Below are positions 1-49,219 of a stretch of 49,219 nt of DNA, piece by piece. The stretch is taken from positions 1 to 49,219 of the forward strand of contig CAMEYM010000022.1 of NCBI GenBank assembly GCA_945947575.1. The letters are read 5' to 3'. Positions within the stretch are counted from its first letter, which is position 1. The number at the start of each line of letters is the position of its first letter. The notes beneath the pieces are model-generated. The model was given only the letters and a program-made list of their open reading frames with translations. It did not search any database and was not told the DNA's origin. Both the position numbers and the translations under genes were made by a program. Source of the stretch: Rhizobium sp. Q54. Its GTDB lineage: Bacteria; Pseudomonadota; Alphaproteobacteria; UBA2966; CAIVPW01.

Positions 1-846
1 CGGCGACTCGCCGCTGGCGTTCTCTTCGAACACGAACGACGCGTAGCCGACGACGCGATCGCGCGGCCCGGCGGTGTCGCCGGAGTTGCGCACGTCGATG
101 CACTGCGCCTGCATGCCGCGACGACGCGCCAATTCCAGAAGGCCGCGGATCGGCCGGCGTCCGCAGGCGCCGTGCTCGCCGACACCGTTCACCGCCAACG
201 CCTCGATGGCGCGTACGGTCTCATGGTCCATGCGCTGGGCGGTTTCGTAGTTCTCGTAGTGGCTGAGATCGGAGCTGACGATGATGACAGTCTCCGGCCC
301 ACCCCATAACGCTTCGAGCACAGCGGCGACTTCCGCCGGACCGGCGTCGCCGACGACGATTGGAACCAGCCTGAATTGCGGGAATATGCATTGCAGGAAT
401 GGCAACTGCACTTCCAGGCTGTGCTCCATCGCGTGGGCATCGTCGCGCGCTTGCACGCCCGGCAGTCGTGCGATGCTGTCGATGGCGGCGCGGTCGAGCG
501 GAATGGTGCCGAGCGGTGTTTCGAAGGCATCGACGGTCGGAACCGCCAGGCCGCGGAAGCCAACCCGGTGCGAGGGGCCCAACAGCACGACACGGCGGAT
601 GCGATCGGCGGCAGGTGCGATGCGCGCATAGGCGCTGCCGGCGATCGGCCCCGAATAGACGAAGCCCGCATGGGGAGCGACAATTGCCTTCGGAACCGGT
701 GCGCCTTTGGCGCGCGCCGCCTGGGCGCCGGCCTCGGCCGCCGCCATGTACTTGGCGACTGCGGCCGAGAGATCGCTGGGTGCGGCCGGGTAGAACGCTC
801 CGGCCACGACGCTCTTGCGAACTCTGGGCGCTGTGGCTGCGGTCAT
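1..846 (-). CDS. AmmeMemoRadiSam system protein B (Memo family), 3' end cut by window edge
   Basis: An open frame runs from an ATG at 846 to the window's left edge (282 codons, no stop seen). The protein shows Memo-family landmarks: PHAGFVYSG near residue 58, LGPSHRV near residue 90, SSDLSHY near residue 193 and an HGACGR segment near residue 224. Memo proteins share the fold of LigB-type extradiol dioxygenases, with conserved His/Cys residues lining a pocket; their bacterial role is unknown. The gene is divergent from the radical SAM partner at 930, and the 83-bp gap probably carries both promoters. The missing C-terminus should be short, since family members are about 270-290 aa. Family assignment is firm; function is not established. 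Confidence 0.9.
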   Translation of the reverse strand, partial: MTAATAPRVRKSVVAGAFYPAAPSDLSAAVAKYMAAAEAGAQAARAKGAPVPKAIVAPHAGFVYSGPIAGSAYARIAPAADRIRRVVLLGPSHRVGFRGLAVPTVDAFETPLGTIPLDRAAIDSIARLPGVQARDDAHAMEHSLEVQLPFLQCIFPQFRLVPIVVGDAGPAEVAAVLEALWGGPETVIIVSSDLSHYENYETAQRMDHETVRAIEALAVNGVGEHGACGRRPIRGLLELARRRGMQAQCIDVRNSGDTAGPRDRVVGYASFVFEENASGESP

Positions 847-929
847 GGAGGCCTAAGGTAGGGTTTGGCGCGCATTCGCCAGGACCCTGGAAGACCAGGA
901 TACCGGATGCATTTCCGGCGTAGCAACAA

Positions 930-2129
930 TTGGGCCAGGCAGCGCAGGCTACCGTGACCGAGACCGTTCCCACCCCCGCCGCCGACGCGCCCGACGTCAT
1001 CCAAGGCGTGCCAGCGCGCTATTGGCACCGCCTCGATGACGGGCGCATCCAATGCGACGTCTGCCCGCGCCAATGCAAGCTGCATCCCGGCCAACGCGGC
1101 CTGTGCTTCGTGCGTGCCGCGGACGATGCGGGCAACCTGGTGCTCACCACCTACGGCCGCTCCTCCGGATTCTGCATCGATCCGATCGAGAAGAAGCCGC
1201 TGAACCACTTCCTGCCCGGCACGTCCGTGCTGAGCTTTGGCACCGCCGGCTGCAACCTCTCGTGCAAGTTCTGCCAGAACTGGGACATGTCCAAGTCGCG
1301 CGACATGGACAAGCTCGCCGACGCAGCGACGCCGCAACTAATCGCGCTCGCCGCGCGCGCGGGTGGCTGCCGCTCGGTGGCGTTCACCTACAACGATCCG
1401 ACCATCTTCTTGGAATATGCGGTCGATGTCGCCGACGCGTGCCATGCCGCCGGCATCAAGACGGTGGCGGTGACGGCCGGCTACATCTCGCCGGAGCCGC
1501 GCATCGAGTTCTACAAGAAGATGGACGCCGCCAACGTCGATCTGAAGGCGTTCACGGAAGACTTCTATAAACGCGTATGTGCGGGCCAACTCGAAGCAGT
1601 CCTCGACACGCTCAAGTACATCCATCACGAGACCAAGACCTGGCTTGAGGTCACGACACTGCTGATCCCTGGGTACAACGACGGCGATGCCGAGCTCGGC
1701 AAGCTGTCGGAGTGGTTCGTCGAGAACCTGGGTCCCGACGTGCCGTTGCACTTCTCTGCGTTCCATCCGGACTACCGCATGACGGACGTGGTGCGCACAC
1801 CGCACGCTACCCTGCAGCGGGCCCGCGCCGTCGCCCGCAAGGCGGGCTTGCGCCACGTCTTCGTCGGCAACGTCCACGACGAGGAAGGTAGCTCGACGTA
1901 CTGCGGCGGCTGCGGCACCAAGCTCATCGGTCGCGACTGGTACAAGCTCGGGGTCTGGAACCTCACCGCCGACGGCAAGTGCACCTCCTGTGGCGAGGCG
2001 CTCGCAGGCGTGTTCGATGGCGCGCCGGGGACCTGGGGACCGAAGCGCGTGCCGGTCAACCTGAAGAAGTTCGCCGCCGACGTCGAGCGCCAGCGTGCCG
2101 CGCGCCGCCCCCCACCTCCGCCCGCCTGA
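930..2129 (+). CDS. AmmeMemoRadiSam system radical SAM protein
   Basis: A radical SAM enzyme of up to 399 aa. The [4Fe-4S] motif CX3CX2C appears as CNLSCKFC near residues 107-114. An N-terminal CDVCPRQC segment and a C-terminal CGGCG...CTSCG pair suggest extra metal-binding cysteines. The frame opens with TTG at 930, but an in-frame GTG at 954 (start MTETVPTP) is equally plausible and neither has a strong ribosome site. This family usually occurs with Memo-like protein B and an AMMECR1-like protein A. Only B, divergently oriented, is visible here, so A is elsewhere or absent. The substrate is unknown. The C-terminus is proline-rich. Confidence 0.92.
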   Translation: MGQAAQATVTETVPTPAADAPDVIQGVPARYWHRLDDGRIQCDVCPRQCKLHPGQRGLCFVRAADDAGNLVLTTYGRSSGFCIDPIEKKPLNHFLPGTSVLSFGTAGCNLSCKFCQNWDMSKSRDMDKLADAATPQLIALAARAGGCRSVAFTYNDPTIFLEYAVDVADACHAAGIKTVAVTAGYISPEPRIEFYKKMDAANVDLKAFTEDFYKRVCAGQLEAVLDTLKYIHHETKTWLEVTTLLIPGYNDGDAELGKLSEWFVENLGPDVPLHFSAFHPDYRMTDVVRTPHATLQRARAVARKAGLRHVFVGNVHDEEGSSTYCGGCGTKLIGRDWYKLGVWNLTADGKCTSCGEALAGVFDGAPGTWGPKRVPVNLKKFAADVERQRAARRPPPPPA

Positions 2130-2231
2130 TCCGCATCACGCTTCGCGCCGGAAATCGTGGCGGGCCGTGGCCCAAGCGTGATGGAACGCGACGCCTCTTT
2201 CGCCCGCTACTGGCGCGGCGAAGGAGGCGCT

Positions 2232-2375
2232 ATGAAGCGGTGGATGGTGATCGTGTTGGTGGCGCTGCTGAACGCCTGTGCCGGCCTGGACGCGAACACA
2301 GGCAACAATCGCGCGGGCGGCGGCGACAGCGACGACGACAGCAGCACCAGCATGTATGGGACGCCGAGCAACTGA
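2232..2375 (+). CDS. Small lipoprotein (47 aa)
   Basis: ATG at 2232 follows a strong ribosome site AAGGAGG at 2221-2227 with ideal spacing, which decides this start over longer upstream frames. The product has a basic N-terminus, a short hydrophobic stretch and the lipobox LNAC with the lipidation Cys at residue 16. A short mature tail follows, rich in Gly, Asp and Ser (GGGDSDDDSS). It should be exported and lipidated. No family recognised; its size and low-complexity tail give no functional clue. It converges on the amidohydrolase gene 13 bp downstream. Confidence 0.7.
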   Translation: MKRWMVIVLVALLNACAGLDANTGNNRAGGGDSDDDSSTSMYGTPSN

Positions 2376-2388
2376 GCTCGGCGGCGGT

Positions 2389-3291
2389 CTAGACCAGCGC
2401 GGCGTGGTCCAATCCGGCTAGGGTCTCGATCAGAACCGCCAAGCTGTCGCGCACGCGCGCCATGCCGGGGCTGCGCTGGATGCGTGCCTCGTCCATGTAG
2501 AGCGAGCGCTTGATCTCGATCTGCAGGGCGTGCACACCGGCCTCCGGGCGGCCGTAGTTGCGCGTCGTGAAGCCACCGGCGTAGGGGTCGTTGCGCGCGA
2601 CGCGATAGCCGGCGCGGGTCAGCACGTGTTCGGCCGCGTCGATGACGGACTTGGCGCAACTGGTGCCGTAGCGGTCGCCGAGCACGACATCGGCGCGCTC
2701 ATGGCCGGGGTCGCGATCCATCGGGCCGCCGACGGACGGCATCGAATGACAGTCGATCAGGAGCGCTGCGCCGAAGCGGTCCATGGTCGCCGCCAGCATG
2801 TCCTGGATGGCCTCGTGGAACGGCACGTACAGCGTGCGCACGCGCCGCTCGGCCTCGGCGAAGCGGAGCTTGTTGCGATAGACCTCGGCGCCGTTGGTCA
2901 CCACCCGGGCGATCGTGCCGAGGCCGCCGGCGACCCGCAGCGACGATGTGTTCACGAACGAGGGCAGTTCGTCCTCGAACATGGCCGGGTCGAGCTCCCA
3001 CGGCTCGCGATTGGGGTCGAGGAACACGCGCGGGAAATGTGCGCGCAGCAGCGGTGCGCCGTAGGAAGGCGCGTCCGCGAACAACTCATCGACGAAGCTG
3101 TCCTCGGAACGCCGCAGCGTCAGCATGTCGAGACGCGAGGCCGCGACGAACGCCGGGTCGTACGCGCAACCGGAATGCGCGGAGACGAACACCAACGGCG
3201 TCGTCTGTACCGCGGGCGCCATGATGTCGAAGGGCGCAGGCGCGGAAGCCGGCGTACTGGAGGTGATTGTCGCGGGCGAGGACGTCGCCAT
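2389..3291 (-). CDS. N-formylglutamate amidohydrolase family protein
   Basis: A 300-aa protein of the N-formylglutamate amidohydrolase (FGase) family, zinc-dependent hydrolases related to HutG of histidine degradation. Visible features are the SAHSGCAYDP segment near residues 38-47, the LLIDCHSMPS metal-site motif near residues 178-187 and ARNDPYAGGFTTRNYG near the C-terminal third. ATG at 3291 has an AAGGACGG ribosome site just upstream. No other hut genes are present. Many alphaproteobacteria carry stand-alone FGase-like genes of unknown substrate, so a role in histidine catabolism is inference only. The N-terminal 25 residues are low-complexity Ser/Ala/Pro. Confidence 0.88.
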   Translation of the reverse strand: MATSSPATITSSTPASAPAPFDIMAPAVQTTPLVFVSAHSGCAYDPAFVAASRLDMLTLRRSEDSFVDELFADAPSYGAPLLRAHFPRVFLDPNREPWELDPAMFEDELPSFVNTSSLRVAGGLGTIARVVTNGAEVYRNKLRFAEAERRVRTLYVPFHEAIQDMLAATMDRFGAALLIDCHSMPSVGGPMDRDPGHERADVVLGDRYGTSCAKSVIDAAEHVLTRAGYRVARNDPYAGGFTTRNYGRPEAGVHALQIEIKRSLYMDEARIQRSPGMARVRDSLAVLIETLAGLDHAALV

Positions 3292-3302
3292 ATCCGTCCT
3301 TC

Positions 3303-3398
3303 TTAGGCGTGAAGCGTGTCCATGTGCAAGTGGTAGTCGCCCGGAGACTGGCCCGCCACAAGGGACTCCGCGCTACGCGAGCGGGCGGGTGCGGCCAA
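3303..3398 (-). CDS. Possible 31-aa ORF upstream of the amidohydrolase gene
   Basis: A TTG-initiated frame ending 11 bp before the amidohydrolase start, with AAGGAG at 3401-3406 (minus strand) 2-3 nt from the TTG, which is too close for an ideal site. The end reads SPGDYHLHMDTLHA. A small hairpin (CCTTG/CAAGG, 3405-3421) would cover the ribosome site. It could be a leader peptide, the tail of a lost gene, or chance. No family recognised. Confidence 0.2.
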   Translation of the reverse strand: MAAPARSRSAESLVAGQSPGDYHLHMDTLHA

Positions 3399-3485
3399 CT
3401 TCTCCTTGCAAATAACAAGGTTCCGGGGTCAACTCCCGCCCTTCCAGTCGGCCAATTGCGCCGGCGTCTCCGCGCTGCGGGGCAT

Positions 3486-3561
3486 GGGCGCGTAGCTCAG
3501 CGGTATGAGCACTACGTTGACATCGTAGGGGTCCCTGGTTCGATCCCAGGCGCGCCCACCA
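3486..3561 (+). tRNA. tRNA-Val (anticodon GAC)
   Basis: A full cloverleaf can be drawn. The acceptor stem GGGCGCG pairs with CGCGCCC (3486-3492 / 3551-3557), the D stem is GCTC/GAGC, and the anticodon stem CTACG/CGTAG encloses loop TTGACAT with anticodon GAC. The T arm is CCTGG-TTCGATC-CCAGG, and the 3' CCA is encoded (3559-3561). GAC reads GUC/GUU valine codons. No neighbouring tRNA and no duplicated 3' end marking an integrated element were seen. Confidence 0.96.
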
Positions 3562-3721
3562 TTTCTCCCTGGCCCGACGACCTGTCGGCGCGGCCGCCTG
3601 GTGCCGCGGCACTGACCGTACGTAGTGGTGCGGATTGGTCGCGTTTCGCCGCCCGGACACAATGCAGTCTGTTCGTCGCCGCCGGCACTCGCGTTGTCGT
3701 CGAGCACAGAGGGGACTGACT

Positions 3722-4111
3722 ATGTCGCACTATCACGCCGTCGTCTGGATCGATCATGCCGAGGCCCACGTCCTCGAATTCACCAGCGATGTGGTGGAGC
3801 GCAAGCGGGTGCGAAACCCGCATGCCCAGCAAGCGCACCACAAGGCGGGCGTCATTGGCGGCGGCAAGGCCGCGCCGGATGCTGGGTACCTGAAGGACGT
3901 CGCAGGCGCCTTGGCCGACGCCAAAGAGATTCTCGTCTTGGGTCCGGGCAGCGCGAAGCTTGAGTTGCTCCGCTACCTGCATCGTCACGCTCCGTCGGTG
4001 GAGGCCAATATCGTCGGTGTCGAGACCGCGGATCATCCGACCGACGCACAGGTGGTCGCGCACGCGCGGAAGTACTTCGCGACCGTCGACCGGATGCAGG
4101 CGCGGCTCTAG
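3722..4111 (+). CDS. 'Translational machinery' protein, eRF1 domain 3-like (129 aa)
   Basis: A compact 129-aa protein opening with YHAVVWIDHAEAHVLEF and containing LVLGPGSAKLELLRYL near residue 75 and IVGVETADHPTDAQ near residue 99. These match a small proteobacterial family labelled 'translational machinery protein', related to domain 3 of eRF1/Pelota. The biochemical role in bacteria is not known. The ATG lies 9 bp after an AGAGGGGA-type ribosome site. It follows tRNA-Val by 160 bp with no clear promoter or terminator. Its stop codon overlaps the end of a gene remnant on the opposite strand. Confidence 0.85.
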   Translation: MSHYHAVVWIDHAEAHVLEFTSDVVERKRVRNPHAQQAHHKAGVIGGGKAAPDAGYLKDVAGALADAKEILVLGPGSAKLELLRYLHRHAPSVEANIVGVETADHPTDAQVVAHARKYFATVDRMQARL

Positions 4112-4260
4112 CGACCCGCAAGTTGAGCGAGAGTAGCGACGCGCTCGGTGAGCGACCTGATCGCCACCGTGAGCCGAGTGTTTTCCTGGAGCATCTCCAA
4201 GAGCAGTGCGGTCTGCTGTTGTGCCCCAACCTCAGGGCGGCCGCGCCGTGGTGCACACTT
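4108..4260 (-). pseudogene. Remnant of a coiled-coil C-terminal region
   Basis: An in-frame stretch of 50 codons ending at 4108 and preceded by a stop at 4261-4263. It has no good start codon or ribosome site. The readable part (QQQTALLLEMLQENTRL then TVAIRSLTERVATLAQLAGR) is a convincing amphipathic helix of the type found at the ends of small membrane proteins. I read it as the 3' tail of a lost gene, overlapping the neighbouring plus-strand stop by a few bases. The 86 bp between it and the DUF1488 gene holds nothing recognisable. Confidence 0.35.
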
Positions 4261-4346
4261 CTATTCGGAGGCCTTCTAAGCGTTGCCGTTGTGGCAGGCG
4301 GAGAGGGCGCGTCGCTGGCGCAGCCGCTGCAATGGCCGGCGTGTCG

Positions 4347-4607
4347 CTAGAAGTCCGCCGCCACCAGCTCGCAAGTGGCTGACGGGTGCCGTCGATACAC
4401 TGCCGCCGCGACCCGAAGGATGCGCTCCCGATGTCGGTCGAACGTAGCGAGGACGGCGACCGCATCTTGCTGCACATCGGCGCTGATGCGCTCCAGCGCG
4501 CCGTAGTCGATTCGAAAGACGACTTCCAAGACGCTGTCGTATCCCCAGAACCGAACGCCGCGACGGCCTGCGTCGTAGGAGCGGCTGGGATTGGGGAAGT
4601 CGATCAC
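4347..4607 (-). CDS. DUF1488 domain protein (about 86 aa)
   Basis: The sequence FPNPSRSYD, RRGVRFWGYDS, ...LAAFD-like 'VLATFDRHRERI' and the ending CELVAADF are the hallmarks of DUF1488, a small proteobacterial family of unknown function. The frame stays open further upstream, but family members begin right before FPNPSRSYD. I therefore use GTG at 4607 (MIDFPNPSR...), although no clear ribosome site is visible. It is divergent from the exported DUF1344 gene. The 187 bp between them contains no other gene that I can see. Confidence 0.75.
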   Translation of the reverse strand: MIDFPNPSRSYDAGRRGVRFWGYDSVLEVVFRIDYGALERISADVQQDAVAVLATFDRHRERILRVAAAVYRRHPSATCELVAADF

Positions 4608-4794
4608 GCGCCACGGTAACACCCGCACAACCGCGACATGTGTACCGGATTGCACACCCCGCATGTTCCGGGCGCCGTTCGCCAGCGTGGTGTGATGACA
4701 CGGCCAAGACATGTTTTGCGCACCCACGTTGGTAGCGCTGCGTCGCGATCCCCGCACCGGGCCTCGCCGCATGCTTCCAAGGGAGACGTTCCTG

Positions 4795-5085
4795 ATGATC
4801 AACAAGACTGTCGTAGCTGCCTCCATCGCAGCCGTCCTGCTTGCCTCCGGCGCCGCCACCGCAGCCGAGGTCACTGGCGCCACAAAGGGCTGGGATACCA
4901 AGGGCCAAATGCTCACGCTGGAGAATGACTTGGCCTACAACTTGCCGACCAACCTCCAGACGAGCGCCGAGCTGATGGCGATCGGCAGCCGCGTGACGCT
5001 GGTGTTCGACGTCGATCCGGCCGACGCCACCAAGCGACTGGTGTCGAAGATTTCGATGGCCCCGGTCGGCGCGCCCCGCCCGTAG
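4795..5085 (+). CDS. Exported DUF1344 domain protein (96 aa)
   Basis: ATG at 4795 is preceded by AAGGGAG at 4779-4785. Residues 1-23 form a classical Sec signal peptide ending AATAAE. The mature part (VTGATKGWDTKGQMLTLEND, then TSAELMAIGSRVTLVFDVD) is a small beta-rich domain matching DUF1344, a periplasmic family of unknown function common in Alphaproteobacteria. It stands alone, converging on the cyclase gene at 5173. Confidence 0.85.
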   Translation: MINKTVVAASIAAVLLASGAATAAEVTGATKGWDTKGQMLTLENDLAYNLPTNLQTSAELMAIGSRVTLVFDVDPADATKRLVSKISMAPVGAPRP

Positions 5086-5105
5086 TCCCTGAACTCTGTA
5101 CCGCT

Positions 5106-5130
5106 CCCCGGCGCGCGTGCGCCGCCGGGG
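5106..5130. terminator. GC hairpin between converging genes
   Basis: An 8-bp perfect stem, CCCCGGCG (5106-5113) with CGCCGGGG (5123-5130), sits in the 87-bp gap between the converging DUF1344 and cyclase genes. There is no T-run on either side, so efficient intrinsic termination is doubtful. Confidence 0.35.
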
Positions 5131-5172
5131 TTGCGGTGCGCGGGTCGGGAGAACCTATGCTCTCAACCGAAC

Positions 5173-6633
5173 TCAGGCGCGGGGGGCTGCTTTCGGAGTC
5201 GGCGACGCCACGCAGAAGACCCGCATGTCCTGCTGGACCCCTTTGAGTTTCAATACCTTCGATTCCACGGGGTGCGCGGCGAGCAGAGCCGCCACGCCGT
5301 CGGCGGAGTTGGTGTCCTCGGACAGATAGATCTCGTCCGCCTCGGCAAGGCCCTGGACGCGCGCCGCGATGTTCACCGTCTGCCCGAAGTAGTCGAGCCG
5401 ATCGTTGAGCGTCACCGCGATGGCCGCACCGGCGTGGACGCCGATCTTCAACACCAGCTCGCGGTCGGCGCGCCCGCGGTTCGAGGCCGTGATGGCGGCG
5501 CGCATCTCCAGCGCGGCGGCGACGGCGTCGGCCGGCGTGAGGAACGTCGCCATCACCGCGTCGCCGATGGTCTTGATGATGGCGCCGCCGTGGCGGACCG
5601 TGACTTCGTGCAGGACCTCGAAGTGCTGCTGCACCAGGGAGAAGGCGTTGAGGTCGCCGATGCGGTCGTAGAGGGCCGTCGAGCCTTTGAGGTCCGTGAA
5701 CAGGAAGGTGATCTCGCGCACGCTGATGCCTTCGCTGGCGCGGATGACCTCGGTACGAAACAGATCGCGGAATGCCTGCGACGTAAGGAGCCGCTTGCCG
5801 GTCAGGAACGGCAGGAAGCGGAGCTTTGGCATTCCGCTCGGAATCGGCGCCACTACGAACGTGCCGCGCTCGGCCAAGGTGTTGCGCACGTCGAAGGTGA
5901 CCTTGCCCGGCGCGAGCGCCTCCTGGCGCGGCGGCTGGTTGGCGCCGAACTGTACCGGCGTTAGTTGGGCCGCGCCCGCGCGCGGGCCAGCCACGGCGAA
6001 GTGAACCGAGGCGCTTCCTTCGGGGCTCGCGGCGAGGACGGTGCCTTCGGCAAGCTCGACCTCGACACGCGTGCTCGACGCCGGACCCACGTAACAGACC
6101 GCCACGGCAGACGCCGCCTTTGCCTCCGCGAACGGCGTGCCATCCGGGAGCAGGCCGTCGGCAGTGTTGCGGACCTTGAACACGTAGTCGCGCGCCGACA
6201 GCTGTTCCGGGTGATGGAACACGATGTCGCGAATCTCGGGGCTGACCGTAAACGCTACGGCGATGTATTCGTCGAGCGCCGCCTCATGGTGTGCTTGGCA
6301 GAAGCTGCAGTAGTAGTGGTTGTGCACGCTCTTCAGGCTGCGAAAGCTCTCCACTACCGTGCTGCAGCCTGGACAAACCAGCAGCCAGTCCATGCCGAAC
6401 AGCCCCTGCGCGGTCGCGTGCAGGAACAGGTCGATCACCTCGACCTCGGCGGCGTTGCGCTCGCGGGCAAACGTGAAGGGGTTGATCCGGAAGAGCGCCT
6501 CGTCCGGCGCACCGCGCACGTGGCTTTCGAGCTTGGAAACGAGCCGCGCGCTCCAGGGGCGCGCTTTTTCGAGAAGTGCGAGGCGCTGGTCCAGCAGCGC
6601 CTCGTTCACCGGCTGGATGCGGTCGTTCGCCAT
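5173..6633 (-). CDS. Adenylate/guanylate cyclase with N-terminal DUF5939
   Basis: A 486-aa protein. Residues 1-280 or so form a DUF5939-type region with a zinc-ribbon-like pair, CPGC (near residue 105) and CSFC (near 130). The C-terminal class III cyclase domain (about 305-470) has FLFTDLKGST and KTIGDAVMATF, supplying both metal-binding Asp residues. It also has the substrate Lys and Asp (in DYFGQTVNIAARV) and the transition-state Asn and Arg of NIAAR, so it is predicted active and ATP-specific. ATG at 6633 follows AGGGGG. No signal peptide or membrane segment is seen, so it should be cytosolic. What the N-terminal part senses is unknown. It is divergent from the transglutaminase-like gene. 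Confidence 0.9.
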   Translation of the reverse strand: MANDRIQPVNEALLDQRLALLEKARPWSARLVSKLESHVRGAPDEALFRINPFTFARERNAAEVEVIDLFLHATAQGLFGMDWLLVCPGCSTVVESFRSLKSVHNHYYCSFCQAHHEAALDEYIAVAFTVSPEIRDIVFHHPEQLSARDYVFKVRNTADGLLPDGTPFAEAKAASAVAVCYVGPASSTRVEVELAEGTVLAASPEGSASVHFAVAGPRAGAAQLTPVQFGANQPPRQEALAPGKVTFDVRNTLAERGTFVVAPIPSGMPKLRFLPFLTGKRLLTSQAFRDLFRTEVIRASEGISVREITFLFTDLKGSTALYDRIGDLNAFSLVQQHFEVLHEVTVRHGGAIIKTIGDAVMATFLTPADAVAAALEMRAAITASNRGRADRELVLKIGVHAGAAIAVTLNDRLDYFGQTVNIAARVQGLAEADEIYLSEDTNSADGVAALLAAHPVESKVLKLKGVQQDMRVFCVASPTPKAAPRA

Positions 6634-6733
6634 CGTGCCCCCTGCGCGATTGTAAAGGGCTCCGCCGCAAAGGCGAGCAGGCGTTGTGGACCGAGTTCGG
6701 GTACCATCGCGCCGATTCGAATGGGGAGGGGGA

Positions 6734-7579
6734 ATGCGCCTTTCGGACTGGCTGCGCCCACCGGGTGCGGCGCGTCGCCTGATCCGTGGCGGCGTTCTGG
6801 TCGTCTTGCTGATCGCGGCCGGCGCCTTCGGCGCCGAGGCGCTCCGCGACGCTATATTCGATGCGCGCGTCAACGATGGCGCCGCACGCATCGTCGCGCT
6901 GGCCGGAATCGACAAGGCCATGCCGTTCGACGAGCAGGTGGACCGGCTGCGCACGTTCGTCACGCGCAATTCGATCCACAAGATCGACGCCGAGTTCTAC
7001 TCGTACTGGCACGATCTGCCGCAGGTTATCGACCGCATGATGGCGTTCGCCAACGGGCTGGGACCCCCGCCGCATCTTGAATGCTCGAGCCGCACCGAGC
7101 TGATGGCAGCGGTGCTGACGCACCTCGGCCATGCCACCCGCGGCGTCGCCGTCTTCGAGGATGCCGCCGGCTTCCCGTCGCATACGTTCCTCGAAGTGTT
7201 CGATCGCTCGAACGGGCGGTGGCATGTTCAGGACCCCGACTACGATCTCTATTGGCTGCTCGTCGCAAGCGGCCAGCGCGCTTCCATCTTCGATCTGGTG
7301 GCGCGTCCCTTCAGCGACGTAGTGCCCTGTAACGGCTCCGGCTGCGGCTGGACACTCAAGTCCTGGGAGGGCAACAACGCCGTCCGCCTGCAGACCTATC
7401 TTGGGCTCGCGTCGGTGGTCGATCGCGATCGCGACATGCGCCCGCTGCTCGTCAACACGACTCGCTTCGATCTGACAGCCCCGCAGGTCGTCGAGGGCGC
7501 GACGCGCACGTTCTGCGAGTTCGCCGGGAAGAACTGCCGCCAGGACATCCACCGCTTCGCGGAACCCGTCGCGCCCTAG
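6734..7579 (+). CDS. Membrane-anchored transglutaminase-like protein (281 aa)
   Basis: ATG at 6734 follows GGGGAGGGGG. Residues 17-35 make one N-terminal membrane anchor or uncleaved signal. The remainder shows a Cys-His-Asp order typical of transglutaminase-like cysteine proteases: Cys in HLECSSRTELM (near 117), His in FPSHTFLEVFD (near 152) and Asp in HVQDPDYDLYW (near 170). This suggests a periplasmic papain-like hydrolase or transferase. A C-terminal Cys-containing tail (CEFAGKNC) could form a disulfide. The assignment rests on the triad pattern; no close family was recognised. It is divergent from the cyclase, with 100 bp between starts. Confidence 0.7.
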   Translation: MRLSDWLRPPGAARRLIRGGVLVVLLIAAGAFGAEALRDAIFDARVNDGAARIVALAGIDKAMPFDEQVDRLRTFVTRNSIHKIDAEFYSYWHDLPQVIDRMMAFANGLGPPPHLECSSRTELMAAVLTHLGHATRGVAVFEDAAGFPSHTFLEVFDRSNGRWHVQDPDYDLYWLLVASGQRASIFDLVARPFSDVVPCNGSGCGWTLKSWEGNNAVRLQTYLGLASVVDRDRDMRPLLVNTTRFDLTAPQVVEGATRTFCEFAGKNCRQDIHRFAEPVAP

Positions 7580-7645
7580 CCGCATCCGTGGTGACGCCTA
7601 GGGCTGCTAAGGGAGGCGCCGATGCGCAGCGCTGCGAACAAAAAT

Positions 7646-7673
7646 GGCCCGCCGGGATCCCTCCCGGCGGGCC
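7646..7673 (-). terminator. Rho-independent terminator for the DUF4142 gene
   Basis: An 11-bp perfect stem, GGCCCGCCGGG (7646-7656) with CCCGGCGGGCC (7663-7673), and a 6-nt loop. Read on the minus strand it is followed by ATTTTTG, a T-run, and it lies 15 bp past the DUF4142 stop. It may also stop read-through from the plus-strand gene. Confidence 0.85.
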
Positions 7674-7687
7674 TTGATCGGTGACGC

Positions 7688-8182
7688 TTAGTCGAGCTTG
7701 TCGACCTCGGCCAGACGCGCCTCGAGATCCGGCAGCATCTTGGCGGCCCACGCCTTCATCTGGGCGTTCTCGCCGTCCTTCGCGTAGTCCTTGAACATGC
7801 CGACGACGTCCTGGTGCGCGTCCTTCTGCACCTTGAGGAAGTCCTTCTCGAGCTCGGCGACATTGGCCTTCATCAGCTCGTCGATCTTCTTCAGCTGGGC
7901 ATTCTCCAGCTGCGCCGGCGTGTATGCCAGGTTGGCGGCCTTCACAGTCGCCTCAAAGTCGGCGCGCGCCTTGGTGTGGTCGGCGACGATCTTGCGGGCC
8001 AGTTCCTTCACGGCCGGACTGACCGCCTTGTCGACGGCGATCTTGGCGTGCTCGACCTCGAAGAGGCTGGCGGCAGCGGTCTTCTTGATGAAGTCCTCCG
8101 TCTTCTCCACGGCGAACGCGGGCGCGCTGACGGCCAAGGCAACCGCGATCACGGCAGCCGAGCTCCAATGACGAAGCATCAT
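7688..8182 (-). CDS. Exported DUF4142 protein (164 aa)
   Basis: A Sec signal peptide (residues 1-24, ending APAFAVE) leads an all-helical mature domain. KTEDFIKKTAAASLFEVEHAK and the KELARKIVADHTKA stretch are characteristic of DUF4142, a ferritin-like periplasmic family of unknown function. Two adjacent ATGs (8182 and 8179) follow AAGGAG. It ends just before an intrinsic terminator, so it is probably monocistronic. Its divergent neighbour encodes a ferritin-like protein. Such pairs are often stress-induced, but no stress promoter was recognised here. Confidence 0.9.
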   Translation of the reverse strand: MMLRHWSSAAVIAVALAVSAPAFAVEKTEDFIKKTAAASLFEVEHAKIAVDKAVSPAVKELARKIVADHTKARADFEATVKAANLAYTPAQLENAQLKKIDELMKANVAELEKDFLKVQKDAHQDVVGMFKDYAKDGENAQMKAWAAKMLPDLEARLAEVDKLD

Positions 8183-8442
8183 GATGTCACTCCTTACTAG
8201 AGGGGATCCTGGCGCCAGCGAAGCACGAGCGCTGCGACTGCGGCATTCGCCTTGTGGATAGAAGCGCAGTGCGTTTGAGGCACCTCGGCGCGCGCAGGGT
8301 GATCCAGAGACGTCATACGCAACGCCTAGGTGGGATACCGCCGTCGCAGCGCTCCGGGGCCGGCGCCGCTAGGTCTTCGGCCTGATTGTCGCGCGACCGG
8401 CCGAACCCTAGCTGTAGCGCAGGGCTTCACTGGAGGAATGAA

Positions 8443-9024
8443 ATGAAAGAGCCGTTCAAGGCCGATATCGAGGCCATTCAGCGCCGCGCTCGCGAGAAGA
8501 TGTCGGACGGTGCCGTCACCGGCGCCTACAAGGCCGACCGCGAGCAGGTGATTGCCGTGCTGAATGACGCGCTGGCGACCGAGATCGTCTGCGTGCTGCG
8601 CTATCGCAATCATCACTTCATGGCGGCGGGCATCAACGCCGAGCCGATTGCCGCCGAGTTCCTCGTGCACTCCAACGAAGAGCAGGGGCATGCGGATCAG
8701 ATCAGCCAGCGCATCACCCAGCTCGGCGGCGTTCCCAATTGGAACCCGGAGGGACTGACGACGCGTTCGCACGCGCAGTACATGAACGGCGAGACCCTCG
8801 GCCAGATGATCCGCGAGAACCTTGTCGCCGAGCGCATCGCCATCGAGACGTACTCGGAGATCGTGCGCTGGCTGGGTGACGACGACACCACGACGCGCCG
8901 CATCATCGAGGGCCTGCTGGCGGTGGAGGAAGAGCACGCCGACGACCTCAAGACCATGCTCGAAGGCCTCCCCGCCGAGGTGGCGACCTTTGCTCCCCGC
9001 CCGAAAGGCACCATGCGCTTGTAG
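8443..9024 (+). CDS. Ferritin-like / bacterioferritin-type protein (193 aa)
   Basis: A four-helix di-iron carboxylate protein. There are paired iron-ligand motifs: E in ALATEIVCVLRY (near residue 45), EExxH in SNEEQGHADQ (near 80), E in ENLVAERIAIETY (near 130) and EExxH in VEEEHADDL (near 166). ATG at 8443 follows GGAGGA. The domain matches the ferritin-like/Dps-related 'bacterioferritin' group rather than classical heme bacterioferritin. A role in iron storage or peroxide defence is inference. It has no signal peptide, so it should be cytosolic, unlike the divergent exported DUF4142 protein. Confidence 0.88.
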   Translation: MKEPFKADIEAIQRRAREKMSDGAVTGAYKADREQVIAVLNDALATEIVCVLRYRNHHFMAAGINAEPIAAEFLVHSNEEQGHADQISQRITQLGGVPNWNPEGLTTRSHAQYMNGETLGQMIRENLVAERIAIETYSEIVRWLGDDDTTTRRIIEGLLAVEEEHADDLKTMLEGLPAEVATFAPRPKGTMRL

Positions 9025-9084
9025 AGCGCCTAACGCGCGACGCGCCTCTGGCCCCGCACGGCGGACGGCGCTATTCCAGCGGGA

Positions 9085-9747
9085 GTGACTGCTCCTCCCG
9101 CCAAGCCCCCCGCCGGCGTGCGCCTGGCGCTCGCCCCAACCGCGCCCGCGCGTGCCCGCGCCGCGTTGCTGATCGACCGCGACGGCACGCTGGTGCACGA
9201 GAGGAACTACCTGCACCGCCTCTCGGAAGTTCGCCTGCAGGCGGGGGCCGCGACATTGGTACGCACCGCCAACGCAGCAGGCGTCGCCGTCGCCGCCGTC
9301 AGCAACCAGTCCGGCATCGACCGGGGCCTGTTCGGCTGGGACGCCTACGACGCGGTCGAGGCCGAGATCGATCGCCGCCTGCGGGCCCGTGGCGCTCGCC
9401 TCGACGCCTGCATCGCCAACGGCTACCACCCCGACCACACCCGCGGCTGGGGCGCTCGCCAGGCCCATTGGCGGAAGCCGGGCCCCGGCATGCTCCTCGT
9501 GATCCTCGATCGCCTGGGGGTGGAGCCCCGGCGCGCCTGGATGGTGGGCGACATGGCCAGCGATGTGGCCGCCGCCAGGGCTGCCGGCCTAGCCGGGGCG
9601 GTGCATGTCGAGACGGGCCATGGCCGCGCCCAGCGCGAGGCCGCGTTGACCGAGGAAAGCCGGGGATTCCGGGTCCTCGGGGCCCGCTCGATCGGCGAAG
9701 CCCAAGCCTTGCTGGCGGCGGAAGGCCTGTTTTCCCGCCGTTCCTAA
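9085..9747 (+). CDS. HAD-IIIA family phosphatase (GmhB/HisB-N-like)
   Basis: A 220-aa HAD hydrolase with motif I LLIDRDGTLV (Asp nucleophile near residue 31), motif II VSNQSGIDRG and motif IV MVGDMASDVAAA. It resembles D,D-heptose 1,7-bisphosphate 7-phosphatase (GmhB) and the histidinol-phosphatase domain. The zinc-binding loop seen in GmhB is reduced to CIANGYHPDHT without the second CxC pair, so the substrate is uncertain. A GTG start at 9085 is used, preceded by GCGGGA. The first 26 residues are Ala/Pro-rich. It ends just before the rpmJ promoter. Confidence 0.82.
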   Translation: MTAPPAKPPAGVRLALAPTAPARARAALLIDRDGTLVHERNYLHRLSEVRLQAGAATLVRTANAAGVAVAAVSNQSGIDRGLFGWDAYDAVEAEIDRRLRARGARLDACIANGYHPDHTRGWGARQAHWRKPGPGMLLVILDRLGVEPRRAWMVGDMASDVAAARAAGLAGAVHVETGHGRAQREAALTEESRGFRVLGARSIGEAQALLAAEGLFSRRS

Positions 9748-9757
9748 GGGACCCGGG

Positions 9758-9786
9758 TTGACTTGGGTACGGGCGGCGGATACATC
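9758..9786 (+). promoter_or_regulatory. Sigma70-type promoter for rpmJ
   Basis: TTGACT (9758-9763), a 17-bp spacer and TACATC (9781-9786), ending 30 bp before the rpmJ start. The -35 and spacing are good; the -10 is moderate. Confidence 0.5.
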
Positions 9787-9816
9787 TCCGCGCCGAACCC
9801 GAGCCGGAAAAGCACC

Positions 9817-9942
9817 ATGAAAGTCGTGAATTCGATCAAGACCCTCAAGACGCGCCACCGCGATTGCCGCGTCGTGCGCCGCAAGGGCCGGGTCTACGTC
9901 ATCAACAAGACCAACCCGCGCTACAAGGTCCGCCAGGGCTAA
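9817..9942 (+). CDS. rpmJ: 50S ribosomal protein L36 (41 aa)
   Basis: A 41-residue highly basic protein beginning [17 protein letters not shown] and ending [11 protein letters not shown]-like ([12 protein letters not shown]). This is the pattern of the zinc-free C- type of L36 common in Alphaproteobacteria, since most of the Cys/His zinc ligands are lost. It sits between its own promoter and an intrinsic terminator, so it is a single-gene unit. L36 binds 23S rRNA near the elongation-factor site. Confidence 0.95.
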
Positions 9943-9965
9943 TCGCCCTTCAGGCTGCGCAATTG

Positions 9966-10000
9966 CGCCGCGAACTTCGGTTCGCGGCGTTGTCGTTTTT
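9966..10000 (+). terminator. Rho-independent terminator of rpmJ
   Basis: A 10-bp stem, CGCCGCGAAC (9966-9975) with GTTCGCGGCG (9980-9989), and a UUCG tetraloop. It is followed by TTGTCGTTTTT, 23 bp after the rpmJ stop. Confidence 0.88.
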
Positions 10001-10052
10001 GTCGCGCGGCAGGCGCGCGGATCAGCGGCAAAGTCCCTGATATTGTGCTCGC

Positions 10053-11540
10053 ATGTTGATGCCCGCAGTGGATGCAGCGGTAGTCGGCCGCCGCGAGGAA
10101 CTCGCGGCGGCGTTGCGATGGATCCTGCCCGCCAATTCGGTGCTGGTGGGGGAGGACGAGAAGCGGCCGTACGAGTCCGACGGCCTGACCGCATACCGGC
10201 AAATGCCGTTGCTGGTCGCGCTCCCCGAGACCACGGAACAAGTCTCCGCCATCCTCAAGGCATGCGCCTCGTTCGGTGCCAAGGTGGTGCCGCGGGGCGC
10301 AGGCACGTCGCTGTCCGGAGGCGCCCTGCCGCTCGGTGACGGTGTCCTGCTCGGCCTCGCTAAGTTCAACCGCATCCTCGACATCGACTATCCGAACCGC
10401 TGCGTCGTCGCCCAGCCGGGCGTCGCGAATCTGGCGATTACGCGCGCCGTCGAAGGGCGCGGCTTCTACTACGCGCCCGACCCTAGCAGTCAAGTGGTGT
10501 GCAGCATCGGCGGCAACGTCGCCGAGAACGCCGGCGGCGTGCATTGCCTGAAGTACGGCATGACGACTAACAACCTGCTCGGTCTAGAGGCGGTGCTGAT
10601 GAGCGGCGAGGTGATCCGCGTCGGCGGCAAGCACCTCGACGCCGGCGGCTACGACATCCTCGGTGTGCTCACCGGCTCCGAAGGGCTGCTGGCCGTGATC
10701 ACAGAAGTGACCGTGCGCATCCTGCGCAAGCCGGAAACGGCGCGCGCGTTGCTAGTTGGCTTCGCCAGCGTCGAGGCGGCCGGCGCGTGCGTCGCCAACA
10801 TCATCGCCGCCGGCGTCATCCCCGGCGGCATGGAGCTGATGGATCGCCCGGCCATTCACGCCGCCGAGGCGTTCACCCATGCGGGCTACCCGCTCGATGC
10901 GGAAGCGATCCTGATCGTCGAGCTCGACGGCCCCGCTGCGGAGGCAGAGGAGTTGGCGCTGCGTGTTGCCGACATCGCCCGCGCTGTCGGCGCCACTTCG
11001 GTGCGCGCCAGCGCCTCCGACGAAGAGCGCCTCAGGTTCTGGAAGGGCCGCAAGGCCGCCTTCCCGGCCGTAGGGCGCATCGCACCCGACTACTACTGCA
11101 TGGATGGCACGATCCCGCGGCGCAAGCTGCCGCAGGTGCTCACCCGCATCGCTGAGTTGTCGAAGCAGTATGGGCTCGGAGTCGCCAATGTGTTCCACGC
11201 CGGTGACGGCAACCTGCATCCGCTGATCCTTTATGACGCTAATCAGCCGGGCGAACTCGATCGCGCCGAGGCGTTCGGCGCCGACATCCTGCGCGAGTGC
11301 GTCGCCGTAGGTGGCGTGCTCACCGGCGAGCACGGCGTCGGCGTGGAGAAGCGCGACCTGATGCCGGAGATGTTCACCGAGGTCGACCTCGCCCAGCAAC
11401 AGCGCCTGAAGTGTGCGTTCGACGCGGACGGCGCTCTCAATCCCGGCAAGGTGTTCCCGACCCTGCACCGGTGCGCCGAGATGGGACGCGTGCACGTCCA
11501 CCGCGGCGAGACTCGGTTCCCGGACGTGCCGAGATTCTGA
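10053..11540 (+). CDS. glcD: Glycolate oxidase subunit GlcD (FAD-linked)
   Basis: A 495-aa flavoprotein. It has the PCMH-type FAD-binding motif VVPRGAGTSLSGG (residues 78-90), the catalytic C-terminal HAGDGNLHP (382-390) and GVLTGEHGVG near 425. With GlcE and GlcF it oxidises glycolate to glyoxylate, passing electrons to the respiratory chain. The ATG at 10053 is used; a second in-frame ATG lies at 10059. The stop overlaps the glcE start, so it leads a glcDEF operon. No GlcC-type regulator or malate synthase gene is in view. Confidence 0.95.
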   Translation: MLMPAVDAAVVGRREELAAALRWILPANSVLVGEDEKRPYESDGLTAYRQMPLLVALPETTEQVSAILKACASFGAKVVPRGAGTSLSGGALPLGDGVLLGLAKFNRILDIDYPNRCVVAQPGVANLAITRAVEGRGFYYAPDPSSQVVCSIGGNVAENAGGVHCLKYGMTTNNLLGLEAVLMSGEVIRVGGKHLDAGGYDILGVLTGSEGLLAVITEVTVRILRKPETARALLVGFASVEAAGACVANIIAAGVIPGGMELMDRPAIHAAEAFTHAGYPLDAEAILIVELDGPAAEAEELALRVADIARAVGATSVRASASDEERLRFWKGRKAAFPAVGRIAPDYYCMDGTIPRRKLPQVLTRIAELSKQYGLGVANVFHAGDGNLHPLILYDANQPGELDRAEAFGADILRECVAVGGVLTGEHGVGVEKRDLMPEMFTEVDLAQQQRLKCAFDADGALNPGKVFPTLHRCAEMGRVHVHRGETRFPDVPRF

Positions 11541-12748
11541 TGTTGCGCCCCACCACGACCCTTGAGCTGCAGGAGGCGATCACCGGCGCCTGGGCCGACG
11601 CCACCACCCTCGAAGTCCGCGCCGGAGGCAGCAAGGCGGCGCTCGGTCGCGATGCGCCCGCCGCGCAGGCGCTCGACCTGACCGCGCTCAGCGGCATCAC
11701 AGATTACGACCCCGCCGAACTCGTGCTGACCGCGCGCGCCGCGACTCCGCTCGCAGAGGTGCGTGCGGTGCTGGCAGAGCGCAACCAGCACCTGGCCTTC
11801 GAGCCGCCCGACTATGCGGCGCTGCTGGCCAGCGAGCGTGCGCCGACGCTCGGCGGCACGCTTGCCGCCAATCTCTCCGGCCCGCGCCGGCTCAGCGCCG
11901 GCGCGGCGCGCGACCATTTCCTTGGCCTGAGCGCGGTGTCCGGGCGCGGCGAGCTGTTCAAGTCCGGTGGCCGCGTCGTCAAGAACGTCACCGGCTACGA
12001 CCTGTCCAAGTTGCTGGCCGGATCGTTCGGCACGCTCGCCGTCTTGGGCGAGGTGACAGTGAAGGTGATGCCGGCGCCGGAGCAAGCCTGCACCGTGTTG
12101 GTTCACGACCAAACCCCGGCGCAGGCTGTTTCCTGGATGACGCGCGTCACCGCCACGCCGATCGATGCCAGCGGCTTGGCCTACCTGCCGGTGCATGCCT
12201 GTGGGCGCAGCGAGGTGCAGGCGGTGCGCGCCGGTGGTACCGCGGTGACCGCGCTGCGCTTGGAGGGCATCGGCGCGTCGGTCGCGGCGCGGTTGCAGGC
12301 TTTGCGGGAGGGTTGGCTCACCGACGCCGGCCACGGATACGAGACGACCGTCTTGGAGCGCGACGAATCGCGCGTTCTGTGGACCGAGATCACGGACTGC
12401 CAGCTCCTGCCGCGCCAGGGCGTCGTCTGGAAGGTTTCGGTACCGCCTGCGCGCGGCGCGGACGTCGTGACCCGCCTGACGGCCTTGCTCGACTGCGACG
12501 TGGTCTTCGACTGGGCGGGCGGTTTGGTTTGGGTCTGCATCCGCGGCGACGCTGCGCGCGAGACTGTGGTGCGCGGCACGATTCGCGACTGTGGCGGCCA
12601 TGCCACCCTGATTCGCGCGTCCGCCACCGAGCGCCGGCGCTGTCCGGTGTTCGAGCCGTTGTCGCCGCCGGTCGCGGCCCTATCTCGCCGCATCAAGGAC
12701 GCGTTCGATCCCGGCGGCATCCTCAATCCGGGGCGCATGTTCGCCTAG
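11540..12748 (+). CDS. glcE: Glycolate oxidase subunit GlcE (FAD-binding)
   Basis: A 402-aa subunit with an FAD-binding PCMH-like domain: VRAGGSKAALGR near residue 27, PTLGGTLAANLSGPRRLSAG near 95 and NVTGYDLSKLLAGSFGTL near 150. It ends with the family's 'FDPGGILNPGRM' signature. It lacks the GlcD C-terminal catalytic domain, as expected of GlcE. The ATG overlaps the glcD stop (TGATG), indicating translational coupling. It functions in the membrane-associated glycolate oxidase complex. Confidence 0.94.
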   Translation: MLRPTTTLELQEAITGAWADATTLEVRAGGSKAALGRDAPAAQALDLTALSGITDYDPAELVLTARAATPLAEVRAVLAERNQHLAFEPPDYAALLASERAPTLGGTLAANLSGPRRLSAGAARDHFLGLSAVSGRGELFKSGGRVVKNVTGYDLSKLLAGSFGTLAVLGEVTVKVMPAPEQACTVLVHDQTPAQAVSWMTRVTATPIDASGLAYLPVHACGRSEVQAVRAGGTAVTALRLEGIGASVAARLQALREGWLTDAGHGYETTVLERDESRVLWTEITDCQLLPRQGVVWKVSVPPARGADVVTRLTALLDCDVVFDWAGGLVWVCIRGDAARETVVRGTIRDCGGHATLIRASATERRRCPVFEPLSPPVAALSRRIKDAFDPGGILNPGRMFA

Positions 12749-12761
12749 CGCCACGACACGC

Positions 12762-14069
12762 ATGCAAACCCACTTCACAGCCACCCAACTCGCCGATCCG
12801 CACCTGCGCGAGGCCGACAGCATCCTGCGCACGTGCGTGCACTGCGGATTCTGCCTGTCGAACTGCCCAACCTATGCGCTGCTCGGCGACGAACGCGACA
12901 GTCCGCGCGGACGCATCTACATCATCAAGGACATGCTCGAGTCGGGCGGGCCTGCACGACCGTCCGCGGTGACCCATGTCGATCGCTGCCTGTCGTGCCT
13001 CGGCTGTCTCACCGCGTGCCCGTCCGGCGTCGATTACATGCACCTGGTAGATCAGGCGCGCACGCACATCGAACAAACCTACCGGCGCCCGCTGCCGGAA
13101 CGTATGTTGCGTCAGATTCTGCTGTGGGTGATTCCGCGGCCGGCGCTGTTTCGGCTTTCTCTGCTGTTGGGCTGGCCCTTCCGCTGGATGTGGCGCGTGG
13201 TGCCGGGACGTCTGGGGCGCATGCTGCAGACGATGCCGGCGAGCTTCGACTCGCCGTCCTCCATCCATGCGCCGCAGGTGTTTGCCGCCGAAGGTCCGCG
13301 GCGGAAGCGCGTTGCTCTGCTCACCGGGTGTGTGCAGACCGTGCTCGGCGCGCGCATCAATGAGGCGACCATTCGCATCCTGCGCCGCCATGGCTGCGAG
13401 GTCGTCGTGGCGCGCGGCGCGGGATGCTGCGGTGCGCTCGCCCAGCACATGGGGCGCGACGCCGAAGCGCAGGACTACGCGCGCGCCAACGTGCGCGCCT
13501 GGCACGACGCCGGCATCGACACGGTCGTGATCAACGCGTCCGGCTGCGGCACTACCGTGAAGGACTATGGGCACCTGCTCGCAGGCGATTCTGCGTTCGC
13601 CGCAATGGCCGAGTCCATTGCGACCAAGACCAAGGACATCACCGAGCTTTTGATTGAGCTCGGCGTGCATCGTGCCGTCTCGCCGCCCAAGGGAATCGAG
13701 ATCGCCTACCACGACTCGTGCTCGCTGCAGCATGGCCAGCGCATCACGCGTCAGCCGCGCGCGCTGCTCGCCAACGCCGGCTTCACCGTGCGCGATGTCG
13801 GCGAGGCCCAATACTGCTGCGGCGCCGCCGGCACCTACAACATACTGCAGCCGGCGATCTCCGACTCGCTCGGGCAGCGCAAGACCGCCAACCTGCTGGC
13901 TACCGGCGCCACGGCGATGGCGTGCGCGAACCTTGGCTGCATGCTGCACCTGAGCCGCTTCAGCGACCTGCCCATGGTGCACACCATCGAGCTGCTGGAT
14001 TGGGCGGGGGGCGGCCCCGTCCCGGCCGCGCTCGCCGGGCTTCACGAATCCGTGCCCGCGGCCTCGTGA
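12762..14069 (+). CDS. glcF: Glycolate oxidase iron-sulfur subunit GlcF
   Basis: A 435-aa protein with two [4Fe-4S] motifs: CVHCGFCLSNCP (residues 25-36) and CLSCLGCLTACP (about 76-87). Two CCG domains follow (GAGCCGALAQ near 223 and YCCGAAGTYN near 352). It transfers electrons from the flavin subunits to the quinone pool. It begins 13 bp after glcE, completing the glcDEF operon. Length and motif spacing are normal for GlcF. Confidence 0.95.
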   Translation: MQTHFTATQLADPHLREADSILRTCVHCGFCLSNCPTYALLGDERDSPRGRIYIIKDMLESGGPARPSAVTHVDRCLSCLGCLTACPSGVDYMHLVDQARTHIEQTYRRPLPERMLRQILLWVIPRPALFRLSLLLGWPFRWMWRVVPGRLGRMLQTMPASFDSPSSIHAPQVFAAEGPRRKRVALLTGCVQTVLGARINEATIRILRRHGCEVVVARGAGCCGALAQHMGRDAEAQDYARANVRAWHDAGIDTVVINASGCGTTVKDYGHLLAGDSAFAAMAESIATKTKDITELLIELGVHRAVSPPKGIEIAYHDSCSLQHGQRITRQPRALLANAGFTVRDVGEAQYCCGAAGTYNILQPAISDSLGQRKTANLLATGATAMACANLGCMLHLSRFSDLPMVHTIELLDWAGGGPVPAALAGLHESVPAAS

Positions 14070-14100
14070 TTCCGGGCGCCGCCGGCGCTATGATCGGCGC

Positions 14101-14652
14101 ATGCGGATCGTCGCACCGGTCCTGATTGCCGCGCTCCTCTGGACCGCCACGCCCGCGCGCGCGGATCAGACCGACCCGCAGATCAACTTCCTCTTCCACC
14201 AATTGGCCGAGGCGCCCGATGCCGCCCAAGCCAGCCGCGCCGAGGCCGGCATCCTGCGGGTGCTTTCGCAATCGGGCAGTCCGACGGCCGATCTCTTGCT
14301 GTCACGCGGCACCGAGGCGATGAACCGCGGCGACTTCGACGCCGCGCTGACGACCCTCACCTCGCTGGTGAAGCTGGCGCCGAGCTTCGCCGAGGCTTGG
14401 AACCGGCGCGCGACGCTGCTCTTCTTGATGGGCAACCTCGAGGCGTCGATCGTCGACATCCACAAGGCGCTCACCCTCGAGCCGCGCCACTTCGGCGCGT
14501 GGTCCGGTCTCGGTCAGATCTACATCATCATGAACCGGCGCGAGGACGCGATCCGCGCGTTCAGCCGGGCCCTGGCCGCACACCCGCGACTAACCGGGGC
14601 GCGCGCCTATCTGGATGCGGTTCGCCGCATGGACGGCGGCCGCGACATCTGA
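14101..14652 (+). CDS. Exported TPR-repeat protein (183 aa)
   Basis: A Sec signal peptide (residues 1-21, ending ARADQ) is followed by about three tetratricopeptide repeats from residue 65 to 160: LLSRGTEAMNRGDFDAALTT, WNRRATLLFLMGNLEASIVD and AWSGLGQIYIIMNRREDAIRAFSR-like units. It is probably a periplasmic scaffolding protein; partners are unknown. It starts 31 bp after glcF and may be co-transcribed with it. Similar one-gene TPR proteins are common in Alphaproteobacteria. Confidence 0.85.
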   Translation: MRIVAPVLIAALLWTATPARADQTDPQINFLFHQLAEAPDAAQASRAEAGILRVLSQSGSPTADLLLSRGTEAMNRGDFDAALTTLTSLVKLAPSFAEAWNRRATLLFLMGNLEASIVDIHKALTLEPRHFGAWSGLGQIYIIMNRREDAIRAFSRALAAHPRLTGARAYLDAVRRMDGGRDI

Positions 14653-14662
14653 CGTCGGGCGC

Positions 14663-14692
14663 TTGACCGGGGGAGGAGCCCCTGTCTATTCT
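14663..14692 (+). promoter_or_regulatory. Promoter of the Rrf2-family regulator
   Basis: TTGACC (14663-14668), an 18-bp spacer and TATTCT (14687-14692). The -10 box is buried in the palindrome described separately, and the expected transcript begins within it, about 20 bp before the start codon. Confidence 0.55.
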
Positions 14693-14716
14693 CTAGTAAA
14701 TCGCTAGGGAAATAGA
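14685..14716 (+). promoter_or_regulatory. Palindromic operator, probable Rrf2 autoregulation site
   Basis: An imperfect dyad: TCTATT (14685-14690) mirrors AATAGA (14711-14716) and inner CTAG (14693-14696) mirrors CTAG (14704-14707), centred near 14700. It is AT-rich in a GC-rich background, covers the -10 box and ends 2 bp before the start codon, as expected for a repressor site. A related TGTCTATT stretch lies at 15234-15241 before the sulfate-binding protein gene. Confidence 0.55.
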
Positions 14717-14718
14717 GA

Positions 14719-15171
14719 ATGCTGACCCAGAAGGCGAAATACGGCCTGAAAGCGCTGCTGATGCTGGCGCAACAGGAGCAGGGCGAGTTCACCCTCGTCG
14801 CCGAGATCGCCGAGCGCCAGAAGCTGCCACGCAAGTACCTGGAGCTCATCCTCCTGGAGCTGCGCAAGCAGGGCTTCCTCCACAGCCAGCGCGGTAAACA
14901 CGGCGGTTTTCGCCTCGCCAAGCCAGCCGATCAGATCACCTTCGGCCAGATCATCCGTGTCCTCGATGGCCCGCTTGCGCCGTTCCCGTGTGCCAGCCTT
15001 ACCGGCTACCGCAAGTGTGAGGACTGTACCGACGAGCAGGTGTGTGCGGTCCGCAAGCAAATGCGGCGCGTCCGCGATGCGATGGCGGCAATCCTGGACT
15101 CCACGACCCTCGCCGAGGCGGCCGCCCAGGGTGTCGCAGCCGATCCTGCCGCCGAACCGGCGCTGGCCTAG
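14719..15171 (+). CDS. Rrf2-family transcriptional regulator (150 aa)
   Basis: A winged-helix regulator beginning [16 protein letters not shown] with the Rrf2 recognition region [20 protein letters not shown]. Near residues 93-112 it carries four cysteines spaced C-X8-C-X2-C-X5-C ([20 protein letters not shown]), which could hold an Fe-S cluster or sense thiols. It is unlike IscR's exact C-X5-C-X5-C spacing, so I do not call it iscR. Directly downstream are sulfate-import genes, suggesting control of sulfur assimilation. An operator palindrome overlaps its own promoter. Confidence 0.9.
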
Positions 15172-15289
15172 CTCGGGCGCTCCAGAAGTAGCCTCGTTGG
15201 GCCGCGACGCGGCGGGACGGCTACGTTTTGGTTTGTCTATTATTTTGATTAGCATATCCGTCAACTTGGCAGTAGACAGGGGCAGCAAA

Positions 15290-16327
15290 ATGAAGCGCAA
15301 TACGAGCATGGGAGGTCGGATCCGCAATTGGGTCGCCGCGGCGATCGTTGCGCTGAGCGCGGCTGCACCTGGCGTCGCGGCCTCGCAGACGCTGCTCAAC
15401 GTCTCCTACGATCCGACCCGCGAGCTTTACGAAGCCATCAACGCCGCGTTCGTCGCCGACTGGAAGGCCAAGACCGGCCAGACCATTCGCGTTAACCAGG
15501 CCCACGGCGGCTCGGGCGCGCAGGCGCGGGCGGTAATCGACGGCCTCAATGCCGACGTCGTCACCCTGGCGTTGGCCTACGACATCGACGCTATCGCCGC
15601 GCGCGGGCTCATTCCCGCCGATTGGCAGAAGCGCCTGCCCAACAACAGCGCCCCCTATACCTCGACCATCGTGTTCCTGGTGAAGAAGGGAAACCCGAAA
15701 GGCATCAAGGACTGGAACGACCTGGTCAAGGCCGGCGTCCAGGTCATCACACCCAACCCAAAGACGTCGGGCGGCGCCCGCTGGAACTATCTGGCGGCGT
15801 GGGCCTACGCGTCCAAGCAGCCCGGCGCGACCGAGGCGACGACCAAGACCTTTGTTCAAAGCCTGTTCAAGAACGTCCCGGTGCTCGATACCGGCGCGCG
15901 CGGCTCGACCGTCACCTTCGCCCAACGCGGCATCGGCGACGTCCTCCTGGCGTGGGAGAACGAGGCGTTCCTCGCGATCAATGAATTCGGCCGCGACAAG
16001 TTCGAGATCGTGGTGCCGTCGATGAGCATCCTGGCCGAGCCGCCCATCGCCATCATCGACCGCAACGTCGATCGCAAGCGCACGCGCGCCGTCGCCGAGG
16101 GGTACCTCAACTTTCTCTACACGCCCGCCGCGCAGGCGATCATCGCCGCCAACCACTACCGCCCGCGCTTTCCGGAGCACGCGAAGCCGGCCGACGTCGC
16201 GCAGTTCCCGAAGGTGGAACTGGTCACCATCGACGGCCAATTCGGCGGCTGGGCCAAAGCCCAGTCCACGCATTTCGCCGACGGCGGCGTCTTCGATCAG
16301 ATCTATACGCCCGGCGGCGTTCGCTAA
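15290..16327 (+). CDS. sbp: Sulfate/thiosulfate ABC transporter substrate-binding protein
   Basis: A 345-aa periplasmic protein with a Sec signal (about residues 1-33). The Sbp/CysP fold signatures are [49 protein letters not shown] and [16 protein letters not shown]. It delivers sulfate or thiosulfate to CysTW. ATG at 15290 is used; an in-frame ATG at 15308 (MGGRIRN...) would also leave a good signal. It is the first gene of a sbp-cysT-cysW-cysA cluster, 119 bp after the regulator. The specificity between sulfate and thiosulfate cannot be read from sequence. Confidence 0.95.
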
Positions 16328-16332
16328 CCGTC

Positions 16333-17163
16333 ATGCTCGCGTTGCGTCGTCCCAGCGTATTGCCTGGCTTTGGCCCGACGCTGGGATTCGCACTCCTCTA
16401 TCTCAGCCTGATCGTGCTCATCCCGCTGGCCGCGCTGTTCTTCCGTTCCGCGGACCTTGGCTTCGACGGCTTTCTGCGCGTGGTCTCGACGCCGCGCGCG
16501 CTGGCCGCATTCCGGCTGACGTTCGGGGCGGCGCTGTTCGCCGCGCTGGTCAACGCATTCTTCGGGCTGCTGCTGGCGTGGGTGCTGACGCGCTATCGCT
16601 TCCCTGGACGGCGCATTATCGACGGGCTCGTCGACCTGCCGTTCGCGCTGCCGACCGCGGTCGCCGGCATTGCCTTGGCGACGCTCTATGCGCCGAACGG
16701 CTGGCTCGGCAGCCTGCTCGACAAGGTCGGCATCAAGGTCGCCTACACGCCGGCCGGCGTGTTCGTCGCCCTGGTCTTCATCAGCCTGCCGTTTGTGGTC
16801 CGTACCATCCAGCCCGTGCTGCAGGATCTCGAGCCTGAGCTGGAAGAGGCCTCCGCGAGTCTCGGCGCGAACCGCTGGCAGACGTGGCGCTTCGTCGTGT
16901 TCCCGGTGCTGCTGCCAGCGCTCCTGACAGGCTTCGCGCTCGCGTTCGCGCGGGCGCTGGGCGAGTACGGATCGGTCATCTTCATCGCCGGCAACCTGCC
17001 CGGCCGCTCGGAGATCGTGCCGCTCCTGATCTTCATTCAGCTTGAGCAGTACCAGTACGCTGCCGCAGCAGCGATCGCGACGGTGATGCTCCTTGCCTCG
17101 TTCGTGCTGCTCCTGTTGATCAACCTGTTGCAGCGCTGGGCATCCAAGCGGCACGGCGAATGA
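16333..17163 (+). CDS. cysT: Sulfate ABC transporter permease CysT
   Basis: A 276-aa inner-membrane permease with about six membrane helices. It has the conserved cytoplasmic EAA-type loop ([22 protein letters not shown] near 170-195) and the following [14 protein letters not shown] typical of CysT/CysU. It pairs with CysW to form the channel. It begins 5 bp after sbp, and its stop overlaps cysW by 4 bp, indicating coupled translation. Confidence 0.95.
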
Positions 17164-18056
17164 CCAAGACCTCGTCCGTCATGGGCCCGCCGCCCCCCGC
17201 GCTGACGACGACGACGGAACCGCCGGCCGTGCGCCGGGCGCTGATTCTCGGCGCCGTCGCATTTGTCGCGCTGTTCCTGGTGATGCCCTTGGCCGTCGTG
17301 CTGGCCGAGGCATTCCGGCGCGGTGTCGGCGCCTACTTTGATGCCATCACGGAACCCTACACGCTGGCGGCCGTGGGTCTCACGCTTACCGCCGCGGCCA
17401 TCGCCGTGCCGCTCAACGTCATCTTCGGCCTCACCGCGGCATGGGCGATTGCCAAGTTCGAGTTCGCCGGCAAGAGCCTGCTGATCACCCTGATCGACCT
17501 GCCGTTCTCGGTGTCGCCGGTCATCGCCGGCCTCATCTATGTCCTCATGTTCGGCGCCCAGGGCTGGGTCGGCCCATGGCTGATCGAGCACGACTTCCGC
17601 ATCATCTTCGCGCTGCCCGGCATTGTGCTCGCGACTGTGTTCGTCACGTTTCCGTTCGTCGCGCGCGAGCTCATCCCGCTCATGCAGGACCAGGGCACGG
17701 ACGAGGAGGAGGCGGCGACGCTGCTCGGCGCCTCGGGCTGGCAGACGTTCTTCCGAGTCACGCTGCCCAACGTGAAGTGGGCGCTGCTCTACGGCGTGCT
17801 GCTGTGCAATGCGCGCGCCATGGGCGAGTTCGGCGCCGTCGCAGTGGTGTCCGGTCACATCCGCGGCGTCACCAATACGATGCCGCTGCACATCGAGATT
17901 CTCTACAACGAGTACAAATTCGCCGCGTCGTTTGCGGTGGCGTCGCTGCTGGCGCTCCTGGCCCTCGTCACTCTCGTGGCGAAGATCCTTCTGGAGTGGC
18001 GCTACGGCGATGAGCTGGCCGGCGTGCATCGCATGCCGCGAGGGGGCAAGGCATGA
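17160..18056 (+). CDS. cysW: Sulfate ABC transporter permease CysW
   Basis: A 298-aa permease with about six membrane helices. It has [20 protein letters not shown] near residue 110, [22 protein letters not shown] (EAA loop) and [19 protein letters not shown], all diagnostic of CysW. The first 25 residues are a Pro/Thr-rich cytoplasmic lead. It overlaps both cysT and cysA by 4 bp (ATGA type). Confidence 0.95.
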
Positions 18057-19156
18057 GCATCGAAGTTCGCGGCGTCGAGAAGGTATTCGGCGGGTTCCGC
18101 GCCATCGACGGCGTCAGCCTGAACGTGCAGGAAGGCGAGCTCGTCGCGCTGTTGGGGCCGTCCGGCTCCGGCAAGACCACGCTTCTGCGCGTCATTGCCG
18201 GCCTGGAATTCCCGACCGCCGGTTCCGTCTTGTTCGACGGTGAGGACGCCGTCACGCGCCACGTCCGCGAGCGCAAGGTCGGCTTCGTCTTCCAGCACTA
18301 CGCGCTGTTCAAGCACATGACGGTATTCAACAACGTCGCGTTCGGCCTGCGCGTGAAGTCGCGCGCGACGCGTCCCTCGAACGAGGAGATCACGTCCAAG
18401 GTCAACGCACTCCTGAACCTCGTCCAGGTCGAGCAGTTCGGCAACCGCTACCCCTCGCAGCTGTCGGGCGGCCAGCGCCAGCGCGTCGCGCTTGCGCGCG
18501 CCCTCGCCATCGAGCCGCGCGTGCTGCTCCTCGATGAGCCGTTCGGCGCCCTCGACGCCAAGGTGCGCAAGGAGCTGCGCCGCTGGCTGCGTGGCCTGCA
18601 TGACCGCATGGGTCTGACCTCGGTGTTCGTCACCCACGACCAGGAAGAGGCGATGGAGCTCTCCGACCGCGTCGCCGTGATGAACCGCGGCCGCATCGAG
18701 CAGGTCGGCAGTCCCACCGAGGTCTACGACACTCCCGCGACGCCGTTCGTCTACGAGTTCCTCGGCAACGCCAACCGCCTTCCGTGCCGCATCGAAAGGG
18801 GCCGCGCCTACCTCGGCCCAATCGTGTTCACCGAAGCGGTGGGCTTGGCCGATGGTCTCGGCATCGCGTTCGTTCGCCCGCACGACATCGAAGTGACCGT
18901 CGAGCATCAGAACCTGTCGATCCCGGCGACAGTGCGTCAGGTGCTGGTTGCCGGCGCCGTCGCCAAGCTTGAGCTGTCCTTGGACACCGAGCCGGGTATG
19001 CTCGAAGTCGAGCTGCCGCGCGGCGCCCATTGGGGTGCCCCGTTCACCGCCGGGCAGAAGGTCCATTGGCGCGCCCGCACCGCGCGGGTCTTCCCCGCCA
19101 ACGCCGGTTCGCCGCCTGCCGCACCCTCCGAAGTCGAGCCCGCCACGCTGAAGTAA
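18053..19156 (+). CDS. cysA: Sulfate/thiosulfate ABC transporter ATP-binding protein CysA
   Basis: A 367-aa ABC ATPase. Walker A is GPSGSGKTT (residues 35-43), the signature is [16 protein letters not shown] (about 140-155) and Walker B is [12 protein letters not shown] (about 160-171), with an H-loop in [12 protein letters not shown]. The C-terminal 110 residues form a TOBE-like regulatory domain, as in CysA. It energises the CysTW channel and closes the transporter operon. The last 25 residues are Pro/Ala/Ser-rich. Confidence 0.95.
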
Positions 19157-19193
19157 CGCCGTGGTAGCCTTGCGTCAGGCAAGGAGTCTCACG

Positions 19194-19469
19194 ATGAAGC
19201 AATCGCCGGCCGAATCCGCGTTCAACATCGAGGTTCTGCAGGCGCAGATCGCTGCCCTGCGTGAGGACCTCGCCCAGATCACCGCCACCATGGCGTCCGG
19301 TCTCAAGACCGCCCGCGACAAGGTGCGCGACGAGTTGCCAGAGGGCGTTCCCGCTCCCGGCGACGTTGAGGCGAACCTCGAGCGCGCGGTGCGCGAGCAC
19401 CCGCTCCTGGCGCTCGTGCTCGCCGGCGTGGTCGGATTCCTGCTCGGCTCGCTGACGCACCGCAAGTGA
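19194..19469 (+). CDS. DUF883/ElaB-YqjD-like membrane-anchored protein (91 aa)
   Basis: ATG at 19194 follows AAGGAG. It has a coiled-coil N-terminal two-thirds (IEVLQAQIAALREDLAQITA) and one C-terminal membrane segment (LLALVLAGVVGFLLGSL) ending THRK. This is the layout of ElaB/YqjD/DUF883 proteins, which tether ribosomes to the inner membrane in E. coli. It overlaps the next gene, a YqjE-like protein, by 4 bp, matching the yqjD-yqjE arrangement. Its function here is inferred from that arrangement. Confidence 0.8.
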   Translation: MKQSPAESAFNIEVLQAQIAALREDLAQITATMASGLKTARDKVRDELPEGVPAPGDVEANLERAVREHPLLALVLAGVVGFLLGSLTHRK

Positions 19470-19843
19470 GCACGCTCCTCCAAGGCATCGCCTGGGGCCT
19501 CGGTACCGCGCGCGCGCGTGCCGCCATGGGGCGCGCGATCTTGCGCGTGACGCTGGCGCTGACCGCAATGATCCTGATGCTGCTCGCCGTCGGCTACTTG
19601 CTGGATGCGGCCAACGGGGCGCTCGCCGCCATCGTCGGACCGGTCTACGCCGCGCTGATCATGGGCGCCGCATTGTTGATGGTCGCCGTCGTGCTCTGGC
19701 TCACGGCCCGGCAGATCGCTCGCCGCCGTGTCGCATCGCTGCCGGCATCTGGCGGCGAAGCAGGCAGGCTACTGCTGATTCTGCTCAGCGTGCTCGCCGG
19801 CGTCGTCGCCGCGCGTTCCCGCAGCGGCGGGAAGAAGGCCTAA
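19466..19843 (+). CDS. YqjE-like / phage-holin-family (DUF1469-like) membrane protein (125 aa)
   Basis: A GTG start at 19466 overlaps the previous stop (GTGA). There are two strong central membrane helices ([16 protein letters not shown] and [19 protein letters not shown]) and a weaker C-terminal hydrophobic stretch, with Arg-rich connecting loops. Its size and its partnering with a DUF883-like gene fit the YqjE/Actinobacterial holin-family proteins of unknown role. The stop overlaps the end of purA on the other strand. Confidence 0.72.
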
Positions 19844-21129
19844 GCCGCGAACGGATCCTTCAACAGGATCGTGTCGTCGCGCTCGGGGCTGGTGGACAGC
19901 AGCGTCACCGGCGCCTCGATCAGCTCTTCGATGCGGCGGATGTATTTCACCGCCGTCGCCGGCAGCGCGGCATAGCTGCGCGCGCCGCGCGTGCTCTCGC
20001 TCCAGCCTTCCATCGTCTCGTAGACCGGGCGCACGCGCGCCTGCGGCGAAGCACCTGCGGGCAGATAGTCCACCGAGTGCCCGTCCAGCAGGTAGTGCGT
20101 GCAGACCTTGAGCTCCTTCATGCCGTCGAGCACGTCAAGCTTGGTGAGGGCGATGCCGTCGATGCCGCCGATCTTCACCGCCTGTCGCACTGCCACGGCG
20201 TCGAACCAGCCGCAGCGCCGCCGCCGCCCGGTCACCGTGCCGAACTCCTTGCCGCGCTCGCCGATGCCGCGTCCGATCTCGTCGTCGAGCTCGGTCGGGA
20301 AGGGGCCCGCACCGACGCGCGTCGTGTAGGCCTTGGTGATGCCGAGCACGTGGTCGATGGCGCCGGGTCCGACGCCCGCGCCGGTCGAAGCCGCGCCCGC
20401 CGTCGTGTTCGACGACGTGACGTACGGATAGGTGCCCTGATCGACGTCGAGCAGCGTGCCTTGCGCGCCCTCGAACAGCACGTGCTTGCCGAGGCGCCGC
20501 GCTTCGGCGAGCCGCCGCCACACCGGATCGGCGAACGGCAGGATCTTGGGCGCGATCTCTTTCAGCGAGCGCACCAGCGCGTCGCCGTCCACCGGCGGCT
20601 TGCCGAAGCCCTTGCGCAAGGCGTTGTGGTAGGCGAGTAGGCGGTCCACCTGATGCCCGAGCTGCGAGTCGTCGGCGAGGTCGCACACGCGCACTGCGCG
20701 CCGCCCGACCTTGTCCTCGTAAGCGGGCCCGATGCCGCGCCGCGTCGTCCCCAGCGGCTGGTTGGTCGAATCCTCGCGGTAGGTGTCGAGCTCGCGGTGC
20801 AGCGGCAGGATCAGCGTCGCACTCTCGGAGACCTTGAGGTTCTCCGGCGTGACATGCACGCCCTGCTTGCCGATGTTGGCGATCTCGGTGAGCAGTGCCC
20901 AGGGGTCGACGACGACGCCGTTGCCGATGATCGACAGCTTGCCCGGCCGCACCACACCGGACGGCAGCAGGCTGAGCTTGTAGACGGTGCCGTCGATGAC
21001 CAGGGTGTGGCCGGCATTGTGGCCGCCCTGGAAGCGGACCACGATCTCGGCGCGCTGGCTCAGCCAGTCGACGATCTTGCCTTTGCCTTCGTCGCCCCAC
21101 TGGGCGCCGATGACGACTACATTGGCCAT
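19840..21129 (-). CDS. purA: Adenylosuccinate synthetase
   Basis: A 429-aa enzyme that joins IMP and aspartate with GTP hydrolysis in AMP synthesis. The N-terminus has [16 protein letters not shown] (P-loop-like GDEGKGK at residues 12-18, with catalytic Asp), then GGHNAGHT with the catalytic His. [15 protein letters not shown] and [13 protein letters not shown] are also present. Length is normal. It lies 20 bp after hisZ and is likely co-transcribed from the promoter at 22688-22716. Confidence 0.97.
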
Positions 21130-21149
21130 GGCAATTTCAGGCGCGCGCG

Positions 21150-22310
21150 CTACAGCGGCTGCGCCTGTCCCCCTGAAAGTGTGTGCGTGCAGCCTTGCGC
21201 CTTCGCAGCGGCTCGTGTGTCGCGCTCGCTCTCGAGTCCGGCGCGCGTGCGCCAGCCGGCGGCGTGCAGCTTCCGGCGCTCAGCGGCGTTGCTGCCAAAG
21301 GGCAAGTACAAGAGACGCGCCCGCTCTTGCGGCCCGGCTGCCTGCACCAATTGCTCCATGAACAGGGTGGCGCCCGTCGCCGGCTCGCCGTTGCCCAGCA
21401 CGTAGCGCCCGCCGCGGCCGAGCTCGCCGGCGACGCCCTTGGCAAAGACCGTAAAGCTGATGCCCGTCTGATATTCGAGGCCGCGGAACTCGACCGGGTC
21501 GATGGTCATGGCGAGGCCCGGTACCTGCTCGCGTACCAGGCGCACCGCTTCGCCGAGGTCGCGCACGTGCTGCTTGGCCACCGGTGGCAGCGACAGCTTG
21601 CCCAGCGCCGCGAGCGCCGCGTCCGCCGTGCCGGTGGCGCGCTGCAGGGTGCTGAACGTCAATCGACGCTCCTCGGTCAGGGCCGTCAGCGCCTGCAGGG
21701 CGCCGGCGTCCTTGCGGTCGAGCGCCGCGCGCAGGCTCGCCGTAGTGGCGGCATCTAGCTCCATGCCTGCGCACATCAGCGGCACTAGGCGCGGCAGCGA
21801 CAGATCGAACGACGGTTGCGCGACGCCGATCGCCGCCAGCGCCTCGGCGACCGCGACCATGACCTCGGCATCGGCAGCAAGCGTCGGCGCGCCGATCAGC
21901 TCGATGCCGACCTGAGTCACTTCGCGCTCGGGACGCAGCTGGCTGCCCTTCAGCTGCAGCACGGGCCCCGCGTACGACAGCCGCAACGGGCGCGGTGCCT
22001 TGGCCAGACGGGTCGTGGCAATGCGGGCAATCTGCGGCGTGATGTCGGGACGCAGTCCCATCATGCGCTGGCTGACCGGGTCCATCAGGCGGAACATGTT
22101 CGGCGCCACGGCGCCGCCCGGTCCGTCGGTCAGGGTTTCCTCGAACTCGGCGAGGGGCGGCTTGACCCGCTCGTAGCCGAACGCCGCGAAGGTAGCCACC
22201 AGGCGCGATTCCATGTCCGCCTCGATGGCGGCATCCGGCATCAGCGTGTCGTTGAGGCCGTTGGGCAGCAGCGCTTTTTGCGCGCCGGGGAGAGGGGGCT
22301 CCGTGCTCAT
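21150..22310 (-). CDS. hisZ: ATP phosphoribosyltransferase regulatory subunit HisZ
   Basis: A 386-aa HisRS-like paralogue without an anticodon-binding domain. It has class II tRNA-synthetase core motifs ([20 protein letters not shown] motif 2 region near 80-100) and [10 protein letters not shown] near the C-terminus. It forms the allosteric subunit of short-form HisG in histidine synthesis; hisG is not in this window. ATG at 22310 (MSTEPPLPG) is used. The frame is open for 124 further codons upstream, but that stretch is leader-like and lacks a credible start. Some 60 C-terminal residues look divergent. Confidence 0.92.
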
Positions 22311-22687
22311 GGCTGCAGTTCGTTCCGAAGACTCTTCGTTGCCGGACGGACGCCGCACCACCGCGTATTGGCTCGCGTATCGCTCGCGTACATTTGCGTA
22401 CTCTTTGCGCGGCGCGCCATGCGTCCGTCCGTGCCTAAGTGGTTGTGCGCCCGCCCAAATCGGCGCGCCCGCACGTGTCGCGCCGCCGCGCGTCGCTTTC
22501 GCGGGCGCCCTGCATAGCACTTTCCACCGCCAAATACGGCTAAGTACGGCGGCACATCCGAGCACTGCGGGGCGTGGGAGCACGGGGGCACAAGCGCCCG
22601 CAGGCATGCCTTCGCGCACCAGGGCGACCGCCCACGCCGCTGCGAGACGTGTCCCGGATTTGTGTTGACCTGTGCCATTCACCGGAC
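22311..22687 (-). promoter_or_regulatory. Long structured 5' leader of hisZ-purA
   Basis: About 370 nt separate the promoter from the hisZ start. No gene is recognised here on either strand. The leader contains an 11-bp inverted repeat (22343-22353 with 22421-22431) that would close a 67-nt loop. The loop holds four near-repeats of GCGTA spaced 10-12 bp. An in-frame, stop-free extension of hisZ covers it, but its composition is Arg/Ala-rich and unlike HisZ. It may be a regulatory leader; no known riboswitch class was recognised. Confidence 0.4.
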
Positions 22688-22716
22688 ATGATACCGCATG
22701 TATACATTCGTGTCAA
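22688..22716 (-). promoter_or_regulatory. Strong sigma70 promoter for hisZ-purA
   Basis: On the minus strand, a perfect TTGACA (-35, 22716-22711), a 17-bp spacer and TATCAT (-10, 22693-22688). The region is AT-rich compared with its surroundings and points to hisZ. Confidence 0.65.
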
Positions 22717-22732
22717 TACGTAATGTAATGCA

Positions 22733-22943
22733 GTGGCAGAGCAGGTATTCTTAACGAGCCGATCATTGTGGTCGCCGACATCGGCCACGGCGCTGACGAA
22801 GAGCGGCTGTACGCGCTAGGTCGAACGGATGATGGCGGTTGCTGCAGGTTGTCTTCGCACTGCGCGGCCAAGGCAAGTTGGTCAGAGTGATTTCCGCGGC
22901 CTATGCACCGCAAGGAGAAGGCGATCTATGAACAAGAAGCTTG
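22733..22943 (+). pseudogene. Frameshifted BrnT-like (DUF497) toxin remnant
   Basis: Pieces of one BrnT/DUF497-type protein appear consecutively in different frames: VAEQVFL (from 22733), NEPIIVVADIGHGADEERL with YALGRTDDG, then RLLQVVFALRGQGKLVRVISA, then PMHRKEKAIYEQEA ending near 22943. Joined, they give the typical BrnT C-terminal two-thirds (EERLYALGRT, VVFALR, RVISARxMHRKE). At least three frameshifts separate them and the N-terminus is missing, so the toxin cannot be made. The toxin end overlaps the antitoxin start, which is the normal brnT-brnA order. Confidence 0.7.
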
Positions 22944-23197
22944 GGCCCGTGCCGAAGTTCCGCAACAAGGCCGAGGAGCGCCGCTTCTGGGAGACCCACT
23001 CATCGTCGGACAGAGATTCCGACACTAACTCCCCCAACCTTCGGGTACTACGCGAGCAGGAACGCCGTCACCAAGCCGACGGCGATCCACTGCACCGCGG
23101 CGAAGGCGGTTTCGAGAGCCGCGAAATCTCGGATTTCCAGCTTGAAGCCGCGAGACGCTGCCCTGGTACCCGGCGTGCAGTATCATGCCCAGCATGA
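22928..23197 (+). pseudogene. Truncated CopG-like antitoxin (BrnA-type partner)
   Basis: ATG at 22928 has a good ribosome site (AAGGAGAAG). The first 28 residues (KLGPVPKFRNKAEERRFWETHSSSD) match the N-terminus of CopG-type antitoxins paired with BrnT. After about 23011 the similarity stops: the frame continues to 23197 with unrelated Arg/Glu-rich sequence, and the ribbon-helix-helix part is absent. The homologous part therefore covers about 22928-23011. It could still be translated, but it would lack the DNA-binding domain. Confidence 0.65.
23048..23182 (-). pseudogene. Antisense tail of a small membrane protein
   Basis: A 44-codon open stretch on the minus strand between two stops, without ATG or a suitable ribosome site. 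It ends FKLEIRDFAALETAF then AAVQWIAVGLVTAFLLA, a convincing membrane helix followed by a stop. It lies antisense to the non-homologous tail of the broken antitoxin. I take it as the 3' fragment of a lost gene; chance cannot be excluded. Confidence 0.3.
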
Positions 23198-24006
23198 TCC
23201 GAGCGCACTTGCTGGGGCTGACCGTTGCCGCGTTCGTTGCCGGGGCAGCGGGGGCGGGTCCATTGGAGGATGCGCAGGCTGCCTACGAGCGTAAAGATTT
23301 CGCCACGGCGCAAAGGCTCTGGAGCCCACTGGCTGAACAGGGCGTGGCCGACGCGGAGTTCGGATTGGGGCGCTTGTTCCTATTCGGCAACGGCGTGATC
23401 CAGGATGGAGCCCAGGCAGTCTCGTGGTTGAGCAGGGCGGCCGCTAACGGCAGAACGAACGTAGGCTGGCTGCTTGGGCAGATATACGACGGCGACCTGG
23501 ATGTGCTTGGCCTGAACGTCGTGCCGGACTCGGCGGAGGCGGTGCGCTGGTATCGAGTCGCAGCCGAAGGCGGCTTTATGGCAGCCTGGCAACAGCTCGC
23601 CGAGCATTACGCTGAGGGGCGCGGCGTCGCCCAGGATTTCGCGGAAGCGATCAAGTGGTACCGCAAGCTCGCGGACGAAGGCGACATATTCGCCCAAAGC
23701 CAAATCGGCGAATTCTATCGAGTTGGCCGCGGCGTGCCCCAAGACTACGCGGAAGCGGCGAGGTGGTTCGGCGAGGCGGGAAATGGGGGTTACGCCTACG
23801 CGCAGTATCAGATGGGACTTCTTTACCGCGATGGTCGCGGCGTGCGCGGCGATGTCGTCGAAGCCTACAAGTGGCTTGCCTTAGCATCTGGCGCCGCTGC
23901 CCCGTTCCCCGGAGCTGAAGCCGAGCGCACCCTCCTCGCCGTCAAGATGACCGCTGCCCAAATCGCCGAGGCGCAGCGATTGGCTAACGCGTGGAAGCCG
24001 AAGTAG
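23185..24006 (+). CDS. Secreted Sel1-repeat protein (273 aa)
   Basis: A Sec signal peptide (ending GAAGAGPLED) precedes about five Sel1-like repeats, among them AEFGLGRLFLFGNGVIQDGAQAVSWLSRAA-type units, AEHYAEGRGVAQDFAEAIKWY, GEFYRVGRGVPQDYAEAARWF and GLLYRDGRGVRGDVVEAYKW. Sel1 solenoids bind proteins, and periplasmic ones are common in Proteobacteria. Two in-frame ATGs (23185 and 23194) are possible and neither has a clear ribosome site. It lies between the TA remnant and serA, converging on serA. Confidence 0.88.
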   Translation: MPSMIRAHLLGLTVAAFVAGAAGAGPLEDAQAAYERKDFATAQRLWSPLAEQGVADAEFGLGRLFLFGNGVIQDGAQAVSWLSRAAANGRTNVGWLLGQIYDGDLDVLGLNVVPDSAEAVRWYRVAAEGGFMAAWQQLAEHYAEGRGVAQDFAEAIKWYRKLADEGDIFAQSQIGEFYRVGRGVPQDYAEAARWFGEAGNGGYAYAQYQMGLLYRDGRGVRGDVVEAYKWLALASGAAAPFPGAEAERTLLAVKMTAAQIAEAQRLANAWKPK

Positions 24007-24040
24007 CCGGCCCATCGGTGACGCCAACGCATCCTGACCC

Positions 24041-25651
24041 TCACGCCGCGCGTGCACCCGGCATGCGCTGCATGCCCGGGAACCGCAGCGCCTTTGCCTG
24101 GCGGACCATCGGCAGGCCGCGCAGGGAGGCCAGGACACTCTCCGGCACTCCGTCGTCCACCTCGATCAGCGAGATGGCGTCGCCGCCCGCTTTGTTGCGG
24201 CCTAGGTGGAAGGTGGCGATGTTGACCGACGCGTTGCCGAGGGCGGTGCCGAGTCGGCCGATGAAGCCCGGCTTGTCCTCGTTGGTGAGGAACAGCATGT
24301 GCGGCGCCAGCTCCGCCTCCACGGCGATGCCGTCGATCTCGACGACGCGCGGCTTCTGGTTGGCGAACAAGGTGCCGGCGACGGTGCGCGTGCGTCCCTC
24401 AGCCGTAACCGTGATGCGGATCAGCGAGGTGTAGTCGCCGGCCTTCTCGTTGGTGGACTCGATGATCTCGATGCCGCGCTCGCGCGCCACCACCGGCGCG
24501 TTGACCATGTTCACCGAGGACATCAGCGGCGACAGCAGGCCTTCCAGCACCACGGCGGCGAGCGGTCGCGTGTTGAGGGAGGCGACGTGGCCCTGGAACT
24601 CGATGGCGACGCGCTTCAGGCCGCTGTCGGTGATCTGGCCGGCGAAGCCGCCGAGCTGCTCGGCGAGCTTCATGTAGGGCTTGAGCTTCGGCGCATCCTC
24701 GGCGCTCACCGAGGCCATGTTGAGAGCATTGGTCACTGCGCCCAGCAGCAGGAAATCCGCCATCTGCTCGGCGACCTGGATCGCCACGTTCTCCTGCGCC
24801 TCGGTCGTGGAGGCGCCGAGATGCGGCGTCGCCACCACGTTGGGCAGCTTGAACAGCGGGCTGTCCTTGGCGGGCTCGACGGCGAACACGTCGAGGGCGG
24901 CGCCGGCGACCTGCCCGGACTTCAGCGCATCGTGCAGCGCGTCCTCGACGATGAGGCCGCCGCGCGCGCAATTGACGATGCGCACGCCCTTCTTGGTCCT
25001 CGCCAGCGCCTTGGCGTCGAGGATGTTGCGCGTCTGGTCGGTGAGCGGCGTGTGCAGGCTGATGAAGTCGGCGCGCGCCAGCAGGTCGTCGAGATCGACG
25101 CGCTCGACGCCGATCTCCTTGGCGCGGTCGACGGACAGGAACGGATCGTACGCCAGCACGCGCATCTTCAAACCTTGGGCGCGGTTGGCGACCACCGAGC
25201 CGATGTTGCCGCAACCGATCAGGCCGAGGGTCTTGTTGGCGACCTCGACGCCCATGAAGCGGTTCTTCTCCCACTTGCCGGCGCGCGTCGAGGCGTCGGC
25301 CTCAGGGATCTGGCGCGCCAGCGCCAGCATCATGGCGATCGCATGCTCGGCCGTGGTGATCGAATTGCCGAACGGCGTGTTCATCACCACGATGCCGCGC
25401 GCGGTGGCGGCCGGTACGTCGATGTTATCGACGCCAATGCCGGCGCGCCCCACCACCTTGAGGTTGCTTGCGGCCTCCAGAACCTCGGCCGTGATCTTGG
25501 TCGAGGAACGCACCGCCATGCCGTCGTAGCTGCCGACGATCTGCGCCAGCTCCTTCGGCGCCAGGCCGGGGCGCTCGTCCACGGTCAGGCCGCGCTCGCG
25601 AAAGATTTCCGCCGCGCGCGGGCTCATCGAGTCGGCGATCAGTACCTTCAT
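24041..25651 (-). CDS. serA: D-3-phosphoglycerate dehydrogenase
   Basis: A 536-aa long-form SerA, catalysing the first step of serine synthesis. It has the NAD-binding motif GLIGCGNIGSVVA (about residues 144-156), catalytic NCARGGLIVE (Arg near 234) and TPHLGAST with the catalytic His (near 278-285). An intervening ASB-like domain follows, and a C-terminal ACT domain (LTNEDKPGFIGRLGTALG) for serine feedback. It follows serC by 66 bp in a serC-serA operon. Confidence 0.97.
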   Translation of the reverse strand: MKVLIADSMSPRAAEIFRERGLTVDERPGLAPKELAQIVGSYDGMAVRSSTKITAEVLEAASNLKVVGRAGIGVDNIDVPAATARGIVVMNTPFGNSITTAEHAIAMMLALARQIPEADASTRAGKWEKNRFMGVEVANKTLGLIGCGNIGSVVANRAQGLKMRVLAYDPFLSVDRAKEIGVERVDLDDLLARADFISLHTPLTDQTRNILDAKALARTKKGVRIVNCARGGLIVEDALHDALKSGQVAGAALDVFAVEPAKDSPLFKLPNVVATPHLGASTTEAQENVAIQVAEQMADFLLLGAVTNALNMASVSAEDAPKLKPYMKLAEQLGGFAGQITDSGLKRVAIEFQGHVASLNTRPLAAVVLEGLLSPLMSSVNMVNAPVVARERGIEIIESTNEKAGDYTSLIRITVTAEGRTRTVAGTLFANQKPRVVEIDGIAVEAELAPHMLFLTNEDKPGFIGRLGTALGNASVNIATFHLGRNKAGGDAISLIEVDDGVPESVLASLRGLPMVRQAKALRFPGMQRMPGARAA

Positions 25652-25717
25652 TGAGCGGGTTCCTTGTCCATGATCTCGAGTGTTGCGCCGAAGGCGAACC
25701 GGCGTGCGCCAGGCACG

Positions 25718-26866
25718 CTATTCGCGTGACGCCGTGCCGTACGCCCAGTCGAGCCACGGCAGCACGGACGCGATGTCGGCGGTCTCCACCGTCGCGCCGC
25801 CCCAGATGCGGAAGCCGGGAGGCGCGTCGCGATAGGCGCCGATGTCGAAGGCGACGCCTTCCTTGTCCAGCAGACCGACCGCGCGCTTGATGATCGCGGC
25901 CTGACCGGCCGCGTCGCGCGTTACGAACCGCGGATCGACGATCTTCAGGCTGATCGACGTGCACGAGCGCGTGTCGGTGCGCTCGGCCAGGAACGCGGCC
26001 CAGGTAGATGCCGATACCCACTTGGCGACCTCGGCCAGATTGGCTTGGCTACGCCGGATGGTGGCCGGCAGTCCGCCGATGTCCTTGACCCAGCGCAACG
26101 CATCGAGCGCGTCTTCGACGCACAGCATCGACGGCGTGTTGATCGTCTCGCCCTCGAAGATGCCGCCGACCAGCTTGCCGCCCTTGGTCATACGGAACAG
26201 CTTCGGCATCGGCCACGCCGGCGTGTAGCTCTCCAGCCGCTCGACGGCGCGCGGGCTCAGGATCAGCACGCCGTGCTGCGCCTCGCCACCCAGGACCTTC
26301 TGCCAAGAGAACGTGGCGACGTCGATCTTCCGCCACGGCATATCCATGGCGAACACCGCCGAGGTCGAATCCGCGATGCTCAGCCCCTGGCGCGTATCGC
26401 TGATCCAGTTGCCGTCCGGCACGCACACGCCCGAGGTGGTGCCGTTCCAGGTGAACACCACGTCACGGTCCCAACTGACCTGATTCAGGTTTGGAAGGGC
26501 GCCGTAGGGTGCTGTGAACGAGCGCACGTCCTTGAGCTTCAGCTCCTTGAGGACGTCGTTGACCCAGTCGCTGCCGAAGCTCTCCCACGCCAGCACATCG
26601 ATGCCGCGCGCGCCCAGCAGCGACCACAGGGCCATCTCGACAGCACCGGTGTCGGAGGCCGGCACGATGCCGACGCGCCACCCAACAGGTAGTCGCAACA
26701 GCTCGGCGGTGAGCTTGATGACTTCGGCGATGCGCGCCTTGCCGGGGGCAGAGCGGTGCGAACGGCCGACCAGTGCTGTCTTGTAGATGTCCGGTGACCA
26801 TCCCGGACGTTTGGCGCAGGGTCCCGAGGAAAATAGAGGACGCGCCGGTCGTGCGTTTGGCTTCAT
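25718..26866 (-). CDS. serC: Phosphoserine aminotransferase
   Basis: A 382-aa PLP enzyme converting phosphohydroxypyruvate to phosphoserine. The N-terminus [20 protein letters not shown] and the PLP-lysine segment [15 protein letters not shown] mark the alphaproteobacterial/archaeal-like SerC subtype. The ATG at 26866 lies 2 bp after a leader hairpin that contains its own ribosome site (GGAAGGGAG). It leads the serC-serA operon. Confidence 0.95.
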
Positions 26867-26868
26867 AG

Positions 26869-26908
26869 ACTCTCCCTTCCAGAAGAGTTGCGACCCGTTG
26901 GGGGGTCG
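26869..26908 (-). ncRNA. serC leader RNA motif (two hairpins)
   Basis: Two adjacent hairpins directly before the serC start. The first is CGACCC/GGGTCG (26908-26903 and 26896-26891). The second is ACTCTTC/GGAGAGT (26888-26882 and 26875-26869) with loop TGGAAG, which hides the Shine-Dalgarno sequence. Position, tandem-hairpin architecture and gene context match the serC motif described from comparative genomics in Alphaproteobacteria. Its ligand or mechanism is unknown. Confidence 0.75.
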
Positions 26909-26921
26909 TGGCCCGGGCCGG

Positions 26922-26949
26922 AGAATAGGGATCGACGCCCGAGAGTCAA
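26922..26949 (-). promoter_or_regulatory. Promoter of serC-serA
   Basis: On the minus strand, TTGACT (26949-26944), a 16-bp spacer and TATTCT (26927-26922). The predicted transcript begins near 26915, just ahead of the two leader hairpins, which fits the short leader expected. Confidence 0.6.
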
Positions 26950-26960
26950 TCAGGGCCGAC

Positions 26961-26984
26961 CCCTCCCCGGCAAAGGGGGGAGGG
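26961..26984. repeat. GC-rich intergenic palindrome
   Basis: CCCTCCCC (26961-26968) pairs with GGGGAGGG (26977-26984), then CTAGGTCGAGGG follows. This resembles short dispersed intergenic palindromes seen in GC-rich alphaproteobacterial genomes. A second weak palindrome (CTCCCG...CGGGAG, 27055-27075) is nearby. Only one copy is visible in this window. Confidence 0.35.
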
Positions 26985-27088
26985 CTAGGTCGAGGGTCAA
27001 GAGAATCGCCGCGCGCGCCGCGGGCGCGGGAGTTGATTACCGCTCGCGCCGCCCTCTCCCGTATCAGGAGCGGGAGTAAGGGACCGGC

Positions 27089-27622
27089 CTATTCGTACTT
27101 GAGCAGCTTGGCCAAGGCGTCGCGGCCCTGGTTGCCGCCGTCGCCGTCCATGTTGAGGTCCATCGCCTGGACGAAGCGAATTGCGGCCTCGACGCTGTGG
27201 CCGGCCGCGGCAAGGCAACGGCCTTCGTCGATCGCCGCCATGGCCGCCCAGTTGCGCAGACGCCCCGCTTCTCCCTGCACCGCACCGAGTGCGCTCAGGC
27301 GATTGATGGCGATGAGCTGCTCGGCCATCTTGGTCAGGAGCGTCGCGGCCGCGAGCGACTTGTTCTTGAAGTCGATGAGCAGGGGCAGCGCTTGGGCGCA
27401 CTTGCTGGTGTCGATAGGCGTCAGGCCCTCGCCCGGCATGTACAGCGGGATCAGCTTCTCGCCGAGGGCGTCGATCTCGGGCATCGTCGCCACACCCCAC
27501 GCGCGCATGTCCCGCTCGAACTCCGCGCCGGCCCGTTCGAACGTCGGCTGCTGCGCCAGCGCCAATCCGCTCGCGCCCAGCGCCGCCGCCATGACGGCCG
27601 CCTGCAATCCTGTCCGAACCAT
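27089..27622 (-). CDS. Exported hypothetical protein (177 aa)
   Basis: A Sec signal peptide (residues 1-23, ending GLALAQQ) is followed by a helical domain with two cysteines (TSKCAQAL near 73 and DEGRCLAAAG near 137). No family recognised. A possible EF-hand-like loop, DLNMDGDGGNQGRD, lies near residue 157 (Asp/Asn-rich), so calcium binding is conceivable but unproven. It lies between serC and a HAD gene and appears to be single. Confidence 0.75.
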   Translation of the reverse strand: MVRTGLQAAVMAAALGASGLALAQQPTFERAGAEFERDMRAWGVATMPEIDALGEKLIPLYMPGEGLTPIDTSKCAQALPLLIDFKNKSLAAATLLTKMAEQLIAINRLSALGAVQGEAGRLRNWAAMAAIDEGRCLAAAGHSVEAAIRFVQAMDLNMDGDGGNQGRDALAKLLKYE

Positions 27623-27675
27623 GATCGCCCCCCCCTGACGCCAAGAATTTGGCGGGCATCATAGCGGAAAGGCGC

Positions 27676-28309
27676 CTAGTGCAAGACTCCGAGCGCCGCC
27701 AACTCGCCACGCAGTTCTGCGGCCGAGCGGAACACGATGCCGTGCATCCCCAGCGACCGCGCGGTGACGACGTTCGGTTCGCTGTCGTCGATGAAGACCA
27801 GGCTCGGCGGCGGCAAACCGATCTCGTCCAGCGCGATCTCGAAGAACCGGCGGCCCGGCTTGACGACGCCATGATGGGCGGAAAGGAAGATGCGCTCGAA
27901 CCGCTCGAGCTCGGGATACGCGCCGCGCACCTGCGCGAATGTCTCCGCGCTGAAGTTGGACAGCGCGAACAGGCGCGTGCCCTGTCGCGCGAGCTGGTCG
28001 ACGATCGCTGCGGTGCCCGGCACCGGACCGCCAATCATCTCCAGCCAACGCCCGTAGTAGACGCGAATCTCGTTCGCCCAGTCCGGGAACCGTGCGACTC
28101 GCTCGGCCGTCGCTTCGGCGAGCGGTCGCCCGGCGTCCTGTTGCGCGTTCCATTCGCCGGTACACACGTTGGCAAGGAACCAGTCCATACGCGCTTCGTC
28201 GGCGAACACCGCGCGGAAGAGGCGGCGTGGATCCCAGTCCATCAACACGCCGCCGATGTCGAACACGACGGCGGCGTCGCGCGGGACGCGCGCCTTTGGC
28301 GCGACGCGC

Positions 28310-28323
<14 letters not shown>
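27676..28323 (-). CDS. HAD-IA family hydrolase (215 aa)
   Basis: Motif I VVFDIGGVLMDWD (Asp near residue 22), motif II ALSNFSAETF (Ser near 126), Lys in HHGVVKPGRRFFEIAL and motif IV FIDDSEPNVVTA. This places it in the subfamily IA group containing YihX-like phosphatases (alpha-D-glucose-1-phosphate phosphatase-like). The substrate is unknown. It overlaps the end of thiD by 14 bp, so it is probably co-transcribed with it. Confidence 0.88.
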
Positions 28324-29107
<784 letters not shown>

Positions 29108-29201
29108 CGGGGGCCCCGACGCGCGGGTGTTGCAAGCGTCGCCCGGAACGGGCGCTGGGCGCGCCCGGCGCGCCTTCGGCACGACGGTGCGTGTCGGGGA
29201 A

Positions 29202-30560
29202 TCAAGAAACATTCACGCGGGAGACATCTTCGACAGCTTGGGTGATGTCGTCGAGGAGCGCGGTGACGAGCGCCGCGTCGTCGCCTTCGACCATGACGCG
29301 GATCAGGGGCTCGGTGCCCGACGGCCGCACCAGGACGCGCCCGTTCTTGCCGAGTTTGGCGCGGGCGTTGGCGATCGCCTTCTGCACATCATCGTGCTCG
29401 TGCAGGCGGCCGCCCGAGTGACGCACGTTGCGCATTTGCTGCGGCACCGAAGACCATACCCGTCCGGTCTTGCTCACCGGCTGCTGCTTTTCGACCAGCA
29501 CGGCTAGCGTCTGCAAGGCGGCGATGAGCGCGTCGCCGGTGGTGCTGTAGTCGGTCAGGATGATGTGCCCGGACTGCTCGCCGCCGACGTTGAAGCCCTT
29601 GGCGCGCATGTGCTCGACGACGTAGCGGTCACCGACTGCCGTCCGTTCCAGCGATAGCCCGAGCCCGCCAAGGTAGCGCTCGAAGCCGAGGTTCGACATC
29701 ACGGTCGAGACGACGCCACCGCCCTTGAGGCGGCCCTGGCGGTGCCAACTCTCGGCGACGATGGTCATGAGCTGGTCGCCATCCACCATGGCGCCGGTCT
29801 CGTCGCACATCAGCAGCCGGTCAGCGTCGCCGTCCACAGCGATGCCCAGGTGGGCGCCCTGTTTGACGACTTCGGCGCGCATCGCTGCGGTATCGGTCGA
29901 GCCGCAGCCCTCGTTGATATTGAAGCCGTCCGGCTCGACGCCGATGGCGATGACCTCGGCGCCGAGCTCGTACAGCACCGTCGGTGCGACGCGGTAGGCG
30001 GCGCCGTTGGCGCAATCGACGACGATCTTGAAGCCGTCGAGGGTACGGCGGTCCGGGAAGGTGCGCTTGACGTACTCGATGTAGCGGCCGGGCGCGTCGT
30101 CGAGGCGCGAGGCGCGTCCCAAGTCGCGGGACGCGGCGCGGCCTTCCGCAAGGCCGTTGTCCATGCGCGCCTCGATCTGCCGCTCGACGTCGTCGGACAG
30201 CTTGTATCCGTCTGGCCCGAACAGCTTGATGCCGTTGTCCTCGAACGGGTTGTGCGAGGCGGAGATCACCACGCCGAGGTCGGCGCGCAAGCTGCGCGTC
30301 AGCATGGCGACGGCGGGCGTCGGCATCGGGCCGACCAGCACAACGTCCATGCCCACGGCGACGAATCCTGCGGTAAGGGCCGGCTCGAGCAGATAGCCCG
30401 ACAGGCGCGTGTCCTTGCCGATGACGACGCGGTGGCGATGGTCGCCGCGAATGAATTGGCGGCCGGCCGCCATGCCGACCTTGAGCGCGATTTCTGCGGT
30501 CATCGGTTCCGCGTTGGCCGTGCCGCGGATGCCGTCGGTGCCGAAGTACTTGCGGGACAT
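29202..30560 (-). CDS. glmM: Phosphoglucosamine mutase
   Basis: A 452-aa enzyme converting glucosamine-6-phosphate to glucosamine-1-phosphate for cell-wall precursors. It has the N-terminal [13 protein letters not shown], the phosphoserine loop [15 protein letters not shown] (Ser near residue 102) and the metal loop VDGDADRLL. The C-terminal phosphate site is [19 protein letters not shown] at 30560 is used. It lies downstream of folP in the common ftsH-folP-glmM order. Confidence 0.97.
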
Positions 30561-30616
30561 CGTTCCTCGTTGTCGTTCCCTGCGCCGGCAGGGCGCTAGC
30601 AGACGTATAGACCGGC

Positions 30617-31714
30617 CTAGGCCGTCGCCGGAAGCAATCTCGGGTCCGCGGCGGTCGCCGCCACGGCTAGGGCTTGGCGCGTTTCTGCGACGTCGTGGAC
30701 GCGCAGGATTTGTACACCCTGGGTGGCGCACCACTGAGCCGCCGCCAGCGACCCTGGCAGGCGCTGGTCGGCCGGCTCCCCCGCCGAGAACCGCGCGATG
30801 AAGCTCTTGCGTGAGACACCCAGCAGAACCGCGCAGCCGAGGCCATGAAACAGCGTCAGCGCCTCCAGGATTGCCGCGTTGTGAGCCGGCGTCTTGGCGA
30901 AGCCGATCCCCGGGTCGATGATCAGGTTGTCGCGCCCGATGCCGGCCGCCTCACAGCGCGCTACGCGCGCCTCCAGGTACGAATAGACGTCGAGCACCAC
31001 GTCTTCGTAGCGCGGACTGTCCTGCATGGTGCGCGGATCGACGGCTTTGCTTGCATCGGCCGTGCCGTGCATCAGCACGATCGGTGTCTTGAGCTTGGCC
31101 GCCGTGGCCAGGGTCTGATCGCCGGCGAGTGCACCGATGTCGTTGATGATCCCGGCGCCGGCGGCAACCGCCTCGCGCATGATGGGGGCGTGGCGCGTGT
31201 CGATCGAGACGGTGGCGCCGGCCGCCACGAGCGCCTCGATCACGGGAATGACGCGCGCGCGCTCTTCCGTTTCGGATACGGGTGTGGCTCCGGGCCGCGT
31301 CGACTCGCCGCCGACGTCGATGATGTCGGCGCCCTGCGCCATCAGCTCGCGGCCCCGCGCGATGGCCTGCGACGGGCTGGCGTAGCGGCCGCCGTCGTAG
31401 AAGCTATCCGGGGTCACATTGACGACGCCCATGATGCGCGGCACGTCCATCGACAGCTTGCCGACGCCGGGACGTGGCCGGGATAGGCGATCGAGTGTCT
31501 GGGCGAGGAGGTCCTGGACCGGCTTGCCCTCGTTCTTCGCCCACGCGCGCAGCGCGTGGAGGGAAGCAGGGATTCGCCGCGCCACCCCGTTCATGTCGCG
31601 GGTGATGGCCTCACAAGCCGAGAACGCCAGCGTGCCTCCGGCCAGCGGCAAGGCGGCGCCTGCCTGTACCAGCATGATCGCCGCGCGCCCGCTCGACAGG
31701 GCGAGAGGGCGCAA
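30617..31714 (-). CDS. folP: Dihydropteroate synthase
   Basis: DHPS makes 7,8-dihydropteroate from pABA. The core has [29 protein letters not shown] and a C-terminal GVSRKSF with the pterin-binding Lys. A 90-residue N-terminal extension ([27 protein letters not shown]) is typical of alphaproteobacterial FolP. The frame is open to an ATG at 31792, but that would encode through a terminator-like hairpin (31736-31764). I therefore favour TTG at 31714, preceded by AAGAAG. Start is uncertain; identity is not. Confidence 0.92.
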
Positions 31715-31735
31715 GAGCAGCTTCTTAGAAACGCC

Positions 31736-31764
31736 AAAGCCTCGCGGCAGGGCCGCGAGGCTTT
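31736..31764 (-). terminator. Rho-independent terminator after ftsH
   Basis: A 13-bp perfect stem, AAAGCCTCGCGGC (31736-31748) with GCCGCGAGGCTTT (31752-31764), and a 3-nt loop. On the minus strand it is followed by TTTGGCGTTTC, 54 bp past the ftsH stop. It lies within the longest possible folP frame, which argues that folP starts downstream. Confidence 0.75.
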
Positions 31765-31817
31765 GATCGTCATTCAGTACCTCGTCCGCCACGGGCGTCT
31801 CCGCCCGTTCGGGTGCC

Positions 31818-33749
<1,932 letters not shown>

Positions 33750-33856
33750 GATTGGGACACTCCGAACCTAGGGCGGCAAAGCCGCCGGAAACTCGCGACC
33801 TGTCCTTCGCGAGCCGTACGCCGGTACCCCGGCTGAGAAGCTGAGTAACAGATAGG

Positions 33857-35203
33857 CTACCCCGGGCTGGAAACAACTGCAAAGGGCCTGAACGCAAGGG
33901 TTCGGCCCGGCAACGGCGATACCCTCAACGTGCTGGAGGGGTCCAAAAGACCGAGCTGCGGCGCGGCGAGAAGGCGTCCATCGCCATACAGCGCCGGCAG
34001 CGACAGGGCGGCGGCTCGATCCGCCGCTCCTCGGAATTGCCGCTTCAGGATGGGCCAATCCTCGCCGCGGAGGGGGCCAACCTCATAGTGCACCGCCGGC
34101 GCCGCGCCCTCGAGGCAAACCGCGTAGCGCCCGTCCCAAGGCACCTCGCGCCCCACCGACGCCGCGATTCGCGGCAATTCGCGCAGTTCGCGCCGCACCG
34201 CCGCCTCGCCCTTGCGCGAGGTCACCACGCAGCGGTGCAGGCTGCGCGCGCCCTCGCGTCCGGCAAGGAGCCAGTCGGCCAACCGCTGCAGGGCCGTTTG
34301 TTCCGGTGCGTAGTCGCGTCCGCCCACGATCCTGAGGACATGCGCCAGCGCCCGCGGCGCGCTCCGGGTGTCCGCCCGCAGGGCGTCCAGCGGCATCCGG
34401 CACACGCCCAGGGCATCGTGGGTCGCGGTTTGCAGGAGCATTGCGGCAGCGGCTTCCTCCTCCTGCCGCAGTAGGCCGAAGGCGCGCGCGCGCGTTGCCA
34501 GGCCGGTTGCCGCGTCGCCCCAGCCCCGCAGCGCGCTGCGAACGCGGGTGCGGCCAAAGCGCGGGTTGGCATTGGACGGATCCTCGATCCAAGGCTGGCC
34601 CCGCGCCACCAGGGTTGCCATCAGCCGCGCCTTGGGCACGCTGAGCAGCGGACGCAGCAGCCGAACACCCTCGCGTTCGCTGATGGCCGCCATTGCCGCG
34701 AGGCCAGTCGCGCCGCTGCCTCGGGCCAGCCGCAGCAGCATCGTTTCGGACTGGTCGTCGCGGTGGTGGGCGACGAGCACGTCACCAATTCCGTTCGCGC
34801 GGCACCACGCGCCGATCAGTCGATAGCGTGCGGCGCGCGCGGCCGCGTGGATGCCGCTCACGGGCTTCTCGCCCTCCCATCGCAGGACCGCGTGGCCGAT
34901 CCCGGCGCCTGCGAGCCACGCGTGGACACGGCTTGCTTCGGCGGCCGACTCGGCGCGCAGCCCGTGGTCCACGGTCACCGCGGCGATGCGGCGGCCAATG
35001 CGTCTCGCCCACTCCGCCGCGAGGTGCGTGAGGGCCATCGAATCGGCGCCGCCGGAAACCGCCACGGCGATCGCTCCCCGCGGATCGAGGGGGGCGAGCA
35101 GTGCAGCGAACTCCTCCGTCCCAAGTGTCGTCTCAGCGGACACGTTTGCTTGATGCGTATGCGCGGGGCGGTCTGCCCGTTCAGAAAGCAAGCTTTGGGT
35201 CAT
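33857..35203 (-). CDS. tilS: tRNA(Ile)-lysidine synthase
   Basis: A 448-aa N-type PP-loop ATPase that modifies C34 of tRNA-Ile(CAU) to lysidine. It has the PP-loop SGGADS (residues 50-55), VTVDHGLR near 85 and VAHHRDDQSETMLLRLARG near 145. Two later domains (the TilS substrate-binding regions) complete it. The start at 35203 gives about 20 residues more than most homologues; GTG at 35143 (MSAETTLG) is an alternative. It precedes ftsH, as in many Proteobacteria. Confidence 0.93.
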   Translation of the reverse strand: MTQSLLSERADRPAHTHQANVSAETTLGTEEFAALLAPLDPRGAIAVAVSGGADSMALTHLAAEWARRIGRRIAAVTVDHGLRAESAAEASRVHAWLAGAGIGHAVLRWEGEKPVSGIHAAARAARYRLIGAWCRANGIGDVLVAHHRDDQSETMLLRLARGSGATGLAAMAAISEREGVRLLRPLLSVPKARLMATLVARGQPWIEDPSNANPRFGRTRVRSALRGWGDAATGLATRARAFGLLRQEEEAAAAMLLQTATHDALGVCRMPLDALRADTRSAPRALAHVLRIVGGRDYAPEQTALQRLADWLLAGREGARSLHRCVVTSRKGEAAVRRELRELPRIAASVGREVPWDGRYAVCLEGAAPAVHYEVGPLRGEDWPILKRQFRGAADRAAALSLPALYGDGRLLAAPQLGLLDPSSTLRVSPLPGRTLAFRPFAVVSSPG

Positions 35204-35275
35204 GGGAGACTCTTGCAGGCACTTTCGGGCTGGCTTAGCCTTTGACTTGGTAGTCCGTTTCGTCCTGGAGGCGGA

Positions 35276-35884
35276 GTGGCAGCCAGCGGCATAGTATTAG
35301 CGGCCTGTTTGTTCGCCTGTCCCGCCGTCGTACCGGCCGAGCCCGGTGTTGCCCTCAGCATTGCCGGCGTGCAAGTGGCCGACCTACGGGTCAGCCCGCC
35401 AACGGTACGCCGCCGCGCGGCCGTCACCAACGTCCCTGGCATCGACAATCGCACCAGCGCCACGTTGCAGAGGACGCGCGGCGACTTCGAGCTGACGCGG
35501 GAGATGGCGCCGGACGGCTCAGGCGTCTGCCAGGTATGGGTCGCCGGCAAGACGTTCCGGGGCGACCATTACGGCGGCCTCGTCCAAGCGGCGTTCAACG
35601 CCACCGTCGCCCAACTCGCCGTGAGCTATGGCCCGCCCAACCAGCTGATCGACGACCTGCGCCCCGGCGCCTACTACTTCCGCCCCAACGAGTGGCTGCG
35701 GTCCATCTTCCGTGCCGAGCGGACCTTCCAGGCACAGTGGACGCCGCCCGCCTCTGCTCCGCTCGTTGACAACGTCACGGCCATCACCGTGACGGTGCGC
35801 ACGCGCAGCGAGGCCGATTCCTACCTCACCGTGCAGTACAAGTTCGGCAATACGCCGGCCTGCCGCGCGGTCGCAGCTCTCTAA
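35276..35884 (+). CDS. Secreted hypothetical protein on opposite strand of Tol-tilS block (202 aa)
   Basis: A GTG start at 35276 follows GGAGG (35268-35272). Residues 1-20 form a Sec signal ending VVPAEPG. The mature region includes PPTVRRRAAVTNVPGIDNRT, MAPDGSGVCQVWVAGKTF and PPNQLIDDLRPGAYYFRPNEWLR, with two Cys that may pair. No family recognised. It lies between tilS and cpoB against the direction of all neighbours and converges on cpoB with a 4-bp gap. The reading frame has normal codon use for the window and appears real. Confidence 0.75.
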   Translation: MAASGIVLAACLFACPAVVPAEPGVALSIAGVQVADLRVSPPTVRRRAAVTNVPGIDNRTSATLQRTRGDFELTREMAPDGSGVCQVWVAGKTFRGDHYGGLVQAAFNATVAQLAVSYGPPNQLIDDLRPGAYYFRPNEWLRSIFRAERTFQAQWTPPASAPLVDNVTAITVTVRTRSEADSYLTVQYKFGNTPACRAVAAL

Positions 35885-35888
35885 CCGC

Positions 35889-36974
35889 TTACGTGCAAGC
35901 GAGCCGGCGGCGCTCGGCCGTCGCCTGATTGCGTATGTCCGCGCTGGCGTTGGGGAAACGCGTGCCGAGCTCGGCCAGCGTCGCGCACGCTTCCTGCTTC
36001 TGGTCCATGCGGCCGAGCGACATGCCGAGCTTCAGTAGGTTGTCCGCGGCCTTCGGTCCGCTCGGCGCCTTCTGGTAGCCGTCGACGAACGCGACCGCGG
36101 CCTGCTGGTATTGCGCCCGCGCGTAGTACGTCTCGCCCAGCCAATAGCGCGCGTTGTGCGACAGGTCATCGGCGGCGTGCTGCGCTAGGAACTCGGTGAA
36201 TGCCCGCTCCGCTTCGGGGATGCGGAACTGCTGCAGCAATCCATACGCGAAGTCGTACTGCTGCTTGGGCGTGCCGCGCGGCAGGATCGTCGCGGCCTGC
36301 GCGGCGGCGGCTTGCGCTGTCGGCTGCGCGGCGGGCGCGGCGGCCGGCGCCGGCACGGGAGCGCGCGCCTGCTCCGGCGTCAGCACGCCTAGCACCTGGG
36401 CGCCGGCGGCGGGATTGGGCCGGCCCGGCGCGACCTCGACGGGCGATTGCGGCGGCGGCGGTGTGGGCTGGACGGTTGCGGGGCGCGGCGTTGCCGCGGC
36501 AACCGCAGGAGCCGGCGTCGGCGCGGGCACGGCGGCAGCAGCCGGCGGCGCGACGGCCGTGGTCTGGGTAGACAGCTGGCGTTCGATCGCGTTCAGGCGG
36601 AAATCGACATCCCCGACCAGCTTGTCGAGCCGGGCGCGGCTGTCGTTGATGCTACGCTCGATGCGCTCGATGTTCCCGACCAAGGAGCGCAACTCGTCTT
36701 CGAAGCCGGCGAGGCGCGTCTCGAACTGGTTGACGAACTGCGTGCCAAGCTGGGGGTTGGTGTTGAGGGTCGCGGCGGGCGGGGGCGTCGTTTGACGCCC
36801 CTGGTAGTAGTCGCGCTGCAGGAGCGTCAAATCGTCGCGCAGGCGCTGGATCTGCTGCACGAGGGTGTTGATCTGGTTGTCCTGGGCGAGGGCAGTGCCA
36901 CCCGGCAGCGCCATCAGCAGCGCCAGCGCCAAAGTCATCGCACGGGCGGCGGCCCGAACAAGGGAGACGTTCAT
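35889..36974 (-). CDS. cpoB: Tol-Pal accessory protein CpoB (YbgF)
   Basis: A 361-aa exported protein with a signal peptide of about 30 residues. An N-terminal coiled coil (INTLVQQIQRLRDDLTLLQ, about 35-55 and on to 140) mediates trimerisation. A long Ala/Pro linker (about 145-235) follows, then a TPR domain (QYDFAYGLLQQFRIPEAERAF, ARYWLGETYYARAQYQQAAVAF). It coordinates Tol-Pal with peptidoglycan synthesis in E. coli. ATG at 36974 is used because it starts the signal peptide. It ends the tolQRAB-pal-cpoB gene row. Confidence 0.93.
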   Translation of the reverse strand: MNVSLVRAAARAMTLALALLMALPGGTALAQDNQINTLVQQIQRLRDDLTLLQRDYYQGRQTTPPPAATLNTNPQLGTQFVNQFETRLAGFEDELRSLVGNIERIERSINDSRARLDKLVGDVDFRLNAIERQLSTQTTAVAPPAAAAVPAPTPAPAVAAATPRPATVQPTPPPPQSPVEVAPGRPNPAAGAQVLGVLTPEQARAPVPAPAAAPAAQPTAQAAAAQAATILPRGTPKQQYDFAYGLLQQFRIPEAERAFTEFLAQHAADDLSHNARYWLGETYYARAQYQQAAVAFVDGYQKAPSGPKAADNLLKLGMSLGRMDQKQEACATLAELGTRFPNASADIRNQATAERRRLACT

Positions 36975-37070
36975 CGAGGGGCTCCTACGAGCAGCAGGCT
37001 GGAATCTCGAACCATAAAGCAGGCCTTTTTGGGGCCGGGGCGCGGGCAAGGGAGCTACCTTGCAACGCAG

Positions 37071-37100
37071 AAGGGCACCGGGTGGTTACCCGGTGCCCTT
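37071..37100 (-). terminator. Hairpin between pal and cpoB
   Basis: A 12-bp perfect stem, AAGGGCACCGGG (37071-37082) with CCCGGTGCCCTT (37089-37100), and a 6-nt loop, 47 bp past the pal stop. Neither strand has a long T-run, so it may be a partial terminator or an RNA-stabilising structure that sets the pal/cpoB ratio. Confidence 0.6.
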
Positions 37101-37146
37101 TCTGTATCTCCAAGTTCCGGCGCGCGCGGCGGCCGGGACCTTAGCC

Positions 37147-37725
37147 CTAGTTGAAGCGTGCGCCGGTCTGGATCGAGGTCACGCCGCGGCGGTTCAGCGC
37201 CCAGGCGGTCTCGTTCGAGCCGAGCGCCACCGGGCGCTCCTTGCCATAGGAAACCACCGTGAGGCGGTTGGCTGCCACGCCGAGCGCCGTCAGGTAGTTG
37301 CGCACCGAATTGGCGCGGCGCTCACCCAACGCGAGGTTGTACTCGCGGGTGCCGCGCTCGTCGGCATGGCCTTCGATCGTGACGCGGATGTCCGAATACT
37401 GGCGCAGCCACGCGGCCTGGCGATCCAGGGTCGCGCGCGCCTGCGGGGTCAGGTCGAACTTGTCGAAGTCGAAGAACACGCGGTCGCCGACCGTCAGGTT
37501 GAATTCCTCGGCCGTGCCCGGGCCACCCGGACGCGGCGGGGTTACCGCCGCAGTCTGCGCGCCGCCACCGCCGCCACCGCCCGCGACCGGAGCCGTGCCG
37601 ATTCCTGCTCCTGCGCCGCCGCCGGCAGCACCGGCATTCACCGCGTCCGCGGTCTGATTGGGACGCGACTGGCAGGCAGTAAGAAGGAGCAAGGCCGCGA
37701 TCGAGGCCAAGATTTGACGACGCAT
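37147..37725 (-). CDS. pal: Peptidoglycan-associated lipoprotein Pal
   Basis: A 192-aa outer-membrane lipoprotein. ATG at 37725 (MRRQILAS) follows AAAGGAA. The lipobox is LLTAC (Cys near residue 18). A Gly-rich linker leads to an OmpA-like domain with VFFDFDKFDLTPQA, the peptidoglycan-binding loop IEGHADERGTREYNLALGERRA (about 108-130) and VSYGKERPV. It binds peptidoglycan and TolB. It lies after tolB with a 230-bp gap that holds structured sequence and a possible extra promoter. Confidence 0.96.
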   Translation of the reverse strand: MRRQILASIAALLLLTACQSRPNQTADAVNAGAAGGGAGAGIGTAPVAGGGGGGGAQTAAVTPPRPGGPGTAEEFNLTVGDRVFFDFDKFDLTPQARATLDRQAAWLRQYSDIRVTIEGHADERGTREYNLALGERRANSVRNYLTALGVAANRLTVVSYGKERPVALGSNETAWALNRRGVTSIQTGARFN

Positions 37726-37820
37726 CAGGATTCCTTTCCGAGCCGATAGGGGCATAAGAGGCGAGTTAAGTGGGGAAGTTCACCCCCGGGCTAAAGAAAA
37801 TGCCCGTGTTCGCGGCGCCA

Positions 37821-37849
37821 CCATAATTTGGGGGGCAGGGGGCAATCAA
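37821..37849 (-). promoter_or_regulatory. Possible promoter for pal
   Basis: On the minus strand, TTGATT (37849-37844), a 17-bp spacer and TTATGG (37826-37821), located 96 bp before pal. A separate pal promoter would allow higher Pal levels than from the tol promoter alone. Match quality is moderate. Confidence 0.35.
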
Positions 37850-37866
37850 GCCCAACATGTCACAAG

Positions 37867-37923
37867 TACCGCAATGCCGGGTGGCATAGCGGTGCTTGCG
37901 GTATGGTTCGCCGGGCGAACCAT
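37867..37923. repeat. Two abutting palindromes in the tolB-pal gap
   Basis: ATGGTTCGC/GCGAACCAT (37903-37911 with 37915-37923, 9-bp stem, 3-nt loop) directly touches a second stem TACCGCAA/TTGCGGTA (37867-37874 with 37896-37903). The second stem encloses an inner TGCC/GGCA. Neither is followed by a T-run. They may form an mRNA processing or stabilising structure after tolB. Confidence 0.5.
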
Positions 37924-37955
37924 AGCACAAAGGTAAAGGACAATAAGTAGAACGT

Positions 37956-39356
37956 CTAAGGGGACAGGAGCGGCGACCAGGCCGGATCGGACCCCAAAGC
38001 CGGTGTAACAACAAGTCGTTCGTTATGCCCGGTGAGGTCGATCGACCACAGTTGCGCCTCGCCCCCGGTGCCATCGTTATTCTGGCGGCCCTGGCGGAAA
38101 TACATCAAGACGCGCCCGTTGGGGGACCAGGTCGGACTCTCGACCAGGAAGCTCTCGGTCAGCAGGCGCTCGCCGCCGCCGTCCGGGCGCATGACGCCGA
38201 TGTAGAAAACGCCCTGGTCGATCTTGGTGAAGGCGATCAGGTCGCCGCGCGGCGACCACACCGGCGTGCCATAGCGCGCGTTGTTGGCGGCGAAGCTGAT
38301 GCGGCGCGCGTCGGAGCCGTCCGCCCGCATCACATACAACTGCTGGGTGCCGCCGCGATCCGAGTTGAAGGTGACCTGGGTGCCGTCCGGCGAGAACGAC
38401 GGCGAGGTGTCGATCGACGGGCTGTTGGTCAGCTGCCGGACTTCGCGGGTCTGCAAGTGCATCGTGTAGATGTCCGAGTTGCCGCCCACGGCGAGACTCA
38501 TCACGACGCGGCGGCCATCCGGCGAGAAGCGCGGCGCATACGTCATGCCGGGGAAGTCGCCCAGCACTTCCTGCTGTCCGGTGTCGATGTTGTAGATGTA
38601 GACGCGCGGCCGGTCGTTCACGTACGCGAGGTACGTGATCTCCTGCGCGGTCGGCGAGAAGCGCGGCGTCAGCACCAAGTACGAGCCGTCGGTCAGGAAG
38701 CGGTGGTTGGCGCCGTCCTGGTCCATGATCGCGAGGCGTTTGATGCGGTTGATCGCGCGTCCGCTTTCCGAGACGTAGACGACGCGCGTGTCGAAATATC
38801 CGGTCTCGCCGGTGATGCGCTCGTAGATCTCGTCGGCGATGAGGTGTGCGACGCGCCGCCAGGTGTCCGGCGCCGACGTGTAGGCGAGCCCCGCCATCTG
38901 CTGCTCGGCGAACACGTCCCACAAACGAAATTCAACGCGGAGGCGGCCATCGGTCTCCAAGGCGACGCGGCCCGTAACGAGGCCTTGCGCGTTGATGACG
39001 CGCCAGTCCGGGAAGCGCGGCCGCAGCGTCATGTCTTCCGGCCGCTGCAGGAAGCTCTGGGCGGGCAGGGGGCGGAACAGTCCCGAACGCTCGAGGTCGG
39101 CAGCGACGACGCGGGTGATGTTGGCGCCGACGGTGCGCCCGTCGGGCGAATCCGCGAACAGGTCGGTCACCGCGATCGGCAGCGGGTCGACGTTGCCGCG
39201 GGTGATGTCGAGGCGCAGCGGCGCGCGCTGGGCGATGCCCGGCGTCGCCGTTGCCAGCGTAGTGATGCCGGCGATGGCGCCGCCGATCATCTTGAAACCG
39301 TCGCGGCGCGTCAGCCCCAAGGCGGCGGTGCGCTCAATATTGTTCTTGTTCTTCAT
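37956..39356 (-). CDS. tolB: Tol-Pal system protein TolB
   Basis: A 466-aa periplasmic beta-propeller. An N-terminal TolB domain (about 45-170) is followed by propeller repeats: [36 protein letters not shown] and [15 protein letters not shown]. It links TolA and Pal. The signal peptide has a twin-arginine pattern, [16 protein letters not shown], rather than a plain Sec type, which is unusual for TolB. Its start overlaps the tolA stop by 4 bp. Length is normal. Confidence 0.96.
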
Positions 39357-40330
39357 CCTGCGAGCACCTTGCTGGGGTCGAACGTCAGCTCAATCTCGCG
39401 CCAGGTATCGTACTTCTGAGCGGGAAGCATGCGGTAGGGCGCACACCGCTGTACGGCGCGCAAGGCGCTTTCTGCCGCGGCGCGGAAGGTTTCCTCGCCG
39501 GCCCGGTTCATGCGGGCTCCATCGACGACCTCGGGAGCGCGCAGCAGAGTGCCTTCCTGGGTCAGGAACAGGCGCAGGGTGACGCGCAGGTTCTGGGCGT
39601 CGCGGGCGCCGGCCGGGATCGACCAGCAGCGCTCTACGGCGGCCCGGAACGCATCGAGTTCCGATATCGCCAGGGGCACGTCGCGGGCCGGCTGCGGGGT
39701 CGGCGACATCACCGGCGCCGGCGCTGCCTGCGGTTGCGGCGGGGTCGGCGCCGCCTGCTTCGGCTGCACCTGCGGCGGCGTCGGCGTGGGAGGCGCCACT
39801 GGCTGGCGGGTGCGGTCGAGCAGCGCCGCAATGGCGGTCGGATCGAACACCTGCTGTTTGGGCGGCTCGGGCTTCGTCTTGGGCTTCGGCGTCGCCACCA
39901 CCTTGGGCGGAGTCGGCTTCGCCTGAGGCTTCGGCGGCGCCTGCACCGTCGGCGCGGGCGGGGGTGGCGGCGTCGGCCGCGCTACGGGCGTCGGCGGGGG
40001 TTCGAGCGCAGCGACTTGCTGCGCAGGAGCAGCTTCGGCCGGCGGCGGTTCAGCGGGCGGTGGCGGAGGGGGCTCGGGAGCGGGCGGGGGTGGCGGCGGA
40101 GTCGCGGCGGCGACCGGCTGCGGTGCCGGCGCCGGCGGCACCTCGACCTTCGGCGGCTCGACCACGGGCATCATCGGCGCCGCAACCGTCGTCTCGGCGA
40201 TGTCGACGAGCTCGACGATGATCGGCGTCTCCTCGATCTCTTCCGGTTCGAACCACTTCGGCAGTCCGAAATACACCACCGCCACGACGACAGCGTGGAA
40301 GGTGGCCGAAGCGAACACGGCACTACGCAT
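39353..40330 (-). CDS. tolA: TolA-like protein (TonB C-terminal fold), proline-rich
   Basis: A 325-aa protein with one N-terminal membrane helix ([17 protein letters not shown]). A long Pro/Ala/Lys-rich middle (about 55-215) follows, then a compact C-terminal TolA/TonB-like domain ([43 protein letters not shown]). It carries force from TolQR to TolB-Pal. The middle is proline-rich like TonB rather than the Ala/Lys helix of E. coli TolA. Its position between tolR and tolB supports the name. Two Cys in the C-domain may pair. Confidence 0.92.
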
Positions 40331-40339
40331 GGCGGCGCC

Positions 40340-40804
40340 TTACCTCCGCACCGGATCATTGCCCGGCGGGCGAGCCACCAGGGCGACCTTGGTGAACCCG
40401 GCCGCCTGGATCGCGCCCATCACCTCGAGGACGCGGCCGTAGTTGATGGTCTGGTCGCCGCGCACGAAGATGCGGATGTCGGCATTTTGTCCCGACACTT
40501 CCTTCAACAGCGGCCCCAGCTGCGCGAGCTCGACTTGGCGCTCCTGCACCCACACCGCGCCCTGGGCATCGACGCTGACGGCGAGCGGCTCGTCTTGTCC
40601 CGCCAGCCGCTGTGCGGCAGTGCGCGGCAAGTCCACCGGCACGCCGACGGCGAGCAGCGGCGCAGTCACCATGAACACGACGAGCAGCACCAGCATGACA
40701 TCGACGAACGGCGTCACGTTGATGTCGGACATCGGCTTGCGGCTGTAGGAGCCGCCGCCGCGCCGCTGGAAGCGAGAAGAGCCTGCGAGCTGCGCGCCCA
40801 TCAC
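40340..40804 (-). CDS. tolR: Tol-Pal system protein TolR (ExbD family)
   Basis: A 154-aa inner-membrane protein with the motif SDINVTPFVDVMLVLLVVFM (about residues 26-45), whose membrane Asp carries protons. A periplasmic dimerising domain follows (IRIFVRGDQTINYGRVLEVM). The first 25 residues are Arg/Gly-rich. It forms the motor with TolQ. It overlaps tolQ by 4 bp. Confidence 0.96.
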   Translation of the reverse strand: MMGAQLAGSSRFQRRGGGSYSRKPMSDINVTPFVDVMLVLLVVFMVTAPLLAVGVPVDLPRTAAQRLAGQDEPLAVSVDAQGAVWVQERQVELAQLGPLLKEVSGQNADIRIFVRGDQTINYGRVLEVMGAIQAAGFTKVALVARPPGNDPVRR

Positions 40805-41541
40805 GCCTCTCCTTCTTCGAGCTGCCGCGACAGGATGGCCGAGAACTCAGAAGCAAAGGCCTCCAGGCGTCCGGCGTAGCGGCCGATGTCGGCGGAAAAC
40901 TTGTTGTAGGCGACCACCGCCGGAATGGCGGCGACGAGGCCGAGGGCGGTGGCGAACAACGCCTCGGCAATGCCGGGCGCCACCACGGCCAACGACGTGT
41001 TCTCGGTGGCGGCGATCGCCTGGAAGCTGTTCATGATGCCCCACACGGTGCCGAACAGGCCGACGAACGGCGCCGTCGAGCCGACCGTGGCGAGGAACCC
41101 CATGTAGCGTTCGACACGCTCCATCTCGCGGTTCATGGTGATCTGCATCACCTGGCCGATGCGCGACTGCAGGCCTGCGTGCATGCGGCTCTCCAAGACG
41201 CCACCGGCCTTGGTCGAGCGGCGCCACTCGCGCATCGCCGCGGCGAACAGCAGCGTCATGGGATCGCGTGGCGTCGTGCCGACGCGCTCATACAGCTCTT
41301 CGAGCGAGCCGCCGGACCAGAACGCATCCTCGAAGCGATCGGCCTCGCCGCCGAGGCGGCGCATGCGCACGAACTTGTCGACGATGATCGCCCAGCACCA
41401 CACGGAGGCGCCCAGCAGCGCGATCAGCACGACCTTGACGATGAGGTCGGCGCGCCAGAACAGCCCGATCAGCGAAAGATCGTCGCTGACCGTGCCTGCC
41501 AGCTGCGCCGCGCCTACGAGGTCAGCGCCCATGCTTGCCAC
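40801..41541 (-). CDS. tolQ: Tol-Pal system protein TolQ
   Basis: A 246-aa MotA/TolQ/ExbB-family proton channel with three membrane helices (about 25-50, 140-165 and 175-200). It has the conserved VGSTAPFVGLFGTVWGIM and IAEALFATALGLVAAIPAVVAYN. ATG at 41541 is used; MGADL at 41532 is an alternative. It lies 2 bp after ruvB, so the ruv and tol genes probably share a transcript. Confidence 0.97.
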   Translation of the reverse strand: MASMGADLVGAAQLAGTVSDDLSLIGLFWRADLIVKVVLIALLGASVWCWAIIVDKFVRMRRLGGEADRFEDAFWSGGSLEELYERVGTTPRDPMTLLFAAAMREWRRSTKAGGVLESRMHAGLQSRIGQVMQITMNREMERVERYMGFLATVGSTAPFVGLFGTVWGIMNSFQAIAATENTSLAVVAPGIAEALFATALGLVAAIPAVVAYNKFSADIGRYAGRLEAFASEFSAILSRQLEEGEA

Positions 41542-41543
41542 CG

Positions 41544-42620
41544 CTACTTACGTGCATTCGCTTCGGTTCCTTCACTGATGAGGTCGAGCTGGGCAATTGC
41601 CGGCCGCCGCGGCGGCAGCAGGCCCAGGTGTACGTATCCGGCCGGGGCTAGCACGCGGCCGCGCGGCGTGCGCTGCAGCAGCCCTTGCTGGATCAGGAAC
41701 GGTTCGATGATCTCTTCGATCGAGTCGCGCGGCTCCGAGAGCGCGGCCGCCAGCGACTCGACTCCGACCGGGCCGCCGTCGAACGACTCGGCGATGGCGC
41801 GCATATAACGCCGGTCCATTGCGTCGAGACCAAGGCCGTCCACCTCGAGGCGGGTCAGCGCGCGATCGGCGATGGCCGCGTCGATGCGGCTCGATCCTTC
41901 GACCGCGGCGAAGTCGCGCACGCGGCGCAACAAGCGTCCCGCGACGCGCGGCGTGCCGCGGCTGCGGCGAGCGATCTCTGCCGCGCCCGCCGGCACGATC
42001 GGTGCCTTTAACAGCACCGCGGCGCGCTCGACGATCGAGATGAGGTCGCCGATCTCGTAGTAGTTCAGCCGCGCCGGAATGCCGAAGCGATCGCGCAGTG
42101 GCGTCGCCAGCAAGCCGGTGCGCGTCGTCGCGCCGATCAGGGTGAAGCGCGGCAGCTCGATGCGCACCGAGCGCGCCGAGGGGCCTTCGCCGATCACCAG
42201 GTCCAGCTCGAAGTCCTCCATCGCCGGATACAGGATTTCCTCGACCAGCGGATTGAGGCGGTGGATCTCGTCGATGAAGAGGACGTCGCGCTCCTGCAGG
42301 TTGGTCAGGATCGCCGCGAGGTCGCCGGCCTTGGCCAACACCGGCCCCGACGTCGCGCGGAAGTTGGCGCCGAGCTCGCGCGAGATGATCTGCGCCAGGG
42401 TCGTCTTGCCCAGTCCCGGAGGGCCTGCGAGCAGCACGTGGTCGAGCGGCTCCTGGCGCTCGCGTGCCGCCTCGATGAACACCTTCAGGTTGGCGACCAG
42501 CTTCGGCTGGCCGACGAACTCGGCGAGGGTGCGTGGCCGGATGCTGCCGTCGCTGACGTCGGCGTCTTGCGCCACCGTGGCGATGGCACGCGTCTCGGCG
42601 GCAGGGGTCTTCTTGGCCAT
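41544..42620 (-). CDS. ruvB: Holliday junction branch migration ATPase RuvB
   Basis: A 358-aa AAA+ helicase. [12 protein letters not shown] near residue 27, Walker [10 protein letters not shown] (about 66-74), Walker B FIDEIHRL, sensor [10 protein letters not shown] and the C-terminal winged helix ([21 protein letters not shown]) are all present. With RuvA it moves Holliday junctions in recombinational repair. It starts 3 bp after ruvA. Confidence 0.98.
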
Positions 42621-42623
42621 CGC

Positions 42624-43262
42624 CTAGCGCCCCAGCTCCGACAGACCGCCGCGGATCAGTTCGGCGACGCCCATCTTCTGGTTGGGGGCCTCGCCGTCCT
42701 TGGCGCGCGCCGCGGTGGCAACCGCCGTGAATGCTTCCGTGCGACCGTAGCCGAGGTTGACGAGCGCCGAGACCGCGTCGCTCATGGTCGCGTCGGCGAT
42801 CTCCGCCGGCGTCTGCGCAATCGCTTCGCTGAGCGTGGTGCGCGTCGCGTCGAGGGAAATGGTCGGCGCGCGATCCTTCATCTCGATGAGGATGCGCTTG
42901 GCGAGCTTGGGCCCGACGCCCGCCGCGGCGCGCAGGGGCGCGTCGTCCTGGGCCATGATCGCCTGCGCCAGCACGTTGGGCGACGAGGCCGACAGCAGCG
43001 ACAGCGCCACCTTCGCCCCAACGCCCTGGACGTCCTGCAGCGCCTTGAACCAGCGCCGCTCGGAGTCGCTGGCGAAGCCGTAGAGATGGATATGGTCCTC
43101 GCGCACGTGCGTCTCGATCACCAGCGTGACGGTGCCGCCGGCGGGGGGGAGCGCGCGCAGCGTCATGCCGGAGCAGAACACCAGGTAACCGACGCCACCG
43201 ACGTCGACGATCACGGAATCCGTGCCGACCGAATCGAGCCTGCCGTGCAGCTTGGCGATCAA
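42624..43262 (-). CDS. ruvA: Holliday junction DNA helicase subunit RuvA
   Basis: A 212-aa protein. Domain I is an OB fold (MIAKLHGRLDSVGTDSVIVD). Helix-hairpin-helix motifs follow (VQGVGAKVALSLLS, AAGVGPKLAKRILIEMKD). A C-terminal three-helix domain contacts RuvB (DAVSALVNLGYGRTEAFTAV). It binds four-way junctions as a tetramer. It lies between ruvC and ruvB, the usual order. Confidence 0.97.
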   Translation of the reverse strand: MIAKLHGRLDSVGTDSVIVDVGGVGYLVFCSGMTLRALPPAGGTVTLVIETHVREDHIHLYGFASDSERRWFKALQDVQGVGAKVALSLLSASSPNVLAQAIMAQDDAPLRAAAGVGPKLAKRILIEMKDRAPTISLDATRTTLSEAIAQTPAEIADATMSDAVSALVNLGYGRTEAFTAVATAARAKDGEAPNQKMGVAELIRGGLSELGR

Positions 43263-43277
43263 CTGACTCGCTTGCTC

Positions 43278-43790
43278 CTAGCGCGAACCCGCCACCGCCG
43301 CCCACCTGGCGTGGGTGTTGCGGTGGTGGGCATGGCAAATCGCGGTCGCCAAGGCGTCCGCTGCGTCCGCTCCCATGCCACGGAATCCGGGCAGCAACGT
43401 GGCGATCATTCCCTGAACCTGATCTTTTCCTGCGTGGCCGGAGCCGGTCACCGACTTCTTCACCTGGGTGGCCGAGTACTCGGCGACCGGGATTCCGGCC
43501 AGCGCCGGAGCCAGCATCACGGCTCCGCGCGCCTGGCCGAGCTTGAGCGTCGAGGCGGGATTCATGTTGACGAAGGTCTCCTCGACCGCCGCTTCGTCCG
43601 GCGCGAATTGCGCCATGACCGCGGCGACCGCGGAGTGCAGGGCGGCGAGGCGCTCGCCCAGCGTGGCGTCGTTGTCGCCGGCAATGCAGCCGGCATCGAC
43701 GAAATGCAGGCGCGCGCCATCGCTCTCGATGACGCCCCATCCTGTGCGGCGCAGCCCGGGATCGAGCCCGAGCACGCGGACCTTCATCAA
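43278..43790 (-). CDS. ruvC: Crossover junction endodeoxyribonuclease RuvC
   Basis: A 170-aa resolvase with an RNase H fold. LGLDPGLRRTGWGVIE carries the first catalytic Asp (residue 10), AAVEETFVNMNP the Glu, and GADAADALATAICHAHH the last acidic pair. It cleaves Holliday junctions bound by RuvAB. Two adjacent ATGs at the start are equivalent. It follows yebC by 16 bp. Confidence 0.97.
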   Translation of the reverse strand: MMKVRVLGLDPGLRRTGWGVIESDGARLHFVDAGCIAGDNDATLGERLAALHSAVAAVMAQFAPDEAAVEETFVNMNPASTLKLGQARGAVMLAPALAGIPVAEYSATQVKKSVTGSGHAGKDQVQGMIATLLPGFRGMGADAADALATAICHAHHRNTHARWAAVAGSR

Positions 43791-43806
43791 GCGGCCACGT
43801 CCCGCT

Positions 43807-44556
43807 TCATGCAGAAAGCCTGCTCATCAATTCGTCGGAAACCTCGTAGTTGCCGAACACGTTCTGCACGTCGTCGTCGTCGTCGAGGGCGGCGAGCAGC
43901 TTCATCAGCGTCTCCGCCTGGTCGTCCTTCACCAAAACGGTGTTCTCCGCTTGCCAGCCGACTTCGGCCGACTCCGGCGCGCCGAACTTGGCTTCCAGCG
44001 CGGCCTTCACCTGGTGGAACGTCTCGGGCGTGGTGACGATGTCGTGGCCCTTGCCGTCGCTGGTGCAATCCTCGGCTCCGGCTTCGATCGCCGCTTCGAG
44101 AACCTGGTCCGCCGAGCCCGCCTTGAGCGGGTAGTGGATGGTGCCGTTGCGGTTGAACAGGAACGACACCGAGTCGGTCGCGCCCATGGCGCCGCCGAAC
44201 TTGGCGAACGCGGCGCGTACCGCCGAGGCCGTGCGGTTGCGATTGTCGGTCAGCGCCTCGACGATCAGCGCGACGCCGCCGGGGCCACGTCCCTCGTAGC
44301 GCACCGACTCATAGGACTCGCCGTCCTCGGCGCCGGAGCCCCGCTTGATGGCGCGCTCGATAGTGTCGCGCGGCATGTTGGCTTCGCGCGCGGCGATGAT
44401 GGCGGAGCGCAGGCGCGGATTGGAGTCCGGGTCCGGCAATCCTTCGCGCGCGGCGACGGTGAGTTCGCGGATGATCTTGGTGAAGACCTTGGCGCGCTTC
44501 TTATCCTGCGCGCCCTTCCGGAACATGATGTTCTTGAATTGGCTATGGCCGGCCAT
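43807..44556 (-). CDS. yebC: YebC/PmpR family protein
   Basis: A 249-aa protein opening MAGHSQFKNIMFRKGAQDKKR, the YebC signature. Typical GPGGVALIVEALTDNRNRT and FLFNRNGTI segments follow. The family was named as a transcriptional regulator, and recent work shows that some members help ribosomes through proline stretches. It is conserved directly before ruvC in Proteobacteria. It lies downstream of a good promoter at 44593-44621. Confidence 0.96.
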   Translation of the reverse strand: MAGHSQFKNIMFRKGAQDKKRAKVFTKIIRELTVAAREGLPDPDSNPRLRSAIIAAREANMPRDTIERAIKRGSGAEDGESYESVRYEGRGPGGVALIVEALTDNRNRTASAVRAAFAKFGGAMGATDSVSFLFNRNGTIHYPLKAGSADQVLEAAIEAGAEDCTSDGKGHDIVTTPETFHQVKAALEAKFGAPESAEVGWQAENTVLVKDDQAETLMKLLAALDDDDDVQNVFGNYEVSDELMSRLSA

Positions 44557-44592
44557 GGATGTGTCTCGTCAGAAAGTGCTCAAGGTGGCGGC

Positions 44593-44621
44593 CGAATAGC
44601 AGCCGGAATTGTACGACGCAA
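44593..44621 (-). promoter_or_regulatory. Promoter of the yebC-ruvCAB-tol gene row
   Basis: On the minus strand, TTGCGT (44621-44616), a 17-bp spacer and TATTCG (44598-44593), 37 bp before yebC. Downstream gaps down to tolB are 16 bp or less, so this may drive a long transcript. Confidence 0.4.
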
Positions 44622-44639
44622 TATGGCGGTTTTTGGACG

Positions 44640-45452
44640 TCATCGTGCGGGAATGCTGGGTTTCAGCCGTCCGCCGATGCGGACCGGCTCGATGCGGGTG
44701 GCAAGGCCCGTGGCTGCCGTCTCGACCAGCACGCCGCACACCGTGCCCTCGCCCTCGGCGGGGGTGAATCGGCCCTTCGACAGCTTCTTGGTGAAGCGCT
44801 GCAGCGGCTCCGCGGGGTCCATGCCGATCACCGAGTTGTAGTCGCCGCACATGCCGAGGTCGGTCTGGTACGCCGTGCCCCTGGGCAGGATCTGCGCGTC
44901 TGCCGTCGGCACATGGCTGTGGGTGCCCGCCACCAGCGACGCGCGGCCGTCGGCGAAGTGTCCCATCGCCGCCTTCTCGCTGGTCGCCTCGGCGTGAATG
45001 TCGATCAGGATGAAATCGACGGTGGCGCCCAAGCGGAGCTTGGCGAGCTCGGCTTGCACGGTTGCAAACGGATCGTCGAGCGGATCCATGAAGACGCGCC
45101 CCATCACCTGGATGACCGCGACCTTCTTGCCGTTGGCGGCGGTGAATACGCCGGCGCCGCGTCCGGGCGTGCCTGCCGGGAAGTTCGCCGGGCGCAAAAG
45201 GCGCGGCTCGTTGGCGATGTGCGAGACCGTCTCGTTCTGGTCCCAGACATGATTGCCGGTGACCACCACGTCGACGCCGAGCGCAAAGAACTGCTCGCAG
45301 ATCTTTTCGGTGATGCCGAACCCGCCCGCGGCGTTCTCGCCGTTCACGACGATGAAGTCCGGGCCGAGCTTGCCGCGCAATTCCGGCAAGTGACGGCTGA
45401 GTGCGTCCCGGCCCGATCGTCCGACGATGTCACCGAGGTACAGAACCCGCAT
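44640..45452 (-). CDS. YmdB-family metallophosphoesterase
   Basis: A 270-aa protein of the TIGR00282/YmdB family. The metal-binding residues are in YLGDIVGRSGRDAL, VVNGENAAGG, VTGNHVWDQ, IDIHAEATSEK and VAGTHSHVPTADAQILP. YmdB of Bacillus hydrolyses cyclic nucleotides and affects biofilm formation; the role in Proteobacteria is unclear. ATG at 45452 (MRVLYLGD) is used because it follows the upstream stop and fits the family start. Confidence 0.93.
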   Translation of the reverse strand: MRVLYLGDIVGRSGRDALSRHLPELRGKLGPDFIVVNGENAAGGFGITEKICEQFFALGVDVVVTGNHVWDQNETVSHIANEPRLLRPANFPAGTPGRGAGVFTAANGKKVAVIQVMGRVFMDPLDDPFATVQAELAKLRLGATVDFILIDIHAEATSEKAAMGHFADGRASLVAGTHSHVPTADAQILPRGTAYQTDLGMCGDYNSVIGMDPAEPLQRFTKKLSKGRFTPAEGEGTVCGVLVETAATGLATRIEPVRIGGRLKPSIPAR

Positions 45453-45453
45453 C

Positions 45454-46026
45454 TCACCCAAACTTGGTCGCGCCGCGTTCGGTAATCACCCAGTCGAGGC
45501 GCTGGTCGTGCGCCTCGGTGGGAAGCGCGTCGACGCGCTGGCTCGAGAACGCGAGGCCGACCACCAGCAGCGGACCCGCCGCGCGCAGCTGCTCGACCGT
45601 GCGATCGTAATGTCCGCCGCCGTTGCCGAGGCGCTGCCCCTTTAGATCGAACGCAAGCAGCGGCACCAGCATCACCGTCGGGGTCGCAGCGCCCGCGGTC
45701 GCGGGCGGATGCAACGTGCCGGATGGGCCTGGCTGCATGGGTGCGCCCGGCTTCCACAGGCGGAACGTCAGCGGCGCGTCGCCCTCAACCACCGGCAGCA
45801 CGATGCGGTGGCCTCGCTTGTGCAGGCTTTGCAGCAGCGGCACCGCGTCCATCTCGTTGCGCGTGGGCCAGTAGCCGGCCACCACCGAGCGGGGCGGCAC
45901 CACGATGCTCTTGTCGAATTGCGCCACCACGGCATTGCCGGCGGTCTTGCCGAGCGAGGCGTTCGCCTCGGCGCGGCGCGCACGCGCTTGGCTTCGCAGC
46001 CGCTGCTTGTCTTCTGGGACCGTCAT
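45454..46026 (-). CDS. 5-formyltetrahydrofolate cyclo-ligase
   Basis: A 190-aa enzyme that converts 5-formyl-THF to methenyl-THF with ATP. It has DKQRLRSQARARR, VVAGYWPTRNEMD, VPLLAFDLKGQRLGNGGGHYDR (the family signature, about 128-149) and AHDQRLDWVITE. ATG at 46026 (MTVPEDK) starts 11 bp after the 3' end of 6S RNA. The 6S-5FCL linkage is conserved across Proteobacteria, with both made from one transcript. Confidence 0.95.
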   Translation of the reverse strand: MTVPEDKQRLRSQARARRAEANASLGKTAGNAVVAQFDKSIVVPPRSVVAGYWPTRNEMDAVPLLQSLHKRGHRIVLPVVEGDAPLTFRLWKPGAPMQPGPSGTLHPPATAGAATPTVMLVPLLAFDLKGQRLGNGGGHYDRTVEQLRAAGPLLVVGLAFSSQRVDALPTEAHDQRLDWVITERGATKFG

Positions 46027-46037
46027 GGCGTCGGTAA

Positions 46038-46203
46038 GAAGCGGGACCGCACCGGCCGATGACGCGCCTGATCCACTGTGACCTGCACTCTGCAGGTGGG
46101 CGCCGTAATGCCGAAGCCACGGCTCCGGCAGGGACAGCTCCCGATGGACGTGAAAGGTCCCAGGGATACTTGCCGCCTGTCGGACCGGGCAGTACCCGCC
46201 TTC
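46038..46203 (-). ncRNA. ssrS: 6S RNA
   Basis: Located between zapA and 5-FCL, the conserved place for 6S RNA. The ends pair in a long interrupted stem: GAAGGCGGG with CCCGCTTC, ACTGC with GCGGT, CCGG and CCGA with TCGG and CCGG. Internal segments such as CCCTGGGACCTTTC, GCCGTGGCTTCGGC and GCCCACCTGCAGAGTGCAGGTC, then ACAGTGG, match alphaproteobacterial 6S RNAs. The RNA imitates an open promoter and sequesters sigma70 RNA polymerase in stationary phase. Ends are set by the terminal stem and may be off by a few nt. Confidence 0.85.
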
Positions 46204-46210
46204 AAGGAAG

Positions 46211-46543
46211 TTAGGCGCTCCGGATACGGCCGGCAAGTTCCTCGATCCGCCGGGCCGCGCCGTCGATCAAGGCTTGGGCGGCGATACCGGCGCTTTCGCT
46301 CTTTGCCTGGCGCGTGCTGCTCTCCATCTCTTCGATGCGGTCGAGGGCCTCGGACAGCTCGTCGCCTACCATCAGGCCCGCCATCAGCAACAGCTGGGCG
46401 TCGCCGACCCGGGTGCCGCTCTTCGCCAGCGCCTTGGCATGGGTATTGATGTGCTCGACCAGCTGCAGAAGGTGCTCTTCCTCGCCGTCCTCGCACGCCA
46501 GGCGGTAGGCGCGTCCGTTCACTTGGACCTCGATCTCAGGCAC
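46211..46543 (-). CDS. zapA: Cell division protein ZapA
   Basis: A 110-aa protein with VQVNGRAYRLACEDGEEEHL at the N-terminus and a C-terminal coiled coil (LMVGDELSEALDRIEEMESS). It bundles FtsZ filaments at midcell. A GTG start at 46543 (MPEIEVQVN) fits the family start; the frame is open further upstream within the preceding gene. It overlaps that gene by 8 bp. Confidence 0.92.
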   Translation of the reverse strand: MPEIEVQVNGRAYRLACEDGEEEHLLQLVEHINTHAKALAKSGTRVGDAQLLLMAGLMVGDELSEALDRIEEMESSTRQAKSESAGIAAQALIDGAARRIEELAGRIRSA

Positions 46544-46883
46544 CGCTTGGCTCTCCCTCGGCCAACAAGGCGCGGACGTCGGCGATTGCCTGGTCGACGC
46601 GCCCACCGGCACTTTCGGCCGCCTTGCGCAGCTCAGCGTTGGCCCGCTCGAGCTCACGCTTCTCCGACTTGAGCTTGGCGATTTCCGTCTCCAGGGCGCC
46701 GACACGGGCCGCAGCGTCCGCCTTGGCTTCCGCGCGCACCTGGGCGACGCGCGCCAAGGTTTCCTTCTCGAGCCGCGCGATCGCCTCCTCGAGGCGCCGC
46801 CGCGCGCTGTCCAACGCCGCCATATCGGGGGCGGCCGGGCTGGTGGCCTCCGATGCCGCCGACGGACGCGGGCTGGTTTTCAA
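46536..46883 (-). CDS. Coiled-coil DUF4164-like protein upstream of zapA
   Basis: A 115-aa predominantly helical protein: DSARRRLEEAIARLEKETL, ALETEIAKLKSEKRELERAN and ELRKAAESAGGRVDQAIADV form long heptad stretches. Alphaproteobacteria often encode a DUF4164 coiled-coil protein immediately before zapA, possibly acting with it at the Z-ring. TTG at 46883 is the longest start. ATG at 46823 (MAALDSARRR) is an alternative that removes a low-complexity lead; neither has a clear ribosome site. Confidence 0.78.
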   Translation of the reverse strand: MKTSPRPSAASEATSPAAPDMAALDSARRRLEEAIARLEKETLARVAQVRAEAKADAAARVGALETEIAKLKSEKRELERANAELRKAAESAGGRVDQAIADVRALLAEGEPSGA

Positions 46884-47017
46884 AATTGTCTGATATTCAA
46901 TAGGTTAGGAAAAGACGTGAAAGCATACCGGTAACCAAACGTGCCCGTCAACGGCGCGCCCCGGCGCCGGCTCGGGTAGAAAGGCGTCGTCGCGCCGAAG
47001 GCGCGCCAAGGAAGGCC

Positions 47018-47704
47018 ATGACCGATCTCCCAACCCGACTCTATCTGCTGACCCCGCCGGCGCTCCCGCCGGACTTCGCGTCCGTGCTGGCGCGCACCCT
47101 CGATGCCGGAGACGTCGCCTCGGTGCAGTTGCGCCTCAAAGGAGTCGCGGACTCCGCCGTGCTGCGTGCCGCCGACCAGCTCCGCGACGTCTGCCGCCAG
47201 CGCAACGTCGCCTTCCTGGTCAACGACCGCCCTGATCTCGCGCTCGCCGCCGACGCCGACGGCGTCCACATCGGCCAGCAGGACGCGAGCTACGCCGAGG
47301 CACGGCGCACGCTCGGCGAGGACCGCATCGTCGGCGTCACCTGCCACGACTCGCGCGACCTTGGGCTCACGGCGGCGGAACTCGGCGCCGACTACGTTGC
47401 GTTCGGCGCATTCTTCGCCACTACCACCAAAGCGCCGCCGGCGGCGGCGGCCATCGAGCTTCTCGAATGGTGGCACGAGCTGATCGAGGTTCCGTCCGTC
47501 GCCATCGGCGGCATCACCGTGGCGAACTGCGGCGAGCTGGTGCGGGCCGGCGCCGACTTCCTCGCGGTCTTGTCGGGGGTCTGGGACTACCCGGACGGGC
47601 CCGCCGCCGCCGTGCGCGCCTTCAACGCCGCTATCGCCACTGCCGCATCGTCGCTACAAGACGCGACTCCCCAAGGGACCTCCCAAGGGACCTCCAAGGA
47701 TTGA
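47018..47704 (+). CDS. thiE: Thiamine phosphate synthase (ThiE family)
   Basis: A 228-aa TIM-barrel protein: LYLLTPPALPPDF, VQLRLKG, FLVNDRPDLALAADADGVHIGQQD (about 68-91), VGVTCHDSRD, ADYVAFGAFFATTTK and VAIGGITVANCGELV. These correspond to the thiazole- and HMP-PP-binding loops. It would join the two halves of thiamine phosphate. The usual GSIG-like first loop is only partly kept, so a ThiE-like function is probable but not certain. AAGGAAG precedes the ATG. A low-complexity TPQGTSQGTSKD tail ends it. Confidence 0.88.
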   Translation: MTDLPTRLYLLTPPALPPDFASVLARTLDAGDVASVQLRLKGVADSAVLRAADQLRDVCRQRNVAFLVNDRPDLALAADADGVHIGQQDASYAEARRTLGEDRIVGVTCHDSRDLGLTAAELGADYVAFGAFFATTTKAPPAAAAIELLEWWHELIEVPSVAIGGITVANCGELVRAGADFLAVLSGVWDYPDGPAAAVRAFNAAIATAASSLQDATPQGTSQGTSKD

Positions 47705-47708
47705 TCCT

Positions 47709-48506
47709 GTGGCTTTGCGCTCCCCGCTTCTGAACGTCATGGCCGACGCCGCCAAGAAGGCGGCGCGCGGTCTCCTGCGCGACTTTGGCGAGGTCGAGCA
47801 GCTGCAGGTTTCCGTCAAGGGCCCCGCCGACTTCGTCTCCAACGCCGACCGCAAGGCCGAGCAGGTCATCCTCGCCGAGCTGTCGAAGGCGCGCCCCAAG
47901 TACGGCTTCCTCATGGAAGAGAACGGCGTTCGCGTCGGCGAAGACACGTCGAACCGCTGGCTCATCGATCCGCTCGACGGCACCACCAACTTCCTGCACG
48001 GCATTCCGCAGTTCGCCATCTCGATCGCCTTGGAGCGCGACGCGCAGCCGTTCGCTGGCGTCATCTACGACCCGGTGCGCGACGAGATGTTCTTCGCCGA
48101 GAAGGGCGGTGGCGCGTTCATGAACGAGCGCCGCATCCGCGTCGGCGGGCGCCAGAAGCTCGACGACGCCGTCATCGCCACCGGCATCCCGCATCGTGGC
48201 CGTCCCGGTCGCGAAGGCTACGTGCCGGGCTTGTCGGCAATGATGGACGTCACCGCCGGCATCCGCCGCTTCGGCTCGGCGGCGCTCGACCTCGCCTGGG
48301 TCGGCGCCGGCCGCTTCGATGGCTTCTGGGAACGCGGCTTGAAAGCCTGGGACTTGGCGGCAGGCGTCGTCATCGTGCGCGAGGCGGGCGGCCACGTCAC
48401 CGAGATCGAAGGCGGCGACGACATGCTCAAGTCGGGCAACGTCCTGGCCAGCAACCCGATCCTGCACACCGCCATGACCGACGTGCTCAAGCGGTTCCCT
48501 ATCTAG
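47709..48506 (+). CDS. suhB: Inositol monophosphatase family protein (SuhB-like)
   Basis: A 265-aa metal-dependent phosphatase. It has the metal-binding EE (residues 70-71 in FLMEENGV), WLIDPLDGTTNFLHG (Asp 87 and 90) and the C-terminal KAWDLAAGVVIVREAGG with the last Asp. A GTG start at 47709 follows AAGGA, 4 bp after thiE. In bacteria SuhB dephosphorylates inositol-1-phosphate and also assists rRNA antitermination in E. coli; which applies here is unknown. Confidence 0.93.
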   Translation: MALRSPLLNVMADAAKKAARGLLRDFGEVEQLQVSVKGPADFVSNADRKAEQVILAELSKARPKYGFLMEENGVRVGEDTSNRWLIDPLDGTTNFLHGIPQFAISIALERDAQPFAGVIYDPVRDEMFFAEKGGGAFMNERRIRVGGRQKLDDAVIATGIPHRGRPGREGYVPGLSAMMDVTAGIRRFGSAALDLAWVGAGRFDGFWERGLKAWDLAAGVVIVREAGGHVTEIEGGDDMLKSGNVLASNPILHTAMTDVLKRFPI

Positions 48507-48510
48507 GGTC

Positions 48511-48538
48511 CGAATGGCCGGGGAACCATGGCCATTCG
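48511..48538 (+). terminator. Palindrome after suhB
   Basis: A 9-bp perfect stem, CGAATGGCC (48511-48519) with GGCCATTCG (48530-48538), and a 10-nt loop, 4 bp past the suhB stop. There is no T-run, so termination is uncertain. Confidence 0.45.
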
Positions 48539-48623
48539 ATCGGCAGGCCGGTTGGCAGCGAAGGGGGCGTGGGCTAATGTGCACGGGCGCTTTGGGGGAT
48601 TGTCGCGCTTGGAATCACAGCGC

Positions 48624-49219
48624 ATGAAGGCCGGTTTGCCGCCCCACGTTGCCCCAGCGAGCCCTTTGTCGGCTGTTCGCCCGCTTCCGCGCCGCGCCCT
48701 GCTGTTGTGCGCGACCTGCGCCGCGGCGCTGACGGCTACCTCTGCGCTCGCGCAGGTCGTCGTCGGCGGTCCGGGTAAGCCCGCCGTCGAGGTCAATCTC
48801 GGCGCCATCGACCGCACGCGCGCCGCGGTACCGGCCATGCCGGCGGTGCCGGTTGCGCCGGTCGTGCGCGCCGCGCCCCCTGCACCGGTCGCCACGGCGC
48901 TCACCGGTCCGCAGCTGCCGGGCTCGCGCGCCAATCAGCCCGTGCAACTCAAGCCGCCTCCCGGCGTCGCCGCGTTCACGACGCCGGCGGCCCCGCCCGC
49001 ATTCGTTCCACCGGCGGCCGCCGCCCCGGTGCTGACGCCGCCCCGTGTTGCCGCCGCTCCCCCGGCGATCACGCCGGCGCCGACCCCCGCGCCGGTTCCG
49101 GCGCCTCAGGTCGCCGCCCAGACGCCCACGATCGCGCCAGCTCCGCCGGCCGCGGCAACGGCCGCGCCGCGCCCGGTCGCCCCCCAGGCTGCCGCGCCCC
49201 AGGCCGCCGCCCCGCAGGC
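48624..49219 (+). CDS. Secreted Pro/Ala-rich protein (OmpA-family-like N-terminus), cut by window edge
   Basis: ATG at 48624 opens a frame that runs to the window edge (198 codons). It has an extended Sec signal peptide: basic PRRALLLC, then a hydrophobic stretch ending TSALAQ near residue 44. VVVGGPGKPAVEVNLGAIDR follows, then over 130 residues of Pro/Ala/Val-rich sequence with PQAAAPQAAAPQA repeats at the end. In related bacteria such N-termini precede an OmpA-like peptidoglycan-binding domain, but that part is outside this window, so the family is inferred. In-frame TTG/GTG starts exist slightly upstream. Confidence 0.7.
   Translation, partial: MKAGLPPHVAPASPLSAVRPLPRRALLLCATCAAALTATSALAQVVVGGPGKPAVEVNLGAIDRTRAAVPAMPAVPVAPVVRAAPPAPVATALTGPQLPGSRANQPVQLKPPPGVAAFTTPAAPPAFVPPAAAAPVLTPPRVAAAPPAITPAPTPAPVPAPQVAAQTPTIAPAPPAAATAAPRPVAPQAAAPQAAAPQ

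Follow-up and report, generated by a model that had tools for sequence, protein, structure and literature searches.

The hisZ-purA locus and its upstream region

The DNA considered here, referred to as the window, is a stretch of 49,219 nucleotides from Rhizobium sp. Q54 (our genome G000), in which serA, hisZ and purA follow one another on the minus strand, with an unusually wide gap between the first two genes (Table 1). In this gap, an initial annotation had described a near-consensus promoter placed unusually far from hisZ, and both parts of that description hold: the promoter is present on the minus strand and, if it is used, the hisZ leader is about 370 nt long, ending at the hisZ ATG at 22310. 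Promoters of this quality are rare in the genome, as a scan with TTGACN-N16-18-TANNNT over 249 kb (ten 20-kb stretches plus the window) returned only four sites with at least 10/12 matches, among which the window promoter ranks second. The palindrome lying between its −35 and −10 boxes is of a type that recurs at promoters of the class of units described below; ATAC-N5-GTAT occurs seven times in the roughly 783 kb sampled, against 11 occurrences for eight other spacings combined, and the three cases in G000 are the window promoter, one class-G unit and the unit L187. The CGTA-type palindrome further down the leader is similar in kind to the motifs of other units.

Table 1. Features of the serA-hisZ-purA region, in window coordinates
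Feature	Position	Strand	Remark
purA (PF00709)	19840..21129	-	
hisZ (tRNA-synt_His, PF13393)	21150..22310	-	
Stretch between hisZ and serA, probably inserted DNA	22311..24040		
Left arm of 11-bp inverted repeat	22343..22353		probably incidental
Class-A array, four TACGC units (GCGTA on the plus strand), 10/11/12 bp apart	22362..22403	-	
Right arm of 11-bp inverted repeat	22421..22431		probably incidental
CGTA-type palindrome CCGCCGTACTTAGCCGTATTTGGCGG, two CCGTA units 11 bp apart	22527..22552	-	sequence reading
Predicted promoter TTGACA-17-TATCAT	22688..22716	-	11/12 matches
Palindrome ATAC-N5-GTAT between −35 and −10	22691..22703		putative function
Second, imperfect palindrome (TTAC-N5-GTAT on the minus strand), overlapping the −35 box	22716..22728		predicted from sequence
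serA, usual upstream neighbor of hisZ-purA	24041..25651	-	own reading and homologues

Folding of a 105-nt stretch of the leader as RNA gave z scores of −2.1 for the plus and −3.3 for the minus strand. No Rfam family was found in 22311-22716, in agreement with the earlier statement that no known riboswitch class is recognizable there, and a riboswitch or attenuator was rejected on the lack of Rfam matches in the leader and in 14 related loci. As for the 11-bp perfect inverted repeat around the array, it is present, but the weight placed on it is not borne out, since 38 of 1000 shuffles of the leader hold one as good. The flanking perfect repeats at the other 11 class-A sites reach 5 to 9 bp at most, and the inverted repeat was therefore rejected as an essential part, being matched in part of the shuffles and having no counterpart at other copies of the array.

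A gene for serA was found upstream of hisZ in all seven other genomes of the family (tblastn), where the gap between the matched parts of the two genes (end of the serA match to start of the hisZ match) measures 55-148 nt in six genomes and about 690 nt in G003, as opposed to 1.7 kb in the window; 12 of the 19 remaining hisZ loci also have serA upstream within the examined stretch. A DNA search of 41 genomes recovered no second copy of the leader, the closest relative, G002, matching only through 38 bp of the array, and no conserved hisZ-purA leader was found upstream of hisZ in relatives. Because serA lies close to hisZ in all seven family members and 1.7 kb away here, the leader is, by this sequence comparison, private to this genome.

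The serA-hisZ gap also contains a gene for a Sel1-repeat protein (23185-24006, plus strand) and, at 22829-23197 on the same strand, a frame that matches CopG_antitoxin weakly (E 9e-4, under the cut-off), ahead of which, in our own reading, the sequence resembles a decayed BrnT-type toxin; this region is likely the remnant of a toxin-antitoxin pair. In G003, the corresponding gap (L005, G003:C30) contains a small glyoxalase-like gene (own reading), and for this reason the serA-hisZ gap seems to acquire DNA repeatedly. Two RNAs elsewhere in the window exceed the Rfam gathering score, namely a 6S RNA (46040-46198, minus strand) and a serC leader (RF00517, 26866-26918, minus strand). The latter, the sole leader family in the window, stands before serC-serA, the genes that normally lead into hisZ-purA, and is unrelated to either the array or the hisZ leader.

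The class-A array and its dispersed copies

The four GCGTA units of the array lie at 22363, 22375, 22386 and 22396, with the spacings of 12, 11 and 10 bp first reported. In the window, pairs of GCGTA units at such distances number three, compared with a shuffle mean of 0.19, and none of 100 shuffles reaches three; the triple array appeared in none of 2000 dinucleotide shuffles of the leader. Read on the hisZ strand of the window, the class has the form GGATACGCAAATTAACGCGANNGATACGC, with cores 10, 11 and 11-12 bp apart.

Sites with at least three ATACGC-type units 10-12 bp apart recur in the genome, and pattern searches together with a profile gave 12 class-A sites, seven in G000 and five in G002. 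One site in each genome lies in the 5′ coding region of a gene for a DUF5681-like protein (L081/L219 and L088/L225), and others are located in the recA-alaS gap, upstream of groES, where there is presumably also a CIRCE element, upstream of dnaX, and in gaps between convergent genes (own ORF picks). Lack of conservation among relatives, which the initial annotation had named as evidence against its proposal, thus applies to the leader and not to the repeats. The sites include three orthologous pairs between G000 and G002, with 68/87 identical positions in the cores and 280/445 in the flanks, only a modest excess; in one pair a 12-nt indel removes any excess. The association of class-A arrays with promoters is slight: promoters with at least 9/12 matches occur within 200 nt of 2 of the 12 arrays (controls 1, 1 and 0), and in the window about 280 nt separate promoter from array.

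The strong matches of the profile (R1) are its own training sequences, the window site among them, followed by three weak ones in G000, with E values from 2.6e-4 to 6.5e-4; the other genomes of the family yielded noise. The pattern CGCGTNNNTTTGCGTAYNC, with up to two mismatches, gave no clear excess over its reversed control in G001 (9 versus 9), G003 (9 versus 9) or G004 (8 versus 9). A strict array pattern run over 84,980 species genomes, a set that may lack records of the genome to which the window belongs, matched only three contigs of one assembly (CAMDPO01).

Several broader ideas about the array were dropped. A global excess of phased 5-mers was rejected, with none of note in G001 and G003 and 36 in G000 against 21 and 29 for control spacings; a viral origin was rejected after two pattern scans of viral contigs with 0 matches; and the likeness to OmpR/PhoB-type direct repeats found no support as a way to name a regulator.

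DUF5681-like genes and further motif classes

Searches of the genomes gave 23 DUF5681 matches, three of them phage-type. Among the other 20, 11 carry class A or one of three further motifs, B, C and G (own reading), and the remaining nine hold related or further candidate sequences. Since several members, namely those carrying class A in G002 and its counterpart in G003 and all class-G members found, fall below the Pfam cut-off, DUF5681-like is the safe name. The Pfam search missed a likely additional class-G gene (G003:C37, L252), and in G000 the class-C gene (L223) seems to be truncated, with no obvious start. In every class the motif sits in the 5′ coding region, just before the conserved GRPF/GNPG domain.

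Regarding the proteins themselves, the phage-type members (G000:C7 and G004:C132) are encoded between a ParB_N/N6_N4_Mtase gene and a Terminase_6C gene, that is, directly before the large terminase, where a small terminase is expected; the solitary, motif-carrying genes are not in such a position. One plasmid homologue of DUF5681 is annotated as terminase small subunit. A structure model of a DUF5681-like protein is helical with a moderate pTM of 0.43, and a fold search of the class-A protein against the PDB gave no match at E 0.001 or better. A PDB sequence search with a 33-aa piece, short and poorly placed, gave 0 matches, NCBIfam names no function for these proteins, and PHROGs returned weak unnamed families only. 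A defense system was rejected, with 0 PADLOC matches for four proteins. The family is nearly absent from the literature; a structural proteome analysis lists it among the phage proteins retrieved.

Like class A, the motifs of the three other paralogues are dispersed. Class B, CCGCGYAATCCCGCGYNNTTTRCGCGG, consists of three CGCGY half-sites 10 bp apart and occurs within the gene L139/L153 and at further places, with 12 matches in G000 and 13 in G002 (three of which form one overlapping run), amounting to 23 distinct sites. Elsewhere it has one match each in G001, G003 and G006 and none in G004, G005 and G007, and its reversed control gave one match in G000, one in G005 and two in G007. Across seven intergenic pairs, including L144/L147, whose orthology is not well supported, the motif is identical at 173/198 positions and the flanks at 447/845. 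The seven well supported orthologous pairs differ at 12 half-site positions, and all 12 have C or G in G000 and T or A in G002, whereas flank differences at the orthologous pairs show no bias (379 to 350) and two further differences in the loop run in the opposite direction. The gene copies L139 and L153 follow their species in these half-site bases, and the last half-site base is G at 11/12 sites of G000 and 2/11 of G002 (Fisher p 0.0006, for sites that are not independent). Class B includes an inverted repeat of 8 bp in which C-G and T-A replace each other, with T-G at 6 of the 23 sites. The next gene is on the same strand in only 6 of 14 class-B units (own ORF picks), so regulation of the neighboring gene is not general.

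Classes C and G were picked from DUF5681-like genes and then searched. Class C has five matches in G002, three in G000 and one in G001, class G has 17 matches across six of the eight genomes, and the control of each gave 0. For classes B, C and G together, 28 of 48 sites have a promoter with at least 9/12 matches no more than 200 nt upstream on the same strand, some loci being counted in two classes, while the three control windows gave 8, 3 and 0 of 48. L254 (G001:C49) and L260 (G000:C10) are near-identical 170-nt stretches comprising a promoter and a class-C motif, in species whose hisZ proteins are 78% shared; judged from the sequences, this similarity would reflect recent transfer or assembly contamination. 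In L242 and L245 (G007 and G001), a class-G motif is joined directly to a class-B-like hairpin, CGTGATCTGCGTAAATCCCGCGTATTTACGCG, an arrangement common to two genera.

A joint change of core in G003

In G003, the syntenic DUF5681-like gene (L213/L233), whose flanks have 88% identity to those of L081/L088, carries ATGCGG units spaced 10, 11 and 12 bp in place of the class-A core. The recA-alaS gap, compared in four of five genomes (that of G001 was not recovered), holds an ATGCGG array in G003 where G000 and G002 carry ATACGC, and that of G004 has no array by eye. A search pattern built from these two G003 sites found seven matches at five places in G003, three of them new, and a single match each in G004 and G007, with none in G000, G001, G002, G005 and G006; the reversed pattern gave 0 in all genomes except G001, with one. 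The G003 places are mostly intergenic regions that hold, or lie near, other units in G002 or G000. The proposal that the array is a protein-binding one in DNA gains indirect support here, because the 10-12 bp spacing is kept both at the dispersed sites and across the change of core.

Interpretation and alternative explanations

This genus has at least four motif classes, and the window array is a member of class A. The reading we prefer, and hold with moderate confidence, is that the motifs are cognate recognition sites of small-terminase-like DUF5681 proteins and that the hisZ leader is a genome-private unit carrying such motifs. Directly behind this reading stand the dispersal of the motifs, their position inside genes, the change of core common to gene and sites, the one-directional base changes at orthologous sites, and the small-terminase position of the phage-type members. 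Together they suggest that the protein and its scattered landing sites evolve together. The binding factor would be the DUF5681-like protein, its target DNA, and the effect regulatory; recognition by small-terminase-like proteins is preferred because of the phage-type gene order and the annotation of the plasmid homologue.

On the preferred reading, a unit composed of a strong promoter and recognition-type motifs would have come between serA and hisZ-purA. Each motif class occurs inside a DUF5681-like gene and elsewhere in the same genome, mostly between genes, and each protein would recognize its own class, cooperatively and on one face of the helix, through units 10-12 bp apart. The site in the protein's own gene could provide feedback control, and the dispersed copies could control a linked promoter, possibly that of hisZ-purA, or titrate the protein.

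The motifs might instead be REP-like repeats, left as remnants or non-autonomous copies of mobile elements, with DUF5681-like genes as hosts or former carriers and without cognate binding. Such repeats would be dispersed, partly palindromic and species-limited, as these are, and several units look like the start of a DUF5681 gene alone, with promoter, ribosome-binding site, short frame and motif (L187). We nevertheless regard this explanation as unlikely, given that the motifs occupy orthologous positions, are conserved within diverged flanks and have changed in place in one direction; moreover, all four classes lie at the same place of the DUF5681-like gene, which would be unexpected from random insertion.

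Control at the RNA level, through structured elements in DUF5681-like transcripts and orphan small RNAs to which DUF5681 or a different RNA-binding protein would bind, is a somewhat weaker candidate still. In classes B, C and G the motifs follow promoters in a single orientation, many units run into genes on the opposite strand, and the T-G sites within the class-B inverted repeat would pair as U-G. However, the helical spacing is kept, at 10 bp in class B and 10-12 bp in class A, the class-B site L080 contains a C/A mismatch, the 14 loci lack Rfam matches, and the class-A arrays have no shared RNA fold.

That the leader regulates hisZ-purA by sensing histidine or purines, as initially thought plausible, is very improbable: a strong promoter and a foldable leader do stand immediately before hisZ, but the leader is private, has no Rfam family, and shares its array with unrelated genes, beside recA-alaS, groESL and dnaX and inside a DUF5681-like gene. 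Finally, chance or composition can be practically dismissed, for although the genome is GC-rich (about 0.68), which favors CG-rich repeats, and in most samples phased 5-mer counts do not exceed those at control spacings, the array is absent from all leader shuffles and recurs exactly while controls remain near 0.

If the pairing of protein and motif is true, the nearly unstudied DUF5681 family would have a testable function, the recognition code of a protein could be read from its own gene, and a natural series of jointly changed proteins and dispersed sites would be at hand for work on the evolution of binding specificity. Annotators should bear in mind that repeats and a strong promoter before a metabolic operon need not mean a metabolite switch.

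Comparison with known systems

In REP/RAYT systems each repeat class is paired with its own gene, which encodes a tyrosine (Y1) transposase and neighbors the repeats; DUF5681 is, to our knowledge, not known as a transposase. The likeness to these systems (PMC3686654, PMC2817692) lies in short, dispersed, partly palindromic repeats with several classes per genome. REP sequences number more than 100 copies according to PMC2817692, unlike the roughly 5 to 13 matches per class and genome here, and the motif here lies inside the gene.

The motifs resemble the sites of an autoregulated transcription factor in that they occur in the protein's own gene and elsewhere, with gene and sites changing together. 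Such a factor has a site in its own gene and at the other promoters of its regulon, and gene and sites change together. The differences are that the site considered here is in the coding region, that most units have no obvious target gene, and that DUF5681-like proteins have no known DNA-binding domain.

We know of no described system that combines domesticated relatives of small terminases with dispersed, co-evolving pac-like codes. It is conceivable, and offered here tentatively, that DUF5681-like proteins are such relatives, each with its own dispersed pac-like code, in fast co-evolution that switches cores between congeneric species, the code being kept in the gene and in orphan units of promoter plus site. 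The comparison here is the phage small terminase and its pac site (SPP1/SF6), where the packaging site can span the promoter and the start of the terminase's own gene. Small terminases are oligomers that form rings, carry helix-turn-helix domains for DNA binding and bind specifically to repeats where their own gene begins; for the DUF5681-like protein the structure model is helical. In the same manner as in SPP1/SF6, the repeats of the DUF5681-like genes follow a promoter in the first part of the gene, and the phage-type DUF5681 genes precede the large terminase gene; unlike in SPP1/SF6, the members considered here stand alone in the chromosome, exist as several paralogues and have their motifs scattered across it.

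Follow-up and report, generated by a model that had tools for sequence, protein, structure and literature searches.

What separates serA from hisZ in Rhizobium sp. Q54, and from which promoter are hisZ and purA now likely to be read? We examined a 49,219-nucleotide contig (the window, meaning the whole of this stretch), in which the initial annotation had placed a decayed BrnT/CopG-type toxin–antitoxin module between the two genes. In six of seven relatives, serA adjoined hisZ with a short, near-empty spacer of about 75–150 bp. Related genomes were also said to keep serC–serA and hisZ–purA commonly adjacent, and in the genomes compared serC, serA and hisZ formed one run on one strand in five genomes (G001, G002, G004, G006 and G007), serA and hisZ did so in G005 (serC lying outside the stretch read), and purA followed hisZ wherever the retrieved stretch extended to it.

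In the window, by contrast with G001 and G002, blastn homology to these two genomes ended at 22274, inside the 5′ end of hisZ, and restarted at 24040/24041, at the serA stop, delimiting a composite insert at 22275–24040. This insert, of about 1.77 kb, consisted of a promoter-like segment of about 450 bp, a brnTA remnant, about 155 bases without assignment and an intact Sel1-repeat gene. The earlier proposal of a decayed insertion therefore stands as regards the short serA–hisZ gap in six relatives, but the insert is larger than the toxin–antitoxin module. A foreign or translocated block would have replaced the short spacer of a conserved serC–serA–hisZ–purA run, after this species split from the closest relative compared (G002), and brnTA would have been carried in that block.

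Homology searches confirmed that 22730–23014 is a decayed brnT–brnA (DUF497/CopG-antitoxin) module. The intact brnTA of congener G001 (contig 75) aligned with 22730–23005 at 69% DNA identity over 276 bases (blastn, E 3.9e-24). We made HMMs from intact relatives (56 toxins and 53 antitoxins) and ran them against every stop-to-stop frame in the 49-kb window, a frameshift-tolerant search in which both families were matched. The brnT HMM found profile positions 36–67, 65–86 and 86–99 of 100, in consecutive order, in three different plus-strand frames of 22729–23025; these three best matches in the whole window (E 4e-7, 1.1e-4 and 0.007; next best 0.92) were the very pieces that the initial annotation had read as one BrnT-like toxin lying in different frames. 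The brnA HMM had a sole good match in the window, to residues 1–29 of 88 (E 1.3e-7; next 2.4). Among Pfam models, the middle toxin piece matched PF04365 BrnT (profile 54–76, E 0.07 in a search of all 24,736 models) and the antitoxin start matched PF12441 CopG_antitoxin (profile 2–26, E 4.9e-4), while the outer two toxin pieces, searched separately, had no Pfam match. That both matches fell below the curated cut-offs is as expected because the pieces are fragments.

The brnT remnant (22730–22938, plus strand) is followed by the brnA remnant (22928–23014, plus strand), whose ribosome site AAGGAG is kept at 22912–22917 and whose ATG (22928–22930), on the same strand, falls within the 3′ end of the toxin remnant, the place of the antitoxin start in intact modules. 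Gene order, a toxin end that overlaps the start of the antitoxin, and the ribosome site are common to the remnant and the G001 module (L041:1124–1676; PF04365 toxin of 100 aa and PF12441-type antitoxin of 88 aa, the latter starting within the toxin end). The G001 copy, however, is unbroken, has an operator ahead of the toxin and sits at another genome location. A nucleotide tree placed the remnant and the G001 module together as sisters (support 0.987), each on a long branch. A genome-wide profile search found no other BrnT above cut-off. The remnant had no match among phage sequences, and weak matches among plasmids were to records from Rhizobium and Ciceribacter, with BrnT annotated in three of the four.

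The type II system BrnTA has been well described (PMC11980606; PMC10714953). In Brucella abortus, as these two sources report with reference to Heaton et al. 2012, BrnT acts as an RNase, and autoregulation by BrnA depends on its C-terminal ribbon-helix-helix (RHH) domain. The window remnant has the same toxin family and module layout as the Brucella pair but differs in that both genes are broken, the RHH part is missing and the antitoxin matches PF12441.

On the other side of the module lies hisZ (21150–22310, minus strand), which is intact but has an N-terminus unlike those of its congeners. In G001–G003, hisZ begins MT(G/A)PTERALLPNG and is preceded by AGGACA or GGGACA-N17-TAGGAT, common to all three; the window has neither, and the original hisZ start is gone. 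Comparison with the congeners shows that the insertion or its aftermath removed both the promoter-like element and the start codon. hisZ is under purifying selection; against G002 it has 100 synonymous and 17 nonsynonymous codon differences.

Facing hisZ and abutting the toxin remnant is a promoter-like element (22687–22728, minus strand) with TTGACA at 22716–22711, a spacer of 17 bases and TATCAT at 22693–22688, overlain by two ACATAATGTATTG-like units. It is the sole site scoring at least 10/12 in the window. A pattern search of the genome's contigs, on which all our genome-wide element counts are based, found TTGACA-N16–18-TATNAT at two sites in 2.49 Mb, one of them facing hisZ, and at none in a reversed control. 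hisZ, then purA, would now be transcribed from this near-consensus, sigma-70-type promoter abutting the truncated toxin, with a predicted leader of about 370 nt. Searches of the leader segment against plasmids, Rfam, Pfam and the family's genomes found no relative; for 22275–22720 as a whole there was no plasmid or Rfam match and no convincing Pfam match, and the family's genomes gave a single 38-base match, in G002.

On these comparisons, the near-consensus element is the most likely candidate for the present drive of hisZ, although another promoter, farther upstream or inside the leader, might serve instead. With considerable confidence, we favour a reading in which a composite insert with a dead brnTA occupies the serA–hisZ spacer, the congener-type hisZ promoter and start have been lost, and hisZ–purA are most likely expressed from the near-consensus promoter.

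Where did this promoter come from? The initial annotation had suggested that the insertion may have supplied or displaced the hisZ promoter, and this holds in so far as the congener element is gone and a strong-looking site faces hisZ; the element is, however, unlike a brnTA operator. Of 56 intact brnTA modules (loci L062–L121), 55 have a strongly conserved inverted repeat, TGTATAT-N7-ATATACA, at 3–10 bases ahead of the toxin start, and it is likely to be the BrnA operator of this subfamily. By profile and local alignment it is absent from the corresponding place here. That the promoter facing hisZ is a mutated brnTA operator-promoter, reused on the opposite strand, seems improbable to us. The element does abut what is left of the toxin, ATGTATACAT is similar to half of an operator site, and the best local alignment, which is to relative L065, lies where an operator would be expected; but 74 of 300 shuffles align equally well, and the operator profile of 55 intact relatives does not pick the element out, the best local site ranking 15th in the window with a score of −2.4 (training minimum 9.9). 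Moreover, an opposite-strand promoter of at least 10/12 occurs in 0 of 56 intact modules, and three other places in the genome have the same kind of element with none showing a brnTA module. Retention of the operator was thus unsupported by either the position matrix or the local alignments against the 56 relatives. In our reading, the promoter was probably replaced, with the toxin–antitoxin module unsupported as its source. Our literature search for promoter exaptation from toxin–antitoxin decay returned nothing pertinent.

The element may instead belong to a family within this genome. Tandem ACATAATGTATTG-like units over the −35 and −10 were found in four related elements, that of the window included; the others, at C5:4706, C16:30159 and C26:10234, differ from TTACATAATGTATTGACACG at three positions or fewer, and in each a further unit of similar sequence covers the −10. 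The other 20 genomes searched held one TTACATAATGTATTGACACG match in total, in G008, and the four congeners held none; the tandem-unit elements themselves were absent from all congeners and family members searched. Two of the four elements had served to define the TTACATAATGTATTGACACG pattern, so that support for the family is moderate because only the other two are independent. Viral contigs scanned for the pattern of the promoter element yielded 16 exact matches, a number that did not exceed a rough chance estimate. One of the four elements precedes a DUF5681-like gene, and one lies about 400–450 bases before a frame that we take to encode elongation factor G. More tentatively, the locus could represent regulatory capture, in which an insertion with a dead toxin–antitoxin module placed hisZ–purA behind a new promoter, strong, perhaps subject to a repressor, and belonging to these four related elements.

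The module itself is dead. Relative to an intact counterpart, the first ~28 codons of the toxin are missing and several small gaps shift its frame; the complete open toxin frame that a functional BrnTA needs is missing, its 5′ part being absent and its pieces lying in three frames. As had been noted at the outset, the antitoxin keeps its N-terminus and ribosome site while its DNA-binding half, equally needed for function, is missing: by HMM, similarity ends after residue 29, ahead of the ribbon-helix-helix part, with no match beyond. The module is recognisable at about 22730–23014, short of 23197, where the stretch first assigned to it (22733–23197) ended, and neither HMM nor alignments found secure similarity to the BrnA C-terminus in 23015–23168. 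When that stretch was considered as a hidden BrnA C-terminus, the mean alignment score was slightly high (5 of 200 shuffles reached it), but the best score was ordinary and the matches were scattered, and we rejected it. A perfect 6-bp inverted repeat, GTCGGACAGAGATTCCGAC, lies at 23006–23028, exactly where BrnA similarity stops. Judging from this anatomy, the module should be incapable of acting as an RNase toxin–antitoxin pair or as an autorepressor, because the toxin is not whole and the DNA-binding half of the antitoxin is gone.

As the genome is a draft in 40 contigs, the frame breaks could in principle be assembly or sequencing errors in a really intact brnTA; we consider this very improbable because there are several separate gaps, with losses at both ends (~28 toxin-start codons and the C-terminal two thirds of the antitoxin) all within 300 bases, and the adjoining purA, hisZ, serA and sel1 frames are unbroken. 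It is just as hard to believe that the antitoxin fragment is still produced and serves anti-addiction by guarding the cell against BrnT toxins that enter it, for although the ribosome site and 29 N-terminal residues are kept in a frame open for 89 codons, the C-terminal portion (about two thirds) is unrelated to BrnA, an open frame this long is not improbable in G+C-rich DNA, and there is no convincing plus-strand promoter (best 9/12).

The remaining part of the insert is the intact Sel1-repeat gene (23185–24006, plus strand; 273 aa; PF08238, E 6e-30). In G002, the closest relative (hisZ 95% identical), an 81% identical Sel1 gene is found elsewhere, at L043:5802–6635, behind a gene that we take, from reading it, to be DUF1028-like. 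The counterpart of that neighbour (93% identical) is on contig 7 of the present genome, where the ~3.9 kb retrieved downstream of it contained no Sel1 gene, so the position of the Sel1 gene differs between the two species. The Sel1 gene changes faster than hisZ, with 51 of 106 differing codons nonsynonymous.

A different insert was seen in G003, the serA–hisZ spacer of which (L044:8186–8854) is about 690 bp long and contains a glyoxalase-family gene, the hisZ promoter-like element being kept. As this insert and that of the window differ, insertion into this spacer has occurred at least twice within the genus.

Decayed toxin–antitoxin modules are common, and the brnTA remnant, as an ordinary decayed pair, adds little alone. 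If the promoter reading is true, however, the locus would show, at the level of a species, how a small insertion rewired biosynthesis genes, and close relatives keep the unaltered arrangement with which it can be compared.
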